Assembly (NCBI RefSeq): GCF_001939735.1
Contig: NZ_MJIL01000051.1
Span: forward strand, 1-64,000
Length of the DNA: 64,000 nucleotides
Direction of reading: 5' to 3'
Source: Photobacterium proteolyticum
GTDB taxonomy: Bacteria > Pseudomonadota > Gammaproteobacteria > Enterobacterales > Vibrionaceae
A model generated the notes under the pieces. The model had not been told where the DNA came from, ran no database searches, and saw nothing but the letters and a program-made list of their open reading frames with translations. The translations under genes were made by a program, and so were the position numbers. Of the stretch, positions 1 to 64,000 are shown piece by piece (within the stretch, counting starts at the first letter, position 1; each line of letters opens with the position of its first letter).

Positions 1-86
1 GGAATCGGTGATCGGTTTAAACCGGAATGAGCGATCGGATAATCCCGGAATCAGGGGTCGCAATACTCCGGAATATGCACTTGATG
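1..86. repeat. 23-bp tandem repeats, probable IS21-family end
   Basis: Units beginning GGAAT start at 1, 24, 47 and 70, an exact 23-bp period; the first two share the core GATCGG and the later ones are degenerate. Multiple terminal repeats of about this size are known from IS21-family insertion sequences, and the CCGGAATATGCA flavour of the last unit fits that family. No transposase lies in the window, so the rest of the element would be to the left or lost. The repeats are seen directly; the IS21 assignment is inference. Confidence 0.5.
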
Positions 87-224
87 TGTTGGATTCTGCG
101 GTCTGTCGGTTTGTCGATGTTTTCTCCGGTTACTGCCCCTTTCACATTGTATTCACATTTTATGGAATAGACTTCTTGCTATAAAAATATCATTAATGTA
201 CACAAATGTAACAAGAGGCAGAAA

Positions 225-1691
225 ATGACATTAAAAAACAGTGCATTACTTTTAGGTGCACTTGTTAGCATCTCTCTACTTGGTACGACTTATATCGTCA
301 ATAGCAATAAGGCCAGTTATAGCCCATCGACGAACAAGCTTATGATCCCAGAGTTGATTGACACGAAACAGAATCGAGCCACTGAACTGGTTATACAAGA
401 AGGTCGTCATGAGTTTTTTTCTGGAGTACCTAGTGAGACTAAGGGGGTGAATGGTGACTATTTAGGTCCGACAATCAAACTTTACCAAGGAAAGTCAACG
501 CAAGTCACTTTTACCAATGACCTGAATGAAGCTACAACCATTCATGGGCATGGTTTGCATGTTGATGGACGATGGGATGGTGGTCCTCAGAATGTTATTA
601 TGCCTGGAAAATCAATAACATATAGTTACGAAATTATTCAGCAAGCAGGTACTAGTTGGTATCACCCCCATCTAATGGGTAAAACAGCAGAACAAGTACA
701 TGCTGGAGTCGCAGGTTTTATTATTATCGAAGATGACAACTCTGATTCGCTTGATGTTCCTTCCAGATATGGTGTTGATGATATTCCTATCGTTGTCCAA
801 GACCGAAGTTTTGTTAATGGTGTTATGCGAAATTATTCTGTCTCTATGGAGCAGATTATGGAAGGTTTGAAAGAAGAAACATTAGTCGTTAACGGTCAGA
901 TTTCTCCATATTATGATGTGCCATCTGGTTGGATACGATTAAGGCTCTTAAATGGTTCTAATGCGAGGTATCACAGTTACACTTTAGAAAATGGTGATTC
1001 ATTTTGGAAAATTGCAACAGATGGTGGTTTTCTAGAGTCGCCAGTAGAAATGACAAGTCTTGTGATGGCACCCGGAGAAAGAAATGAAATTTTGGTCAAT
1101 ATGGTTAATACTGCGAGCAATAGGGTGTTGGTTGAGTTTTTAGAAGACGAACAGAGCTTACTCTCATTTTTTAAAAACGATCATCAGGTAGCCCTTGAGC
1201 TACGTGTTGACGATTCGATTGAACCGCACCTTACTGTAGCGGATGTACTAAACGTTATTGAAGACATCGACCGAAATCAAGTATCCGTGGAGCGAAATTT
1301 CGTTCTTGAAATGGGTGAGGTGGAGGTAGAAGGCCTTGTATCGAGTCATAATCACCACTCCATGTTTTCTATCAATGGGCGGTCAATGGACATGAATACC
1401 ATTAACCATTCTAGTAAGAAAGGGCAATACGAGCTGTGGCGAATTTCTGGGCAAGAGATGCGTCACCCATTCCACATGCATGGCACCTCATTTTTAATTG
1501 TATCTCAAAATGGTGCACCTCCTAATGAAGCAGACCGTGGTTGGAAAGACACGGTTGACGTTAATGAGGGGATCACCGAAGTGGTATTAAAATTCGATGT
1601 GACCGCATCTAAAGAGTATCCCTTTATGTACCATTGCCACATTCTGGAGCATGAAGATGCCGGAATGATGGGACAGTTTACCGTTGAATAA
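225..1691 (+). CDS. Multicopper oxidase family protein
   Basis: A three-cupredoxin multicopper oxidase (488 aa) that would oxidise a substrate such as Cu(I) or phenolics and reduce O2 to water in the periplasm. All four copper-binding blocks are visible: HGH at residues 107-109, HPH at 147-149, HPFHMH at 414-419 and HCH at 470-472 followed by H476 and the axial Met near 481-482. The N-terminus has a hydrophobic Sec-type signal or anchor (about residues 6-26) but no twin-arginine motif, unlike CueO and SufI. The start is preceded by AGAGG. The gene is visibly more AT-rich than the flagellar half of the window and sits beside IS-like repeats, which suggests acquisition. The substrate cannot be told from sequence. 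Confidence 0.88.
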   Translation: MTLKNSALLLGALVSISLLGTTYIVNSNKASYSPSTNKLMIPELIDTKQNRATELVIQEGRHEFFSGVPSETKGVNGDYLGPTIKLYQGKSTQVTFTNDLNEATTIHGHGLHVDGRWDGGPQNVIMPGKSITYSYEIIQQAGTSWYHPHLMGKTAEQVHAGVAGFIIIEDDNSDSLDVPSRYGVDDIPIVVQDRSFVNGVMRNYSVSMEQIMEGLKEETLVVNGQISPYYDVPSGWIRLRLLNGSNARYHSYTLENGDSFWKIATDGGFLESPVEMTSLVMAPGERNEILVNMVNTASNRVLVEFLEDEQSLLSFFKNDHQVALELRVDDSIEPHLTVADVLNVIEDIDRNQVSVERNFVLEMGEVEVEGLVSSHNHHSMFSINGRSMDMNTINHSSKKGQYELWRISGQEMRHPFHMHGTSFLIVSQNGAPPNEADRGWKDTVDVNEGITEVVLKFDVTASKEYPFMYHCHILEHEDAGMMGQFTVE

Positions 1692-1738
1692 CTTTATGTA
1701 TGAACAGGTGATTCGTTGGATATCACGTTAGGAAAAAT

Positions 1739-2323
1739 ATGAAAACATCAAGACTAGAAGCGTTTAGCGATGGGGTTCTTGCCATCATCATTACCATTAT
1801 GGTCCTAGAGCTTAAGGGACCTGAAGAATATACATGGTCAGCATTACTAGAAATATTACCAGTATTCGTAAGCTATATGGTGAGTTTTATATATGTAGGT
1901 TGTTATTGGAATCACCACCATCATTTGTTTCAATTACTTGAACGAGTGAACGGAAAAACGTTATGGGCAAATTTACATTTTTTATTTTGGCTGTCACTGA
2001 TTCCTGTTGCGACCTCTTGGGTGGGGGAGAGCCATGAATCAGCTATTCCAATGGCGTTTTATGGAATGGTATTGTTAATGTCAAGTGTCGCTTTTCTTTG
2101 GCTAAACAGGGTTAGTATTGAGCATAATCATTGCCCTTCGTCTGGCTTAGGGTTATCCCATGTAGTTGACTATCTGGGAAAAAAGGCGTTGTTATCGATG
2201 ACGATTTACGTAATCGGTATTGTTGCTGCTTTTCATTATTGGCCAATCAGTGTTATAGCTTACTTTATTGTTGTTTTCATGTGGCTAATACCGAGTAGAA
2301 AGATTGAAGAAAAATTGGCGTGA
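1739..2323 (+). CDS. TMEM175-family (DUF1211) membrane protein
   Basis: A 194-aa integral membrane protein. The N-terminus contains the family signature RLEAFSDGVLAI (residues 5-16), whose FSDG element lines the first helix of bacterial TMEM175 potassium channels, and about five to six hydrophobic segments follow. Bacterial members have one six-helix repeat and form tetrameric K+ leak channels, so 194 aa is full length. It lies 47 bp after the multicopper oxidase on the same strand with similar AT-rich composition, so the two probably share a transcript. Channel activity is inferred from the family. Confidence 0.8.
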   Translation: MKTSRLEAFSDGVLAIIITIMVLELKGPEEYTWSALLEILPVFVSYMVSFIYVGCYWNHHHHLFQLLERVNGKTLWANLHFLFWLSLIPVATSWVGESHESAIPMAFYGMVLLMSSVAFLWLNRVSIEHNHCPSSGLGLSHVVDYLGKKALLSMTIYVIGIVAAFHYWPISVIAYFIVVFMWLIPSRKIEEKLA

Positions 2324-2409
2324 TAGAGGGAGAACTCATCCTATTGTGTTTTAGGTTGTGGTGTTTATCTCGTTATCCTAAACGAATTTGATTACTAAAT
2401 CGAGTATAG

Positions 2410-2435
2410 AAGAGCCAACGCAATGCTGGCTCTTA
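2410..2435 (+). terminator. Hairpin, possible terminator of the 225-2323 unit
   Basis: Stem AGAGCCA/TGGCTCT around a 9-nt loop, about 90 bp after the TMEM175-like stop. The following T-run is short, so termination strength is uncertain. Confidence 0.45.
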
Positions 2436-2805
2436 AAAGCTCAACAATCCTACTCTTGTGTAGTGTAACTGTGGCCGTTTTATATAAAAGCTGAGTGTTT
2501 TGTGTTTGGCTATTGTATCTTTGTAGTAAAGCAATGCTTAGCTCCCCTCAGCCACCAGAGATATATTTCTTTTCTTTGAGAGCTTGTGCAAAAACTCTAA
2601 AAGATAAACATAATTTTTATTCTTACGAAGGCTAGAGGTGATATTTTTATCAATTTTAATTGAGATAACGGTAGGTTATACGTCCCCTATGTCCAGGGCC
2701 GGATTTTACTTTGTTAACTCCATTAACTAAATAACAGCGCTGACCTAAAATCGTCGCTTCAGCCAGCCCGCTTCATCAACAGTTAAAAGGAACATGGCGA
2801 ATTAA

Positions 2806-2827
2806 AAGGCCGCCAAGAGGCGGTCTT
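2806..2827 (-). terminator. Rho-independent terminator of the YgiW-like gene
   Basis: Stem AAGGCCGCC/GGCGGTCTT (one G-U pair) with an A-rich left flank, which reads as a T-run on the minus strand. It lies 35 bp beyond the stop of the gene ending at 2862. Confidence 0.7.
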
Positions 2828-2861
2828 TATTATCATCTTACTTTTGCCGCGTAGATTAAAT

Positions 2862-3323
2862 CTACAATAAGGAGATTTGTTTGATATCAAAGTGAGGGCT
2901 TGAGAAAAATTCATTTTCATATTCACCAGTAATTCTCACTTTATCATTATCTGAGAAGGATCCAACACTATCAGCTCTAAAATTGATAGTAGTTTCATCG
3001 ACACCATCTGTAAACAAGAACTTTTGATCATTGACTTGCTTAATAATATAACGTTCTAACGTAAAGCTCTGGTCTTCAAACCAACTGTCTTTTTCTGACA
3101 ATTCTGAGATAGTGACCAAATCGATTGGTCCCGTATAGTTAATGCTAGACTGAGTTGCAGTATGATACTCCCCCTTATCATGACCGCCATCAGATGCCAG
3201 CGCGGCACCGGAGCCAACCAATAAAGTAGAAAGAATAACAACGGTGGCTAAAGATTTCTTTCTGTCCGCCCGAATATTATTGATTTTTTCTTTTGCTGGT
3301 TCGACTAAATTTTGAATGTTCAT
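2862..3323 (-). CDS. YgiW/YdeI-type OB-fold (BOF) stress protein
   Basis: A 153-aa exported protein. Residues about 25-43 form a hydrophobic signal segment ending near ALAS, after an unusually long, charged n-region (residues 1-24). The mature part begins with YTGP, then an alternating beta pattern typical of the bacterial OB-fold family PF04076 (YgiW, YdeI), including the conserved 'sense then KDSWFED' helix-strand and the RITGEYE strand. Family members are periplasmic and are implicated in peroxide, metal and peptide stress; the ligand is not settled. A later start would shorten the n-region, but none has a better Shine-Dalgarno sequence. It appears monocistronic. Confidence 0.75.
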   Translation of the reverse strand: MNIQNLVEPAKEKINNIRADRKKSLATVVILSTLLVGSGAALASDGGHDKGEYHTATQSSINYTGPIDLVTISELSEKDSWFEDQSFTLERYIIKQVNDQKFLFTDGVDETTINFRADSVGSFSDNDKVRITGEYENEFFSSPHFDIKQISLL

Positions 3324-3629
3324 ATACAGCGCTAATTATTGATTTCAATTTTCTTTTAATCTGTACTTTACTGAACGCAGCTTAATGTTTAGTTAACCCA
3401 TAATTCACATTACGTTCAGGTCTATAAAACAGCGGTAAGGGCGTAACATCACACAGAGGTAATCATACTCTTAAAAACCTGTACCTGTTACGTCAAATCG
3501 GCACCGAACAGACGTAATCATGTTACTTCCAAAGACAAGAATGCCTGGTATGGTGTGGGCTGTAAGACGGGCGAACGTCTTGCCCGCTACAACAAAGCCT
3601 AGAAGGGCCAGAAACCAACTCCTTTGTAT
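3324..3629. other. Intergenic, possible coding debris
   Basis: Contains the promoter side of the YgiW-like gene. A plus-strand open frame ends at 3601-3603 (last residues ..GERLARYNKA) with no start and no recognisable family; it may be the tail of a decayed gene. An inverted repeat of the GACGGGC type lies near 3567-3590. Confidence 0.35.
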
Positions 3630-4436
3630 TTAAAAATCATCCACCTCATCTAAAAATTCATCCAGATACTCTTCACCTTCCGGCTCTTCAGCAACACTTT
3701 CGCCACCTGTTGCACGGAAATTCTTGTTCTGGATGTAGGCATCCCGAGTGAATATGTATGGATCCGGCGAGTCTCTCAGCACACTTTCTTGAGAAACAAG
3801 TGCGGCGCGATCTTCCATGCCTTCAAAGACCCACTTGCCTAGGCTCTGCCAGAATGTCAGCAGGTTCAACGGGAAGTAGAGACCATCAACGGTATCACCA
3901 ACGCCTTCACGCAGGGTTACTGGGCCATAGAGCGGGAGCATGAAATAAGAGCCATTGTCTACACCGTAATAACCCATTGAGTCACCGAAAGCCCGATTAC
4001 CAGGTTTAGTGATACCTGCAGATGAGGCTATATCGATTAAGCCGGCTAAACCAAAGGTGGTGTTGATCCAGAAACGGTTAAAATGGGTAACAGCTTGCTC
4101 ACCATCGAGCATGATAATGCTGTTGACCATATTCGCGGGCTCATCCAAGTTGGACAAAAAGTTGCGAATACCCGTTCTAACTGGGGATGGTATGTAATCC
4201 ACATAGGCAATAGATACCGGACGCGCTAGATAAGGATCAAGATAATCGTAGTTAAGATCCCACATAGCACGGTTGAACCCTTCAAACGGGTCATAGGTGC
4301 CTTTGATATTGTACTGAGCATCTTGCTCGACGTATTCAGTGAGACCTTCTTCGTTTGGCGTTTCTGCACAGCCAGAGAGTCCCAAAACTAACAGAAAAGT
4401 TAAAATGGTCAAATTTTTCAATGGTTTATTCTGCAT
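3630..4436 (-). CDS. mlaA: MlaA (VacJ) outer-membrane lipoprotein
   Basis: Outer-membrane component of the Mla pathway, which removes mislocalised phospholipids from the outer leaflet and passes them to MlaC for retrograde transport. The signal peptide ends in the lipobox LGLSGC. The MlaA core is clear: DPFEGFNRAMWDLN, the PVSIAYVDYIPSPVRTG segment, a FLSNLDEPANMVN region and the NTTFGLAGLIDIA stretch. The acidic C-terminal tail (EEPEGEEYLDEFLDEVDDF) is common in Vibrionaceae. I take the ATG at 4436; the upstream TTG at 4442 adds two residues only. The length, about 268 aa, is normal. mlaFEDCB are not in the window, as is usual for mlaA. Confidence 0.93.
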   Translation of the reverse strand: MQNKPLKNLTILTFLLVLGLSGCAETPNEEGLTEYVEQDAQYNIKGTYDPFEGFNRAMWDLNYDYLDPYLARPVSIAYVDYIPSPVRTGIRNFLSNLDEPANMVNSIIMLDGEQAVTHFNRFWINTTFGLAGLIDIASSAGITKPGNRAFGDSMGYYGVDNGSYFMLPLYGPVTLREGVGDTVDGLYFPLNLLTFWQSLGKWVFEGMEDRAALVSQESVLRDSPDPYIFTRDAYIQNKNFRATGGESVAEEPEGEEYLDEFLDEVDDF

Positions 4437-4704
4437 AAACAAAAAGCAGCATTAATAATGCTATATCGTTCATAAATATTAACGACAATTGCGTGAACAA
4501 AATGTTTAGAGCAACTTACTACTCGATGGTTAGGAAACTCAATATGAGCTAACCATTAAGGGGATTTGAAGTCCAACGCTACGAAATCGTACGCTAAGAC
4601 CATTCGTCCAGATCTGATAGCTGCTTTAGCGGCCTGAGTTGTCCATTCATCACCTGCTCTGCCAGGGTGAACGATAGGGTTCTGTTGCAAAAATTTACTC
4701 AGGC

Positions 4705-5130
4705 TCAGAATTTCACTTTTCTGAATAAATAGTTGCCTTGAACTTTGCGCCATAAGCCGAAGACATCGGTACGCGGAAAAATCCCAATCCGGCGGATCTC
4801 ATAAGGGGCCTGATGGAATAGTAGCGGACCGGAGTTGACAGCGACGGCAAACTGGTACCCGACATCCTGAGTAATAGATTTGGTGTCCTCGTCATGAAGA
4901 CCAAACGGATAAGCAAAAGATGTCAGCGGCTTGCACAGAAGCTTTTCGAGCAGTTTTTATTATCGATGATTTCCTGATATTGCTCATCACGGCTAAGGTT
5001 GTCTAGTTTAGGGTGCGATATTGTGTGGCCACCAATTTCAGCCACGCTGGAGTCAGCCAGTGCCTTAATTTGTTCGTTTGTCATCAGGCTTACCTGAGTC
5101 TCGAACAGAAATGTGATTATGTAAATCAGG
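4705..5130 (-). pseudogene. Polysaccharide deacetylase, frameshifted 3' remnant
   Basis: Reading the minus strand from about 5130, one frame gives MTNEQIKALADSSVAEIGGH then TISHPKLDNLSRDEQYQEI, the HxxxH metal-binding motif of NodB-type deacetylases. Near 4950, in a run of five A residues (minus strand), the homology jumps frame and continues as LEKLLCKPLTSFAYPFG and on to GIFPRTDVFGLW before a stop at 4705-4707. The frame is also broken by a stop upstream of 5130, and the N-terminal catalytic Asp motif is missing. So at least one frameshift and a 5' truncation make it non-functional. It abuts the intron remnant, which may mark the breakpoint. Confidence 0.72.
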
Positions 5131-5189
5131 CAGAGCTATGGGAAAGAGTGACATCTTACCCCGGGAGATCTTATCAGTTGTCTTTTAGA

Positions 5190-5538
5190 CTAGGTTAGCA
5201 GTGATGTTGAACGAAGATTGATAAGAAGTCAGCAGAGGGCATAGTACCGACAAGAGTAGGGAAGGCCTGAACCGAGATTTTAGATATACGATTGATTATA
5301 TCTCAACACGATCGGAGTCTCAGACAAAGAGTCGAGAATCTACAGCTCCGTTGGCAATAATGGTGAAGTCGGAAATGGAACTATGGTCAACGAAGAGAGG
5401 CAAGTCGTAATGGCGTTGGATTTAAATGAAGAATATCTAAGCTAATCGCATGATTAGTTTCTCGGAACCGGCGTATGCGACCCACGCTTGTACGGTGGTG
5501 TGAGAAGACGGAGGCCGTGAGGCCATCTCCTACTCGAT
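5190..5538 (+). mobile_element. Deleted group II intron remnant
   Basis: The 3' part (5467-5538) has the look of group II intron domains V and VI. A 33-nt element with nested pairs ACC/GGT, CGTA/TACG and GCG/CGC is followed by GTGTGAGAAGACGG, a GGAGG..CCTCC hairpin and the terminal CTACTCGAT typical of bacterial introns. Upstream, the stretch reading AAGAAGTCAGCAGAGGGCAT around 5225 resembles the leader and first codons of intron reverse transcriptase ORFs, but almost the whole RT is absent. This is an internally deleted, immobile copy. The class is not assignable by eye. Confidence 0.55.
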
Positions 5539-5602
5539 TCTGCAACTGACTCGTACACTTATAAATGATAAGGGTAACGTAAACATAAGCACCTCATGTT
5601 AT

Positions 5603-5617
5603 TGATAACAATTATCA
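5603..5617. promoter_or_regulatory. Fur-box-like 7-1-7 palindrome
   Basis: TGATAACAATTATCA matches the 15-bp Fur consensus TGATAATnATTATCA at 14 positions (counting the free centre). It lies about 230 bp upstream of the large lipoprotein gene and next to the intron remnant. Which promoter it serves is unclear, since no complete iron gene adjoins it. Confidence 0.55.
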
Positions 5618-5845
5618 TTGGTGATAAGTATTCCACTAACTAATAGGATGCTATCTTTAATACTCTCTGCTGTTATGACGTACCGATAGTTATTAAGCGG
5701 CATAAACGACTCATTTCTCCAGCGTTGTACACCAGCGTTTTGATATAAACCTTGTTTATTAAACATGGCTGTTGTTGTTGACAATATCCCCTAGTAAAAC
5801 CTCATATGAATTAAAATGCGTATTTTGCTGAAAAGGTTAGGGGTT

Positions 5846-8524
5846 ATGTTAAGAGCTAAACTGAGTCTGGCCATTTGTATGGCTATTGGTCTAACGTCTT
5901 GCGGGGGGGGATCGGGTGGAGGGGACGGCAAAACAACGCCAGCAGAGCCATCTGTACCTCAGGTTGAGACCAAACCTGATTTTTCCGTACTGGCTATCGA
6001 CGGTTACCTGCATAAGGCGTTGGTATGTGAGGATATCAATCTTGACTTACAGTGTAGCGATGAAGAACTACTGGGCCGTACAGATGAAAACGGTAGGCTT
6101 AAGGGCAAAAGGCTGAATGAAAATGCCCCGTTATTGGTTACTGCAGTGCCGGGGATGACGATCGACAGTGATCGACCGAACCAAACAGTCGATCATGCCT
6201 TTGCTATGTATGGCTTGCCTGGCCAGGTTGCTGTTACCCCTTATACCCATCTAGCCTATTCTTTGGCAAAAGAATCTGCGGCTGGCGCTGAAATTACGCA
6301 AAGTATGTTTGCCACAGCGCAGGCTGACGTTGAGGCGATGATGAAGCGCACCTTGCTGCTTGATCAACATGCTGAGATGACCCAGGTTTGGGGGGATTAT
6401 ATATCGGCCAGGGGTTCCAGTTCTGGGCAAGAACTCCTTGCTCAAATTCACTTTGTTGCGAAGCTCATGGCAAAACTTCAGTCTCAGAAAGAGGTGGTAA
6501 CAGATGTGTCAGATTATCTGACGGCTATTCCTGGTTATCAGTCAGATATAAACAGCATTGACTGGAGCAAACCTGTCCCGGAAGTGGCTTTAGATAAAGA
6601 TGGTCAGTTGAATATCAACTATTCGCCAACAGTAAATCTGGATCTTAAGGCTGAGCTTGAAATGGAACTTGAGCAGGCAGGTTTCATTCAAGGCGAAGAG
6701 TACGGTGCTTATCTACAACTCGTTGAGCCCTATGGCCCTTCGTTGTTCAATGACGACAAACCTATTTCATTTTCCGCTATTACCTTGGATACAATGTTAG
6801 TCAACGGCCTGACATTGACATTAACCTCAAGTGAGAACTACGTTCAGCTTGCGGTTAAGGGGGTTGCTGAGGTAGCCGGGGCGGTCAGTATTCCGCTTAC
6901 TTATACCGACAGTGATGGCGTTAAAGCGAAATTGACACTCGATTTCGAGGTGAAGCCAAGTGAGAAAAATCTCCCGCCTGTTGTGAATCAAAATGTAAAA
7001 GCTCAGATTGATAGTGATATTGCGAATCAGACCTGGCAGCAAAAACAGCCTGTCAGCATCAACACGAATGCATTGTTTAGCGATCCTGAAGGTAAGGAAC
7101 TGATTATTACTGCCAACCTGCCTGCTGGTTTGAGCTATAACCCCGATACAGGGCTGATCCAGGGTGAACCAACGATAGCCGGGGCTGGGCAAATTATCTC
7201 TCTCATTGCGCAAGAAGCCACTAACCGTCAGTTTGTCGATGTTCAATTCTCTGTACCTGAGATATTACCGGCGAAAGGTGCATCCAATGACTTGATTGCA
7301 AAACTTGAGTCACAGCCGTACTACCTTGTCGAACGTCACTCCGTTGCATCAGATTTCTTGCACAGCCTCGCTTGCAAGCAGGTAACATTTGCCAATGGCA
7401 AGATACATGTAGTGGCGGGTAGCAGCGATTGTGAGGTTGCAAACGCAGAGAGTACCTTGTTAGGTGAGTATCAGGTACAAGATGGCAAAGTATTTGTGAC
7501 CTATCAAGATGATGGTCGACGTGTCAGCTTCAGTGAATATCCGCAACCAGATATGGTTTGGGGAGCCTTCTTCATTCTTGAACAGGCCGAGGAAGAAAGC
7601 AACGAAGGGTTCAAGAAAGAGAGAGTTCTGCGATTTTACGACAATACGGTTGCAGCAGAGCAGGCCGGTAAACGTTCAAAAGGGCAATTCTTGTTCAATG
7701 GTAAGTTAGAGTCGGTTGAAGCCAGGGCCTATCGCTATTGGGATAATGATACAACAGTGTTCGTTTCAGCAGAGATCAGCTTTAAGGACCGCGATTGCTA
7801 CCCATTATTCTGGCCACAGTCACTCTGGGATAAGGACCAATATTACCTTACGGATATCGTGAAAGCGTCTTTTGCTATAGAGGGATATGCACAGGGAACC
7901 GTAACTACATCAGTGGCGCATGATAACGGTTTTGACTGCATTATAAAGGCCAGTTTTGCTGCTGATGCTGCAACGGATAATCCGTTAGCCCAGTTAATGC
8001 CGCTTAACTCTGCTCATTTTGAGCTCAAGCCCGATTGGGTTGGAGAGATGGAAGCGATAGTGCTGTCGACGCCAATTGGTCAGCCAACGTGGGACAATAC
8101 GGATTTACACTCTTTGGATCTTGATACTTACTACATCGTAGCGACCAGAAAACAAAATGAGACCTCAGGTGGATCACCGGATACTCAGCGCAATGAACTT
8201 TACAAAGTGACAAGCCAAGGTGACGGCAGTTGGCATTTTGAACAGTGGCAGGACAGTCAATGGGCACTTGAAGACCAAATCAAGGCTGTGAGCTATCACT
8301 ATGACAAGTCGAAGACAAATGCACGTGGCATCCTTGTTTTTGGGCCTAGCGATAGTTGGATACATGATTTGAGTAAGGCTCAGCAGGAGCTGTATACCAA
8401 GCAGGATCCGTCAGCAAAAGAAGGGGCGATTCTGGGAGCCCCAGACTATAATCTTGGGCGTATTTACTCTGATTTTAACAATGCCTTAATGGATTATGAG
8501 CAGGATGCCGTGGCATCGCAGTAA
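5846..8524 (+). CDS. Large surface lipoprotein with Ig-like/cadherin-like segment
   Basis: A predicted lipoprotein of about 892 aa. The signal peptide MLRAKLSLAICMAIGLTSC is followed by a Gly-Ser-rich linker (GGGSGGGDG) and a Pro-rich tether. A carboxypeptidase-regulatory/SdrB-like module follows (VCEDINLDLQCSDEE, then a TDENG turn). Midway, a dystroglycan-type putative-Ig segment is visible (LFSDPEGKELIITANLPAGL, then a TGLIQGEP strand). The C-terminal third has several Cys residues and no family I recognise. I prefer ATG 5846, preceded by AGGGG; ATG 5816 would add ten residues. The role is unknown; secreted adhesin-like or polymer-binding functions are plausible. It converges on a second lipoprotein of similar architecture. 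Confidence 0.7.
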   Translation: MLRAKLSLAICMAIGLTSCGGGSGGGDGKTTPAEPSVPQVETKPDFSVLAIDGYLHKALVCEDINLDLQCSDEELLGRTDENGRLKGKRLNENAPLLVTAVPGMTIDSDRPNQTVDHAFAMYGLPGQVAVTPYTHLAYSLAKESAAGAEITQSMFATAQADVEAMMKRTLLLDQHAEMTQVWGDYISARGSSSGQELLAQIHFVAKLMAKLQSQKEVVTDVSDYLTAIPGYQSDINSIDWSKPVPEVALDKDGQLNINYSPTVNLDLKAELEMELEQAGFIQGEEYGAYLQLVEPYGPSLFNDDKPISFSAITLDTMLVNGLTLTLTSSENYVQLAVKGVAEVAGAVSIPLTYTDSDGVKAKLTLDFEVKPSEKNLPPVVNQNVKAQIDSDIANQTWQQKQPVSINTNALFSDPEGKELIITANLPAGLSYNPDTGLIQGEPTIAGAGQIISLIAQEATNRQFVDVQFSVPEILPAKGASNDLIAKLESQPYYLVERHSVASDFLHSLACKQVTFANGKIHVVAGSSDCEVANAESTLLGEYQVQDGKVFVTYQDDGRRVSFSEYPQPDMVWGAFFILEQAEEESNEGFKKERVLRFYDNTVAAEQAGKRSKGQFLFNGKLESVEARAYRYWDNDTTVFVSAEISFKDRDCYPLFWPQSLWDKDQYYLTDIVKASFAIEGYAQGTVTTSVAHDNGFDCIIKASFAADAATDNPLAQLMPLNSAHFELKPDWVGEMEAIVLSTPIGQPTWDNTDLHSLDLDTYYIVATRKQNETSGGSPDTQRNELYKVTSQGDGSWHFEQWQDSQWALEDQIKAVSYHYDKSKTNARGILVFGPSDSWIHDLSKAQQELYTKQDPSAKEGAILGAPDYNLGRIYSDFNNALMDYEQDAVASQ

Positions 8525-8594
8525 AGGGCTGCCTATGTATTATTTGGGGCAGAACAGGTTTATATGACCTACCTCATCTAGTGTTGCCTTTAGC

Positions 8595-8624
8595 AAACAA
8601 GCCAGCATTTCTGCTGGCTTGTTT
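8595..8624. terminator. Bidirectional rho-independent terminator
   Basis: AAACAAGCCAGCA/TGCTGGCTTGTTT, a 13-bp perfect stem with a 4-nt loop, sits between the convergent lipoprotein genes and has A/T flanks on both sides. Confidence 0.85.
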
Positions 8625-8653
8625 ATTAGGGCTAATAGTTTGCCAGGGCTAGC

Positions 8654-11023
8654 CTAGTCGATGAGAGTAAATTCCAGTTGATAAGCATCCGGAGTATCTG
8701 TGTAGATGCTTTCTCCCTGTTTCCACATCAGGAGCTCTGCTTTGAACATCCCGTCGGTATTGAGTTGGTCGGTCATGCGTAACAAGTACTGACTAGGAAT
8801 ACTGTTGTTGTTACCAAACTCATTATCAACCCAGTTACCTTCGCAGTAGGCAGTCACTACGATATCACCACCGGTATTATGGGTTAAATCCATCGCGACA
8901 CTGTTAAGATCTTTATCCCAGCAGAAAGATGAATTAAGTGCAGTATAGTCAGTAGTCGTACTTTCTGAGAACGTAAAGTTATTACCATTGTTAAACAGTA
9001 AACTCATCAATTCCGAAGGTAAGTTGTCGCTCGTAACTGTCCATTTTACTGTTTCATTGAAATAGCTTTGTGAAAATGCAGGCATGTTATTTAAATGAGC
9101 CTGCTCATCAACCAACACAGTTTGCTCTGCAGTATCAAGACCCTGTACTTTCCCTGAATATTGAACAGATGTATCCACAGATACCGTTGTCTTTGGTCCT
9201 AAATCTGCGGTCAAAGCATGATTTGTATCTGGTGTAATCGGGAAGAACTTAGTATCTGCTGTCATGACTTTACGCGATTCATCCCAAGCTTGCTTCACTG
9301 TTACTACAGGTACCGGCTGGTTGTTCTCATCCAGGAACGGTAAGTTCAGTGTCACATTATCCTGACGGTTATTATCCCACTGTTGCGAGTGATCGGTCGG
9401 GGAAATAACAATGTCATACGTTTCCGATGAGCTGCTATTGTCAAACTTTTCGGAAGCGAATCCCGGAGCATATTTCCCCCAACTAACTGGGTTCCATTGA
9501 CCAAGTAACTTAATTGTTGAGGTATTCTCATCTGTTTTCTGAGAAGGTCCAGGCCAGAATGGGTCACTAACTAGACGATGAAGGTAGCCTTCTGCATCGA
9601 CATAGTTTTCACTTAGAGAATTAAATGGGCTTCTGTCTAGTTTAAATGATGACTTACTCTTGGCATCCCAGTCTTTATAAATATTGGTTCCTTGCCCGCC
9701 ATCTAAAGTCCAGTAAAACTCTCGATTCTCAAAATAGGCAATGTAGTCAGTGTTAATAGGCTGGGTTATATCATCATTCGGCTTTTTATACTCTGACATG
9801 GCATCTGTGGAGACAAAGCCTTTTACTTTATCTTTATGGTTGCCAAACTCGCGTATCTGGACCATATCAACACAGGTGTCGAGATCCTCTCCATTCTTGT
9901 ATTTGGCTAATTCAGCAGAGAGATCTAAGTTATTACAATATTCACGTTTCTGGATCGCACCACCCTCTGCAGACGGGTCACCTTCGTTGTAAAGCTCTAG
10001 CTGAGAAATCGATAATTCACCTTGCTTATTGACCTTATAATTACCGCTGGTAAGCTTTTCGCCTTTCAAGTCAAAACTGCCGTCCTGGTTGTAATCAAAT
10101 TCCCAAGTGGTATGTATTTCTAACGTATTATCTGTCCAAATTTTATCTTCTTGGTAAGTTTGCAGCTTGGATGACAAATCCTGTTGACCTGAACCATCTA
10201 ATAGCCATTGCTGTCCTTCATATCGCTCGATGGTTTTTCCATTTACGAGCTTAGATAAATATACATATTCTTCATAACGTTCAATATACTCATTGGTATG
10301 ATAAGCATATTGGTACACATTCCATACAATAGGTTTAATTGTTTGCCACTCAGAATAGGCAGGATCGCTTTTTAGTGTTTTCCTTATTTCCGCAGCACGT
10401 TGACGCCACTGCTTACTTTTTTCAGCTTTTGAAACGATCGCAGTTACAATGTTGTTTTGCGTTCCCAGATAATTGCCGAACAAGATTTTGTCTGATACAG
10501 CAGACATTTTGTTCATTTCTTTTACTTCGGGGATCACCTGAGCAACAACGGCTTCAATATCCTGACCTTGTCTTGCACCTTTCAAAATAACTTTATCGGT
10601 TACCTGAGTCGTAAAAGGTGAGATATATACAGATTGTCGGTCTGACGAGAGAGCTAGAAGTGTCTGGTAGCTTGGTGTCGTTGTGCTTTCCGATGACTTT
10701 TCAGACTTTGTTGGTGCCGAGCTTGGCTCGATTTCAACAGTTACAACTGCACGAGATAATTGGTTAAGATACGACTCTGGCACGTCGAATTTAAAATTAC
10801 CATTTGTATCTGTTTTTGTCGTGAAGCCACTTTCGCAAGACTGCAGGATATTAAAGTCTAAGCAAACGGCTGCGTTGCTAATATAATCAGAATCAAACGC
10901 TGAACCTGATACTTTAAATGTACTCGCATCCGGCTGCGTCTTTGGTGACTGACTATCACCTCCACCACATCCTGTGAGTAATGCAGAAGCCACTGATAAA
11001 GCTAATATGGTTTTATTATTCAT
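8654..11023 (-). CDS. Large predicted lipoprotein, unknown function
   Basis: A predicted lipoprotein of about 789 aa, signal MNNKTILALSVASALLTGC then a GGGDSQSP tether. I chose ATG 11023 because it begins the signal peptide directly; the longer frame to 11059 adds a poorly charged leader. An early module (ISNAAVCLDFNILQSCESGF, TDTNGNFKF) resembles the first module of the convergent lipoprotein, with the same Cys pair and DxNG turn, so the two are probably distant paralogues. The rest is rich in Asp, Asn, Trp and Tyr with no family I can name. It has its own promoter region and no operon partner. Confidence 0.65.
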   Translation of the reverse strand: MNNKTILALSVASALLTGCGGGDSQSPKTQPDASTFKVSGSAFDSDYISNAAVCLDFNILQSCESGFTTKTDTNGNFKFDVPESYLNQLSRAVVTVEIEPSSAPTKSEKSSESTTTPSYQTLLALSSDRQSVYISPFTTQVTDKVILKGARQGQDIEAVVAQVIPEVKEMNKMSAVSDKILFGNYLGTQNNIVTAIVSKAEKSKQWRQRAAEIRKTLKSDPAYSEWQTIKPIVWNVYQYAYHTNEYIERYEEYVYLSKLVNGKTIERYEGQQWLLDGSGQQDLSSKLQTYQEDKIWTDNTLEIHTTWEFDYNQDGSFDLKGEKLTSGNYKVNKQGELSISQLELYNEGDPSAEGGAIQKREYCNNLDLSAELAKYKNGEDLDTCVDMVQIREFGNHKDKVKGFVSTDAMSEYKKPNDDITQPINTDYIAYFENREFYWTLDGGQGTNIYKDWDAKSKSSFKLDRSPFNSLSENYVDAEGYLHRLVSDPFWPGPSQKTDENTSTIKLLGQWNPVSWGKYAPGFASEKFDNSSSSETYDIVISPTDHSQQWDNNRQDNVTLNLPFLDENNQPVPVVTVKQAWDESRKVMTADTKFFPITPDTNHALTADLGPKTTVSVDTSVQYSGKVQGLDTAEQTVLVDEQAHLNNMPAFSQSYFNETVKWTVTSDNLPSELMSLLFNNGNNFTFSESTTTDYTALNSSFCWDKDLNSVAMDLTHNTGGDIVVTAYCEGNWVDNEFGNNNSIPSQYLLRMTDQLNTDGMFKAELLMWKQGESIYTDTPDAYQLEFTLID

Positions 11024-11278
11024 AATTATTCTTTGTTGATAGGCAAAAAGATTCACCAAAATAATGCCCGCAAGGTTTTATATCTTCAAATTGCATATCC
11101 TTAAATATTGCTGCGATCACTTTATGTATGGGTGAAAAATAAATGCAACAGAGAAATGTAATTTATAAAATAATTGCATACAGTTTAAATTAATTGTGTA
11201 GACGACAAAGTGTGATCGTATGCAATATATGTTGGCTTTGGGTGATTGTTATTACTTTGCTGAAGTGTTCGATAGTTA

Positions 11279-11460
11279 TTAAAGACTACTTGATCTTATA
11301 TCTTCTCTCCAACACTCGGCTATATAATCGATGAATTGGCGAACAACAGGGAGCTGATAGCTTCTCGATAAGTAGACAGCCCAAAGTGAATGGTTTGGAA
11401 TGGTGTAGTCAGTCAGCAAAGGGATGAGCTGGCCACTGCTTTTCCGTGAGTGGCTATGCT
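11279..11460 (-). pseudogene. LysR-type regulator, C-terminal fragment
   Basis: The minus strand encodes SSGQLIPLLTDYTIPNHSLW and continues AVYLSRSYQLPVVRQFIDYI to a stop at 11279-11281. This is the end of a LysR effector-binding domain (the 'LxPLLxDY' strand and the final 'VRxFIDYL' helix). Upstream the frame is closed and the HTH and most of the effector domain are missing. On the plus strand the adjoining 11446-11526 reads as another orphan protein end (..IDELEAGNYPNQRIGVAY), so two gene tails seem joined here. Confidence 0.6.
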
Positions 11461-11568
11461 GTTGCTATGATTGACGAGCTAGAGGCCGGCAATTACCCAA
11501 ATCAGCGTATTGGTGTGGCTTACTAGAGTGTACATATTCGCTGCCATGTTTAGCCGCTACATACAAAA

Positions 11569-11590
11569 ACGCCTCCCGGAAGGGAGGCGT
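11569..11590 (-). terminator. Rho-independent terminator of the permease gene
   Basis: A 9-bp perfect stem ACGCCTCCC/GGGAGGCGT with a GGAA loop and an AAAAA left flank (T-run on the minus strand), 22 bp past the permease stop. Confidence 0.85.
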
Positions 11591-11612
11591 CGATGGTTAA
11601 TTGCAGGCAGGA

Positions 11613-12671
11613 TTAGCCAAATAGGTAGGTATACAGGTAACCAGCTCCGATAGCCATACCGAGGATAACGGTAAGGAATGCGGCTATCATTTGGTTTTTG
11701 AAGATAGACTTCAGCAGAATAACTTCGGTTAAGCTTGCCCCCGCGCTGCCGATGATCAGTGCCATTACCGAGCCAAGAGCCATCCCTTTCTGTACCAACG
11801 CAGCACTTAGCGGAATAACAGCTTCTGCGCGAATGTATAGAGGAATACCAATTACCGCGGCAACAGGAATCGCATACCAGTTAGCGGCACCCGCATATTT
11901 CGCAATCATGTCCGTCGGGATGAAGCCGTAAATGAACGAGCCAAGCAAGATACCTGCAAGCAAGTAAGGAAATACTTGTTTAAAGTCCTTCCATGTTGCA
12001 CGCCATACACGCATCCAACGACTCTCTTCTTTGACGGTTAAAACCGCTTCGCCACACGCATTGACCTCGACTGAGGCGCTTGAATCACAGCGTGATGTTG
12101 TTGCCGGCGCTGACTTTGTAGCACAACTTGATACTGCAGGCTTGGCATCACCACAAGAAGATGCAGGAGCTGTCTCACCGCAAGATGTACCACAGCTAGA
12201 GCCGCTATCTGCTGTCTCGTAAGCTTCTTTACGTACATATCGCTCGAAGCCCAGTTTTTCCAGTACAAAACCTGCTGTTACCGATACCACCATTGCAACA
12301 AGGAAATAGAAAACAGCGACTTTGACACCGAAGGTCACGACGAACAGACCGATAATGACAGGGTTTAATAATGGGCTACCAAACAGGAATACCATCATCG
12401 GACCAAAACCTGCACGGGCTCGAAGCAGACCTTTCAGGAAAGGGATCGTCGAGCAAGAGCAAAATGGTGTAATCGCACCAAGTAGCGCTGCAATCACATA
12501 CCCTTTGCCTTTGCGAGAGCTTAGGATTGACTGGATTTTCTCGGGAGTTAGGAACTCCTGCAGAATACCAACCAGATAGCTGACGACAAGAAAGAGAATG
12601 GTTAGCTCTGCGGCTAGGAACACAAACATGTCTGCCGCTTCTTTTAACATCGTAATAATTTCAGGACTCAT
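11613..12671 (-). CDS. YraQ/DUF318-family permease with Cys-rich loop
   Basis: A 352-aa polytopic inner-membrane permease of the PF03773 family, which includes YraQ and the ArsP-like organoarsenical exporters. The family signature PFCSCSTIPF lies in an early helix near residue 67, followed by FLFGSPLLNPVII. The two halves of the membrane domain are joined by a cytoplasmic loop (about residues 150-215) carrying around nine Cys residues in CGTSCGE-, SSCGD- and CDSSA-like runs, longer and more Cys-rich than the basic family. This suggests thiol-reactive metal or metalloid sensing or delivery, but the substrate is not established. It appears monocistronic. Confidence 0.82.
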   Translation of the reverse strand: MSPEIITMLKEAADMFVFLAAELTILFLVVSYLVGILQEFLTPEKIQSILSSRKGKGYVIAALLGAITPFCSCSTIPFLKGLLRARAGFGPMMVFLFGSPLLNPVIIGLFVVTFGVKVAVFYFLVAMVVSVTAGFVLEKLGFERYVRKEAYETADSGSSCGTSCGETAPASSCGDAKPAVSSCATKSAPATTSRCDSSASVEVNACGEAVLTVKEESRWMRVWRATWKDFKQVFPYLLAGILLGSFIYGFIPTDMIAKYAGAANWYAIPVAAVIGIPLYIRAEAVIPLSAALVQKGMALGSVMALIIGSAGASLTEVILLKSIFKNQMIAAFLTVILGMAIGAGYLYTYLFG

Positions 12672-13065
12672 AACCGTTGCCTAGTAAGAAGTAATGTTTC
12701 GACATGTGTGGAAATATAGGGGGAAGGTTGATAACTGTCAATACGTTATTTCTAGATTTATCGAATTAGTGGCAGTGTTAGATTTAAGGTATTGATAAGT
12801 AAACTTTAATCTCTTTGAGCTTCTTGCCGTCGACTAAAGGTTAGCGTGTTAAAGCTTAACGGATGATTATCTTTCATGTTTCCATAGGTAGTTGGAAGGT
12901 AAGTCTTACAGTGTTTATTCATTTGTTTTTCACGGCTTGTGGAGCAATATCTATTTATGTGGTGAATGAATTCAATACAAATTGATGAATTTGTGATACC
13001 GATTCTTTTTCTCTGTTACTAAATGATTACAATTGCACAGCATTTAAGTGATTATCGAGGCTAAT
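12672..13065. other. Divergent intergenic region
   Basis: About 390 AT-rich bases between the divergent permease and HD-GYP genes. It presumably holds both promoters; I see no RNA gene, hairpin terminator or convincing small ORF. Confidence 0.5.
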
Positions 13066-14166
13066 GTGGCAACGCTAAAGGACACCGTTAGGCAACTTCA
13101 CAGAAAATTGTTGGATTCTGGCTTAGCAGAACTAAGCCGGATCTCGATTGCTTTGCTTGATGAGGAGCATATTCGTACATATGTCGACTCGACGGTGGGA
13201 AGTGTTGCTCTCAGTCATCATAGCAAAAGGCTCAACACCTCGTTGTCATTGAGTCAATTAGTGCAGACTAGAAAACCCAGGGTGGTCGATGACTACTCTT
13301 GTTACCTTGAATACAAAAAGGGCGGGGCAAATGCATGGCTGATGAGGAACAAATTGTTTTCATCTTATACTGTTCCAGTTTTCTTCAGTGGTGACTTTCT
13401 TGGCTTTATATTCTTTAATTCAAAGAGAAAATCATACTTTGACGAACAAATGTTGGCGTTGTTGAGGGATGCTGTTGAGGAGATACAAACAGGCATCTAT
13501 CAAGAAAGGATTATGTTTGACAAGATTGTTTCTTTGAGCAAGTTTGCTGATAAAGCTTCTGAGATCAGGGACAAGGGGACTGCGCTGCATTGTATTCGCT
13601 TGATGGAGTTAACACGTATAATATCTTCCTATGTCGCCAACACTGTCGAGATTACAGATCGGGAAATGTATTACCTCATCAAGTTTTCTCCGTTGCACGA
13701 TATCGGCAAGATCGGCATTCCCGATAACATACTGTTAAAAGCAGGACCTTTAACGACCGATGAATATGCTGTCATGAAGCGGCATGTTGAGTATGGCCTG
13801 GAAATGGTCAATGCTGTTTGTGATGATAAGGTCAGGCAGCATGATGCATATCAAATGATCCGGCATATTATAGGAGTCCATCATGAGATGCTTGACGGTT
13901 CAGGATATCCGAATGGATTAGCAGCGGATGAAATTAATATTTTTTCACGAATTGTTACCGTTGCAGATATATTTGATGCTCTGACCAGTGAGCGCCCCTA
14001 TAAAAAAGCTTGGTCAGTTGAAGAAGCGCTTTATGAGCTAAATAAAATGGTTCAAAGGAATAAACTTGATCCGCTTTGTGTGGAGGCGTTGGTGCTTTAT
14101 TTTAATAATGTAAGTGAAAAGGGTTCAGCTGCATCTATTGATAATAGATGTGTTATTTCTGCCTGA
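13066..14166 (+). CDS. HD-GYP domain protein, probable c-di-GMP phosphodiesterase
   Basis: An N-terminal GAF-like sensor (about residues 20-150 of the longer frame) is followed by an HD-GYP domain that should hydrolyse cyclic di-GMP. Key residues, numbered from GTG 13048, are the HD dyad H217-D218 within LHDIGKIG, the HHE motif near 277-279 and G286-Y287-P288. All HD-GYP signatures are intact, so activity is likely. I prefer the GTG at 13066 because GAGG sits 5 nt upstream; GTG 13048 has no Shine-Dalgarno. Falling c-di-GMP favours motility, so it could influence the lateral flagella here, but nothing in the sequence links them directly. Confidence 0.85.
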   Translation: MATLKDTVRQLHRKLLDSGLAELSRISIALLDEEHIRTYVDSTVGSVALSHHSKRLNTSLSLSQLVQTRKPRVVDDYSCYLEYKKGGANAWLMRNKLFSSYTVPVFFSGDFLGFIFFNSKRKSYFDEQMLALLRDAVEEIQTGIYQERIMFDKIVSLSKFADKASEIRDKGTALHCIRLMELTRIISSYVANTVEITDREMYYLIKFSPLHDIGKIGIPDNILLKAGPLTTDEYAVMKRHVEYGLEMVNAVCDDKVRQHDAYQMIRHIIGVHHEMLDGSGYPNGLAADEINIFSRIVTVADIFDALTSERPYKKAWSVEEALYELNKMVQRNKLDPLCVEALVLYFNNVSEKGSAASIDNRCVISA

Positions 14167-14306
14167 TAATAGATGTTTACGCGCTAAATCAAAAGATGAT
14201 AGCTTACATATCAGGGGGGATGATATGCCATTTATTAGTGCATAGCGTACATTTTAGTAAAGTTTATAAACTTGGAACGAACTTTAACGTAGTAATTGTT
14301 GATGGT

Positions 14307-14702
14307 TTATAGGTAGAAATTCCATTTTTTGCTTCGGTCCAGATAGGGCGGCAGTGGGCTGGATGTTGAGAAAACCCATTGATTGTGCTCCCATTTGGCG
14401 ACAAATTTCGCTAACTCGTCAACATTTCTTCCTGTCCCGCGCAGTACTTTCCCACCGCAATCCGGACACGGCTTTAAGTCTGACTGGGCAGATGCCATAG
14501 CCGTTCGGTTACACTTAGAACAAACGGTTACCGCCTTGTGTTGACCAATATGAATGTATGCATTTGGTTTTATTTGCTTTACTGGGTCTTTAGAGTGAAT
14601 GCAGCGAACAGTGGCTAAGTCGCTTTTTCTCACTTTATTTGAAGAGGCAACGTTGTCCTGTTTATTCTTCTTATTTGTGCGACCAAATAGCTTTGATAGC
14701 AT
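14307..14702 (-). CDS. Small zinc-ribbon protein
   Basis: A soluble protein of about 131 aa. The basic N-terminus (KLFGRTNKKNK) is followed by one CxxC (VCSKC) and one CxxCG knuckle (CPDCGG) about 25 residues apart, the pattern of a zinc ribbon. I start at ATG 14702 with AGGG upstream; the frame upstream to 14837 has no homology-like features. A C-terminal segment rich in Trp and Pro follows the ribbon. The function is unknown. It lies divergently next to the rtcB operon with a strong inverted repeat in between. Confidence 0.6.
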   Translation of the reverse strand: MLSKLFGRTNKKNKQDNVASSNKVRKSDLATVRCIHSKDPVKQIKPNAYIHIGQHKAVTVCSKCNRTAMASAQSDLKPCPDCGGKVLRGTGRNVDELAKFVAKWEHNQWVFSTSSPLPPYLDRSKKWNFYL

Positions 14703-14771
14703 ATTGCATCCCTTGCATAGTCTGTCAGTTAATACTTTATATCTGCCCAAGATTTTGTATTTTAAGTAAAA

Positions 14772-14811
14772 ATGCTTATTTAGCTTATCTCTGGTTAGGC
14801 TAAATAAGCAT
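14772..14811. repeat. 13-bp perfect inverted repeat
   Basis: ATGCTTATTTAGC and GCTAAATAAGCAT flank a 14-nt spacer, about 70 bp upstream of the zinc-ribbon gene's start. There is no T-run, so an operator or a 5'-UTR structure is more likely than a terminator. Confidence 0.6.
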
Positions 14812-15030
14812 ATGGTAGCGTTTAAACCTGTCGTCAATTTAATGCTGGGCTCTCTTTATCTGCTTAAAATAGTATCAACAATTCACGTTATGGTGCAATG
14901 ATAAATTACTCATTTCATTGAAAAATAGATTTGTGACGAAAAAGTATTTATTTCATGCATTATTAATAATGATGTTTAGTGATGTTATTCTAAATATATA
15001 AAAAATAATAAGAAATATAGGTTAATGCCA

Positions 15031-15046
15031 TATAGGCCTATAATGT
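15031..15046 (+). promoter_or_regulatory. Probable -10 region and palindrome before rtcB
   Basis: A TATAAT hexamer overlaps the 12-bp palindrome TATAGGCCTATA about 45 bp upstream of the rtcB start. No sigma-54 (GG-N10-GC) element is visible, unlike the RtcR-controlled rtcBA promoter of E. coli. The -35 is not obvious. Confidence 0.35.
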
Positions 15047-15089
15047 GTAGAGTAGTTGCTGGGCGTCATCACGCAACGAGGCGAATACT

Positions 15090-16286
15090 ATGCCTGTGCT
15101 TACTGTTTATCCTCCGACTGAACAACAGCTCCATCCGGTAAAAGTGTGGACCACTGATATTGATGTGCAGACTGGCGAGCAGCTTAAAAGAACCGCTTCT
15201 TTGCCGTTCATTTATCATCATGTTGCCGGAATGCCTGATGTCCACCTGGGTAAAGGGGCGACGATTGGCAGTGTTATTTCGACGGTGAAAGCTATCATAC
15301 CCGCCGCTGTCGGTGTCGATATTGGTTGCGGTATCAATGCTGCTCGTCTGTCGCTGACAGCTTCGGACCTGCCCGATAATCTCAAAGAACTTCGCTACGC
15401 AATTGAGTCGGTTATTCCGGTTGGACCTGGCCATGAGCACCAGACTGCCAAGATCAGGGGAGACTCTGAGTTGGCCAAGGGGCTGGACAAGATCGTGCAG
15501 GAAAATCCGGAGTTACGAAAAATGATTAAACCGGGGCGCTGGGCATATCAAGCAGGCACGTTGGGAGGAGGAAACCACTTTTTCGAACTCTGCCTCGATG
15601 AGTCGGATAACTTATGGGTCATGCTGCACTCTGGAAGCCGGGGGATAGGCAATGCGATTGGTCGCTATTTTATTGCCCAGGCCAAACGGGATATGGAGCG
15701 GCATCATATTCACTTGCCTGATGCAGATTTGGCTTATATCCAGGAAGGTGCTCGTTATTATCACGGTTACATCGAGGCGGTGAGCTGGGCACAGGAATAT
15801 GCTCGTATAAACCGTGAACTGATGATGAAGGCTGCGCTTCGGATCCTCGCTCGTTACCTGCCAGACTTTTCAGTAACCCAAGAAGCGATTAACTGCCACC
15901 ATAACTATATTGAACGTGAAGTGCATTTTGGCCGAGAAGTATGGGTAACCCGTAAAGGAGCGATTCGGGCTGCGATGGGGGATTTGGGGGTGATCCCCGG
16001 CAGTATGGGCACCTGTTCTTACGTTGTGCGCGGAAAAGGCAATCCGGAGTCATTTTTCAGCTGTAGCCATGGCGCTGGTCGAAGGCTGTCTCGCACTCAG
16101 GCGAAAAAGCAATACACGGTGCAAGATCTGAGAGAGCAGACAGCCGGTGTTGAGTGCCGTAAAGACAAAGGTGTGATAGATGAGATCCCACAAGCATACA
16201 AGGATATAGATACGGTAATGAAAAACCAGAGTGACTTGGTTGAGGTGGTCCATGCCCTGCGACAGATAGTCAATATCAAGGGTTAA
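15090..16286 (+). CDS. rtcB: RNA ligase RtcB
   Basis: GTP- and Mn2+-dependent RNA ligase that joins 2',3'-cyclic-phosphate or 3'-phosphate ends to 5'-OH ends, used in tRNA and rRNA repair. At 398 aa it is close to E. coli RtcB (408 aa). Conserved blocks are visible: MPDVHLGKGATIG, the metal-binding Cys in VGVDIGCG (C80), GGGNHFFE, CHHNY, and SHGAGR with the guanylate-accepting His at residue 327. GAGG lies 8 nt before the ATG. It is followed after 37-55 nt by the Clp1/RNase Z fusion gene on the same strand; there is no rtcA or rtcR nearby. Confidence 0.95.
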   Translation: MPVLTVYPPTEQQLHPVKVWTTDIDVQTGEQLKRTASLPFIYHHVAGMPDVHLGKGATIGSVISTVKAIIPAAVGVDIGCGINAARLSLTASDLPDNLKELRYAIESVIPVGPGHEHQTAKIRGDSELAKGLDKIVQENPELRKMIKPGRWAYQAGTLGGGNHFFELCLDESDNLWVMLHSGSRGIGNAIGRYFIAQAKRDMERHHIHLPDADLAYIQEGARYYHGYIEAVSWAQEYARINRELMMKAALRILARYLPDFSVTQEAINCHHNYIEREVHFGREVWVTRKGAIRAAMGDLGVIPGSMGTCSYVVRGKGNPESFFSCSHGAGRRLSRTQAKKQYTVQDLREQTAGVECRKDKGVIDEIPQAYKDIDTVMKNQSDLVEVVHALRQIVNIKG

Positions 16287-16323
16287 TTATACTTATAACA
16301 AAGGCTGGTTACTCGACCGTCAA

Positions 16324-18291
16324 GTGATAGCGGATCTGGTTATGGTATTACCGCAGCAGCAACTTTCATATACGCAAGGCGTGGATCATCTATTTCAAAC
16401 ATTATTAAAGCAGCATGAGCGAGTTCTGTTGTTCGGTCCGACAGGTGCCGGTAAAAGCTATATGGCGGCCGAATTGGCAAGGCGATTGAGTGCTGCTGAT
16501 CAGTCGTGTGTTTGCCTAAGTGCAGATCCCGGGTCACCAAAGTTCGGTGTGCCGGCGGCGGTTAACATCGGTATCTGGAGAGATGACCTGTGGCGATTAG
16601 CTGACTTTGAAGCTTTATGTAGCCTGGATGCAGCACGTTTTCGCTTACCGTTGGCAGAGGCGGTGAGTCGTTTGCTCCTAAGAACCACCATAAAGCACTC
16701 CTTGCTTATTGATGCCCCAGGGATGACCAGGGGAGTGGCGGCGGCAGAGTTGCTAACCACTTTAATAAACCTGACGGCTGCAACGGTACTGGTTGTATTG
16801 GATGACAATCAGGACGGTTCAATTGACCTGGCCCCCGAGATTGGCAGCATCAACCTCCCAGTTATATGGATTTCAAGTTCAGAAGATGCCCGTGCTCCCG
16901 GCCGATTTCAGCGTTTAACATGGCGTACACAACTGTGGGATTCCTATATGGACGGTGCAGAGGAAACCATTTTGCCGATTGATAGCGTCGCTGTGCTGGG
17001 TACGCCTCCTCCGATTAAAGAACCGGAAAAATGGTGTGGCCGATTGATCAGCCTGAGTGATGAAGACGGATTGATCAGCATGGGGGAAGTGCTGGAGTTG
17101 GAGCAGGGTAATATTAGGTTACGGTGTCATGAGTTGGGACGATTGCCCTCTCAATTGTTACTGCGTGACGCATGGCACTTACCGGGGCAAAAACTGGTGA
17201 CGGTCAATCACTGGAAGAAGGCCGAATCAGATACAACTGCATTTAAAGGCTCTTCGTTAGTGTATCCGTCAGACCATCGAGAGTCAGTTAGCTGCACTCA
17301 GATCCGCCGCAGGGATATCACAGCGGAACTGGTAAATAGTCTGTTCGAAGATCCACTGTTATTGCTCAAAACCAACTGGAGTCGGCGCTGCCTGCTGTTT
17401 GATCTTGGCAATACCTCACGGCTCCCCATGCGCCACACTCATAATGTCAGCCATATCTTCATTACGCATGCCCACTTTGATCACATTGGTGGCTTCATGG
17501 GGTTGCTTCGGGTTCGGCTGGGCGCACCCGCCTCTTGCACCCTGTATGGCCCACCGGGCTTGGCACGACATATTGCCGGTATGCTTAGCGGTATCTTGTG
17601 GGATCGTATTGGTGATAACGGTCCAGAATTTAACATTGCAGAGCTGCATGGAGAGGTATTACGTTGTTTTTGCCTTAGGGCCGGGGCGGAAGAGATTATC
17701 GTGATGCCTGACAGGCGAGTGAAGAGCGGTATCATTCATCAGGAGGAGCGTTTTTTGGTACGCGCCGTGGAGCTGGATCATGGTACGCCTGTGCTGGCTT
17801 ATGCTTACGAGCCTGTGTCTGCTGTTGTTGTCAGTGAAGATGCTCTCTCTGAGCTTGAGTTACAGCCAGGCCCCTGGTTGGGTAAACTCAAATACGCCTA
17901 TATGGCGGGGGAGCATGGCCTCACGGTTACATTACCTAACGGAGAAAATCGGTTGGTAGGGGATTTGGCGGGCCAGCTGCTCTGTACACAGGCAGGTAAA
18001 AAGCTCGTCTATGCCACAGATCTTGCCGATACGATTCAAAATAGGGATAAGCTGATAGCTTTGGCACGCCATGCCGGCACACTGATTTGTGAAGCCTCAT
18101 TTTCCCGGGATGACCAGTTTCGGGCAGTCAATAACGGTCATTTGACGACTACTGCCTGCGGTGAAATTGCCGCTGCCGCCGATGTTGAGCAGCTAATGCC
18201 GTTCCACTTTTCACGTCGTTATGAAGGTGATCCTGAAAAAATGTATCGCGAAATAGAAGATGTCTTTTCGCGTGTTATCAGAATTGCCTGA
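16324..18291 (+). CDS. Clp1-like P-loop domain fused to RNase Z-like metallo-beta-lactamase
   Basis: A 655-aa two-domain protein. Residues about 20-210 form a P-loop NTPase with Walker A GPTGAGKS (38-45), an LSADPGSPKFG motif and a LLIDAPGMTRG Walker B-like strand; this resembles the Clp1/Grc3 polynucleotide 5'-OH kinase group. A beta-rich linker (about 220-330) follows. The C-terminal half is an RNase Z-like metallo-beta-lactamase: HAHFDH (382-387), the ELDHGTPVLAY strand, an ATDLAD metal ligand, NGHLTTTACGE and the MPFHFSRRY end that parallels the RNase Z 'GHSTAxxAA' and 'HxSpRY' motifs. Its position directly after rtcB points to RNA-end processing. The start may be GTG 16324 or ATG 16342; neither has a strong Shine-Dalgarno. 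Domain calls are by motif; the fused activity is inference. Confidence 0.75.
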   Translation: MIADLVMVLPQQQLSYTQGVDHLFQTLLKQHERVLLFGPTGAGKSYMAAELARRLSAADQSCVCLSADPGSPKFGVPAAVNIGIWRDDLWRLADFEALCSLDAARFRLPLAEAVSRLLLRTTIKHSLLIDAPGMTRGVAAAELLTTLINLTAATVLVVLDDNQDGSIDLAPEIGSINLPVIWISSSEDARAPGRFQRLTWRTQLWDSYMDGAEETILPIDSVAVLGTPPPIKEPEKWCGRLISLSDEDGLISMGEVLELEQGNIRLRCHELGRLPSQLLLRDAWHLPGQKLVTVNHWKKAESDTTAFKGSSLVYPSDHRESVSCTQIRRRDITAELVNSLFEDPLLLLKTNWSRRCLLFDLGNTSRLPMRHTHNVSHIFITHAHFDHIGGFMGLLRVRLGAPASCTLYGPPGLARHIAGMLSGILWDRIGDNGPEFNIAELHGEVLRCFCLRAGAEEIIVMPDRRVKSGIIHQEERFLVRAVELDHGTPVLAYAYEPVSAVVVSEDALSELELQPGPWLGKLKYAYMAGEHGLTVTLPNGENRLVGDLAGQLLCTQAGKKLVYATDLADTIQNRDKLIALARHAGTLICEASFSRDDQFRAVNNGHLTTTACGEIAAAADVEQLMPFHFSRRYEGDPEKMYREIEDVFSRVIRIA

Positions 18292-18308
18292 CCGCCTTTG
18301 TTACAGAG

Positions 18309-18347
18309 TTATCAGGCCGTGAACTGAGTGATGCTCAACGGCCTGAA
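18309..18347. terminator. Hairpin between convergent genes
   Basis: TCAGGCCGT pairs perfectly with ACGGCCTGA across a 21-nt loop, between the rtcB operon and the converging MetRS gene. It lacks a T-run, so its role as terminator is tentative. Confidence 0.4.
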
Positions 18348-18396
18348 ATGCGTTGTAGCGCTACTTGTCAGTTGTGCCAATAATCAGTTGTATCGG

Positions 18397-19911
18397 TCAG
18401 TTACCGAGCTGAATCCTGGCAAAATGGCTATTGGATTGGCTGATATTGATAGCGCTTAATTCAATGCTGGAGCGTAATAAGCCCTCAGAGATATCAATAC
18501 CAAACTCAGCCAGCACACTGCCCGAAAGCCTAGGAGTGATGGGAGCGTAGCTTAGCACCACCTGACGAAGAATGTTGCCTACCACAAAGCAGGTGTTCCT
18601 CACATGTTGGCTATCTCGTCCTTTGCTGATAAGCCAAGGTGTACGCTGGTGGAAAAAGGTATTCAGCTGATCAAGGATTTGCTTGAGAATTAAAGTGGCC
18701 TGATATAAATCATATTCCTTATAAGAGTGAATGACTCTTTCAAGCTCATTCTGACAGGAGGCCAGCAACTGCTCACAGTCATCATCGAGGGTATGTTTGA
18801 TGGTTTCTTCTAATTGCCCATCAAAGTACTTCAATATCAGGGTGTTATTTCGCTTCACCAAATTGGCAAGGTTATTGGCAAGATCGGCATTAACTACCTC
18901 GGTCAGTTCTTCGATGGCGACATTGCCATCGCGGAAAAGAGGTTTCTGTCTTACCAGCGCATAACGAAGGCCATCAGAGCTAAGCTGGTGGCTGAAGGTA
19001 TTGGGGTTAACCGTTGTTTCAGGATTGGATTTGGATATTTTTTGCCCGTTTATTGTCCACCAACCATGAACCACTAGTTTTTCAGGTAAAGGCAGCTCAA
19101 GAGCGAGTAAGAAGGCTGGCCAATATAACGCGTGAAACTTAAGAATGTCTTTTCCCAAGACATGGACTGTCTGAGATATTGATTGGTTAGCGTTACCTGT
19201 TTGCTGGATAGCGGTGATATAACTGAATAGGGCATCAATCCAGACATACACCGTGTGCTCGTTATTGTTAGGGACTTTGATCCCCCATGCGTTGTTAATT
19301 CTGGATACCGAGAGATCTTCCAGCGGGCCTTCTTGAAGCAATGAAACAATAGAATCTTGAAAATGTTTAGGGGTAATGAGCTCAGGGTGTGTCAGATAGT
19401 ATTCCAGCAATCGCTGGCGGTATTTTTCCAACCGGAACAGATACGTCTCTTCTTCAACCGTTTCAACTTCCCTTCTATGCACTGGGCAAAGGTTACCTTC
19501 CAATTCTCGAGGAGAGTAAAATTGCTCACAGGCAACACAGTATTGTCCTGAGTATTTTCCCAGATAGATATCGTTATTCTCGAATAATTGTTGCCACACA
19601 GCGCTGATATGATCTTTATGCTCTTGCTGGGTGGTTCGAATGAAAATATCGGGGTGAATATCCAGTTCCGGCCATAATCCCGAGAAAACAGCGGCTTTAG
19701 TATCAACAAACTTTGTGACATCTGTTCCTGCTGATTGTGCCGTAGAAGCGATCTTCAGCCCGTGCTCATCTGTACCGGTAATGAATACATTTTTCTGCCC
19801 TGTTAACTGTCTGAAGCGATGGAATATATCGGCAATGATCCCACTATAGGCGTGGCCGAGATGCGGATCGCCATTGGCGTAGAAAATAGGGGTGGTTACA
19901 AAAGATGTCAT
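18397..19911 (-). CDS. Methionyl-tRNA synthetase paralogue (short form)
   Basis: A class I aminoacyl-tRNA synthetase for methionine, 504 aa. The HIGH box is HLGH (residues 17-20), GTDEHG follows, and the KMSKS loop appears as KISKS near residue 291. The insertion domain has only CVAC and CPVH as a single zinc knuckle. The C-terminal tRNA-binding domain of the about 680-aa housekeeping MetG of Vibrionaceae is missing, and the anticodon-binding helical domain is divergent. It is therefore probably a second MetRS. Such paralogues sometimes confer resistance to MetRS inhibitors or serve special conditions. AAGGAG precedes the start. It converges on the rtcB operon. Confidence 0.85.
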   Translation of the reverse strand: MTSFVTTPIFYANGDPHLGHAYSGIIADIFHRFRQLTGQKNVFITGTDEHGLKIASTAQSAGTDVTKFVDTKAAVFSGLWPELDIHPDIFIRTTQQEHKDHISAVWQQLFENNDIYLGKYSGQYCVACEQFYSPRELEGNLCPVHRREVETVEEETYLFRLEKYRQRLLEYYLTHPELITPKHFQDSIVSLLQEGPLEDLSVSRINNAWGIKVPNNNEHTVYVWIDALFSYITAIQQTGNANQSISQTVHVLGKDILKFHALYWPAFLLALELPLPEKLVVHGWWTINGQKISKSNPETTVNPNTFSHQLSSDGLRYALVRQKPLFRDGNVAIEELTEVVNADLANNLANLVKRNNTLILKYFDGQLEETIKHTLDDDCEQLLASCQNELERVIHSYKEYDLYQATLILKQILDQLNTFFHQRTPWLISKGRDSQHVRNTCFVVGNILRQVVLSYAPITPRLSGSVLAEFGIDISEGLLRSSIELSAINISQSNSHFARIQLGN

Positions 19912-20356
19912 CAGTGTGTCTCCTTGGGTTAACTTTCAAAACCGGAAGGGAACAGACACCTATTTTGCCAACGAACCATTCCAGTTTGTGATAATTGGAA
20001 TGGTGTTGCTTTTATGGTTTGTTAGAACAAGCAGCCCATCCCTCGCAGCATTCGCTGTGAAGGCATGTGCATCATTGAAGTTTGGCGCAAAATTTTCTCG
20101 TTCATGTTCTTTACGCTACCAGAGGCTTAAATGTCATACAACCATTATGTTACTGATTTCTTATTAATTTGATGAAGTTGCACTAATGTAAAGAAACAAA
20201 GTATGAGGTAGAAGTAAGCCTTTCATTTTATTTGTTTTTAAATTTCATTGTGTGATTTTTCACCACTTAGTGGCGATTAATCCGCATGGATTATTTATTA
20301 TTGATAAGTTTAACATTATATTAACCTTCTATTGGTTGAACACGGATGTAGTACCT
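19912..20356. other. Intergenic region with inverted repeat
   Basis: Divergent promoter region of the MetRS paralogue and the chemoreceptor. An inverted repeat CCATTCCA/TGGAATGG spans 19976-20003, roughly 65 bp upstream of the MetRS start, and could be an operator. No T-box-like or RNA gene features are seen. Confidence 0.45.
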
Positions 20357-22354
20357 ATGAAATTTTCTATCGCCAGAAAGCTGAGGATTAGCTTTTTGTT
20401 GATTACCGCACTGTTTTTATGTGCAGCGGTTATCCTTTACCAACAAATCAAGCAAGTCGAAGACAATGCTCATTACCTGCTCAATGAAGATTTGCCGACG
20501 GTGGATGCCAGCCGCTCGCTTCAGCAGTCTGCGCAGTCATCCTTATTGGTGCTGCGGGCCTATATGTTGCAGGGCGGGGATGAAGCATCCGGTCAGGCGC
20601 TTAAGCAGCGACTCACAGACACCTTCGCTCTTGTTGAACGCCAGTTAGCCGAGCTGAAGAGCCATTTGACCGATGAACAGTATGACAAGGTGGGGCAGAG
20701 CTGGCAGGCACTGATGGAAAGTGAGCAGGCTATCGTTGATATTAGCCATACGCCAGACAACCTCCCGGCTCATGCCCTGATGCTCAACGAGGCCGCCCCT
20801 ATTGCTGAAGTAGCGCTTGATCAGCTGCAAGGGCTGATTAACGAAGAAGAGAATAATGCATTCGGTGGTGAGCGGAAAAGGCTCATGAAGCTTTATGCTG
20901 ATAGCTATACCTCGCTATCGAACGCGCTGGGCGCACTGCGTGATTATCTGTTTGACGGTAACCAGGATCACCTTGATAAGTACAAAGAGCTGATGACGAA
21001 GCATGCCAAGTCGGTTGCCGAAGTCAATAATCATCGGGTATTGCTCAGCGATAGCGATTTAAGCCTGTGGCAGATCTTTAAGGAGATGCAGAAAATGTAT
21101 CTGCCGCTAGCCGAGCAGGTGATTACCTTGCGTCAGTCCCCGGAGTGGAACAAAGCCAACTATATGATGGCGCAGCAGACCGGACCAGCTGCGGCCCAGT
21201 TCACCAAGCTTCTCGATGCAATCGTTGTTGCCCAGCAGAACAATGCCCAGCAGGGCGGTATGGCTATCAGCGACAGTGTGTCACGGGTGATCACCACCTT
21301 GATCGCGGTGGCGATTATTGCTTGTGTCTGTTCGTTGCTTATTGCTACCTGGCTGGGGCGTAGCATCGGTTCGAGACTCACCCTGGTCGGCCAGAGGGCC
21401 GAAGAGATTTCTCACGGCAACTTCTCAGGGAAAGCACTTGAAAACAAAGGCGATGATGAAATTGCTTCGTTGGTGGGTGCAGTAAATCGTATGACAGCAT
21501 CGTTATCGGCGTTGGTAACCGGAGTTACGAACAAGGCCAAAGACGTTGATTCAAGTATGAACCGATTGCTGGACAACAATAGCAGTACCGCGAACGAGGC
21601 GACCAATCAGGCCGAGAAAATTCGCTCAATGGCTACGGCGATTGAGGAAATGTCGGTAACAGCCAGTGAAACGGCGCAGCATACTCAGGCTGCATCGGAT
21701 GATTTGAAGCAATCTTCTGTATTGCTTGGTAGCGGTGAAAAAGCCTTAGAGCAAAACCAACAGACAGTGGATGAGCTTAACGCTCTTATCGGCCGGGCAA
21801 GCGAAATGGTTCAGCATCTGAGTAACGAGAGTGATCGCATCGAGCGTGTTACGGAAGTGATTGAAAGCGTTGCCGAACAAACTAACTTGCTGGCGCTTAA
21901 TGCTGCGATAGAGGCTGCGAGGGCCGGAGAGCAAGGCCGGGGATTTGCTGTGGTTGCCGATGAAGTTCGACTGCTGGCACAACGTACCACGGAATCTACG
22001 ACTGAAATTAACGCGATTGTTGATGCAATTCAAACTTCGACCGGGCAAGTGGTCAAGGTCATCAGTGAGAGTCAGTCGCTGGTCAAGGCGGGCACTGAGC
22101 ACACCGCGCAGGCCAATACCATGCTGCAAGACACTATTCGCTATATGGACGATGTGGCCAATAAAGTCAGTGATATGACGACCGCGACCGAGCAGCAGTC
22201 CGATGTATCTCAATCACTGGCAGATTTAGTGCATCAGTTGTCTGATTCGGCTGCCGATGTGTCGGGCAATTGCGATAGCGCCAATCAGACTTCGCAGGCT
22301 ATCAAGGCGCAAGTGGATGATCTCAATCAGGAGATGCGAAAGTTTTCGGTTTAG
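20357..22354 (+). CDS. Methyl-accepting chemotaxis protein, helical periplasmic sensor
   Basis: A transmembrane chemoreceptor of about 665 aa. One membrane helix spans residues about 10-30; a long all-helical periplasmic region of about 260 residues follows, large enough for a HBM-type bimodular helical bundle. The second membrane helix ([20 protein letters not shown]) lies near 290, then a HAMP domain and the cytoplasmic signalling tip [21 protein letters not shown] choose ATG 20357 since the first transmembrane helix begins right after it; the upstream frame to 20252 has no export features. The ligand is unknown. It signals to CheA/CheW, which are outside the window. Confidence 0.88.
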
Positions 22355-22462
22355 GCGGTGTGCTGGTTAGTGGCAATAGCGCCTTCCTTGTGGGGCGCTA
22401 CTACTAAATAACGCTATGTTGCTCAAGGTTTAATCATATAAACGGAGTTTTTGAAAATCTGC

Positions 22463-22491
22463 TTTACAAGCATCAGCTAGCCTCGTATTAT
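22463..22491 (+). promoter_or_regulatory. sigma-70 promoter of tRNA-Ser
   Basis: TTTACA, an exact 17-bp spacer, then TATTAT, followed by a GC-rich discriminator (GCGCCGC) typical of stringently controlled stable-RNA promoters. The predicted start lies a few bases before the mature tRNA. Confidence 0.8.
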
Positions 22492-22504
22492 GCGCCGCAC
22501 TTAC

Positions 22505-22595
22505 GGAGAGATGGCTGAGTGGTTGAAAGCACCGGTCTTGAAAACCGGCATACGTTTGTAGCGTATCTAGGGTTCAAATCCCTATCTCTCCGCCA
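22505..22595 (+). tRNA. tRNA-Ser (anticodon UGA)
   Basis: Acceptor arms GGAGAGA and TCTCTCC pair perfectly, with discriminator G and encoded CCA. The anticodon loop CTTGAAA gives UGA, reading UCN serine codons. A long variable arm (CATACGTTTGTAGCGTATCTA region) and the TTCAAATC T-loop complete a class II tRNA of 91 nt including CCA. Confidence 0.96.
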
Positions 22596-22607
22596 CACTC
22601 AAAAAAA
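22576..22607. repeat. tRNA 3'-end repeat, copy 1 (att-like)
   Basis: The last 20 bases of tRNA-Ser plus 12 downstream bases, AAATCCCTATCTCTCCGCCA onward, recur at 22752-22783 with one mismatch. Repeats formed from a tRNA 3' end are the hallmark of site-specific integration. Confidence 0.65.
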
Positions 22608-22631
22608 GCCAGCTTAATTGCTGGCTTTTTT
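22601..22631 (+). terminator. Terminator of tRNA-Ser
   Basis: AAAAAGCCAG/CTGGCTTTTT hairpin directly after the CCA end, with a terminal T-run. Confidence 0.85.
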
Positions 22632-22751
22632 ACATCTGTTGCTTGGCAAAGAATGAGATAGGGTGAAGAAGCCTGGATGAGGGTTCACCTGAGCGAAGCG
22701 AAAGCACATCGGCTCTGCCGATAGCCCGAAGGGCGCGAGCTTGCGAGCAGT

Positions 22752-22783
22752 AAATCCCTATCTCTCCGCCACATTCAAAAAAA
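22752..22783. repeat. tRNA 3'-end repeat, copy 2 (att-like or tRNA remnant)
   Basis: 31 of 32 bases match copy 1. The 144 bp between the copies carries nested small hairpins (ATCGGCTCTGCCGAT, GCCCGAAGGGC) but no integrase. It is either a residual attachment site after element loss or the tail of a deleted second tRNA-Ser gene. Confidence 0.6.
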
Positions 22784-22808
22784 ACGCTGATAATTCAGCG
22801 GTTTTTTT
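22776..22808. terminator. Bidirectional terminator
   Basis: CGCTGA/TCAGCG stem flanked by A8 on the left and T7 on the right. It serves the minus-strand chemoreceptor gene ending at 22828 and anything reading out of the tRNA region. Confidence 0.8.
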
Positions 22809-22827
22809 ACGCCTATAATCTAGATTC

Positions 22828-24714
22828 CTACAGCTTAAACTTACCTGTAATTTCAGATAGGCTTTTCACGACACTCGATAATTGCTTTGTTGAGTGCTCT
22901 GTACTTTCCGCATTCTCGTTGGTTGCTTTCGCAAGGCCATTTACTTCGATGACCGATTGATTGATCTCTTGGGCTACTGCATTTTGTTCTTCTGCTGCCG
23001 TTGCTATCTGAGTGTTCATATCTTGTATTTGTCCAACAGAGGTCAAAATAGCATTCAATGATTCTCTGGCTTTTGATGCCATTGAGATAGCATCTTTCGT
23101 ATTACTCTGGCTGTGCTCCATTGAGTCTAAGGCTGAAGTTGCAACTCTTTGTAACTTATCAATCGTTAGATTAATTTCTTCGATACTATCTTGGGTACGG
23201 CTTGCCAGAGAACGAACTTCATCGGCTACAACGGCAAAGCCTCGACCTTGCTCTCCAGCACGAGCGGCTTCTATTGCGGCATTCAGTGCAAGTAGGTTGG
23301 TTTGGTCGGCAATATCTCTAATGACTCCCAGTACATCTCCTACATTCTCTGTCTCCACCCTCAGTTCATCAATTGTTTGAGATACAGAGCTAATATCTTG
23401 GCCCAACGAATCTATAACTTGAGATGTTTTCTTCGTGATATTGGCACCACTTCTCGCTTGCTCGAAGGCATTGGTTGCAGAGCTTGAAGCCTGTTGCGCA
23501 TTTCTTGAGATTTCTTCTACTGTAGAAACCATCTCGTTCATCGCCGTTGCGGTCATCTCCATATGGGAGATTTGTTGATCTGAGCTTTGCCTTGTTTCTT
23601 CCGCCAACGACGTCAATTCACTCGAAGTATGCTCAACCTGAGTTGATTGGTTGCTGATACTACCAACTACTATCTTGAGCTTTTCGACCATGGTAACTGT
23701 CGCTGCATAAACCCCTGTGTCATTTCCTCTGGATACAGCATTAACGGTCAGGTCGCCTTCTGCAACTCGTTCTATAATGGCTTGTATTTCTTTAGGTTCA
23801 CCACCAATAGGGACGTAAATTAACTTAACAATAATCGTGTATATGGCCACTAGAGTGATGGCTATAAACACGGCTGCAGACAGCAATGATACGCTCAACA
23901 TATCTTCACTAGGCGCTAAGATCACATCTAATTTTTCGAAGGTGTAAACGTTCAATCCGTAGTTCGTTGGACCGTTTTTAGTCGCTACGAACTCTTTTCC
24001 ATCATCTGTTTGATATTGCAAATGGGAATCCGGAAAGTTGCGATACATTGGTCGAAATTCAAAAAAGTCTTTTCCAAGGAGTTCGGGGTAAGGTGCGTAC
24101 AAGACTTTGTTTTCGGTATCGGTAAGAAATATTTGCCCATCAGGTACATTTTCTGAGACGAGCTTTTTCCATACATCGGATGATATATCAACACCAATGA
24201 CACCGATAAATAGTCCCTCTTGAGTCAGAGGCACAACAAGTGAAGATAGAAGCTTTCCTGTTACCTGATCAATCGATGGCTCGGTAAGAACGAATGGCAA
24301 TCCAGATTTTGCTCCGGTATACCAATGCTTATTAAGTTGTATATCTGTGTATTGTTCTCCAGAATGCTCTAAAGATGTACCATCCTTAAATACAATATAA
24401 GTTGCAGTACCGTTTGCTGAGTTGTTTAGTTTGGCTAACAAGTTCACCACCGCAACTTTGTTAGTAACTACTCCTTCTTTATATTGGATCGCTTCACTGA
24501 TCATGCCTAGCTGCTGTTCAACACCAGAAATGTATTGATCGACTTGAATGGAGACCGACAAACCTTGTTGCTTTCTAAAGTGGAGCGCTTCTCTGTAATT
24601 AAAGTCTTGGAAGGTTGTAAAATTGATTAATGATAAACTCAGAACTATAACAGACAGCATGGTTCCGATGATTGATGTAAGCAACTGCTTTAAGCTGAGA
24701 TTTCTAAACGCCAT
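22828..24714 (-). CDS. Methyl-accepting chemotaxis protein with dCache-like sensor
   Basis: A chemoreceptor of about 628 aa starting at ATG 24714, just before its first membrane helix ([20 protein letters not shown]). The periplasmic part looks like a double Cache domain, with the characteristic HWYTGAKSG and [12 protein letters not shown] strands; such domains often bind amino acids or organic acids. The second membrane helix lies near residue 275-300, followed by HAMP and a canonical signalling tip ([20 protein letters not shown]). The upstream frame to 24774 is probably untranslated. The ligand is unknown. Confidence 0.88.
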
Positions 24715-24930
24715 ATATTCAAACCAAATTTTATGATTATTAGTAACAAATAGAAAATTATTTACCAAGCGCACCTTATCAAGGCTACTTAGCGCCCCCA
24801 GATTTCATAAGGTCGATATAGTTAAACGACCTCTTATATTGTTGAGTTGAATGCCTGTATTTTAGTGAGTTAATGCTAGCTAATAAGTCTCCTCAGTATA
24901 TTGCTGTCGTTATACTGCTTAGGGAGGGCA

Positions 24931-25539
24931 TTATGAATCGACTCTTTGACAAATCTTGGGGATGTATATTTGAAGGTATGACTCGGTAAGACGTACCGCT
25001 TCTTGAGCTAACTCTGGTGTGATATAACCAAATTTCCGGTAGGAAAGAGAATAGATTTTATCGGCAACTTGTAGCGAAATGGCAAAAATATTAATAGGTT
25101 GCGACAGTTGAGGGATATCGAAAAAACGTCTATAAATCATTTCAACCTGATGACCTAATTCAAGATCATGTTCGGTATCGGCATGGCCTAATTCAGAGAA
25201 TGTATGGCGTCCTAATATTAGCTTTTTTGCGATAGGATTATTGTTGTAATAGTTCACATAGGCAGTTTCTATCATCTTGTTAATATCAGTCCAATGTGAG
25301 ACTTTTTCTTCATCTATACATCGTTCCAATAATAGGTCGAATTCTTTGAAAACTTCGTTTAATAATGTATGAAACAAGTCTTCTATGTTTGGGTAGTGAT
25401 GGTACAACGTTGATGTTGCCATGCCGCATTCCTTGGCGACATCATACATAGAGATATCCGTTGCTTCGCGCCTCTCCATCAACTGGACAACAGCTTCGTG
25501 AATTCTCCGTAATTTTTCTTCTGTCTTAACTTTTCGCAT
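24931..25539 (-). CDS. TetR-family transcriptional regulator
   Basis: A regulator of about 202 aa. The N-terminal TetR helix-turn-helix is clear: an EEKLRRIHEAVVQLMER helix, then the recognition segment VAKECGMATSTLYHHYPN (about residues 35-52). The helical C-terminal ligand domain is not assignable. I start at ATG 25539; a TTG at 25557 adds six residues. It lies on the same strand just downstream of the carbamate kinase gene (gap about 125 bp from that stop), so it is a good candidate regulator of the agmatine locus. Repeated operator-like elements upstream of the antiporter and the RidA gene could be its sites; this is inference. Confidence 0.85.
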   Translation of the reverse strand: MRKVKTEEKLRRIHEAVVQLMERREATDISMYDVAKECGMATSTLYHHYPNIEDLFHTLLNEVFKEFDLLLERCIDEEKVSHWTDINKMIETAYVNYYNNNPIAKKLILGRHTFSELGHADTEHDLELGHQVEMIYRRFFDIPQLSQPINIFAISLQVADKIYSLSYRKFGYITPELAQEAVRLTESYLQIYIPKICQRVDS

Positions 25540-25663
25540 ATGCTTGCCATATATCAAGTATATTATTAATTAGAAAGATAAAGGAGCGCTTACCAAAAAT
25601 CCATTCATTGAATGAGATATTTAGTTTGCTCTCCTTTTTACTGCTGATCAAACAATAACGGTT

Positions 25664-26572
25664 CTACTGATGGATATGAGTACCGGATTTTCCTTCAATG
25701 ATCTCTAACGCACAAGCCAGGTCACCGATATGCCCTTTTTGTCCTGTTTCTTTGACAAACTGACAGCAAGCATCCACTTTAGGCCCCATGGAACCCGCAG
25801 GGAAGTTGTACTGTTTCATTTGCTCAACGGAGACATTTTCCAGTTTCTCTTCGTCTGGTGTTCCCCAGTTCAAACATACATGCGTGCCGTCTGTCAGGAT
25901 CAGCAGGTGTTCTGCACCAATTTGCTGAGCAACCAATGCCGCAGTCATGTCTTTATCGATAACGGCTTCAAAGCCTACATAGGCGCCGTCTTTTTCGACC
26001 ACGGGTGCACCACCACCGCCACCGCAGATAATTAGATGTTCTTTCTCTAATAGGTCTTTAATGGCTTTGATCTCTAATACTTCCTGTGGCATTGGAGAAG
26101 GCACAACACGACGCCAATGCGCTCCATCTGGTTTTACAACCCAGTTATTTTGCTCGGCAAGCTGTTTGGCTTGCTCTTCGCTATATACAGGGCCAATAAA
26201 CTTAGAAGGATCTGCGACTGCTGGATCATTTTCGTCGACGACAATACGCGTCAGAATGGTGGTAGTATAACGGTCTTCAATGGCGGCATTCAGCCCTTGC
26301 TGAATAAGGTAGCCAATCATTCCTTGTGTTTCAGCACCCAGGACATCAAACGGGTAGGGTGGACAATCTTTGTAAGCATTATTTTGCAATGAAAGTAAGC
26401 CCACTTGAGGGCCATTGCCATGAACAATAACCAAACGATAATCTTTGCTGAGCTCTGCTAATGAGCTTGCTGTCTGTGCGATGCTTTTCTGTTGATTCTC
26501 ACAACTCATGATTTCACCGCGTTGTAGCAAAGCATTTCCGCCTACAGCGACAACAATAATAGGCTTAGACAT
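25664..26572 (-). CDS. arcC: Carbamate kinase
   Basis: Transfers phosphate from carbamoyl phosphate to ADP, yielding ATP, CO2 and NH3; it is the energy-conserving last step of agmatine deiminase or arginine deiminase fermentation. At 302 aa it has the family length. The amino-acid-kinase fold motifs are visible: VVAVGGNALLQRGE at the start, VHGNGPQVG, a CGGGGGAPV glycine loop, and DKDMTAALVA. GGAG precedes the ATG. It is divergent from the antiporter-aguA-PTC operon, whose product carbamoyl phosphate it consumes. Confidence 0.95.
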   Translation of the reverse strand: MSKPIIVVAVGGNALLQRGEIMSCENQQKSIAQTASSLAELSKDYRLVIVHGNGPQVGLLSLQNNAYKDCPPYPFDVLGAETQGMIGYLIQQGLNAAIEDRYTTTILTRIVVDENDPAVADPSKFIGPVYSEEQAKQLAEQNNWVVKPDGAHWRRVVPSPMPQEVLEIKAIKDLLEKEHLIICGGGGGAPVVEKDGAYVGFEAVIDKDMTAALVAQQIGAEHLLILTDGTHVCLNWGTPDEEKLENVSVEQMKQYNFPAGSMGPKVDACCQFVKETGQKGHIGDLACALEIIEGKSGTHIHQ

Positions 26573-26971
26573 ATCGATTTCTCCAAATAAGTGAAGTCAA
26601 AAAGACTTATCACACTGTATTGAAATATATCTATATGATTGTGGATAAAAATCACAAATCGGTTTTTGTCCAAAAGCTGGATTATCAAACCTTGCCTAAA
26701 TCACATAAATATCATTAATCGTCTTTCCAAATTGGATATGTGATCTCGTAGACATTTTAATTATCTATCCTTTTGTCGATATCCAAAAAGTTAAATATTG
26801 ATCAAAATCAATTGTCCGGTTTATTGGGTATATTTTCTCTGTTTATGTTGAAGCCATTTTATTTTTAATTCTAATTAAACAATCCAAAACCGATATTCAG
26901 TTTTCATCAAAGTTCTTGTCGGAAATTTCCCCTTTAATAATTAGCGAGTTGGAATTAAGGAGAGAAGAGCG
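26573..26971. promoter_or_regulatory. Divergent control region of the agmatine locus
   Basis: Contains several related AT-rich elements: AAATCGGTTTTTGTC at 26656-26670, its inverted relative CCAAAACCGATATT at 26884-26897, and a palindrome-like CTTTTGTCGATATCCAAAAAG near 26770-26790. They are spaced across the region and suit a multi-site operator for a TetR- or other repressor-type protein. Promoter hexamers are not clear enough to call. Confidence 0.45.
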
Positions 26972-28378
26972 ATGAGTAACGAAACTCAAGGTAAAATGGG
27001 AGTCACGGCTATTGCACTATTTACTTTATGTGCAGTATTAGTCGTCGACACATTAACCGCCTCTGCCAGTATCGGTGTTAGTGCCATTGGCTGGTGGGTG
27101 TTGATGTTAATCTTTTTTGTCATCCCTTATGGGTTGATCACATCCGAATTAAGCACAACCTACCCAGGCGATGGGGGGATCTACGATTGGGTAAAACAAG
27201 CGTTTAATTTCAAATGGGCAGTCCGCACCACATGGTTCTATTGGATCAATGTTGGCTTATGGATGCCTGCTGTTTACATCATGTTTGCCGGAATGTTTGC
27301 CGAGTTATTTATGCCTGATCTCTCCCTATGGGGGCAGATCGCCATCTGTATCTTGCTAACCTGGCTAACCGTTTGGATTTGTAATGTGTCTGCCGATATT
27401 GGCGTCTGGGTAACGAACGTCGGTGCAGTGTTGAAAATCATAGTGATCGGAACACTCGGAGTGGGCGGCTTTGTCTATGCGATGAACAATGGTGTCGCTA
27501 ATGAATTTAGCTTCTCAGCCATGATTCCAAATATGGATTCGGCTGTTTCCTTCTTACCTGCGATTGTCTTTAACCTAATGGGCTTCGAGCTGGTTGCGAC
27601 CATGACCAAAGAGATGAAAGATGTTCGCGACATGCCTAAAGCGGTCTTCCTTTCTATTGGCATCACGGCCTTCCTCTACATCTTCGGTACCGTTGGTATT
27701 TTGATGGCTCTGCCTGTTGAAAGCATTGGCCTGGTCGCCGGCCTAATCGACACCTTCAAAACCTTATTTGGTGACGGCGTATTCGGTACTGCCATGGTGT
27801 ACTTGTTCGGCACACTCGCCCTGCTAACTCTTATCGGCAACATGGTGAGCTGGACAATGGGTGCAAGCCGAGCAGCTGCAGAAGCGGCACAAGAAGGTGA
27901 GTTGCCAGCCCCAGTGGCAAAAGTGTCAGAAAAAGGCTCACCAATCGGTGCAAACAACATTACTGGTATCGTTTCAACCGTGGTGATTTTGTCTTACGCA
28001 TTGTTTGCACAGGGCAATGATGACTTATTCTGGTCAATCTTCGCCTTCTCTAGCTGTATTTTCCTATTACCTTACTTGTTCATGTTCCCGGCGTATCTAA
28101 AACTGCGCCTCGTTGATGGCGAGCGTGAGCGTCCATTTCAAGTGCCAGGTGGCATGGCTGCCCAATGGGTAATGTCCATTGTGTGCTTCTTTGTCATCTT
28201 CCAGGCAGTCGTACTGTTTATCTTCCCGGAAGCACTTGACCTTACGGTCGCAGATTGGAGCTATACCGGCCCCGTATTGGTAGGTGTCATCGCCACAATC
28301 TTGATTGGTGAATGGATTCTGCTAGGTGCACTAAAACGCAAAAAAGAACAAGTAGAACAGCAAGAAGCGAAGGCTTAG
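26972..28378 (+). CDS. aguD: Amino acid permease, probable agmatine/putrescine antiporter
   Basis: A 468-aa APC-superfamily transporter with about 12 membrane helices. The first helix region (ITTELSTTYPGDGG-like segment ITSELSTTYPGDGG, about residues 56-69) matches the glutamate/GABA and agmatine/putrescine antiporter subgroup. It is the first gene of a plus-strand operon with agmatine deiminase (15-bp gap) and putrescine carbamoyltransferase, which strongly suggests exchange of external agmatine for internal putrescine. AAGGAG lies upstream of the ATG. The C-terminus is Lys/Glu rich. Substrate specificity is inferred from context. Confidence 0.8.
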   Translation: MSNETQGKMGVTAIALFTLCAVLVVDTLTASASIGVSAIGWWVLMLIFFVIPYGLITSELSTTYPGDGGIYDWVKQAFNFKWAVRTTWFYWINVGLWMPAVYIMFAGMFAELFMPDLSLWGQIAICILLTWLTVWICNVSADIGVWVTNVGAVLKIIVIGTLGVGGFVYAMNNGVANEFSFSAMIPNMDSAVSFLPAIVFNLMGFELVATMTKEMKDVRDMPKAVFLSIGITAFLYIFGTVGILMALPVESIGLVAGLIDTFKTLFGDGVFGTAMVYLFGTLALLTLIGNMVSWTMGASRAAAEAAQEGELPAPVAKVSEKGSPIGANNITGIVSTVVILSYALFAQGNDDLFWSIFAFSSCIFLLPYLFMFPAYLKLRLVDGERERPFQVPGGMAAQWVMSIVCFFVIFQAVVLFIFPEALDLTVADWSYTGPVLVGVIATILIGEWILLGALKRKKEQVEQQEAKA

Positions 28379-28393
28379 TTCAGGAGAAAAATC

Positions 28394-29485
28394 ATGAAAA
28401 AAGTGTTTACAACGACTCCAAAACAAGATGGTTTCAGAATGCCCGGTGAGCATGAGCCTCATAGTGAAATTTGGATGGCATGGCCAGAGCGTACAGATAA
28501 CTGGCGCAATGGCGCCAAGCCAGCACAAAGAGTGTTCGCCGATGTTGCAAAGCAAATTAGTAAAACGACTCCAGTGACGATGCTGGTGAGTTCAGAGCAA
28601 TACGATAACGCGGTTTCTCGCTTGCCAGACGATATTCGGGTACTAGAGATTTCTACGGATGACTCATGGATGCGTGATATTGGCGCGACATACGTCACCA
28701 ACGACAAAGGTGAACGCCGTGGTGTCGACTGGGAGTTCAATGCATGGGGTGGGTTTGTTGATGGCCTCTATTCACCATGGAATCGTGATGATCAGGTCGC
28801 ACAAAAAATGTGTGAAGCAATCAGAGACTCACGTTACAGAGCGCCTATCGTTTTGGAAGGTGGTTCAATCCACGTTGATGGTGAAGGCACGCTCTATACC
28901 ACTGAAGAGTGCCTCCTTCATGAAAGCCGCAACCCAGACTTAAGCAAAGAGGAACTCACTGCTGTTTTGTGCGAACACCTCAATGTTGACAAGGTAATTT
29001 GGCTGCCACGAGGGCTGTACAACGATGAAACTAACGGCCACGTCGACAACATTCTTCACGTCGTGAAGCCTGGCGAAGTCGTACTGACCTGGTGTGAGGA
29101 TGAAAATGACCCTCAGTATGAAATTAGCCGTGAAGCTTACGATTATCTATCCAGCCAAACCGATGCTAAAGGACGAAACATCATAGTGCATAAATTGCCG
29201 ATGCCAGGCCCACTGTTTATGTCTGCTGAAGAAGCGGCAGGTATTGATATTGCAGAGGGAATGGAGCGAGAGGCAGGCGAACGTTTGGCGGCTTCTTATG
29301 CCAACTACCTTATCACCAATAAGCAGATAGTACTGCCTCTGCTTGATGAGCGATATGACAACGACGTCAAAGCGATATTAGAGGACATCTATCCGGGCTA
29401 CGAGGTTAACGGTATACCTGCCCGTGAAATTTTACTTGGCGGCGGAAACATCCACTGTATTACCCAGCAAGTACCAAAAATTTGA
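28394..29485 (+). CDS. aguA: Agmatine deiminase
   Basis: Hydrolyses agmatine to N-carbamoylputrescine and ammonia. The 363-aa length and motifs fit AguA of the peptidylarginine-deiminase fold: PGEHEPHSEIWMAWPER near the start, DDSWMRDIGATYV (the WMRD block), a WLPRGLYNDETNGHVDN stretch with the active-site His, and GGGNIHCITQQ carrying the nucleophilic Cys (about residue 355). Shine-Dalgarno AGGAG is present. It is the middle gene of the antiporter-aguA-PTC operon. Confidence 0.96.
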   Translation: MKKVFTTTPKQDGFRMPGEHEPHSEIWMAWPERTDNWRNGAKPAQRVFADVAKQISKTTPVTMLVSSEQYDNAVSRLPDDIRVLEISTDDSWMRDIGATYVTNDKGERRGVDWEFNAWGGFVDGLYSPWNRDDQVAQKMCEAIRDSRYRAPIVLEGGSIHVDGEGTLYTTEECLLHESRNPDLSKEELTAVLCEHLNVDKVIWLPRGLYNDETNGHVDNILHVVKPGEVVLTWCEDENDPQYEISREAYDYLSSQTDAKGRNIIVHKLPMPGPLFMSAEEAAGIDIAEGMEREAGERLAASYANYLITNKQIVLPLLDERYDNDVKAILEDIYPGYEVNGIPAREILLGGGNIHCITQQVPKI

Positions 29486-29569
29486 TTTAAATCTACTCCA
29501 ACAACTTTCAATGAAACAAAAGGGGATGTTCGACAAGAAGATCCCCCGGATAAAACAAGGAACATTATC

Positions 29570-30616
29570 ATGAAACTACCTTCTTCAAGCGCGACTGAAC
29601 TAAACAAAGCAAACATGGAACACATGGTGTCAATGAAAGACTTCTCTGTTGAAGAGATGGACAACATGATGGAGCTGATGACATACCTAAAACAAGCGCG
29701 CAGAGATAACGCCATCCCTCAGCTTTTCAAAGGCAAGTCTGTAGGGATGATTTTTGAGGCGGGCTCTACGCGTACTCGCGTTTCTTTTGAAGTGGCAGCG
29801 ACGTTACTTGGCGGACACGCACTGTTCCTGTCTCCTAAAGACATCCACCTGGGCGGTAAGGAGTCTATTGATGATACTTCACGTGTACTATCACGCATGT
29901 GTGACATCATCATGGCGCGTACGAACAGTCCAGAAACTCTTGATGGCCTGTTAGAGATGTCAACCGTGCCGGTAATCAACGGTCTGGATACTCGTTTCCA
30001 CCCGACACAAATGCTTGCAGATCTTTATACCATCAGAGAGCACATTACAGATGGCCGCAGACTGTCAGACCTGACTCTTGCCTTTATGGGCGATGCGACA
30101 GACGTATGCCGCTCACTGATGCTGACATGTGCAAAATACGGTATGGGCTTTAAGCAAATTGGTCCTAAGAAATACCATATGGAACCAGAGTGGGTAGAAC
30201 TTGCAGAGTCTTTCTGTAAAGAGTCTGGTGGTCATATCGAGATCACGGATGATGTCGATCAGATCAGCGAGTGTGATGTGGTTTACGGCGACAGCTTCTA
30301 CTGGGTAACACAAATGGATGAAAAAGAAGAGCGTCTTGCTGCCTTCATGCCAGATTATGTGATTACCGAAGAACTGATGGCGAAAGCTCGTCCTGGCGCA
30401 ATGTTGTTGCACTGTCTACCTGCCAATGACAAAGAAGAGGTAACCCGTGGTGCGCTAGAAAGTGAATATTCTGTCGCATTCGATGAAGCTGAAAACCGTT
30501 TAACGGCTCAAATGGCTATCTTGGTATACTTCACCCACAAGCATGCGGTGATTCCAACAGAAGAGACCATTAAGCATCACGAAGAGAAGATCAACGGCTT
30601 CTTAAAAACGCTATAA
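29570..30616 (+). CDS. ptcA: Putrescine carbamoyltransferase
   Basis: Converts N-carbamoylputrescine and phosphate to putrescine and carbamoyl phosphate. It is an aspartate/ornithine transcarbamylase-family enzyme of 348 aa: the carbamoyl-phosphate loop is STRTR at residues 66-70, followed by a HPTQMLADL motif and HCLPAN near residue 282. The extended C-terminal helix (EETIKHHEEKINGFLKTL) is characteristic of putrescine enzymes rather than ornithine ones. Direct adjacency to aguA supports putrescine over ornithine as substrate. It feeds the divergent carbamate kinase. Confidence 0.92.
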   Translation: MKLPSSSATELNKANMEHMVSMKDFSVEEMDNMMELMTYLKQARRDNAIPQLFKGKSVGMIFEAGSTRTRVSFEVAATLLGGHALFLSPKDIHLGGKESIDDTSRVLSRMCDIIMARTNSPETLDGLLEMSTVPVINGLDTRFHPTQMLADLYTIREHITDGRRLSDLTLAFMGDATDVCRSLMLTCAKYGMGFKQIGPKKYHMEPEWVELAESFCKESGGHIEITDDVDQISECDVVYGDSFYWVTQMDEKEERLAAFMPDYVITEELMAKARPGAMLLHCLPANDKEEVTRGALESEYSVAFDEAENRLTAQMAILVYFTHKHAVIPTEETIKHHEEKINGFLKTL

Positions 30617-30647
30617 TGCATAGCGATTAACCAATATTAAATAACAA

Positions 30648-30674
30648 AGGCCTCTATTTATTAGGGGTCTTTTT
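30648..30674 (+). terminator. Terminator of the agmatine operon
   Basis: AGGCCTCT pairs with AGGGGTCT (two G-U pairs) around a 7-nt loop, then TTTT; 30 bp after the PTC stop. The triple-RidA gene therefore has its own promoter. Confidence 0.7.
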
Positions 30675-30740
30675 ATATTTTATGGCAACTATAGAAAGAA
30701 GATAAGAAACAGCTTTATCAAATTATCAGTTACCTCTGTA

Positions 30741-30769
30741 GTGATAAAAACGCAATATCGGTTTTTCTA
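30741..30769. promoter_or_regulatory. Operator-like element shared with the aguD promoter
   Basis: GTGATAAAAACGCAATATCG followed by GTTTTTCTA aligns with 26641-26670 (GTGGATAAAAATCACAAATC then GGTTTTTGTC), sharing the order GTG..ATAAAAA..CAA..ATCGGTTTTT. Its place about 250 bp before the triple-RidA gene suggests a common regulator. Confidence 0.5.
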
Positions 30770-31015
30770 TGTTATTTCTTTAATGTATTTAAATGAAGCT
30801 AACACTTTTTATTCGAAACTAATGCTTAATCCGGAATGTTGACTCTAATAAAATTAAATTGTACGTCACTTTATCTATTATAAAGTTATTAACCATTTGC
30901 AGTTTTAGCTATCCGAAATTACTTTTCATTTAAATAATACAAGAGCCAATAAAGAATTAACCTAAGCCAATACGAAGCAAATATTCTCTTACTCTACAAC
31001 AGGATAAACGCCGAC

Positions 31016-32281
31016 ATGACCAGCAAGATCGTAAAACTTTCAAGAAATACTGAGAACGCACCGAAAGACTCAGCGTCAACACAGAGCGTTGCATTTTCTC
31101 ACTATAATAATATTTCAGCGCAATTACCGATAGACCCTGCCACAGGGCTTATTGTAACTGGTGGGATCAAAGAGCAAACCAAACAGTGCCTGGATAATAT
31201 CAAAGCCATTGTTGAAAGCATCGGCCACATGATGGACGATGTGGTTAAAGTCAATGTATTCGTTAAAAACATTGCTGATGTTGATGCCGTAAATGATGTC
31301 TACTCAAGCTTTTTCAATAGTTACCTTCCGACCCGAACAACTGTTGCGGTGGCTGCGCTGCCAATAAATGATGCATTGGTTCAAATCGATGCCGTTATTT
31401 CTAATGGCGAAGGTACCCCATCACAAGAGCCGTGTGACCTCATCAAACTGGTAAGAAATACAGACAATGCGCCACAAAGTGCTGTGTCTACACAAACGGT
31501 GGCGTTTTCTCACTACAATAATGTGTCTGCTCAATTACCGATTGATCCCAAAACGGGCCAGATTGTTTCTGGCGGAATCAAAGAGCAAACAGGGCAGTGT
31601 CTACAGAACATCAAAGCGATTTTAGAGAGCATTGATGTTCCACTTGATGATATCGTCAAAGTAAACATCTTCCTAAAAGATCTTAACGATATTGAAGCCG
31701 TTAACGAGATCTATAGTACCTACTTCCCGGATTCCGCAATTGCGAGAGCTGTTGCCTATGTGCCTGCTCGCTCAGTGGTGGCAGCTTCTGCATTACCCAT
31801 GGATGCTTTGGTACAGATAGACGCAGTGGTATCACACGGTGACGGTACTCCACCGCAAGAAGTAGAAGATCGTCATGGCATCGTTATCAAAGCCAACAAT
31901 ACAGATAGCGCTCCAATAAGTCCGTATTACACTCAAACGGTCGCGTTTTCTCATTACAACCATATCGCAGTACAGCTACCCCTAGATCCTAAAACAGGCA
32001 AAGTTGTCGCTGGTGATGTAAAAGCCCAGACCAAACAATGCCTGGATAACATTAAGGCGATCGTAGAAAGCATTGATCATGTTATGGACGATGTTGTGAA
32101 AGTGAATGTTCAACTGACAGATATTGCTGATATTGATGCCGTCAATGACGTTTATGCCACCTACTTCCAGGATGAACTACCAGCAAGAACAACAATTGGC
32201 GTTGAGTCTATTCCTATGTCGGCATCAGTTCAGATTGATGCCGTTGTGTCTAATGGTGAAGGGACGCCACCAAAACTATAA
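31016..32281 (+). CDS. Triple tandem RidA-domain protein
   Basis: A 421-aa protein made of three consecutive RidA (YjgF/YER057c/UK114) domains, about residues 1-138, 139-284 and 285-421. Each begins with a VAFSHYN(N/H)-like strand, has a (G/D)(I/V)K(E/A)QT helix and ends in a VQIDAV strand. The arginine that binds the carboxylate of imine/enamine intermediates is kept in all three (R107, R252, R391). Normal RidA is about 130 aa and works as a homotrimer, so this chain could fold as a pseudo-trimer. Domain 2 carries an insertion of some seven to ten residues before its Arg. It follows the agmatine operon behind its own promoter. Deaminase substrate unknown. Confidence 0.88.
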   Translation: MTSKIVKLSRNTENAPKDSASTQSVAFSHYNNISAQLPIDPATGLIVTGGIKEQTKQCLDNIKAIVESIGHMMDDVVKVNVFVKNIADVDAVNDVYSSFFNSYLPTRTTVAVAALPINDALVQIDAVISNGEGTPSQEPCDLIKLVRNTDNAPQSAVSTQTVAFSHYNNVSAQLPIDPKTGQIVSGGIKEQTGQCLQNIKAILESIDVPLDDIVKVNIFLKDLNDIEAVNEIYSTYFPDSAIARAVAYVPARSVVAASALPMDALVQIDAVVSHGDGTPPQEVEDRHGIVIKANNTDSAPISPYYTQTVAFSHYNHIAVQLPLDPKTGKVVAGDVKAQTKQCLDNIKAIVESIDHVMDDVVKVNVQLTDIADIDAVNDVYATYFQDELPARTTIGVESIPMSASVQIDAVVSNGEGTPPKL

Positions 32282-32310
32282 AAAGCAGCAAATAGTATAG
32301 TACTACGATA

Positions 32311-32353
32311 GAACACCCATTAATCTGAGGGCAACTCGGTTTAATGGGTGTTC
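32311..32353 (+). terminator. Long-stem hairpin after the triple-RidA gene
   Basis: A 13-bp perfect stem GAACACCCATTAA/TTAATGGGTGTTC with a 17-nt loop, 30 bp past the stop. The T-run is short (AGTACTTTT). Confidence 0.55.
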
Positions 32354-32657
32354 AGTACTTTTGATACCAGCTCTTCGTCGTAACAGGCACGATAAATCCA
32401 GAAAAATAATAAGAGTATTAGGTATTGTCTCGCCTGACTTCATATACACTCGCCCCCAATTGTATCTCCATGCTAGTACAGGCATCACAAAATGGCTCTG
32501 TAGCGCAATTTTGGTTTATAAAACTTGAGCGCTTTACGTTATTATCCACCGCGTGATTTAATCACGATGATAAATTGCACTGGAAGGGTGGACTCAGAGA
32601 GAGTTTCATGTTGCTTTGAGTGTGGTTAACCCGCATAAAATTAGAAGAGATTAGGTT
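32354..32657. other. Intergenic, nothing recognised
   Basis: About 300 bases before the YgjV-like gene; presumably its promoter. A 61-codon minus-strand frame here has no recognisable features. Confidence 0.4.
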
Positions 32658-33206
32658 TTGCTAGAGCTAGTTACAGAAGTATTAGGTTGGACGTCAGTGG
32701 CGTTCTATATTTCCATCACTGTGTTTAACAGTATGAAGTTCACCCGATTTGCCGCATTTGGCTCTGCTGCGAACGATATCATCTGGTCTATTCTGATGGG
32801 CTGGTGGCCAAAATTGATCCTCAACCTGTCTGTAGCGGCAATTAACACTTACCGTTACGTCAATGACTTTACCAAGGCAGCAAAAGTGGTGGTTAACTCA
32901 TTGGCCGCGATTATGGCTGCTGCAATCATGTACATCGTGTATGTTGCTGTTACGGCGTTTATTGCCGAGCCGACACTGCCTGTTGCCTTGCAGTTCATGG
33001 ACTTGGGACTGATTGTTGCAGCGCTGTATATGACAACGCTACGTAAGTACCGGGCACTGATGCTGGTGTCAGGTTTCATCGGGATGGCAGCCTACTATGG
33101 CAACCCGCAAATGATGGTTATCAAGGCCATGGTCATCGGCATTATGTCTTACAAGCTGATTGCGCCAAGCCAACAGGAGAAAGGCGAGCTTGTTGCCCAA
33201 AATTAA
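32658..33206 (+). CDS. YgjV-like inner membrane protein
   Basis: A 182-aa protein with about five hydrophobic helices. The opening layout, a first helix then a short 'FNSMKFTRFAAFGSAANDII' segment and 'LNLSVAAINTYRYV', resembles the YgjV/Imp family (PF10688), in which a helix pair precedes an 'AxxNxxR' turn. The likely start is TTG 32658 with GATTAGG a few bases upstream; no ATG lies near. The function of the family is unknown. Single gene, closed by a strong terminator. Confidence 0.6.
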   Translation: MLELVTEVLGWTSVAFYISITVFNSMKFTRFAAFGSAANDIIWSILMGWWPKLILNLSVAAINTYRYVNDFTKAAKVVVNSLAAIMAAAIMYIVYVAVTAFIAEPTLPVALQFMDLGLIVAALYMTTLRKYRALMLVSGFIGMAAYYGNPQMMVIKAMVIGIMSYKLIAPSQQEKGELVAQN

Positions 33207-33293
33207 TCATTGCAGAAATGAATTAAGATAACGCTGATCAGTTAATGCCAAACAGTTAGGTTCATGATTCGTTGAATAAATCCTGGGCTTGGT

Positions 33294-33330
33294 AAAATAC
33301 CCTCAAGCATGATGTTTGAGGGTATTTTTT
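33294..33330. terminator. Bidirectional terminator
   Basis: AAAATACCCTCAA/TTTGAGGGTATTTT hairpin with A- and T-runs on both sides, placed between the convergent YgjV-like and MoxR genes. Confidence 0.88.
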
Positions 33331-33339
33331 ATGTTGGCT

Positions 33340-34449
33340 CTAAGCGGCCTGGCTAAGGAATAGCTGAGCCAGTTCGGCGTCTGCCAGGACGCCTTTCAGG
33401 CTGGTATTGCTTGAGTTCATCAAGTCCTGCATTAAGCCCAGACGCAAATCGTTCGGTAATAGATCCATTTTGAGAAAAGCCTGGATATTGCCCATCTGGG
33501 TCTTGTTGACCTTTAGCCTGGACACCTCAAGGTAGTGGTGCAGTCTGGTGCAGAGTGTTGCCAGGATATCAATACGCGGGTTGCTGCTGCCGACAGTTTT
33601 GACGATCCGCGGACCAATTTCTTTGTCGAACTTTTTGCTGTCTATAATGGCCTTTGGTGATACCAGCTTGCTGAGGTTTTGCTCAACGAAGGCGATAAAT
33701 GCCGCGCAGGTCGTTTCGTCGAGGCACGATTGGGCCAGCATGTTTACCAGCGGTAGCTGCTCTTTCAGGTCGTCGATGGGTGCAATGCTCTGGAAAAACT
33801 GTACCAGCGAGCGGGGAGTGGTTCTCTCGCCATCGACCAGCTCCGGGTAGGTCAGTACAAAGTCGATACCGCGTGGATCTACGCCACTCCTTTCCGCCCA
33901 CATTGCCCATGCCTTGGCATTAAACTCTATGGTCACATGCATCATACGGGTTAGCATCGCATCATCCATTGGAGTGACTGAATAGTCACCGCCATCCGGG
34001 TTGGCAGTCAGCACTATCTGCCAGCCTTCTGGTAGCGTCCAGCTGATCAGCTCATGGTTTTGCAGTAGTTGCATAATGCCCCGCAGGATACGCTCATCGG
34101 CACGGTTAACGTCATCGATGAGCAGAATACCTGGCCCCGGTTCAGTCGGTACCCAATGAGGAGCGGCAAAGCGGGTGACCGTTTTACCGCTTTCCAATGT
34201 TTCGGTGATTGGCATTCCCAGCAAGTCTCCCATCTCTTCAAACTGAGCAGGTGCAATCGCGCACCATTGCATCCCTTGCTCTTTGGCGATCTGTTCAACG
34301 AGTTGGGTTTTCCCGATCCCGTGGCGACCCCAGATACACACAGGAACGCTGCGTTTGCCATCAACAGGCAGAAGGTGTTCGACAAACTGGCGGACTTCCG
34401 GTGCCTGACAGCTCAGGCCGTAGTAAGTGTAATTGTGTTTGTGGCTCAT
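33340..34449 (-). CDS. MoxR-type AAA+ ATPase
   Basis: A 369-aa AAA+ ATPase of the MoxR group. Walker A is GRHGIGKT (41-48), Walker B ILLIDDVNR (108-116), and sensor 1 lies in IVLTANPDGG; the DAMLTRM arginine-finger region follows. MoxR proteins act as chaperones that load metals or assemble complexes together with a VWA-domain partner encoded next door. That partner, 23 bp upstream on the same strand, is truncated here, so the pair is probably no longer functional as a unit. Confidence 0.88.
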   Translation of the reverse strand: MSHKHNYTYYGLSCQAPEVRQFVEHLLPVDGKRSVPVCIWGRHGIGKTQLVEQIAKEQGMQWCAIAPAQFEEMGDLLGMPITETLESGKTVTRFAAPHWVPTEPGPGILLIDDVNRADERILRGIMQLLQNHELISWTLPEGWQIVLTANPDGGDYSVTPMDDAMLTRMMHVTIEFNAKAWAMWAERSGVDPRGIDFVLTYPELVDGERTTPRSLVQFFQSIAPIDDLKEQLPLVNMLAQSCLDETTCAAFIAFVEQNLSKLVSPKAIIDSKKFDKEIGPRIVKTVGSSNPRIDILATLCTRLHHYLEVSRLKVNKTQMGNIQAFLKMDLLPNDLRLGLMQDLMNSSNTSLKGVLADAELAQLFLSQAA

Positions 34450-34472
34450 AAGAACTCGCTTAAGGGTCTAAT

Positions 34473-34998
34473 TCAGGATGCAGACATCGGGATCACGCGG
34501 CCGCTGCGGCGTAATTCGTTAAACGTATGTCCAGGCTCAGCGCTGTGCAGCAGCCATAACAGCGGTATACGAGGGGAGATTTCTGGTGCCGGAGCGCCTC
34601 CGTCAGTGAAGTAAATAAGGGCGTCGAATTTGTGCTGATTGGCGTAGGCGATAGGTGCGTTAAAATCAGTCCCTCCGCGACCATACACATTATCCGGGGT
34701 AATGCCCTTATACGGGTATGTCTGCTTTATCTCGGTATCGCACTCTTGTACGGTGATTTCGGCACCTGCCCGCCAGATGTGGCCAATTTCTTCAAAGAAG
34801 GTACTAAGTTGTTTGTTTTCGACACTGGCAGACGTGTCCACGGCAACTAACAGGCGCTGATGCGGCTGGATCTTTGTGCCGGGAGTGGTTCCGTATCGCT
34901 TGGACGGACGGCGAAGGGTATTTTTAACCGAAGTACGACGGCTGCTGTTACCAGCACTATGCTGATGCCGCTGTTCTTGGTCCTCAAGATGACTTCAG
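34473..34998 (-). pseudogene. VWA-like (DUF2201) protein, 5'-truncated
   Basis: The frame ending at 34473 encodes the C-terminal VWA-like domain of DUF2201 proteins: RPSKRYGTTPGTKI, then RLLVAVDTSASV with the MIDAS DxSxS motif, and a FDALIYFTDGGAP strand. The family normally carries about 250 more residues with a metallopeptidase-like N-terminal domain. Here the frame runs back only to a stop near 34999 without any ATG, and the opposite-strand LRR gene starts at the same point. A deletion has probably fused the two loci. A GTG at 34841 could give a 122-aa fragment, but it would begin inside the MIDAS motif. Confidence 0.7.
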
Positions 34999-35696
34999 AC
35001 AACGGCCTTCGTGCTCAGATAAAGGCGCTGCTGGCGGGTCATGGCAGCGAATTGTTCCAACTGGCTGTCAATGATCGTACTTTGTTTAACATGGTGCGTG
35101 GTGATAACGGTGAAGGTCTGCTATTGGTGCTTACCCAGAAAGAAGACTCACCTCAACGCCTTGCTATCATTAGCGAATTGATCGAAGGGGAGTGCCTGAA
35201 CTGGAATAAAGGTTGTGGATTCAATGGTCAGCTAGAAGGTGCCAGCGAACAACGGATGACTGATAGCCATCGTTATCCGGATATTTATATGCAGCATCAG
35301 AATATGTTGGGAGAGCCTAAAACCCGCCTGCCGAAGACCTTGCCGGTTTCGTCTAAAATTACCGAGCTAAATCTGAGTAACTGTTACCTTGGTGCTTTGC
35401 CATTCGGTTTTGAGCTGTATACCGATGTGACAAAACTGAGTCTTCGGTTTAACCACCTTGAGGGGCTGCCAGCTAAGCTTGCCAAGTTAACCGAACTTGA
35501 AGAGCTGGATTTATCATATAACCACTTCGATGAGTTCCCTAAGGTACTGTTCAAGCTCAAGAAGCTGAAACAATTAGATTTCCGCCGTCCGAGCCAGCCA
35601 GACTACCGTACCGGTTATGGCAGTGGTTATGAGTCGGTAGCCGTACCACAGGCGTTCCGTGATGCCTTCCCGGATTGTGAAATCCTAGAAGATTAA
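34989..35696 (+). CDS. Leucine-rich-repeat protein (possibly 5'-truncated)
   Basis: About 235 aa. The central part has LRR units of the ELNLSNCYLGALP and LSLRFNHLEGLPAKLAKLT type (roughly four repeats, about residues 120-190). The N-terminal region (QIKALLAGHGSELFQLAVND) is helical and unassigned, and the C-terminus is Pro/Tyr rich. I start at ATG 34989, where coding character begins; it lacks a Shine-Dalgarno, and the frame further upstream is antisense to the VWA remnant. The original 5' end may have been lost in the same deletion. The protein is probably a cytoplasmic binding protein; the partner is unknown. Confidence 0.65.
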   Translation: MTSDNGLRAQIKALLAGHGSELFQLAVNDRTLFNMVRGDNGEGLLLVLTQKEDSPQRLAIISELIEGECLNWNKGCGFNGQLEGASEQRMTDSHRYPDIYMQHQNMLGEPKTRLPKTLPVSSKITELNLSNCYLGALPFGFELYTDVTKLSLRFNHLEGLPAKLAKLTELEELDLSYNHFDEFPKVLFKLKKLKQLDFRRPSQPDYRTGYGSGYESVAVPQAFRDAFPDCEILED

Positions 35697-35707
35697 CGTT
35701 TAAACCG

Positions 35708-35731
35708 AGAGGGCTTAATCGCCCTCTTTTT
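35708..35731 (+). terminator. Terminator of the LRR gene
   Basis: AGAGGGC/GCCCTCT stem with a 6-nt loop and TTTTT, 12 bp past the stop. Confidence 0.85.
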
Positions 35732-35846
35732 AAATCGGTGAGAGCCTGCTCGCTTGGCCAATAGCAAAGTAACTCTCGCTGAAACGATCATCTTGAAGTA
35801 GCTTGGATATAAGAAAGTCAGCTTGTTATCAAATAGAACAGGAGTA

Positions 35847-36245
35847 TTATTTCAGTTTCGTTCTTAATTGCTCTATATCAATAATCCACAGCTTACCTTG
35901 AACGTTTTCAAAGCCCAGTTTTTTGGCAAAATTGGCTAAACTGTCATTGGCGCCTTCGATGCCGATATTATTGGTTTGATATTTATTTGATACCTTGACG
36001 ATGAACTTGAGTAGATCGGTAGCATGTCCAGCACGGGTATGCTTAAACCCTATTTTTGCAATCACGATAGTATCGGATTTCCACATATCTGTAGCCGGCT
36101 TGAATCTAAAATAGAGATCAAAGTGTTTCCTGCAGGCATCAATAGTGAACATATTGGATGTCGCTGGACCGGTCTTGTAATTGAACCTTTCCATGAGATA
36201 AATATTTAAGTCTTGGCAAAAAAGCTGGATTTCCTTATTTGACAT
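35847..36245 (-). CDS. Small GNAT-like acyltransferase-fold protein
   Basis: A 132-aa soluble protein. The segment RAGHATDLLKFIVKVSNKYQ, followed by IGIEGANDSLANFAKKLGFE, has the helix-strand order and the terminal 'N..a..F..klGFe' motif of GNAT acetyltransferases, although the acetyl-CoA loop (usually Q/RxxGxG/A) is reduced to RAGHAT and the protein is shorter than usual. AGGAG precedes the ATG. A Fur-like box overlaps a TTGACA hexamer about 125 bp upstream, so iron control is possible. The substrate is unknown. Confidence 0.5.
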   Translation of the reverse strand: MSNKEIQLFCQDLNIYLMERFNYKTGPATSNMFTIDACRKHFDLYFRFKPATDMWKSDTIVIAKIGFKHTRAGHATDLLKFIVKVSNKYQTNNIGIEGANDSLANFAKKLGFENVQGKLWIIDIEQLRTKLK

Positions 36246-36368
36246 TATAGGCTCCTTTTTCCTGCTGACATCTTACATGCCTTTCATTTTGCTGAAATAT
36301 CGAATAGCTCATTGTGTTTCAACGAGATGAATAAAAGATGCATTTAACTTACATATAAGCACTCTTGA

Positions 36369-36390
36369 TGTCAATGAGAGTTATTCTCAT
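36369..36390 (-). promoter_or_regulatory. Fur-like box overlapping a minus-strand -35
   Basis: TGAGAGTTATTCTCA is a near-perfect 7-1-7 Fur palindrome (36375-36389) and closely matches the classical AATGAGAATTATTCTCATT. The hexamer TTGACA on the minus strand (36374-36369) touches it, so Fur binding would block a promoter directed at the GNAT-like gene. A plus-strand transcript is also possible. Confidence 0.6.
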
Positions 36391-36833
36391 CTTTGGTTTA
36401 TGGCACTTATATCTGCATGCGATTACTTCTGCCGACTTGAGCTACCATTTTGTCCTTTGGAAGTGGATTGGAGGCTGAGTGCATTGCCCTTTCTTTCCTT
36501 ACCTCACACATCAATATTTGGTCATTATGTAATTCCGTGAATCATCGTTTATATAATTGCGAAGTGCCCCGAAAAATTGCTCGTTTACCTATGTCTAAGT
36601 TTGATGGTAATTGTGATCTTTGTTGTTTCAGGGGAAACTGTTTTTAAAGTTTAACCATTAAATAATGGCTGGGAATAGATTCATAAAAGGGGAAGTAGTA
36701 AATGGTTTATGACCTCTTTTTATCTTCATTTTGAGTGAATAATATAGCGATTCGGTACAAGCTGATTGCTTATATGATTCCGCCATTTTTAATGAAATAG
36801 AATATCGAGCAGTTACAATAAGGAATTAAATGA
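36391..36833. other. Long intergenic region, possible Fur-controlled transcript
   Basis: About 440 bases between the Fur-like box and the MupG-like gene. An 18-codon frame at 36591-36647 encodes a Cys-rich peptide (MSKFDGNCDLCCFRGNCF) but has no good Shine-Dalgarno. The stretch GAGTGCATTGCCCTTTC near 36476 faintly recalls the CATTGC pairing core of RyhB-type RNAs; no terminator hairpin was found. No gene is called. Confidence 0.3.
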
Positions 36834-37922
36834 ATGAGAAAGTTGGGTATATCGGTTTATCCGGAATTAGCAAGCCTAGAGCGCAATAAGGAATATATAG
36901 AAACGGCAGCCAAGTATGGTTTCAGTCGTATTTTTACCTGCTTATTGTCTGTTGACGGTGATAAAGAGCAGATCATTGCCGAATTTAAAGACATGGTATT
37001 GTGTGCGAAAGAGCATGGCTTTGAAGTCATTGCGGATGTTGCACCACATATTTTCGACGATCTTGGCATTAGCTACGAGAACTTGAGCTTCTTTAATGAG
37101 ATGGGCGTGGATGGTATTCGCCTTGATGAAGGCTTTACAGGCAATGAAGAAGCCCTGATGACATTTAACCCATATGGGTTGCAAATCGAGCTCAACGTCA
37201 GTGTGGCGAATGGTTATCTGGACAACATTTTGTCTTTCCACCCTGATACCGATTACCTGATTGGCTGTCACAACTTCTATCCTAAGCGCCGCTCTGGTCT
37301 AACGCGTGAGCACTTTATCAAGGGCTCAAAAATCTATAAGAAACACGGTTTGCGCGTTGCAGCCTTTGTTGGGTCGGCGGTTGAGGGGGCGAAAGGTCCT
37401 TGGCCGCTGGCTGACGGTCTGTGCACTATCGAAGAGCATCGTGACTTGCCGATTGATGTACAGGCGAAAGACTTGTTCTATACCGGTGTGGTTGATGATG
37501 TCATTATTGCTAACTGCTTCCCGAGTGAGGAAGAGCTGAAGAAGCTGGGTGAGCTGCACAAAGGGCTGGTAACACTGGATGTCGAGCTGGAAGTCGAGCT
37601 TAACGATGATGAGGAAACTATCGCATTTGAAGAACTACACTTCTTCCGTGGAGATTGCGGCGAATACACTATTCGCTCCACCATGCCTCGTCTTAAGTTT
37701 AAAGATGCAGTGATCCCGGAGAAAAATGCGCGCCAGATCCGCCGGGGAGATGTGATTCTCGATAATGCCAACTCGCCACGCTACAAAGGTGAGCTGCATG
37801 TCGCACTGGTTGATTTCGACAATGACGGCAGCAGCAATGTTATCGGCCGTGTCACTGATACCAACTTACGCTTCCTGGATCAGATCCAGCCTTGGCAGAA
37901 GTTCAAGCTGGCCAAAGCGTAA
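36834..37922 (+). CDS. MupG/DUF871-family protein
   Basis: A 362-aa TIM-barrel-type protein of PF19200/PF05913 (DUF871, 'outer surface protein'). Family members include Staphylococcus MupG, a 6-phospho-N-acetylmuramidase acting on phosphorylated muropeptide disaccharides. The start MRKLGISVYPE and the GVDGIRLDEGF and GCHNFYPKRRSGL blocks are family hallmarks. A C-terminal beta-domain (FFRGDCGEYTIRSTMPR) follows. No PTS transporter or muropeptide gene adjoins it, so the substrate remains inference. ATG 36834 lies 10 nt after AAGGA. Confidence 0.82.
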   Translation: MRKLGISVYPELASLERNKEYIETAAKYGFSRIFTCLLSVDGDKEQIIAEFKDMVLCAKEHGFEVIADVAPHIFDDLGISYENLSFFNEMGVDGIRLDEGFTGNEEALMTFNPYGLQIELNVSVANGYLDNILSFHPDTDYLIGCHNFYPKRRSGLTREHFIKGSKIYKKHGLRVAAFVGSAVEGAKGPWPLADGLCTIEEHRDLPIDVQAKDLFYTGVVDDVIIANCFPSEEELKKLGELHKGLVTLDVELEVELNDDEETIAFEELHFFRGDCGEYTIRSTMPRLKFKDAVIPEKNARQIRRGDVILDNANSPRYKGELHVALVDFDNDGSSNVIGRVTDTNLRFLDQIQPWQKFKLAKA

Positions 37923-37987
37923 TTGCGTTTAATAGGATTGGTATCCTCTTAGCCAGACTAAAAAATTGCCTGACAATGTTAATAAAC

Positions 37988-38011
37988 AAAGCCGAGCAAC
38001 TGCTCGGCTTT
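37988..38011. terminator. Bidirectional terminator
   Basis: AAAGCCGAGCA/TGCTCGGCTTT perfect 11-bp stem with a 2-nt minimal loop, between the convergent MupG-like and zinc-ribbon genes. Confidence 0.85.
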
Positions 38012-38050
38012 AGCTATTTAAGTCATTTGAAATTGGCTGTTTATTGGTGG

Positions 38051-39730
38051 TTAACCAAGCCAGGAAAGCCAGTTTTCACGCTCATTCCGTGCAATATTCA
38101 GCTTGTCATGAAGAATATCAGCAAGCGCCTTTCTGGCTTTATTGTTGGCACTACCGGCAGCAATCGCTTTCACGCACAAGACACCAAATACGCCGAGTAG
38201 TGCATATGGGATCACCAGTAATTCTTGCATGTAGTTGGCAGAGAAGTAGAAGTAGAGCCCACCAGCGGCTGCCAGAAGAAGCAAGTTTACTGCTTTTGTC
38301 GCCCCTGTTTTGTCAAGCTGGGTAATACACTCTTTCTGCCACAGATCATCTTTAGTCAGGTTAAAGTAGTACTGTTGGAAGCTGGTCTTGTCCTGATCAC
38401 CGAAGTTTGCTTCAGCAAAACCAATCATTACATGGTCACCAACATCGGTGCTGCCAAGTTGGGTACTACCTGGATTATACGGATATTCCTTACCATTAAG
38501 TGTACGAATGACAAGGTAGCCGTTGATGTTAGAACGACGGTGGTTAACACTGCTCACTACACGTGACTCAGTACGTGTAGTATGGCCGTAGCCATTCTTA
38601 TAGGTCGTTGTTTCAATCTGCTCTTCAGTCCAGCTGTTAATGTTGGATGTCAGATCCCGGTCGATCACTGTGCCAAATAGCACATGGCCGTTCAGCGTAC
38701 CAGTCGCTGAGCCAATGGCGTATTTATGCGTATAATCAGTCGCTTCTGAATACAGGGCAGGAGAGACTTTTTCAATCAAGCGTTCTTGGGCTGAAATTGT
38801 CGTTTTTTGCTGCACTGTTACTTCAGTACTTTCCTCGCTGCCACAGTTTGCTTCTGCAGTTGGCTCTGGAGCCACATTGCTACTGCTACCACACTTAAAG
38901 CAATAGCTTGATGAGGATGGAATGCGGGTATCGCAGTCAGGGCAGATACAGTCGTTTGGCTGGTAGATACGCTTGATGTGCGTTGCCTGGAGCTCGTTGG
39001 TCTGGCAGCCAAGCATACGTTTCAGATAATGCTTGATTGTACTGTGGAGCTCGGTTTCTTCCTCGAAGCGCGCCTTGTCTTTACGAATGGATAAGGTTGC
39101 CAAAATACCCCAGAGTACAGCGCCGATAACAAGGAAGCTATCCATGGTCATGTAGATACGCTGGCTGTTAATAAACCAGAACAATAATCCCATTAGAATC
39201 GCACTACCTAATAAGGTGCTGAAAATACTGCTGGAAATATTGCGTGGTGTCGGATTATAGATAGGATCCAGGCTTGAACGCTGGCCTTTGTCGTTGTGAA
39301 GAACGACAGCCGGTGCCCAGTCATCGTTGGTGACAATTTCCTTGGAGTCTTTGCCTAATACTTTGTAGGTTTTCGTTGCCGGGGTTGGGCGGAAAACAGT
39401 AATAATGTCGCCTTTGTTCAGGCTGTCGAGGAAGTCATCTTCGGATGAAAGTGTAAGCTGACGTTTGTTTTCACCGTCATCAAGGGTTACCCACCAACAA
39501 CCGACTTCTTTGTTATTTGATTTATTCCTTAAGATACGCTTATAGCGGTGCGTGTCGGTCATGACACCCGTAAACACCTCGGCGTTTGGCAGCTTTTCGT
39601 GAATCTTGGCAATTTCAGAATCAATATCACGACACTGGTTGATGGTCATTTTCGTTTGATGCTGATCACCGCATTGTGGGCAATATGAGTCGGAAAGATA
39701 ACGTGCAGACTCGCACTTTGAACAAAGCAT
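38051..39730 (-). CDS. Zinc-ribbon membrane protein, unknown function
   Basis: A 559-aa protein with two separate zinc ribbons: CSKC..CPQC at residues 3-21 and CPDC..CFKC around 265-285. Between them lie a soluble domain (about 30-160) and two membrane helices (about 175-195 and 200-220). After the second ribbon comes a segment with VLFGTVIDRDL and a repeated TRTES beta pattern, then two further membrane helices near 495-540. The C-terminus is cytoplasmic-like and basic. I know no named family for the whole chain. AAGGAG precedes ATG. Single gene. Confidence 0.6.
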   Translation of the reverse strand: MLCSKCESARYLSDSYCPQCGDQHQTKMTINQCRDIDSEIAKIHEKLPNAEVFTGVMTDTHRYKRILRNKSNNKEVGCWWVTLDDGENKRQLTLSSEDDFLDSLNKGDIITVFRPTPATKTYKVLGKDSKEIVTNDDWAPAVVLHNDKGQRSSLDPIYNPTPRNISSSIFSTLLGSAILMGLLFWFINSQRIYMTMDSFLVIGAVLWGILATLSIRKDKARFEEETELHSTIKHYLKRMLGCQTNELQATHIKRIYQPNDCICPDCDTRIPSSSSYCFKCGSSSNVAPEPTAEANCGSEESTEVTVQQKTTISAQERLIEKVSPALYSEATDYTHKYAIGSATGTLNGHVLFGTVIDRDLTSNINSWTEEQIETTTYKNGYGHTTRTESRVVSSVNHRRSNINGYLVIRTLNGKEYPYNPGSTQLGSTDVGDHVMIGFAEANFGDQDKTSFQQYYFNLTKDDLWQKECITQLDKTGATKAVNLLLLAAAGGLYFYFSANYMQELLVIPYALLGVFGVLCVKAIAAGSANNKARKALADILHDKLNIARNERENWLSWLG

Positions 39731-39921
39731 ACAACTCCTTGGTTTTTACTTAATATGCAGTTTGTTATTAAGAAATTGGTCGCGCATAGTATCAGTGAGG
39801 CTTTGTCATATCAAATATTTCAATGACTTATGTGTCATGTGTATCATTTTGTAATGGAGCAAGTAATAATCAAGAGTGTCCCAGATAGCAGAATTTATAT
39901 GCAACCGTTACACAAAGGCGG

Positions 39922-40812
39922 CTAGGTATTTACCTGCTGTGACCGGACAATTTCTTCGTTTACCCAGTTCAGTAGCTGCTTGATTGCCCGGGACAGTACC
40001 TGATTTTGCCTGACAATATAGCCGAGACTGGTGGTCGGGAAATCGGGGAGCGGTGTGACGGTTGTTTGCAAGTTAAGTTTGGGGTGGAGGGAAAATTCCG
40101 GCACTATCGCGACTCCGAACCCTGCTTCGGCCCAGTCAATTTGGGCATCGACACTACCGACTTCCATTACACGGTAAGTTGGCAGGTTGAGGGTTGGCAG
40201 GGCGGCATCAAGCAGATCACGGGTACGGGTATCGTGGCCGAGCAAGATCAGTGTGGGTTCTTCCTGCTTGTTTGTCTGGATTCCTTGCTGCCAGCTTTGC
40301 AATCCATTGCCGAGCGCGCACCACTTAACCTGTTGTAATTCGGTAAAATGCAACGGTTGGCTTTCCTTCTGCGCCATCACGAAGCCCAGATCTGCCTTGG
40401 CACTTTTCACCAGCTCGGCGGCCTGTGATGAAGTCGTGTTGAGTAGCGACAAATCAATACCGGGAAACTCCTGCTTAAACGACTGGAAAGGTGAAATCAG
40501 CAGCAGCCTTGAAATGATATCACTGGCGGCGATAGTCAGAGTTCCCTGACACAAGTCGTTGATAGCATTAAGATCGGCCTGACAAACCTGTAATTCCATC
40601 AGGGTATTTTCTGCACTTTGCAAGAGTCGTTCGCCGGCCTGCGTTAACCGAAACGGGTTACGCTCAATCAGCTTAACGCGGGTGGTCTGTTCGAGCTGTT
40701 TGATATGGAGGCTGACATTGGGCTGGGTCATATGCAGTTCAGTGGCAGTTTTGCCGAAGTGTTCTAACTTAGCCAAGGTGACAAAGGTGTTTAGCCAGTG
40801 AATATCTAACAT
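39922..40812 (-). CDS. LysR-type transcriptional regulator
   Basis: A 296-aa LysR regulator. The N-terminal winged HTH (FVTLAKLEHFGKTATELHMT, then QPNVSLHIKQLEQ) and a normal-length substrate-binding domain ending in ELNxxV-like helices are intact. It is divergent from the adenylosuccinate synthetase paralogue with a 157-bp shared promoter region, the classical arrangement for a LysR protein and its target gene. The effector is unknown. Confidence 0.9.
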   Translation of the reverse strand: MLDIHWLNTFVTLAKLEHFGKTATELHMTQPNVSLHIKQLEQTTRVKLIERNPFRLTQAGERLLQSAENTLMELQVCQADLNAINDLCQGTLTIAASDIISRLLLISPFQSFKQEFPGIDLSLLNTTSSQAAELVKSAKADLGFVMAQKESQPLHFTELQQVKWCALGNGLQSWQQGIQTNKQEEPTLILLGHDTRTRDLLDAALPTLNLPTYRVMEVGSVDAQIDWAEAGFGVAIVPEFSLHPKLNLQTTVTPLPDFPTTSLGYIVRQNQVLSRAIKQLLNWVNEEIVRSQQVNT

Positions 40813-40969
40813 GCTGCTCTCTGATAGTGGGCGCCAGAATTGGCTCTATTCTACGCCTGTTAGTGGAAAATCCCATATGGAATTCTTATCAAGCTAATAA
40901 CGATTATTAATTTTTCTTATTTCAAGCTGGGGAATAGGATAGTGGCATCGCTTTTAAGGAGAGTTAATC

Positions 40970-42226
40970 ATGTCGTCTATTGTTGTTGTTGGTGCGAACT
41001 GGGGTGATGAAGGCAAAGGCCGTATCGTTGATTATTTAGCCGATCAGGCCTCAGCGAGTATTCGTTTTCAGGGCGGAAACAATGCTGGCCACACCGTAGT
41101 TAACGAGTTTGGCACATTCAAGCTGCACCAGCTTCCAAGCGGCGTATTTAATCCTGATTGTATTGCGGTGCTAGGTCCAGGCATGGTGATCAGTCCGGCG
41201 CCATTAACCGAAGAATTGGCTGAGGTAAAAGCTGCTGGCGTTAACGTCAACATGCGTATCTCAGACCGTGCGACGCTTTGTCTTCCACTCCACGCTATTG
41301 AAGACACACTTGAAGAAGAGCGCTTGGGTGATGGTGCCTACGGGTCGACACGTCAGGGCATAGCGCCCGCTTATGGCGACCGAGTCATGAAAAAAGGTAT
41401 CTTGGTTGGTTGGTTGAAACAGCCAGAAGTATTGCGTGAGCGCATTCAGTTTATGATGGATTGGAAACTGCCTCAGCTTAAAGCTTTGTATCCATCCTTT
41501 GAATTTGAGCAGACTGCTGAAGAAATGACACAGTGGCTGCTTGAAGTATCAGCACCTTGGCGTGATGCAATCTGCAATGTCACCTTGCCGTTGAAAGAGC
41601 TACAGGCAAAAGAGCAAAATCTGTTGTTTGAAGCACAGCTGGGTGCTGGACGAGATTTGGTTTACGGCGAATACCCGTGGACGACATCATCCAACGTGAT
41701 CTCAACCTACGCTGGTATTGGTAGCGGTTTGCCGGCACTGCGCCCAGAGCGTGTTATTGCGGTTGCCAAGGCATTCAGTTCATCTGTGGGCACCGGTACC
41801 CTGATCACGGCGATGGAAGAGCAAGATGCATTCCGTGAGTCAGCCAACGAATATGGTGCAGTTACCGGCCGTCCGCGTGATATGGGCTATTTTGATGCCG
41901 TTGCAACGCGTAACGGGGTGGAAATTCAGGCTGCGACCGAGATTGCGCTAACTAAGCTTGATTGCCTGAGCGGCATGGCTGATCTGAAGATCTGTGTTGA
42001 TTATGACGGCGAACACAGCGAGAACCCAATTTGGCCGCAAACGGCTTCACTTGCGCCAGTATATGAGCAGATGGAAGGTTGGAGCGAAGATATTACCGGA
42101 TGCCGTACATTCGAAAGTCTGCCAGTTGCCGCGCAGAAGTATGTACTGCGTATCGAAGAACTCATGGGTGTACCGGTCAAAATGATTTCGGTAGGCCCGG
42201 AGCGTGAGCAAATGATTAATCGCTAA
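40970..42226 (+). CDS. Adenylosuccinate synthetase paralogue (PurA2-like)
   Basis: Catalyses GTP-dependent ligation of IMP and aspartate in AMP synthesis. At 418 aa it is a little shorter than housekeeping PurA. The GTP loop GDEGKG with catalytic D13 and the NAGHT motif with H41 are kept at E. coli numbering. Other conserved loops differ: the IMP-binding TTGRGIGPAY is STRQGIAPAY here, and the aspartate-binding GRRRRTG is GRPRDMG (residues 300-306). These changes, the divergent LysR regulator and the lack of nsrR/rnr neighbours mark it as a second, specialised copy. AAGGAG precedes ATG. Confidence 0.87.
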   Translation: MSSIVVVGANWGDEGKGRIVDYLADQASASIRFQGGNNAGHTVVNEFGTFKLHQLPSGVFNPDCIAVLGPGMVISPAPLTEELAEVKAAGVNVNMRISDRATLCLPLHAIEDTLEEERLGDGAYGSTRQGIAPAYGDRVMKKGILVGWLKQPEVLRERIQFMMDWKLPQLKALYPSFEFEQTAEEMTQWLLEVSAPWRDAICNVTLPLKELQAKEQNLLFEAQLGAGRDLVYGEYPWTTSSNVISTYAGIGSGLPALRPERVIAVAKAFSSSVGTGTLITAMEEQDAFRESANEYGAVTGRPRDMGYFDAVATRNGVEIQAATEIALTKLDCLSGMADLKICVDYDGEHSENPIWPQTASLAPVYEQMEGWSEDITGCRTFESLPVAAQKYVLRIEELMGVPVKMISVGPEREQMINR

Positions 42227-42266
42227 TACAGCGGTTAGGAGTTGTTCACATACCCAGGGAAGCAAT

Positions 42267-42292
42267 CAGGCTGGCCAGCAATGGTCAGCCTG
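42267..42292. terminator. Hairpin between purA2-like and transglycosylase genes
   Basis: CAGGCTGGCC/GGTCAGCCTG stem (one mismatch-like G-T pair), 40 bp after the purA-like stop; it probably ends both convergent transcripts. Confidence 0.65.
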
Positions 42293-42328
42293 TTTGTCAT
42301 ATTTATTGCAAAAAGACATGATTGAGCA

Positions 42329-43240
42329 CTAAAGGCTTATAAGTGGTGGTACTGGTTTCATGTTGATGACTTGCCGAATTTCGAACAGTTCATTCAGCAG
42401 AACTTTTTGCTGCGCATCGAGCGAGTTAGAAGGCATAGTGACTGCGTCTAAAAGTCTATTGCGGCTGAGACCTGCGATATCGACAATATTCATCAGGGCA
42501 TAGAACTTGTGTACATAATTAATGGTTTCTTGCGGTAAGTGAAGTGAGGGAAAGTGTTGTTTGTCTTGCTGGTTCATTGCTCGCTGCACTCGACCTTCAC
42601 CTGAATTGTAGGCAGCCAGGGTTAACATCAAGTCTTGGTTAAACTTCCGGTAAAGAAACCGGAGGTAGGCGATAGCTGCCTCGGTGCTGCGGTTAACGTC
42701 AAAACGCTCGTCTTGCCGCTCATTCACATTAAGGCCAAATCGCTTGGCGGTTGCTGGCATCAACTGCCATAGACCAGCGGCATTGGCGGGTGATACCACC
42801 GTAGGGTTGAATGTCGATTCCAACATAGGGATGAGAACCAGGCTCTTGGGCAGTTGGTGTTTCTCCAGTTGGCCGATGATTTGTTGGACCGTGGGCAGAA
42901 AACGCAGAAATTGCTGGTTAATCAATTCCTGGTGGGGGAGGAGCATTTGGTAATGGTGATTGACCTGAGATTGAAAATGCTGTTGGTTTGCAGTGCTTAT
43001 GGTGCTGTAACTATGATTCGGGTAGGTAAGCACAGCTAACATGAGTACACTCAGGCAGAGCGGGCTGGGTTTACCCGAAAATACGAGGTGCAGCCAAGCT
43101 CTGATACGACGGAGCAGATCCCGCATGAGTGGTAAACGGTTTGTCGTAATGCTATCAATCAAGCTTTTATGCATTCTTACCGCTACCCTGTAAGTATGCC
43201 TGCGACCGTGTATCCATGATTGAACATAATTGAGTTCCAT
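42329..43240 (-). CDS. Lytic transglycosylase in the lateral flagellar operon
   Basis: A 303-aa peptidoglycan lytic transglycosylase (SLT/family 1, MltD-like). A membrane-spanning signal segment lies near residues 58-75. The catalytic Glu is in LIPMLESTFNP (about residue 142), followed by AAGLWQLMP and AAYNSGEGRV, the family's three motifs. The start codon lies 6 nt beyond the flgN stop, and AGGA overlaps that stop, so translation is coupled to flgN. Since the FlgJ here lacks its own muramidase domain, this enzyme is the natural candidate to open the wall for the lateral rod; that role is inference. Confidence 0.85.
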   Translation of the reverse strand: MELNYVQSWIHGRRHTYRVAVRMHKSLIDSITTNRLPLMRDLLRRIRAWLHLVFSGKPSPLCLSVLMLAVLTYPNHSYSTISTANQQHFQSQVNHHYQMLLPHQELINQQFLRFLPTVQQIIGQLEKHQLPKSLVLIPMLESTFNPTVVSPANAAGLWQLMPATAKRFGLNVNERQDERFDVNRSTEAAIAYLRFLYRKFNQDLMLTLAAYNSGEGRVQRAMNQQDKQHFPSLHLPQETINYVHKFYALMNIVDIAGLSRNRLLDAVTMPSNSLDAQQKVLLNELFEIRQVINMKPVPPLISL

Positions 43241-43246
43241 CAGATC

Positions 43247-43693
43247 CTAGAGCTGCATAAGATTACCTGATGAGTAGCTTTGCTTATTATTCACCTGCTG
43301 CAGCATTTCGCTATAAGATGCTGAGATCTGTCCGTTAAGCTGATTGAGCTGGTGACATGATCGGATACACAGTTCTAAAGTTTGCCAGTACTCGTTCATT
43401 GGTTTCTTGAGTTTTTCGGGTAATGCCTGGAGCAGGGTTGCCATGCCTGCTTTGGTTTGGCTTAGCCCCAATAGTGCCATCAGTTCAGAGCGCTTTGCGG
43501 CACTTCGACTCAGGTTGGCTATTAATGGCCGCTGTTTGGCAATCAATTCCTGGAGCGCTTCTCCGTCAAATTTCAGATAGCTTTCTTGCTGTTCAACCAT
43601 CAGTTGATGAAGTTGCTTATATTGGCGAACATCATGCTGAATACCTTTCATAATCAGCATGATAGCCTGTTGTTTATTGATTGGATTCGCCAT
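43247..43693 (-). CDS. flgN: FlgN, lateral hook-filament chaperone
   Basis: A cytoplasmic chaperone for FlgK and FlgL export, about 148 aa and all helical with heptad-like Leu spacing. I start at ATG 43693 because GGAGG lies just upstream; the frame to 43729 is longer by 12 residues without a Shine-Dalgarno. Recognised chiefly by size, helix pattern (QHDVRQYKQLHQLMVEQQES) and position between flgM and the transglycosylase gene. Confidence 0.8.
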   Translation of the reverse strand: MANPINKQQAIMLIMKGIQHDVRQYKQLHQLMVEQQESYLKFDGEALQELIAKQRPLIANLSRSAAKRSELMALLGLSQTKAGMATLLQALPEKLKKPMNEYWQTLELCIRSCHQLNQLNGQISASYSEMLQQVNNKQSYSSGNLMQL

Positions 43694-43763
43694 TGTCGCC
43701 TCCCTGATCCCAGATAGGTTGGTATCCATATATGGCTACTTATAGCCAGTTAGTTAAATGTGC

Positions 43764-44045
43764 TTATTCATGCCCGGTATGGAAACGCATGAGTGCGCTG
43801 GACAGGGCTGAAATATCTAGATCAAGCTCACCTCGTGCCAATGCCTGCTTCACGGATTCTACTTTGGCCATATCCACATCCGGCAGCTGATTGAATGAAT
43901 CTTGTGCCTTTGATAGCAACTGAGTATCGATACTCACTTGGGGCTCGGCTGTTTGTGTCGCCGATGATAGCTGTAAAGTTTTTGACTCTGGTTTACCTAA
44001 CTGGTTTGGCTGCACGTGTGTGCCAATCACTTTATCGATTTTCAT
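43764..44045 (-). CDS. flgM: FlgM anti-sigma-28 factor, lateral
   Basis: A 93-aa protein that binds the lateral sigma-28 (LafS) until hook completion allows its export. The C-terminal sigma-binding part (VKQALARGELDLDISALSSA) matches the FlgM family; the N-terminus is disordered, as usual. AGGAG precedes ATG. Second gene of the flgA-flgM-flgN-transglycosylase operon. Confidence 0.88.
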   Translation of the reverse strand: MKIDKVIGTHVQPNQLGKPESKTLQLSSATQTAEPQVSIDTQLLSKAQDSFNQLPDVDMAKVESVKQALARGELDLDISALSSALMRFHTGHE

Positions 44046-44115
44046 GGCTGGTGGCTCCTATTTCTCTCTACTAACTATTTAGAGCGGCAGTGTGATCCGT
44101 TTTATTAAACAATAA

Positions 44116-44910
44116 TCAAAAGATTGTTTGGACTTTTCCCTTCCCGGCTACAGTGGCCCGGATAATTTTGGACGAACGGGAGTTTTTCACACTGATTTGT
44201 TCACTTTCAGCCCCATTCTCCATGGCAATGCCCTTCATGCTTGCCTGCATGCCATCCTTAACTGCAACTATCAGTACTTCATCTCCTTTTTCTATAAGCC
44301 AACGCCGCTGGAGATAGGAAGGACTTACTAACTGTCCTGAGCGGATACGGCGCTTGGTACGTTTTCCGATGATGGCCTGGAACTGGGTGACGAAATCTTT
44401 GTTGCGGTACAATGACAGCGTCTGCATTTTCAGCATGCTGGCATCGATTTTAGTGTCACGATTGATGGTGGTTTTGGCAACGACAACCGGCAGTTTGATG
44501 CGGACTTTAACCGTAGTGTTTATTCGCCACTTTTGCTCTGCACTGTCACAGCTAACCTGACGTTTCAGGTTGCCGATCGGCAGGGCTTGCTGATCGCTTG
44601 CACTGATGATCATTGGCTCAGGACACACGGGCAGATGATAGATTGATGCAGGAATTGCAATATCAATATCTGTTTCCAGATCTTGCCATTGGTGACGGAT
44701 GGCGAAGGTCTGAATCTCTTCCGTAATCTGGGTGCGTATCTGCATATGAAGCTGATCGGCTTTCACGGTTGTACTTTCGGGTTCCTGTTGGGCATATACG
44801 GACCTTGCAAGCATCAGGAAAGTGAAGGCCAAGCCTTTTCCCCACTTCCCTTTTTTCCGTTTAACTTCCGACTGGCGGAAGTTCCGCTTCCGTGTTTCTT
44901 TGTAACTCAT
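44116..44910 (-). CDS. flgA: FlgA, P-ring assembly chaperone (lateral)
   Basis: Periplasmic chaperone for FlgI P-ring assembly, 264 aa. A Sec signal (GLAFTFLMLARSVYA) follows an unusually long basic n-region (RKRNFRQSEVKRKKGKWGKG), so the true start could be slightly later. The SAF-like beta-clip domain is recognisable (TTINRDTKIDASML and SGQLVSPSYL). It is divergent from flgB over a 76-bp region holding a sigma-54 promoter. Confidence 0.9.
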   Translation of the reverse strand: MSYKETRKRNFRQSEVKRKKGKWGKGLAFTFLMLARSVYAQQEPESTTVKADQLHMQIRTQITEEIQTFAIRHQWQDLETDIDIAIPASIYHLPVCPEPMIISASDQQALPIGNLKRQVSCDSAEQKWRINTTVKVRIKLPVVVAKTTINRDTKIDASMLKMQTLSLYRNKDFVTQFQAIIGKRTKRRIRSGQLVSPSYLQRRWLIEKGDEVLIVAVKDGMQASMKGIAMENGAESEQISVKNSRSSKIIRATVAGKGKVQTIF

Positions 44911-44932
44911 TGATAAATAGTACCTAAATTTT

Positions 44933-44948
44933 TGGCACGCATTTTGAC
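44933..44948 (+). promoter_or_regulatory. sigma-54 promoter of the lateral flgB operon
   Basis: TGGCACG-CATT-TTGAC matches the -24/-12 consensus TGGCACRN4TTGCW except that the -12 GC is GA. It lies about 40 bp before the flgB start. Lateral hook-basal-body genes in Vibrio depend on sigma-54 and the activator LafK. Confidence 0.7.
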
Positions 44949-44986
44949 TATAAGATGTGATGCAAGCCAGACCTAAGGAAGAATCA

Positions 44987-45349
44987 ATGGCGATCAGTTT
45001 TGAAAATGCGCTAGGTGTTCACCCTGATGCGCTCAACTTCAGAGTTCAACGCACCAAGGTGTTGGCCAGTAACTTAGCAAATGTCGATACGCCTGGGTAT
45101 CTCGCAAAAGATTTAAGTTTTGAAACAGTGATGAAAAACACAGGCTCAAACAAGGTCGATAAGCCGGTACCACAACTTGATATCTCAGCGCAGTACTCAG
45201 TGCCATACCAGAACTCGAAAGACGGTAATACGGTGGAGCTGGGTGTCGAGCAGGCCAAGTTCACCCAGAACAACATGAGTTTTCAGACCAGCCTGACTTT
45301 TCTCAATATGAAGTTTAGCGGTCTAGCGAAAGCGATAGAGGGACGTTAA
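44987..45349 (+). CDS. flgB: FlgB, proximal rod protein (lateral)
   Basis: About 120 aa. The axial-protein N-motif VLASNLANVDTPGYLAKD is present, and the C-terminus fits rod proteins. I use ATG 44987 (MAISFENALG) with AAGGA upstream; the frame from 44957 adds ten residues. First gene of the flgBCDEFGHIJKL operon. Confidence 0.93.
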   Translation: MAISFENALGVHPDALNFRVQRTKVLASNLANVDTPGYLAKDLSFETVMKNTGSNKVDKPVPQLDISAQYSVPYQNSKDGNTVELGVEQAKFTQNNMSFQTSLTFLNMKFSGLAKAIEGR

Positions 45350-45353
45350 TACC

Positions 45354-45791
45354 ATGTCATTTACAGATATTTATTCCATCGCGGGATCGGCGATGACAGC
45401 ACAGACCGTAAGGTTGAATACTGTCGCCAGTAACCTGGCCAATGCTGATGCCGTGTCGGCTAACCCTGATGATGCCTATCAGGCACTCAAGCCCGTGTTT
45501 GCGACGGTATACAGCAACACCCAACTGACGACACGTAATGACAGTTACCCAAATGCGGAAGTACGGATTGTTGATGTGGTTCAAAACAAGGGCGATGCTG
45601 AAAAGCGCTTTGAGCCCCATAACCCGCTGGCCAATGATGAGGGGTATGTCTATTACCCGGATATTGATGTCGTATCTGAGATGGCAGACATGATGTCGGC
45701 AACCCGAAGCTTCGAGACCAATGTTGAAGTGCTGAGCAATGTGAAAAGTATGCAGCAAGGGCTGTTGCGCTTAGGTGAGGGCAGCCGATGA
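45354..45791 (+). CDS. flgC: FlgC, proximal rod protein (lateral)
   Basis: 145 aa, with the N-terminal axial motif LNTVASNLANADAVS and the C-terminal MMSATRSFETNVEVLSNVK helix. Starts 4 bp after flgB. Its stop overlaps the flgD start by 4 bp (ATGA), indicating coupled translation. Confidence 0.94.
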   Translation: MSFTDIYSIAGSAMTAQTVRLNTVASNLANADAVSANPDDAYQALKPVFATVYSNTQLTTRNDSYPNAEVRIVDVVQNKGDAEKRFEPHNPLANDEGYVYYPDIDVVSEMADMMSATRSFETNVEVLSNVKSMQQGLLRLGEGSR

Positions 45792-46465
45792 GCCTTGCAC
45801 AGTTTACCGCGCTAAGCAGCGATACACCTGCCGTGACCACTTCCGAGAGTCAGGTTCAGGCTAACCCGGCAGATATGAATGATGCGGGTGCGCTGAAGAA
45901 TGAATTTATTACCCTGATGGTGGCGCAGATCCAGAACCAGGACCCACTTAACCCGCTTGATGGCACCGAATACGTCGGTCAGCTGGCACAGTTCTCCCAG
46001 GTTGAAAGTACAGAAAACATGTCGAAAGTGATGCAAAACAGCATGGTATTGCTCGACAACATGCAAGTACTTTCAACAGCGGGCCTGGTCGGACAAACCG
46101 TTTATGTCAATACAAGTGAATTCGAGCTTTCCGGGCAGGCCCAACAGGGCAAAATTGAATTAGCACATCCCTCCAACCAGGTGACTTTGCTGATTAAAGA
46201 TGACTACGGCCAAACAACCAAGATGCCACTTGGAGCGCGAGGCAAGGGCGATGTTGATTTTACTATCGACCCTGATGCCCTCGGTTTGAAGCCGGGTAAT
46301 TATACCATCTCAGTCGAAGTCGAACAGGGACAGGCACAGCCTGCCTTACTATTGGCCGGTGAGGTTTCTCAGGTGCGTGTTCCAAGCAACGGTGGCGCGG
46401 CGCTGGTCAATGTGGCTGGAGTCGGCAGTGTACCTTTTTATCAGATTAGCCAGTTTGGGGCTTAA
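45788..46465 (+). CDS. flgD: FlgD, hook cap protein (lateral)
   Basis: 225 aa. The conserved N-terminal cap motif is present (FITLMVAQIQNQDPLNPLDG), followed by a tudor/FnIII-like C-terminal domain. FlgD caps the growing hook and is discarded on completion. Overlaps flgC. Confidence 0.95.
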   Translation: MSLAQFTALSSDTPAVTTSESQVQANPADMNDAGALKNEFITLMVAQIQNQDPLNPLDGTEYVGQLAQFSQVESTENMSKVMQNSMVLLDNMQVLSTAGLVGQTVYVNTSEFELSGQAQQGKIELAHPSNQVTLLIKDDYGQTTKMPLGARGKGDVDFTIDPDALGLKPGNYTISVEVEQGQAQPALLLAGEVSQVRVPSNGGAALVNVAGVGSVPFYQISQFGA

Positions 46466-46492
46466 CCCGACATCACTCGAAAAGAGGATCTT

Positions 46493-47680
46493 ATGAGTTT
46501 TGATATTGCATTAAGTGGGCTGGGCGCAACCAATGTTCAGCTAAATACCATTAGTAACAACATCGCCAACGTATCAACATCCGGTTTTAAAGAGTCACGT
46601 ACTGAATTTTCTGCGGTTTACAACGGCATGCAGCCAGGTGGGGTAGAAGTTGCTTCCATTTCGCAGAATTTCGACAAGAACGGCTCAGTAAGTGGCACGG
46701 GACGCTCGCTGGATTTGGCGATTAACGGAGGGGGATTTTTTGTTACCAAGGACAACACTGGCCAACTGCTTTATACCCGTTCCGGAGTTTTTGGGACTGA
46801 TAAAAATAACAACATCGTTAGCAACAATGGCATGAAGCTGCAAGGCTATGGGGTTGACGGTAATAATCGCCTACAAACTGGTGCAGTCAGCGATCTGCGC
46901 ATCACCACATCATCACTTTCTGCTAAAGCGACGGATCAAATTGACTTTGTTGCCAACTTTGATGCGCGAGTGAATGTGCCAACTACCACACCTTTTGATG
47001 CCACTGATACCGATACCTTCAACTCGTCATATACCTCGAAGATTCATGACTCACTGGGCAACCCACATACAGTGACGCAGTACTTTGCAAAAACCGGTGA
47101 CAACCAATGGGATGTCCATGTTCAGGTTGATGGCGGTTCGGTCGTACATACCGAAGCCGTCACCTTCAATACCGATGGCACACTGGCTACGCCAACCGGA
47201 AACTTCAATATTGCCTTTCCTGCTCCCGGCGCTGAGCCAGTGAGCATAGATATCAGCCTTAACGGTACAACTCAGTTTGGCGCCGACTTTGGTGTGAGTA
47301 CCAACAGTCCGAACGGTTACTCGTCAGGTGAATTGGCTGGTGTACGTGTTGAAGACAACGGCATGGTGTTTGCCACTTATACCAATGGTCAGTCTCAGCT
47401 TCAGGGGCAGGTAATTTTGGCTGACTTTGCCAATGCTCAGGGCCTGGTTAAAACGGGTAATACATCTTGGATGCAAAGCTTCAGCTCTGGTGCGCCGATT
47501 AACGGTGTACCGGGTAGCGGTACCCTGGGTGGTCTGACTGCAGGTGCACTGGAAGGCTCTAATGTGGACTTGACCAGCGAGTTGGTCAGCCTGATGACAG
47601 CCCAGCGAAACTACCAGGCTAACGCAAAAACCATTTCAACTTCCGATCAACTGACCCAGGCGCTGTTTAATGCAGTTTAG
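46493..47680 (+). CDS. flgE: FlgE, hook protein (lateral)
   Basis: 395 aa. N-terminal LSGLGATNVQLNTISNNIAN and C-terminal LEGSNVDLTSELVSLMTAQR segments form the D0 coiled coil, and the central D1-D2 part is of normal length for a lateral hook. GAGGA lies upstream of ATG. Confidence 0.96.
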   Translation: MSFDIALSGLGATNVQLNTISNNIANVSTSGFKESRTEFSAVYNGMQPGGVEVASISQNFDKNGSVSGTGRSLDLAINGGGFFVTKDNTGQLLYTRSGVFGTDKNNNIVSNNGMKLQGYGVDGNNRLQTGAVSDLRITTSSLSAKATDQIDFVANFDARVNVPTTTPFDATDTDTFNSSYTSKIHDSLGNPHTVTQYFAKTGDNQWDVHVQVDGGSVVHTEAVTFNTDGTLATPTGNFNIAFPAPGAEPVSIDISLNGTTQFGADFGVSTNSPNGYSSGELAGVRVEDNGMVFATYTNGQSQLQGQVILADFANAQGLVKTGNTSWMQSFSSGAPINGVPGSGTLGGLTAGALEGSNVDLTSELVSLMTAQRNYQANAKTISTSDQLTQALFNAV

Positions 47681-47708
47681 CCTGATGACAGATTTTAAGG
47701 ATTGAGCA

Positions 47709-48440
47709 ATGGATAGTTTGCTATATACCGCCACCACTGGTGCTAGCCGGGTTATGAAAGCCCAGCACGTGCGCTCCAACAATTTGTCAAACGCAGACAC
47801 CGCGGGTTTTCGTGCAGATATGGAACGGGTACAGAGTATTCAGCTGCAAGGTGCGGGCTTTGATGGTCGCACCATGGTGGTGACGAACTCTGCCGCGACA
47901 CGGTTTGACTCGGGTGATCTGATTAAGACCGGTCGCAACCTTGATGTGGCAATTAATGGTGAGGGTTTCTTTACCGTGCAAACTCCGGTCGGCAATGAAG
48001 CCTATACCCGTGCCGGTAATATTCGTGTCGATCAGCAGGGCAACATGACAGTGAACGGTTTCCCGCTGATGGCAGAAGGGGATCCGATCACTCTGCCTGA
48101 ATATCAGCATATTGAGATCAGTGATAAAGGCGTTATTTCGGTGATCCCGCCGGGCGGCGGGGCAGAAGTTGAGGTTGGCCAGCTAAAGTTGGTCAAACCG
48201 GCTTATACCGAGCTGCAAAAAGAAAGTGACGGCCTGCTTCATGCCCGCGATGGTGGTGAGTTCCCGGCTGATGCAACAGTCGCGGTAGCTGCCGAGCATT
48301 TGGAAGGCAGTAACGTTTCAGCCATTGATGAATTGGTGAACGTGATGTCGCTAACGCGCAATTTTGAAATGCAGGTACGGATGATGAAAACAGCCGAAAC
48401 GCTGGCCCAGGCCGGTAATCGCCTGATGAGCAGCCGTTAA
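47709..48440 (+). CDS. flgF: FlgF, proximal rod protein (lateral)
   Basis: 243 aa. MDSLLYTATTGASRVMKAQ and RSNNLSNADTAGFRADME at the N-terminus and EGSNVSAIDELVNVMSLTR near the C-terminus identify FlgF. Confidence 0.95.
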   Translation: MDSLLYTATTGASRVMKAQHVRSNNLSNADTAGFRADMERVQSIQLQGAGFDGRTMVVTNSAATRFDSGDLIKTGRNLDVAINGEGFFTVQTPVGNEAYTRAGNIRVDQQGNMTVNGFPLMAEGDPITLPEYQHIEISDKGVISVIPPGGGAEVEVGQLKLVKPAYTELQKESDGLLHARDGGEFPADATVAVAAEHLEGSNVSAIDELVNVMSLTRNFEMQVRMMKTAETLAQAGNRLMSSR

Positions 48441-48488
48441 GGTCCCTTTGAGTAGGTGAGCCCGAAACTAGACAGTTAGGAGAGAGCA

Positions 48489-49274
48489 ATGCATTCAGCA
48501 TTATGGGTAAGTAAAACAGGGATGGCGGCGCAAGATACCAAGATGACAGCCATCTCCAATAACCTCGCGAACGTCAATACGGTGGGCTTCAAGCGCGATC
48601 GTGTGGTATTTGAGGATCTGTTCTATAGCATTCAGCGTCAGCCTGGGGCACAGGTCGACCAGATTAATGAACTGCCGAGCGGAGTCCAACTGGGCAGCGG
48701 TGTCCGTGTGGTGGGTACTCAGAAGGTATTTACCCAGGGCAACTCGCAAAATACCAGTCAGGAAATGGATCTGGCTGTAATGGGGGCGGGTTTTTTCCAG
48801 ATCGAAAATTCAGACGGGGAAATCATGTATACCCGCAACGGCCAGTTTCATGTTAACTCCGAGGGGTTGATGGTAAACAGCCAGGGGCTGCCGCTGTCGC
48901 CGCAAATCCAAATCCCTGAAAACGCCACAAGCTTGTCTGTCGGTGTTGACGGAATCGTGACCTCAACCGTTGCCGGAGATCCTCAGCCCCAGGAGCTGGG
49001 CCAAATTACGCTGGCTAAATTTATTAACCCGGCTGGTTTGGAAGCCGTAGGCGGCAACCTGTTCCGAGAAACTGAAGCGAGCGGCCAGGCCGACGAGCTG
49101 ATTGCGGGTCTGGATGGTGCCGGTAGCATCAAGCAAGGGGCACTGGAAGGCTCGAATGTACAGGTGGTGGAGGAGATGGTTGACATGATCACGACCCAGC
49201 GCGCGTACGAGATGAATGCCAAGGTAGTGTCTGCTGCCGACGATATGCTGAAGTTCGTGGCACAGTCGGTGTAA
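48489..49274 (+). CDS. flgG: FlgG, distal rod protein (lateral)
   Basis: 261 aa. MHSALWVSKTGMAAQDTKM with ISNNLANVNTVGFKRDRV and the LEGSNVQVVEEMVDMITTQR C-terminal helix are characteristic of the distal rod protein. AGGAG lies upstream. Confidence 0.96.
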   Translation: MHSALWVSKTGMAAQDTKMTAISNNLANVNTVGFKRDRVVFEDLFYSIQRQPGAQVDQINELPSGVQLGSGVRVVGTQKVFTQGNSQNTSQEMDLAVMGAGFFQIENSDGEIMYTRNGQFHVNSEGLMVNSQGLPLSPQIQIPENATSLSVGVDGIVTSTVAGDPQPQELGQITLAKFINPAGLEAVGGNLFRETEASGQADELIAGLDGAGSIKQGALEGSNVQVVEEMVDMITTQRAYEMNAKVVSAADDMLKFVAQSV

Positions 49275-49284
49275 GGAGGCAGTG

Positions 49285-49962
49285 ATGAAATGGCTTACTT
49301 CCCCTGTTGTTGTTTTGCTTGCGGGCTCGCTGCTCGCTGGGTGTAGTGTGCGTCCGGAATTTGTTCCGCCGGAGCCAAACGATGAGGCTTATGCCCCGCC
49401 GCCGTTGGATTATTCCCTGCCGGATGCTGCCGACGGGAGCCTGTATCGTCACCAGTATATGATGACGTTGTTCCAGGATCGCCGGGCCTACCGTATCGGG
49501 GATGTGCTGACTATTTTGCTTGACGAGGAAACTCAGTCGAGTAAAAAAGCAGATACCAAGTATGACAAGGGATCATCAGTCAATTTTGCCGCTCCGACAT
49601 TCGGCACTAATGCTATCGATGATCTCGCCGTAGGTATCGATTCCAACCGAGCCTTTGATGGCTCGGCGGCCAGCTCGCAGGGTAATAAGCTGGAAGGGGC
49701 CATTACTGTCACTGTGCATGAAGTGTTACCAAACGGGGTGCTTCGAATACGTGGTGAAAAGTGGATTCGTCTTAATCAGGGCGATGAGTTCATCCGTCTG
49801 ACGGGTATTGTTCGTGTTGATGATATCGACCGTCGCAACCAGGTGTCATCACTGCGTATCGGGGATGCCCGGATCACCTATTCCGGCCGGGGAGCTCTTG
49901 CCGACAGCAATGCCGCCGGCTGGCTTACCCAGTTCTTTAACAGCCCATGGATGCCTTACTAA
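49285..49962 (+). CDS. flgH: FlgH, L-ring lipoprotein (lateral)
   Basis: About 225 aa, outer-membrane ring subunit. The lipoprotein signal ends SLLAGC, followed by [30 protein letters not shown] and [14 protein letters not shown] are family motifs. AAGGAGG precedes adjacent GTG 49282 and ATG 49285; I use the ATG. Its stop TAATG overlaps the flgI start. Confidence 0.95.
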
Positions 49963-51086
49963 TGAACAAACTCAGCACCTTGCTTTTTCTCCTGCTGGTT
50001 ATGGGTGTGTCAGCCTTCATGACCCAGCCTGCTCGCGCATCAGCACCAATGCCGATTATGGACCTGGTCGATGTTCAGGGAATCAGGAATAACCAGTTGG
50101 TGGGTTACGGTCTGGTCGTCGGCCTCGATGGAACCGGTGATCGAAACCAGGTGAAATTCACCAGCCAGTCTATTACCAATATGCTGCGCCAGTTTGGGGT
50201 TCAGATCGGCGATAAAACAGATCCCAAGTTAAAAAATGTCGCGTCTGTGAGTGTTACCGCTTATGTCACGCCAATGGCCGGACCGGGGCAGGAGCTGAAT
50301 ATCGTGGTGTCCTCAATTGGTGATGCCAAGAGCCTGCGTGGCGGTACTTTGCTGATGACACCGCTTCGAGGTATTGATGGCGAAGTGTACGCCGTTGCTC
50401 AGGGCAATGTTGTTGTCGGCGGTGTGCAGGCAGAAGGGCGGAGTGGGTCGAAAATTACCATTAATACGCCAACTACAGGCCGGATCCCAAACGGTGCGAC
50501 TCTGGAACGCGAAATACCATCAGACTTCAACGATAAACCAACAATTACTCTTAACTTGCGTAAGCCCAGCTTCACCACGGCTAAGAATATTGCCCGAGTT
50601 ATCAATGTAACATTCGGTCCTGATGTCGCGACGGCTATTAATAAAGGTCGGGTTGAAATGCGGGCCCCGCGCAATACCCAGCAGCGGGTGACTTTCATGT
50701 CGATGCTAGAAGACTTGGCTGTCGTGGAAGGGCGTAAACCAGCCCGTGTCGTTTTTAATTCCAGAACAGGCACCGTTGTGGTGGGTAAAAACGTTCAGGT
50801 TAGCGAAGCGGCGGTCAGCCATGGCAGCCTGACGGTTACTATTTCAGAGCGTCAGCAGGTAAGCCAGCCCAATGCTTTTGGCGAGGGTGAAACTACCGTG
50901 GTCAATGATTCAACCGTAGACATTAGCCAGGATAAGGCACAAATGTATATTTGGCCGGAAGGGACCGAGCTCAATACGATTGTGAATGCGGTTAATAGCC
51001 TTGGTGCGACACCGGATGACTTGATGTCTATTCTGCAAGGCTTGCATGAAGCTGGTGCGCTCAATGCTGAGCTGGTTGTGATTTAA
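49962..51086 (+). CDS. flgI: FlgI, P-ring protein (lateral)
   Basis: About 374 aa, periplasmic ring subunit. The Sec signal ends near QPARASA, and the mature protein starts [30 protein letters not shown] and the C-terminal [20 protein letters not shown] are invariant FlgI features. I use ATG 49962, which overlaps the flgH stop. Confidence 0.96.
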
Positions 51087-51095
51087 GGAGTCTTG

Positions 51096-51662
51096 ATGAA
51101 AGTTGAAGGTAACGGTGAGAGTACCCAATATACAGCCATGCTGTATCACGACAACAGTGCGCTCGCCAATATTAGGCATAGTAGTGACAAGCAACAGGCG
51201 CTGGAGTCTGTTGCCGGCCAGTTTGAGGCGCTGTTTTTGCAAATGGTGCTGCGACAGATGCGTAGCAGTAGCGACGTTTTGTCTCCAGAGGACAATCCTT
51301 TTTCAAGCAAGGAGCAGGGCGTATATCGCGATTTTTATGATGGCCAACTGGCAATTGAGATGGCTAAAAAACAGAACAGCGGTATTGCCGACATGCTGGT
51401 AAAGCAATTAAGCCCGAGCCAGGCGGAGGCGGTGGTAAAAATGGTCGAGCCTGTTAATGAAGCTGGGGGCTCAGAGGTTATGAGGCCAGGAGTAAAGCTG
51501 GAAGCGAGCTCTCAAAACCAGCAGGCACAGGCTGCTAAACCTCTTAACGAAGCCGGGCCTAAGGTCGCCTATGAATCACAAGTCGCTTTAAAAGATAGCG
51601 ATAAAGTGGTGAGGAGCACCGTTGCTTTTCAGCAGCCACTGATTCGTAAGATGGAGCTTTAA
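51096..51662 (+). CDS. flgJ: FlgJ, rod-capping protein without muramidase domain (lateral)
   Basis: 188 aa, much shorter than polar FlgJ (about 310 aa or more). Only the N-terminal rod-binding domain is present: QFEALFLQMVLRQMRSSSD and SKEQGVYRDFYDGQLAIEMA, ending near residue 105. A low-complexity Ala/Glu/Gln tail replaces the C-terminal beta-N-acetylglucosaminidase domain. This is typical of lateral systems; wall hydrolysis must be supplied in trans, probably by the transglycosylase at 42329-43240. ATG 51096 follows GGAG. Confidence 0.9.
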   Translation: MKVEGNGESTQYTAMLYHDNSALANIRHSSDKQQALESVAGQFEALFLQMVLRQMRSSSDVLSPEDNPFSSKEQGVYRDFYDGQLAIEMAKKQNSGIADMLVKQLSPSQAEAVVKMVEPVNEAGGSEVMRPGVKLEASSQNQQAQAAKPLNEAGPKVAYESQVALKDSDKVVRSTVAFQQPLIRKMEL

Positions 51663-51667
51663 CAGCA

Positions 51668-53041
51668 ATGAGTTTGATTAATATTGCATTAACCGGATTG
51701 AATGCCAATAAGGCCGCGCTTGATGTGACGGCTCAAAATGTGGCAAACGTCAATACACCTGGGTACAGCCGCCAGCAGGCAATGATGAATGCATTGGGCC
51801 CCGGTAACAATGATCGTTACAGTGCGGGTGGCGGGGTAGAGGTAACCAGCATTCGCCGAGTGACTGATCAATACCTTGTCAAGCAGACCTGGGCGACGAA
51901 CAGTCAGGCATCCTATTCATCCCGGTACCTGACCAACATGAGTCAGCTAGAAAATATGCTTGGGGCCGATGGCTTCAATCTCTCCGCTGGTTTAGACACC
52001 TTGTTTGCTGCGTTGAATGATGCATCGGTCAAGCCGGAATCCCTCCCGCTTCGCCAGCAAATAATCAACGAGGCGGAAGCCCTGTCTCACCGCTTTAAGA
52101 CCTTGACAGAATCCCTTCATGCCCAGCATAAAGACATGAATGATCAGCGTGGGGCCGCTATCGAGCATGCTAACAGCCTTATCGATAACATTGCTGATAT
52201 TAATCGTCAGATTGTTGAAATTTCGGGGACAAATGGCAATCCCGCCCAGCTGTTGGATGCGCGTGATAACCTTATTGGTCAGTTGTCGCAAGTCGTTGAT
52301 ATCAAAACGACCGATCAGCCCGATGGCAGCCTCCAGGTAACATTGGCATCGGGACAGCCGCTGGTACTGGGGGGAGAGGCGGCTCAACTGGCAGCCATGC
52401 CGGATCCTTCAGATCCGTATCTGGCGGATTTGAATGTAGAGTTTGCCGGTCAGCGTTTTTCTGTCAGCGGCAAGGTCGGTGGTGAAATCGGTGCCATTAC
52501 CGCATATCAGGTTGAAGCTATCAAGCCATATCAGGATGCCTTGAACGATATGGCAGCCTCGCTTGCCGATGCATTCAATAACACCTTGTCTACGGGTAAA
52601 GATCTTAACAATAACCCGGGAACCCCGTTATTTACCTACGATCCTGCCAACCCATCGGCAAGTCTGGATATTACAGGTCTTACGCCTGAGGAGCTTGCTC
52701 TTTCATCCGACGGTAACCCGGGCAATAGCGATGTGCTTAAGGACCTAATCAGTATCAGCAATCAGGCCTTTTCTGTTTCAGGTTTTGGCAATGTCACCCT
52801 GAATGATGCTTTTTCGTCGATGGTAGGGGAAACGGCGATCAAGACGCGTCAGGCGACGTCCGATTATAAGGCGACCGAGAGCTTGAACCAGCAGGCTGTT
52901 GCTGCACGAGATAATCTGAGTGCTGTTAACAGTGATGAAGAAGCGGCGAACCTGATGGTTTTTGCCAATGCCTACCAGGCCAACATGAAGGTGATCAGTA
53001 CAGCCAACCAGTTGTTCGATACTGTTTTAAAGTTATTTTAA
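51668..53041 (+). CDS. flgK: FlgK, hook-filament junction protein HAP1 (lateral)
   Basis: 457 aa. N-terminal LNANKAALDVTAQNVANVNT and PGYSRQQAMM, and the C-terminal MVFANAYQANMKVISTANQL coiled coil, identify FlgK; the length is short but normal for lateral HAP1. Confidence 0.95.
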   Translation: MSLINIALTGLNANKAALDVTAQNVANVNTPGYSRQQAMMNALGPGNNDRYSAGGGVEVTSIRRVTDQYLVKQTWATNSQASYSSRYLTNMSQLENMLGADGFNLSAGLDTLFAALNDASVKPESLPLRQQIINEAEALSHRFKTLTESLHAQHKDMNDQRGAAIEHANSLIDNIADINRQIVEISGTNGNPAQLLDARDNLIGQLSQVVDIKTTDQPDGSLQVTLASGQPLVLGGEAAQLAAMPDPSDPYLADLNVEFAGQRFSVSGKVGGEIGAITAYQVEAIKPYQDALNDMAASLADAFNNTLSTGKDLNNNPGTPLFTYDPANPSASLDITGLTPEELALSSDGNPGNSDVLKDLISISNQAFSVSGFGNVTLNDAFSSMVGETAIKTRQATSDYKATESLNQQAVAARDNLSAVNSDEEAANLMVFANAYQANMKVISTANQLFDTVLKLF

Positions 53042-53050
53042 GGGGATGCA

Positions 53051-53947
53051 ATGAGGATCAGTGATACCCAGTTTAGTCAGATGATGCTGCAGAGTCTGCA
53101 CACCAACAACGCCGGTTTGGGGGAAGTGTTGCAGCAAATGTCTACAGGTAAGCGAATTACCAAGCTGTCTGATGCACCTATCGATTCGATTAAGTTGCTC
53201 AACCTGTCACGAGAAGGCAGTGCAATCAATCAGTATCAAGACAACATTCAAAATGTGAAAACCGCGCTATCAAGCCAGGAAGTGTATCTTGATGCTTCCA
53301 ATGAAACGGTCAAGAGCATGCGTGAACTGGTGTTGTGGGGGGCTAATGGGAGCATGACCAATGAGGATCGCGCCGGTATCATCAGTGAGCTGGAAAGCTT
53401 GAGAGATTCTCTGTTGTCGTCGTTCAACGCCCAAGACGAGGAAGGCCATTACCTCTTCTCGGGGACCCAAACTGACACGCCGTCTGTGTCAGTAACGGGT
53501 AACGGCTACGCAATCGATGGTAATGCGGATAAGCGAGTCGTCACGGTTGCTAAGGGAGTGACCATGGAGTCTAATCTGACGGCACAGGAAATACTGGATC
53601 TGGGGGGAGACAATGTGATCAACCAGATCGACCGTATGATTACAGAGTTTCAGAATCCCACCGCCAATTTTCAGGCCGAAGTGGATAGTACGCTTGCTGC
53701 TATAGATAGCACCCTTGGCAATATACTTGGTGCGATGACCTCGATAGGGGGACGCCACAACAATCTTGATTTGCTTGAAAGCAGTCACGGAGAAAACAAG
53801 CTCTTTGTCGATAAGGTGACTGGTGATTTAGAAGCTCTCGATTATGGAGAAGCCTCGGTTCGTTTAACCAACTATATGAGCGCCCTTGAGGCGACTCAGG
53901 CCAGTTATGTGAAGATCAATGACTTATCTCTGTTTAATCGATTGTAA
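53051..53947 (+). CDS. flgL: FlgL, hook-filament junction protein HAP3 (lateral)
   Basis: 298 aa flagellin-like junction protein: MRISDTQFSQMMLQSLHTNN and LQQMSTGKRITKLSDAPID at the N-terminus, and LTNYMSALEATQASYVKIND at the end. AGGGG lies upstream of the start; last canonical gene of the flgB-L operon. Confidence 0.94.
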   Translation: MRISDTQFSQMMLQSLHTNNAGLGEVLQQMSTGKRITKLSDAPIDSIKLLNLSREGSAINQYQDNIQNVKTALSSQEVYLDASNETVKSMRELVLWGANGSMTNEDRAGIISELESLRDSLLSSFNAQDEEGHYLFSGTQTDTPSVSVTGNGYAIDGNADKRVVTVAKGVTMESNLTAQEILDLGGDNVINQIDRMITEFQNPTANFQAEVDSTLAAIDSTLGNILGAMTSIGGRHNNLDLLESSHGENKLFVDKVTGDLEALDYGEASVRLTNYMSALEATQASYVKINDLSLFNRL

Positions 53948-53962
53948 GGTCAAAGATACGAT

Positions 53963-55006
53963 ATGGTGAGTTCTACGGCAGAAGTCCGGCAGCAAGGTGT
54001 CAGGCTAACCGGACAGGGTAAGGCCACTGTTGCACCGTCAATGGTGGCTGATAAGACCAGGGTACCTCATTCGGCACCATCGCAAGAATATGCCCCCTTA
54101 CCGAAGGGGGCATATTCTGTTTCTAAAACGTTGTTAGTCAAGGGGCAGCAGCAGGTTACGACTGTACAAGTTGCCCATCAGGCGCTGCAACATGTCGGTC
54201 GTGAGCTGTTCTCTATGAAAAAGGTGCTGACAAAGGCTTTGAATAGCCATCAGTCTGCCTTGCCTACTACGGTTCAACAGGTTGCTTCTATGCAACAGAG
54301 CATCAAGCAACGGCTGGAGAGTGCAACCAGTGATGGCCGTCGGGTGCTGGACTCGCAACTTCGTGTCCAGCTTGAACAAGAAGCGGCAAGAAGCTTCACA
54401 GTGCCGGGACTCAATCTTTCCCGTCAGCGTCAGCAGAACGAGCAGATCCGCCTCGATTTCCCCCAAACCGGGACCGTCATAATAAACTTCAATAGCCAGG
54501 TGGACGATAAGCAGCTGGTAGGTCAAATTGATCGTAGTCTGATCCCGCTCGGAATGCGGGCAGCGGCCTCCCAAGAGGGAGAGTTAGTTTTCCGCGCCAA
54601 AAATACTGACTTTACCAATATGCAGCAGGTTATGGTTACCGGTCAGGGCCACCGTTATCCTGCCGGCCAGCCGAATGTCGTTAAGCTGCAGCCAGAACCT
54701 GAAGGGGTGGAAGACTGGGCGGTTAATTTAAGCAACCACGGCGGCATTCGCCAGGCCCTGGGTAAAGTGAACCAGCACTTACGCCAGGTGCAGCAAAGTC
54801 TTGATGATATCAAAGCCTATCAGGGCGAGCTTGCCAAGCAAATGGTGCAGGTCCAAGCTCAAAGCAAGCTAGGTGACATAAAGGCGATTGAAGGCAAGCT
54901 GGATACAGTGAGCAATATGGCAAACATTAACTTTACGACTACCTATCAAGCCGTCTCTGCACAGGCCAATGTCCACCGCCATACCGTGGTCGCTTTGTTA
55001 AGGTAA
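53963..55006 (+). CDS. LafW-like protein after flgL
   Basis: A 347-aa protein of unknown structure, 15 bp after flgL. Aeromonas and Photobacterium lateral loci have a gene, lafW, of similar position and size, proposed to be a hook-associated protein; I assign by position and size, not by a motif. It has a Gln/Arg-rich N-terminus, a long helical segment (LQHVGRELFSMKKVLTKALN) and a C-terminal coiled coil (KVNQHLRQVQQSLDDIKAYQ) that could pack like other axial proteins. A perfect inverted repeat within 54094-54115 (GCCCCCTTA/TAAGGGGGC) lies inside the coding region. Confidence 0.5.
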   Translation: MVSSTAEVRQQGVRLTGQGKATVAPSMVADKTRVPHSAPSQEYAPLPKGAYSVSKTLLVKGQQQVTTVQVAHQALQHVGRELFSMKKVLTKALNSHQSALPTTVQQVASMQQSIKQRLESATSDGRRVLDSQLRVQLEQEAARSFTVPGLNLSRQRQQNEQIRLDFPQTGTVIINFNSQVDDKQLVGQIDRSLIPLGMRAAASQEGELVFRAKNTDFTNMQQVMVTGQGHRYPAGQPNVVKLQPEPEGVEDWAVNLSNHGGIRQALGKVNQHLRQVQQSLDDIKAYQGELAKQMVQVQAQSKLGDIKAIEGKLDTVSNMANINFTTTYQAVSAQANVHRHTVVALLR

Positions 55007-55063
55007 ATAGAGCGGCAAGGCAGGCTGTGCTGCCCTTTGTCGCACTTCTTCTTGCATTAAAGA

Positions 55064-55090
55064 GGCTGGCTTAGTTGCCAGCCTTTTTTT
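55064..55090 (+). terminator. Terminator of the flgB-L operon
   Basis: GGCTGGC/GCCAGCC stem, 6-nt loop, then seven T, about 60 bp after the LafW-like stop. Confidence 0.88.
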
Positions 55091-55126
55091 ATGAGAACTG
55101 TGCAGGTTGCAAATGGTACCGTGAAG

Positions 55127-55420
55127 TTAGGCCAGTAAGAAAAAAAAGTATAGAAAGCAGATAAATGCCAGCAGGGTAGCTGACAGAGTTGGATAGATGA
55201 TGTAAGAGTCATCGCTTCGGTTGGCACGCTGGAAGCAGAAGAATGTCAGGATAGCGTTGTAAAAAACCAGCAAGAGGCTGATAGCGGTGCCGGCTTGCAA
55301 GGTCAGTGACGTTAGTTGAAACAAGAACATTGAAAGAAGGCCGTAGTCGATAAGAATGAGCCACAAAAAGACCTTCTGTAGGCTATCAGGCTTTCTTGTT
55401 CTTACCTGTTGACGAGACAT
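55127..55420 (-). CDS. Small membrane protein, unknown
   Basis: 97 aa with a basic N-terminus (MSRQQVRTRKPD) and three predicted membrane helices (about 17-40, 42-60 and 75-97). I recognise no family. It lies between the flgB-L terminator and lafU on the lafU strand, downstream of it, and interrupts the otherwise pure flagellar gene order. Confidence 0.6.
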   Translation of the reverse strand: MSRQQVRTRKPDSLQKVFLWLILIDYGLLSMFLFQLTSLTLQAGTAISLLLVFYNAILTFFCFQRANRSDDSYIIYPTLSATLLAFICFLYFFFLLA

Positions 55421-55541
55421 AATGGGCCTTAAATTACAGCGAAACTAAGGTGATGCTATCTGACGACTATCTAAGATATATCAGCAGGGCAACACCTTCT
55501 GGTTTGTTATCGTTCGTATTGTTTGAATAAACTGAGTACGG

Positions 55542-56537
55542 CTATAGCTGCGAGAGATTAGCCATGTTTTCACTCTGGGGTGAAACGGTATGTTGGGCTA
55601 AGTCACGACGTAGCACGGGTTGATTAAAGTCTGCCTTTTGACGGGCTTTGTCGATTTCGTTGCCAGGGCTGCTGCCAAACAGGGCATCGACGACTTGCGC
55701 TGCCGGGGTAGTCAGAACAAAGAGTTCAATTCGGCGGTTCTCACTGGCCTCGGGAACATCGACGTTCAGGAGTGCGCGATCGGACATCCCGGCCACTTGC
55801 AAAACACGTTGTTCAGGCATTCCGCCAGCGATCAGAGTCTGACGGGCTACATTGGCACGAGAGGCTGACAATTCCCAGTTTGATTGGCTGCTGAAGTGGC
55901 TATTGAACTGGGTGGCATCTGTGTGACCACTGATAATGAGCTGATTCTGGATTTTTTTGAACACCGGTGCGATTGCTAGCAGCAAATCCTCAAAGAAAGG
56001 AGTAAGTTGCGATCCTCCGCGACTGAACATGTGCTGTTTGTAGTTATCCTGCAAGATGATCCGCAGGCCCTGGGGGGTGACATCGACCATCACGTTGCCC
56101 TGTGCGGCTATTTGTTTCACCATTTCCTCAACGACCTTCGCCAAAATAGTGAGCTGCTCCTGGGTTTCGAAGGAGCCTGGAACTAACGCGTCACTCTCTG
56201 GACCGTCACCATTACCGTCAAAAAACGAGCTGACGGTCATGGCTGCATTGTGCGAACTGAGATCGCTAGCATCACCACCAAAGTCGATAGGGGATAAGCT
56301 GCTGGAGGTATCAAAAGGGTTGCCCGAGCCTTCGTCGAAGATACTCGAGCTATTGAGGTAAGCGACGATGGCTCGTCGCTCTTGTTGATCGACAACTTGC
56401 ATTAGCCAAAGGACAAGGAATAGTGCCATTAGAGCAATCATAAAGTCTGCAAAAGCAACCTTCCAGGCACCACCATGATGGCTGTCATCATGGCGGCGGA
56501 CAGAACGTTTAAAGACAACTTGCTCGTTTTTTTGCAT
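55542..56537 (-). CDS. lafU: LafU (MotB), lateral flagellar stator
   Basis: 331 aa. Single membrane helix with the ion-binding Asp in [20 protein letters not shown] (about residue 32), a plug/linker region, then an OmpA-like peptidoglycan-binding domain ([22 protein letters not shown]). Overlaps lafT by one base (ATGA). Lateral stators are proton-driven in Vibrio; here that is inferred. Confidence 0.94.
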
Positions 56538-57394
56538 TATCCCTCCTGTTCAGCTAACCATTTTTCCATTTCGTTGAATGACGGTTTTATGTCCAGCTGA
56601 ATGTGTTTTCGGCCAGCGTCTATGGCTAGTAAGGTTGGTTTTTTTGCCACATACGCAACCAGTGTTGCTCGAATACATTCAAAGGCGGACATGTCACGCT
56701 TTACTCGTTGTGCCATTGCGTTGCTCGCAGGATCAAGAATGCAGTAACAGCCAAAAATGCCTAAAAATGTGCCTACCAGAGCGGCGGCAACGTGATAGCC
56801 AATTAACGCGATAGAGCCATCAATGGCTTGCATAGTGATGATGATACCCATCACCGCAGCCAAGATTCCAAAACCTGGTAGCGCTTCGGCTGTACGTTGC
56901 ATTGAGCGGGAGGGTAGAAGTAAGTCCTGTTCAATGGCTTCTATTTCCTGCTCGAGTAGCCCCTCTAGTTCATAAGGCGACATTTGTCCCATTGCCATTA
57001 AACGTAAATTATCTGTTATGAAAGAAATAAGGTGCGGATCCTGCTTAATAAGAGGGAAACGGCTGAAAATGTCACTGTTGACAGGATCTTCAATGTGTTG
57101 GTCAAGAGATTTGAACCCGCCGGTGCGGATGGTCTCTAGCAGCAATTGCATCAATGCCATCAGCTCCATGTAGTATGTCTGTTCGTCATTACGGGCAGAC
57201 ATAATAAGGCGAAATTGACGGCGCATTTCTTTCAGCACATGAGGGGGGTTGCCGATGATCAGTGAGCCAATAGTAGCTCCCACGATGATTAACAGCTCGG
57301 CAGGTTGCCAGATAGCCGATAGGTTACCCCCTGCCCACAGGTAGCCTCCAAACACACATAAAATGATAATGATCGCACCAGTAAACTTTTGCAT
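56537..57394 (-). CDS. lafT: LafT (MotA), lateral flagellar stator
   Basis: 285 aa with four membrane helices. [20 protein letters not shown] and [20 protein letters not shown] are the conserved helix 3 and 4 segments. Charged cytoplasmic residues (RMQ-R-RL loop) interact with FliG. Follows lafS with a short gap. Confidence 0.94.
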
Positions 57395-57402
57395 GAATAC
57401 TC

Positions 57403-58131
57403 CTAGGAAGACAAATAGTGGTTAAGTTGTTTTAGGGCCTGTTTATGAAGCTGGCATATACGGGGCGGGGTAAGGCTCAGCACCAATGCGATTTCATGCA
57501 GGTTCATGTCGTGTTGGTAGAACAGTGTGAGTAGAAGTTGCTCCCGTTTGTTGAGCTTGGCCAGTGCCACTTCCAACGTTCGTCGCATCTGCTCATGACT
57601 AATTCCGTCGCTGTGTTCAGATGTCGACAGGTCTGTGCCGGCTTCGATGAGTTGATCCAGGCTTTGCATTTCACTGGCCATACTCGCGTGAAGGCGTTGC
57701 TGGTAATCGTCTTTATCCGTTCCCAGTACTTCGATGATTTCGGCCTCGGTCGGTTGGCGCTTGAGCTTTTTCATCAGATCACGTGTCACGTCGTTTAGCT
57801 CGTGGGCTTGCTGGCGAGTTTGCCGAGATCGCCAGTCTAAACGACGTAATTCATCAAGGATTGCGCCGCGGATACGGCAGACGGCGAAGGCCGGGAAATT
57901 GGGGTCTTCCACATTCTCATAGCGTCTAGCTGCTTCGAGCAGACCAAGCAGGCCGATTTGCTGCATATCTTCAATGCTGCAGTGGGTGCTGGTATGGCTT
58001 CTAAGCTGGTTTACTACCCGTTTGACCAACATAAGGTGTTTTTTGATCAGTAAATCCTCGTTAAAGGAGGATTGGGTAGGTGTTAGTTCGGGTTCGGAGC
58101 CGTATTGACCGGCTGGGTTCATATCTAGCAT
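57403..58131 (-). CDS. lafS: LafS, lateral sigma-28 factor (FliA family)
   Basis: About 243 aa sigma-70-family factor for late lateral genes such as lafA. Region 2 (QQIGLLGLLEAARRYENVED and CRIRGAILDELRRLDW), region 3 (RQTRQQAHELNDVTRDLMKK) and region 4 HTH (EIALVLSLTPPRICQLHKQA) are intact. I start at ATG 58131, 8 nt after the fliL stop, with GAGG overlapping that stop; the longer frame to 58248 is antisense-like inside fliL. Inhibited by FlgM. Confidence 0.93.
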   Translation of the reverse strand: MLDMNPAGQYGSEPELTPTQSSFNEDLLIKKHLMLVKRVVNQLRSHTSTHCSIEDMQQIGLLGLLEAARRYENVEDPNFPAFAVCRIRGAILDELRRLDWRSRQTRQQAHELNDVTRDLMKKLKRQPTEAEIIEVLGTDKDDYQQRLHASMASEMQSLDQLIEAGTDLSTSEHSDGISHEQMRRTLEVALAKLNKREQLLLTLFYQHDMNLHEIALVLSLTPPRICQLHKQALKQLNHYLSS

Positions 58132-58138
58132 ACCGGCC

Positions 58139-58621
58139 TCACTGAACCACGTACTTGGTGAGCAGTACATCGTCAATATCATTCGCGAGGTGAGTGTCGG
58201 CAAAGGCTGTGAGCAGCGTTTCTTTGATTTCTTCTTGCAAAGAATCAATGGTTGGCTGGTTTTGCAGTTGCTCGTAGGTTTTGTTGCTGAAAAGCTTGAG
58301 CAGGGAGTTTCGAACTACTGGCATGTAGTTATCAATGTTTTTGATTTGCTCTGGCTGGTGAGTTTCCAGGGCTAGCTCCAGCATGACAAAGTGCGTTTGG
58401 CGCTGTCCTTTCACGCTGAGTACGAGCTTGTCCAAAGAGTGGAATGAAGGTTGTTGTGCACGAGTGTCATCTTGAAGCGAGAAGTTGCCAACAATTTCGC
58501 TTAGGTTAAAACTATTGTGCTTTTTCAGGTACCAGACCGTGCCGGTAAATGTTCCCGCCGATACAACAATGCTGATCAGGAGCATAGTAAAAAATATAAA
58601 GGCATAATTTTGTTTAGTCAT
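58139..58621 (-). CDS. lafF: LafF (FliL), flagellar basal body-associated protein
   Basis: 160 aa, single N-terminal membrane helix (YAFIFFTMLLISIVVSAGTF) and a periplasmic FliL domain (FVMLELALETHQPEQIKNID, MPVVRNSLLKLFSNK). AAGGAG precedes ATG. FliL associates with the stator. Confidence 0.88.
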   Translation of the reverse strand: MTKQNYAFIFFTMLLISIVVSAGTFTGTVWYLKKHNSFNLSEIVGNFSLQDDTRAQQPSFHSLDKLVLSVKGQRQTHFVMLELALETHQPEQIKNIDNYMPVVRNSLLKLFSNKTYEQLQNQPTIDSLQEEIKETLLTAFADTHLANDIDDVLLTKYVVQ

Positions 58622-58636
58622 GAGTCAGGCTCCTTC

Positions 58637-59713
58637 CTAGGCGGTGGTAGATAACCAGTGTTCTGATGTTGTGTCTGTGGTGTAGTCGGAACTCTCGTTA
58701 GAGTGCTGCACGACTGGCTGGTAGTTGTCGTCTTCGTGGTGCTGGGAAGACGCTGCCTGTCCCTGATCTTCTGAACCGACATTCACGTCAACATGGACGA
58801 ATTGTTGCTGTTGTAGCTCTGCGCGCAGACGCTCGGAAACTTGTACCAGGGCATCGCGAACAGCGGCATGGTTGGCATTGATTTGAACGCTTAGGCGGTC
58901 CCCATCAACACGCACCATCACATCAAGTTTGCCTAAGTCGGGCGGGTCTAGGCGAATGCGGGCCTCCTGTAAGTTCTGGGTTGCCTGTAAAGAGACACGA
59001 TCCTGCAATACGTGGAGCATCTGCTCCCCCCATTTTCCTTGCGAGGGATCCATATGCATGTTGGCCCAGACGGCACGAACCGGTGTCGCTTGTGACTGGG
59101 AGTGCCCCTGAGAAACTGCGGGGTTTGCCGCATCACTAGACAGGGTGATAAGAGGTGAAATGTTTGCTGACTCGGCCTTTGTCCCCAGTATTTCACTCAT
59201 TTTTCCGTTTAATGAAGTGGTTACAGGGAGGTCGTTAGCGAGGCGCTGAGTCCAGGCAGTATTTGCAATGGCGTCTGAGTCGGCTTGGCCGGAGGTTGTA
59301 GCCTGCTGAAGCGATTGCGAGGCGGTAGTCAGCTGACTTAGCCCAACATGAGCTGTTGTGCCAGGGATGGTTCCAACCCGCTCCAGTCCCAAGGTGTTAG
59401 TCACTGTATCTATGTTTGGGGAGAAGCCTTTCAGCGCTTGCTCCTGTTTGTATGGGTGAATGTGAGCAGCGGAGAATATAGTCATTTCAATGCCGCTAAC
59501 GTGTACATCGAGTGCGATATCGTCACTGCTGCTTTTCTGTTCCGAGTGGGTAGAGAAGCCAGTAGCTTTGCTGAAGTTGCTCTCGGTTCTTTGTTCATTC
59601 TTGCTCGATGGTGACACCGATGAGGCGATCACCGTGATTTCATCACCCTTGCTGCATGATGGGGGGGTAGTCGTCGGCGCACTGCCCACAGTGGTTGAAG
59701 TCATTGATTGCAT
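58637..59713 (-). CDS. lafE: LafE (FliK), hook-length control protein
   Basis: 358 aa. A Ser/Thr/Gln-rich disordered N-terminal ruler part is followed by the C-terminal FliK domain (KWGEQMLHVLQDRVSLQATQ, ARIRLDPPDLGKLDVMVRVD), which switches export specificity. GGAG lies 6 nt before the ATG. Confidence 0.9.
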   Translation of the reverse strand: MQSMTSTTVGSAPTTTPPSCSKGDEITVIASSVSPSSKNEQRTESNFSKATGFSTHSEQKSSSDDIALDVHVSGIEMTIFSAAHIHPYKQEQALKGFSPNIDTVTNTLGLERVGTIPGTTAHVGLSQLTTASQSLQQATTSGQADSDAIANTAWTQRLANDLPVTTSLNGKMSEILGTKAESANISPLITLSSDAANPAVSQGHSQSQATPVRAVWANMHMDPSQGKWGEQMLHVLQDRVSLQATQNLQEARIRLDPPDLGKLDVMVRVDGDRLSVQINANHAAVRDALVQVSERLRAELQQQQFVHVDVNVGSEDQGQAASSQHHEDDNYQPVVQHSNESSDYTTDTTSEHWLSTTA

Positions 59714-59716
59714 CGG

Positions 59717-60019
59717 TTACTCCATGTCCATAGCCAGTTGATAAGCCAAGATGCGCTCTTTCTGCTCTGGGGCAGAATCAATGTGCTGTTTTACTTTGTC
59801 TCGGGCCGTAGAAAGCGCTGAGTAGGCGAGCTGGTGGCCCTGTTTTAACTTTGCGAGTTCAGCCTCGAGAACAGAGGAGTGAGGAATGGTTCTGTACGCA
59901 AGCAAAATTGGGCGCAGCTGCAAATCCAGCTGCTTTACTGCCTGCCAGTTTTCATCCCGGGTGGCAGCTTGCAGCTGGTTTGCTAGCTGGCGCAACGTCT
60001 GAGGCGAGACCTTAGGCAT
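59717..60019 (-). CDS. FliT/LafD-like flagellar chaperone
   Basis: About 100 aa, all helical (ATRDENWQAVKQLDLQLRPI, LAKLKQGHQLAYSALSTARD). Position between fliS and fliK and size match FliT/LafD (LafX in Aeromonas), a FliD export chaperone. I start at ATG 60019, which overlaps the fliS stop by 8 bp. Confidence 0.75.
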   Translation of the reverse strand: MPKVSPQTLRQLANQLQAATRDENWQAVKQLDLQLRPILLAYRTIPHSSVLEAELAKLKQGHQLAYSALSTARDKVKQHIDSAPEQKERILAYQLAMDME

Positions 60020-60401
60020 GCTTACCAAACCCTTCCCAGCCTTCACGAATATTGCTCATGATGCGCTCTACATTGCTGATACGCTCGTTGTCGTTGTTGA
60101 CGCTCGCCTGGTACAGCTCGATTTGTGAAAAGTCGTAAAGATCGTGCAGGTTAGCAGCAATTTCACCGCCATTGGTAAGATCTAAGGCGCTATCAAGACC
60201 CATTATGATATTCATACATCTATTGATCCCAGCCCCTTTTTCAGCCAGGCGCTTGGCATCGATGTGGCCTTTGATGCGAGTAAGCTCATCGAGCAGACCG
60301 TCAATCAGCATCAGCACCAACTGGTGAGGATTGGCAGAGGCTGCTTGGGCATCGAGGTCAACTTGTTGGTATGAGTTAAAGCCAGAATCTTGCATTAACA
60401 T
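60012..60401 (-). CDS. lafC: LafC (FliS), flagellin export chaperone
   Basis: 129 aa. The FliS motif YQQVDLDAQAASANPHQLVL with LMLIDGLLDELTRIKGH is clear. Binds the C-terminus of LafA in the cytoplasm to prevent polymerisation. GGAG precedes the ATG. Confidence 0.93.
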   Translation of the reverse strand: MLMQDSGFNSYQQVDLDAQAASANPHQLVLMLIDGLLDELTRIKGHIDAKRLAEKGAGINRCMNIIMGLDSALDLTNGGEIAANLHDLYDFSQIELYQASVNNDNERISNVERIMSNIREGWEGFGKHA

Positions 60402-60415
60402 AGGGTACTCCTGTA

Positions 60416-61753
60416 CTAGGCGAACAGACTGCCGGTCTGGTTCATTTGAGTCATTAGGCTGTTCATTTGGGTAAATTGCGCCAGATAACGGTCGTAAGAC
60501 ATCTGATACTTACGCTCGAGAGTGGCTTGTTTGTCATCGATGCGGGAAATGTTCTGCTGTAGCGCATCCTTACGGGTTTTGAACAAGCCGTTTGAGAATT
60601 TAAGGAAAGGGTCGATAGCCTGATCAAGGGAGTCGAATAAGTTGCCGTCACCATTGAACATGGCTTCTAGCGATGAGCTGCCATTAGCCTGAGCAGCTTC
60701 AAAACGTTCGGTATCGAGCTCCAGCTTGCCTTCACGGTTGATACTCAGACCGACTTCCATCAGGCTCTTGCCGTTGTATTGGGTGCGGAGCAAGTTGCTT
60801 AACTGGCTTTCGACAGAGCGTACGGTCGGATCACTAGCCAGTACGCCGCGCTGCTGATCCTCAGAGCCTGAGCCGGTAAGTCCATCAATGGTCGATACCA
60901 GGTTGTTATAAGCATCGATGAAGGCATTTAGCTGTTCTTTGGTCGCTTCCTGGTCTGCGCCTATGGTTAACCCTACCGGTTGCTCACCAGCGGCCTGGGC
61001 TTTAGTCACGGTGATATCGACACCTGTAATGACATCTGAAAAGGTGTTGGAACTGCTTGTTAGTGCCAGGCCAGAGCCCTGCGCGCCAAGCCAGATTTTC
61101 GCATCCTGGGGAGTGCTGATATCCGTGAGGTTGGTGAAAGCGTCTTCAAACCATGCTTGCCCTGTTCCGGATGCACTGACGTTGATAGTGTTGGCAACGC
61201 CCGTATCCGTACTGGACAGCATAAAGTGGGTTTCGCCATTGGCACGTACAAGGGTGGCGTTGATGCCCGGATTGGTGCTGTCATTGTTAATGGCCGCTGC
61301 GAGTTCGGTCAGAGTGGCTGTGCCGTCGCCGTCTGTATCAACGGTAGAGAGGTCGATTGACATAGCCTCACCGTTAAGAGTGAAATCGAGCGTGCCTGTT
61401 GTCGGGATTTGGGTATCGGCAGTAGTGCCTGCTGGCATACCGGTCGATACTTGGTGCGCAGTGGCAACCTGTTCGACAAAGATCTGGTAGCTTCCATTGA
61501 GTGCACTGGCATCCACATTGGCGGTAAAGTTGCCTTCCTGCGACAGGGTTGCGGTGTTTTTGATCACGCTCGCAGTTGCACTGTTCATTTTATCGATTAC
61601 GGTGCGGAACTCACGCAGGGCAGTCTCGACTTTCCCCAACGCCGAAAGCTGGCTTTGGTACTTGTCGGCCTGTAATTGATAACGTTGCTGAAATGGTTGT
61701 ACATCAAACGTGGCTAACTGGGTTGCCATGGTGATTGGGTCCATCATACTCAT
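60416..61753 (-). CDS. lafB: LafB (FliD), lateral filament cap HAP2
   Basis: About 445 aa. FliD N-domain with DPITMATQLATFDVQPFQQR and C-domain (YNNLVSTIDGLTGSGSEDQQ then GVLASDPTVRSVESQL) are intact. I start at ATG 61753 (MSMMDPI), which AAGGAG precedes; the 61789 start is upstream of the predicted sigma-54 transcription start. First gene of the fliD-lafU operon. Confidence 0.93.
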   Translation of the reverse strand: MSMMDPITMATQLATFDVQPFQQRYQLQADKYQSQLSALGKVETALREFRTVIDKMNSATASVIKNTATLSQEGNFTANVDASALNGSYQIFVEQVATAHQVSTGMPAGTTADTQIPTTGTLDFTLNGEAMSIDLSTVDTDGDGTATLTELAAAINNDSTNPGINATLVRANGETHFMLSSTDTGVANTINVSASGTGQAWFEDAFTNLTDISTPQDAKIWLGAQGSGLALTSSSNTFSDVITGVDITVTKAQAAGEQPVGLTIGADQEATKEQLNAFIDAYNNLVSTIDGLTGSGSEDQQRGVLASDPTVRSVESQLSNLLRTQYNGKSLMEVGLSINREGKLELDTERFEAAQANGSSSLEAMFNGDGNLFDSLDQAIDPFLKFSNGLFKTRKDALQQNISRIDDKQATLERKYQMSYDRYLAQFTQMNSLMTQMNQTGSLFA

Positions 61754-61784
61754 TGCAGAACTCCTTCTTAATAGTCTTCTTACT

Positions 61785-61800
61785 GGCAAGTTACGTGCCA
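61785..61800 (-). promoter_or_regulatory. sigma-54 promoter of the fliD operon
   Basis: On the minus strand TGGCACG-TAAC-TTGCC, a near-perfect -24/-12 element, about 32 bp before the fliD ATG. It is embedded in an inverted repeat (TGGCA..TGCCA). Confidence 0.85.
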
Positions 61801-62015
61801 GTTTGAAATGTCATGTAACTCATTAAAATATTAAGGTTTTGTTTGGTTTTTCATTAGCTTGCGGAAGAGGCTCTTCCGCCTGTTACTTCCGCTTGGCATT
61901 TCCGCTATTCCGATGGTTCAGAGCGATAGGCTATTCACGGAAGCTAGTTAAATAAGGCGACGGAATAGTGGGGAAATTAATCCTGATCGAGATAAACAGA
62001 AGGGCGGATGTATAG

Positions 62016-62041
62016 AAAAAGCCTCCGTGATGGAGGCTTTA
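62016..62041 (-). terminator. Terminator of lafA
   Basis: AAGCCTCC/GGAGGCTT stem around GTGAT, T-run on the minus strand, 34 bp past the lafA stop. It separates the flagellin from the fliD operon. Confidence 0.88.
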
Positions 62042-62074
62042 TGGAGTGGTTGGCTAAGCTTTGTTACAGCTTGA

Positions 62075-62944
62075 TTAGCGAAGCAGCGACATTGCCATAC
62101 CAGGTAGCTGATTGGTTTGAGACAGTACGCTAGTACCTGCCTGCATCAGCATCTGGTTCTTGGTCATGTTCGAAGATTCAACTGCAAAGTCAGTATCCAT
62201 GATACGGCCTTTAGAAGCTGTAGTATTTTCAACCATGTTGCCAAGGTTAGTAATTGTATGCTCAAGGCGGTTGATGTTGGCACCTAGTGCAGAACGCGCA
62301 TCACCAATTTCTTTCAGAAGACCAGCATCGCCGCTAGCACCTTTCAGTGTTGTCAGTGCAGTTTGTGCACCCGCAGCTGTGCTGATGTCACCCAGTGCGA
62401 AAGCACCTGCAGCGCCAACAGTGGTGTTGATTGCTCCCACTTCGGTCGAGACGTCAACAGCAAGCTGGTCACCTGCGTTGGTACCAATCTGGAAGTTAAC
62501 CGCAGCTGCACCGAAGGCACCGGCTGCATTTAGAAGATCTTTACCACCGAAGTTGGTCGATTCAAGAATGTTGACTAGCTCTTCGTTAAGCTGCTGGAAC
62601 TCTTTGTTTAGTGCCACACCGTCAGCAGGGGTTACCGAGCCGTTTGATGCCTGGGTTGCCAGGTCATTCATTCGGTATACGATGTTGGTCATTTCATCCA
62701 TCGCACCTTCAGCTGTCTGCATCATTGAGATACCGTCCTGGGCGTTTCGCATCGCTGTAGACATACCACGCGTTTGAATCTCTAGACGGTTAGCTATCTG
62801 AAGACCTGCAGCATCATCGGCAGCCGAATTAACGCGGAAACCCGTACTTAGGCGTTCCATTGCTGTATTCAATAAGTTCGATGTGTTGTTCAGTGTATTT
62901 TGAGTTACTAAAGAAGCGTAATTCGTATGCATCGATAGAGCCAT
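62075..62944 (-). CDS. lafA: Lateral flagellin LafA
   Basis: 289 aa, short as typical of lateral flagellins. N-terminal D0-D1 ([40 protein letters not shown]) and C-terminal D0 ([27 protein letters not shown]) are conserved; the variable D2 domain is small and Ala-rich. GGAG lies upstream of the ATG. Confidence 0.96.
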
Positions 62945-62995
62945 GATAGTTCTCCTATTTGTCCATCTTTCAGAATGTTTCCTGCTCGATGTAAT

Positions 62996-63022
62996 AAGGC
63001 GGACGTGTTTCTGAAAACATTA
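62996..63022 (-). promoter_or_regulatory. Possible sigma-28 promoter of lafA
   Basis: Minus-strand TAATGTTT, 11 nt, TCCGCCTT is an imperfect match to TAAAGTTT-N11-GCCGATAA. The -35 fits at seven of eight positions; the -10 only at its CCG core. Confidence 0.35.
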
Positions 63023-63053
63023 ATTAAAAAAGACAAAAATTTTCATTAATATT

Positions 63054-63860
63054 TTAAGTGTTTGAAACCAAACGGATTGTTTTGGTTTGCATGGTTCTTG
63101 GTATGTCACTTATATAACCGAAGTAGTAACTGGCACCTAATAATTTAAACTGGTTAAGATCTTTTTGAGTCGCAACTCTTCCAGCAATGAATTTTATATT
63201 GTTTTTACGAACAAAGTGAACGATAGGAATAAGACCCTCCTTCATTTCCTTTGTCTCTAATGGTTGGGAAACTTTAATTGCATCTGGAGTGCATTGTTCC
63301 AGAAAATCGAGGTACTCGGAGGGGGTATATATATCAACCCATAGGCTTGTCGCCTTGTTCCTGAGCGAGGCGATATTGCTTGATAGACTGAGTTGATCCA
63401 AGTTTCCGGTATGCAGTTGGACACACGGTGTAATGTGCGAAAGGGCATCTCTGTGGTAGTAGAAAATCTGTTGCAAGAACGCTTGCCCTAAAGGCCAGTT
63501 GAGGGTTTCTGCCTTGATAGGTACCACCAGGCTGCTGATCATATCCGGGTGAAATATCTCGAGCTGAAAACTAATATGCTTGACGGCCAAATACAGACTG
63601 TACATATCGAGGCAAAATGTCATTTGCCGTGAGAGATCAAAGCTATACACACTTTGCTCGCTGTTGCCGCCAAACCGCAGTGTCAGGTGCTGATACTTCA
63701 CCTCATTGGTCTGGGCGTTTCGGATAGCCTGACATACATGACGAATATCATTGGACTGAAATGCATCAAGAATGATCGCATCGTCTTTTGTTCTTGTCAG
63801 CGAAGGAACTAGGTTCGTCACAAAGTTATACAGAGCGTCATGGGTTGTTAATCTATCCAA
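63054..63860 (-). CDS. Degenerate EAL-domain protein in the lateral flagellar locus
   Basis: 268 aa, EAL-like fold without the catalytic residues. The tail DAIKVSQPLETKEMKEGLIP, VRKNNIKFIAGRVATQKDLN and LLGASYYFGYISD aligns with EAL strands 'IKID', 'iAEGVET' and 'lGxxxxQGY', but AEGVE is AGRVAT and no E-A/V-L or DDFGxG motif is visible. It therefore should not hydrolyse c-di-GMP and may be a binding or regulatory protein like YdiV/RflP. The start is TTG 63860, which overlaps the flhA stop by 8 bp, so it is coupled to the export gate gene. Confidence 0.7.
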   Translation of the reverse strand: MDRLTTHDALYNFVTNLVPSLTRTKDDAIILDAFQSNDIRHVCQAIRNAQTNEVKYQHLTLRFGGNSEQSVYSFDLSRQMTFCLDMYSLYLAVKHISFQLEIFHPDMISSLVVPIKAETLNWPLGQAFLQQIFYYHRDALSHITPCVQLHTGNLDQLSLSSNIASLRNKATSLWVDIYTPSEYLDFLEQCTPDAIKVSQPLETKEMKEGLIPIVHFVRKNNIKFIAGRVATQKDLNQFKLLGASYYFGYISDIPRTMQTKTIRLVSNT

Positions 63861-64000
63861 GGTTACCTACCACATTGATTTGCTTGTTTTCTGGCACTTC
63901 GTTGTAAGACAGCACCGCCAGCCCCTGCGCGAAGGTACGGGCATATCGTGATAATAGCGGTCGGAGTTGTGGCATCACCAGCAAGACAGGGGCCAGGCCT
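63853..64000 (-). CDS. flhA: FlhA (lateral), 3' end only
   Basis: The minus strand from the window edge encodes GLAPVLLVMPQLRPLLSRYA and ..AVLSYNEVPENKQINVVG before the stop at 63853-63855. This is the C-terminus of FlhA, the export-gate platform (the 'VLSYNEIP' motif is diagnostic). The 5' part lies outside the window, so the truncation is a window edge effect. Confidence 0.85.
   Translation of the reverse strand, partial: GLAPVLLVMPQLRPLLSRYARTFAQGLAVLSYNEVPENKQINVVGNLG

Follow-up and report, generated by a model that had tools for sequence, protein, structure and literature searches.

A Clp1-like/RNase Z-like fusion protein encoded behind rtcB in Photobacterium, a candidate RNA-end-processing enzyme

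In bacteria, RNA repair is known chiefly from the rtcBA operon and a few ligase operons. In eukaryotes, members of the Clp1/Grc3 family work beside nucleases, and passages of PMC13247085 describe a rivalry between animal CLP1 and RTCB on which the findings are not in full agreement. Clp1 proteins are characterized, according to passages of PMC6777427, by a Walker A motif GxxxxGK[S/T], a Walker B motif [D/E]hhQ, a clasp [T/S/L]xGW and a lid RxxxxR. Here, we describe a locus in which rtcB is followed by a single gene that joins a Clp1-type half to an RNase Z-type half. Titles, abstract openings and passages of the open literature hold no description of this fusion, for which an earlier mention is possible, and the accessible text of PMC6777427, which deals with Clp1 proteins in all domains of life, contains neither 'RNase Z' nor 'lactamase'.

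The window, a 64,000-nucleotide stretch of the Photobacterium proteolyticum genome, carries rtcB on the forward strand at positions 15090-16286, as identified from its open reading frame, from Pfam and from alignment with a structure chain. It encodes a short-type RNA ligase of 398 residues that matches PF01139 with an E value of 5e-127. As a reference we used the chain of PDB entry 7p3b ('RNA-splicing ligase RtcB homolog'), which we take to be human RTCB. With the residue roles given for human RTCB in passages of PMC8668186, D77, C80, N162, H163, H180, H271 and H327 of the window protein correspond to metal ligands, the phosphate-binding Asn and the nucleophile. The GMP-accepting His327 (16068-16070, +) is intact in this alignment, as the preliminary description of the locus had stated, and the Pfam profile, the Asp/Cys/His metal set and the GMP-accepting His together are those of an RtcB 3′-5′ RNA ligase. 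A whole-genome search returned this rtcB as the only RtcB match. Upstream of it, on the opposite strand, lies a gene for a 176-residue zinc-ribbon-like protein (14307-14837, -) for which no Pfam or NCBIfam family exceeds its cut-off.

The fusion gene lies on the same strand (16324-18291, +) and encodes 655 residues from a GTG codon, or 649 residues if the ATG at 16342 is the start; the database copy (P0001) has 649 residues and fits the ATG. The two candidate starts leave 37 or 55 bp behind rtcB, the same range as in the preliminary description. The Clp1-type half spans residues 15-287 (16366-17184, +; profile and fold) and consists of a P-loop domain followed by a Clp1 C-terminal domain at about residues 222-287. 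It is connected to the RNase Z-type half (residues 332-655; 17317-18288, +; NCBIfam, alignment and fold) by a low-confidence linker in the predicted structure (residues 298-323; 17215-17292, +), where pLDDT falls below 50 at 298-308 and 318-323. Both domains exceed their Pfam cut-offs, CLP1_P with 35.8 bits (cut-off 26.6) and Lactamase_B_2 with 55 bits (cut-off 27). The Walker A motif GPTGAGKS occupies residues 38-45 (16435-16458, +; motif and alignment) and the zinc motif HAHFDH residues 382-387 (17467-17484, +); the longer strings THAHFDH and FHFSRRY begin at residues 381 and 627, so that the three motifs named earlier stand where they had been placed.

The fusion is single-copy in the source genome, and a homologue search gave 928 of 7998 scored candidates below an E value of 0.001. 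Among the best 120, in which the architecture was read, PF16575 and PF12706 occur in one protein in 119, the exception being P0009 (447 residues), which lacks PF16575. The fusion is therefore not an assembly accident, and the proposal that one gene joins both domains holds. The preliminary description had suggested profile and fold comparisons that could have placed the N-terminus outside the Clp1 family and the C-terminus in a non-nuclease metallo-β-lactamase group. Profile and predicted fold instead assign the N-terminus to the Clp1 type and the C-terminus to the RNase Z type, in line with its domain calls. The fusion is thus real and, on alignment and predicted structure, well supported, and it recombines known kinds of enzyme.

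In the nuclease half, H382, H384, D386, H387, H486, D566 and H628, which we assume to be the RNase Z metal ligands, supply the HxHxDH motif and the additional His, Asp and His. Across 68 aligned sequences of the fusion family, over which motif conservation was counted, H382, D386, H387, H486, D566, E590, H606 and H628 are invariant (68/68) and H384 is present in 67/68. The predicted structure has the RNase Z fold over the whole domain, and the arm motif GLxPGPWLxELK aligns with the equivalent region of two RNase Z chains, 1y44 and 2cbn. Alignment and predicted fold together show a complete RNase Z-type half with a predicted intact zinc endonuclease site, and the half would presumably be an active nuclease. 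The fusion stays below the NCBIfam cut-offs of PRK02126 ('ribonuclease Z'; 273.2 of 315 bits) and TIGR02651 (116.3 of 292.95 bits), and the stand-alone nuclease of G172 exceeds that of PRK02126 with 463.6 bits. CCA is encoded in 14 of the 15 predicted tRNAs in the scanned stretches, just two of the 15 coming from Photobacterium, and the four fusion-less Photobacterium genomes searched gave only weak RNase Z matches; the RNase Z half looks dispensable for ordinary tRNA maturation.

The Clp1-type half has the fold and the CLP1_P profile of the family, and its Walker A motif follows the family pattern (K44 in 67/68, S/T45 in 67/68). The Walker B motif departs from DxxQ: it reads DPGS in the window protein, with Asp68 in 68/68 and Gln in 0/68. 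The clasp, DAPGM in the window protein and DxPG(V/M/L) rather than xxGW across the fusions, has the Trp in 0/68. The lid is RxxxR, one residue shorter than RxxxxR, with R197 and R201 in 68/68, and an RFRLPL block is invariant. A PDB profile search with this half ranked the P-loops of Midasin over Grc3, and fold comparison led to Clp1. With the Walker-B Gln and the clasp Trp absent, we therefore term the half Clp1-like by its fold and nucleotide site, and not a proven Clp1 kinase. The P-loop half is shown by alignment and model to be complete, with a nucleotide site predicted to be intact, and phosphorylation of 5′-OH RNA is its putative activity. Four stand-alone Clp1 proteins in the class sample (105-112 bits) have Leu or Ile in place of the clasp Trp and the same RxxxR lid as the fusion, and keep the Walker-B Gln.

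Scattered Gammaproteobacteria carry the fusion. At 1e-40, 30 of the 369 class genomes gave a match: 14 full fusions including that of the source genome, three cut by contig ends (G062, G290 and G313) and 13 stand-alone nuclease halves. It occurs in seven of the 150 genomes of the family sample, all of them Photobacterium, and in five of the 398 of the phylum sample at 1e-70, two of which lie outside the class; order-level searches around G045 (two genomes) and G300 (three genomes) added nothing.

The linkage to rtcB proposed earlier is common in Photobacterium, and no rtcB was seen adjacent to the 13 full class fusions outside the genus. In the seven Photobacterium fusions, rtcB lies upstream in six and rtcA in the seventh. 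Of those six rtcB genes, four are intact and adjacent (G000, the source genome, and G510, G479 and G512), one is intact and lies about 1.5 kb upstream with one opposite-strand ORF between (G516), and one is a remnant (G503:C60:100358-100564). The G512 fusion is split into two frames on a 4-kb contig, by sequencing error or decay. The G503 remnant, in Photobacterium alginatilyticum (L001 7759-7923), covers 55 residues with 76% identity and internal stops and directly precedes an intact fusion; the fusion of this species is 93% identical to that of the window. The dN/dS ratio of the fusion between G000 and G503 is 0.097, which indicates purifying selection and therefore a fusion in use even in the rtcB-remnant lineage, where the loss of rtcB may be recent. 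In G405 the fusion directly follows rtcA; one rtcB is on a small contig of its own, and another contig carries a second, divergent RtcB gene. The wider neighbourhood survey, suggested along with the fold comparison, gave a mixed picture: among the 13 full class fusions outside the genus, one directly follows rtcA (G045) and 12 adjoin neither rtcB nor rtcA. One of the latter, in G052, has rtcA, archease and rtcB 9-11 kb away; the fetched stretches of the other 11 hold no rtc gene, with more than 2.5 kb visible upstream in ten and 111 bp up to the contig end in G008. No rtc gene was found in the stretches fetched beside the fusion in four phylum genomes and Halomonas urmiana. Identity between G405 and G045 is 41% for RtcA and 44% for the fusion, and the two rtcA linkages are therefore unlikely to reflect one recent transfer.

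Within the window, rtcB and the fusion gene are likely to be co-transcribed as an operon, since they share a strand, are 37 or 55 bp apart and have no terminator-like site between them. Promoter- and terminator-like sites near the operon show no excess over shuffled sequence, and Rfam at its gathering thresholds gave no RNA element there. Further away, at 5190-5267 (+), Rfam matched group II intron D1-D4 (63.1 bits, cut-off 35); neither of the two ORFs of at least 200 residues overlapping 3500-8500 looks like a reverse transcriptase by eye. Downstream of the fusion gene, a 504-residue methionyl-tRNA synthetase (18397-19911, -) exceeds the TIGR00398 cut-off and scores best with PRK12267 (505 bits, cut-off 598) and lower with PRK00133 (295 of 587 bits); it is possibly a second, foreign enzyme. 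P. alginatilyticum has a 504-residue ORF at the equivalent position (L001 10860-12374). A defence-system reading was discarded: PADLOC matched the fusion only weakly, in the P-loop region, and did not match RtcB. No viral relative was confirmed among the 122 pattern matches in IMG/VR contigs, and seven plasmid records (E 1e-30) match the nuclease half only, with 34-36% identity.

The association with rtcB was also counted over whole genomes. The ligase gene occurs in 128 of the 369 class genomes. Of the 30 genomes that carry the nuclease half, 27 have it, against 101 of the remaining 339 (Fisher p 8e-11); it is found in 12/14 full-fusion and 12/13 stand-alone-nuclease genomes, and anywhere in the genome in 11 of the 13 full-fusion class genomes outside Photobacterium, G067 and G337 having the fusion without it. 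Counted once per family, the figures are 22/23 against 59/159 (p 4e-8), with the total of 182 families set by the highest number observed; these tests ignore deeper ancestry. The Clp1 profile matches 18 class genomes, of which 15 have rtcB (14/15 minus three bare P-loop matches). Three full fusions (G045, G061 and G337) escaped this profile search, and rtcB is present in two of those genomes. The halves are encoded separately in G172, where a Clp1 gene (110.7 bits) precedes the stand-alone nuclease by some 80-130 bp, according to the start codon chosen, in the same order as in the fusion; we read this gene pair as an independent sign that the halves may work together. Stand-alone Clp1 and nuclease are on different contigs in G121 and G236, and no rtc gene lies within 1.5 kb of any of the four stand-alone Clp1 genes. 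A conserved third partner was sought by neighbour clustering and by scanning ten neighbours, disregarding antisense ORFs predicted in G+C-rich stretches, and rejected: neighbours vary by genome (MazG-like in G360, CheR in G184, DUF6763 in G052), with none in common besides the rtc genes. Directly behind the contig-cut G290 fusion, and likewise behind the G241 stand-alone nuclease, is a gene for a ribonucleotide reductase large chain (L087 1693-3579 and L133 602-1705, respectively).

We consider it an even call that the fusion is a bifunctional RNA-end-processing enzyme that draws on the broken RNA, most likely tRNA, on which the Rtc enzymes also act. RtcB, with RtcA where present, would reseal breaks with 2′,3′-cyclic or 3′-phosphate and 5′-OH ends. 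The Clp1 half would phosphorylate 5′-OH ends and so make them unavailable to RtcB, and the acceptor stem of the same RNA would be cut on its 3′ side by the RNase Z half. Acting jointly, rtcB and the fusion would form a 'seal or remodel/discard' switch, the fusion being a possible single-chain equivalent of TSEN-CLP1 and Las1-Grc3, in which eukaryotes pair a nuclease with a kinase. RtcB requires a 5′-OH, the group that a Clp1 kinase eliminates. The earlier remark that a 5′ kinase would work against RtcB is sound and has a eukaryotic precedent in CLP1 and RTCB, with conflicting results in the passages of PMC13247085. As the RNase Z half looks dispensable for ordinary tRNA maturation, we favour an accessory remodel/discard enzyme that competes with resealing. 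The wider picture of a bacterial single-chain nuclease-kinase machine set against RtcB for broken tRNA, a seal-or-destroy checkpoint of scattered Gammaproteobacteria parallel to TSEN-CLP1 and Las1-Grc3, is tentative and we would sooner expect it to fail than to stand.

The main constructive rival to remodelling or discard is that the fusion restores damaged tRNA at its two ends, with the kinase half restoring the 5′-phosphate, the RNase Z half trimming to the discriminator for CCA re-addition and RtcB mending internal breaks. The proximity of the two tRNA ends would speak for a single polypeptide; judged from the domains, one activity belongs to each strand of the acceptor stem; and the RNase Z half seems unneeded for ordinary maturation, given CCA in 14/15 tRNAs and the weak RNase Z matches in fusion-less Photobacterium. 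The tRNA ends with 5′-OH that it requires are a putative substrate, and we regard this explanation as unlikely. A similarly low probability attaches to a Clp1 half that is no longer a kinase and has become a nucleotide-gated RNA-binding module aiming or switching the RNase Z half. The missing Walker-B Gln and clasp Trp and the invariant RFRLPL block point that way, but there is little or no variation in Walker A, the Walker-B Asp and the two lid arginines, and the four stand-alone Clp1 proteins likewise have the RxxxR lid and no clasp Trp, though they keep the Walker-B Gln. Finally, an independent enzyme with its own RNA substrate, found near and together with rtcB through shared ancestry or lifestyle, would agree with the lack of an adjoining rtc gene at 12 of the 13 full class fusions from other genera, with G067 and G337, which lack rtcB, and with the remnant in G503. 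Yet the neighbour, in varying between rtcB and rtcA, stays within the Rtc pathway, and the rtcB association persists per family (22/23 against 59/159); we find this explanation quite improbable.

If remodelling or discard is true, the fusion, with its link to rtcB or rtcA, would introduce a decision between sealing and further processing of broken RNA. The rivalry of CLP1 and RTCB could then be examined with two bacterial genes, and the fusion may point to a role for the rare bacterial Clp1-type proteins.

Like the rtcBA operon of E. coli and Salmonella, the locus encodes RtcB with its active site, and a further resemblance is the rtcA gene that precedes the fusion in two other genomes. Unlike rtcBA, it has a kinase-nuclease-type fusion behind rtcB and no rtcA, PF01137 matching nowhere in the source genome. 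In comparison with archease-rtcB operons, archease is in the fetched flank of all 22 long-type rtcB loci read from fusion or stand-alone-nuclease genomes (checked as PF01951 in five); the window rtcB is a short-type gene whose product has 30% identity with the long-type RtcB of G045, and archease adjoins none of the eight short-type loci read. With RNase Z/RNase BN (1y44, 4gcw and 2cbn) the nuclease half shares the whole fold, all zinc-site residues and the arm motif, but it follows a Clp1 half, stays under the curated cut-offs and has Cys at the first position of the motif that we take to be HEAT-like. With the Clp1/Grc3 kinases (CeClp1, 4ohy; the human TSEN complex chain 8hmy_E; Las1-Grc3, 8puw) the fusion shares the P-loop and C-terminal domain fold, Walker A, the Walker-B Asp and the lid arginines. 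It differs from eukaryotic Clp1 in that the match starts past the Clp1 N-terminal domain (chain residues 82 on), and from the Clp1/Grc3 kinases in lacking the Walker-B Gln and clasp Trp and in being covalently joined to a metallo-β-lactamase nuclease.
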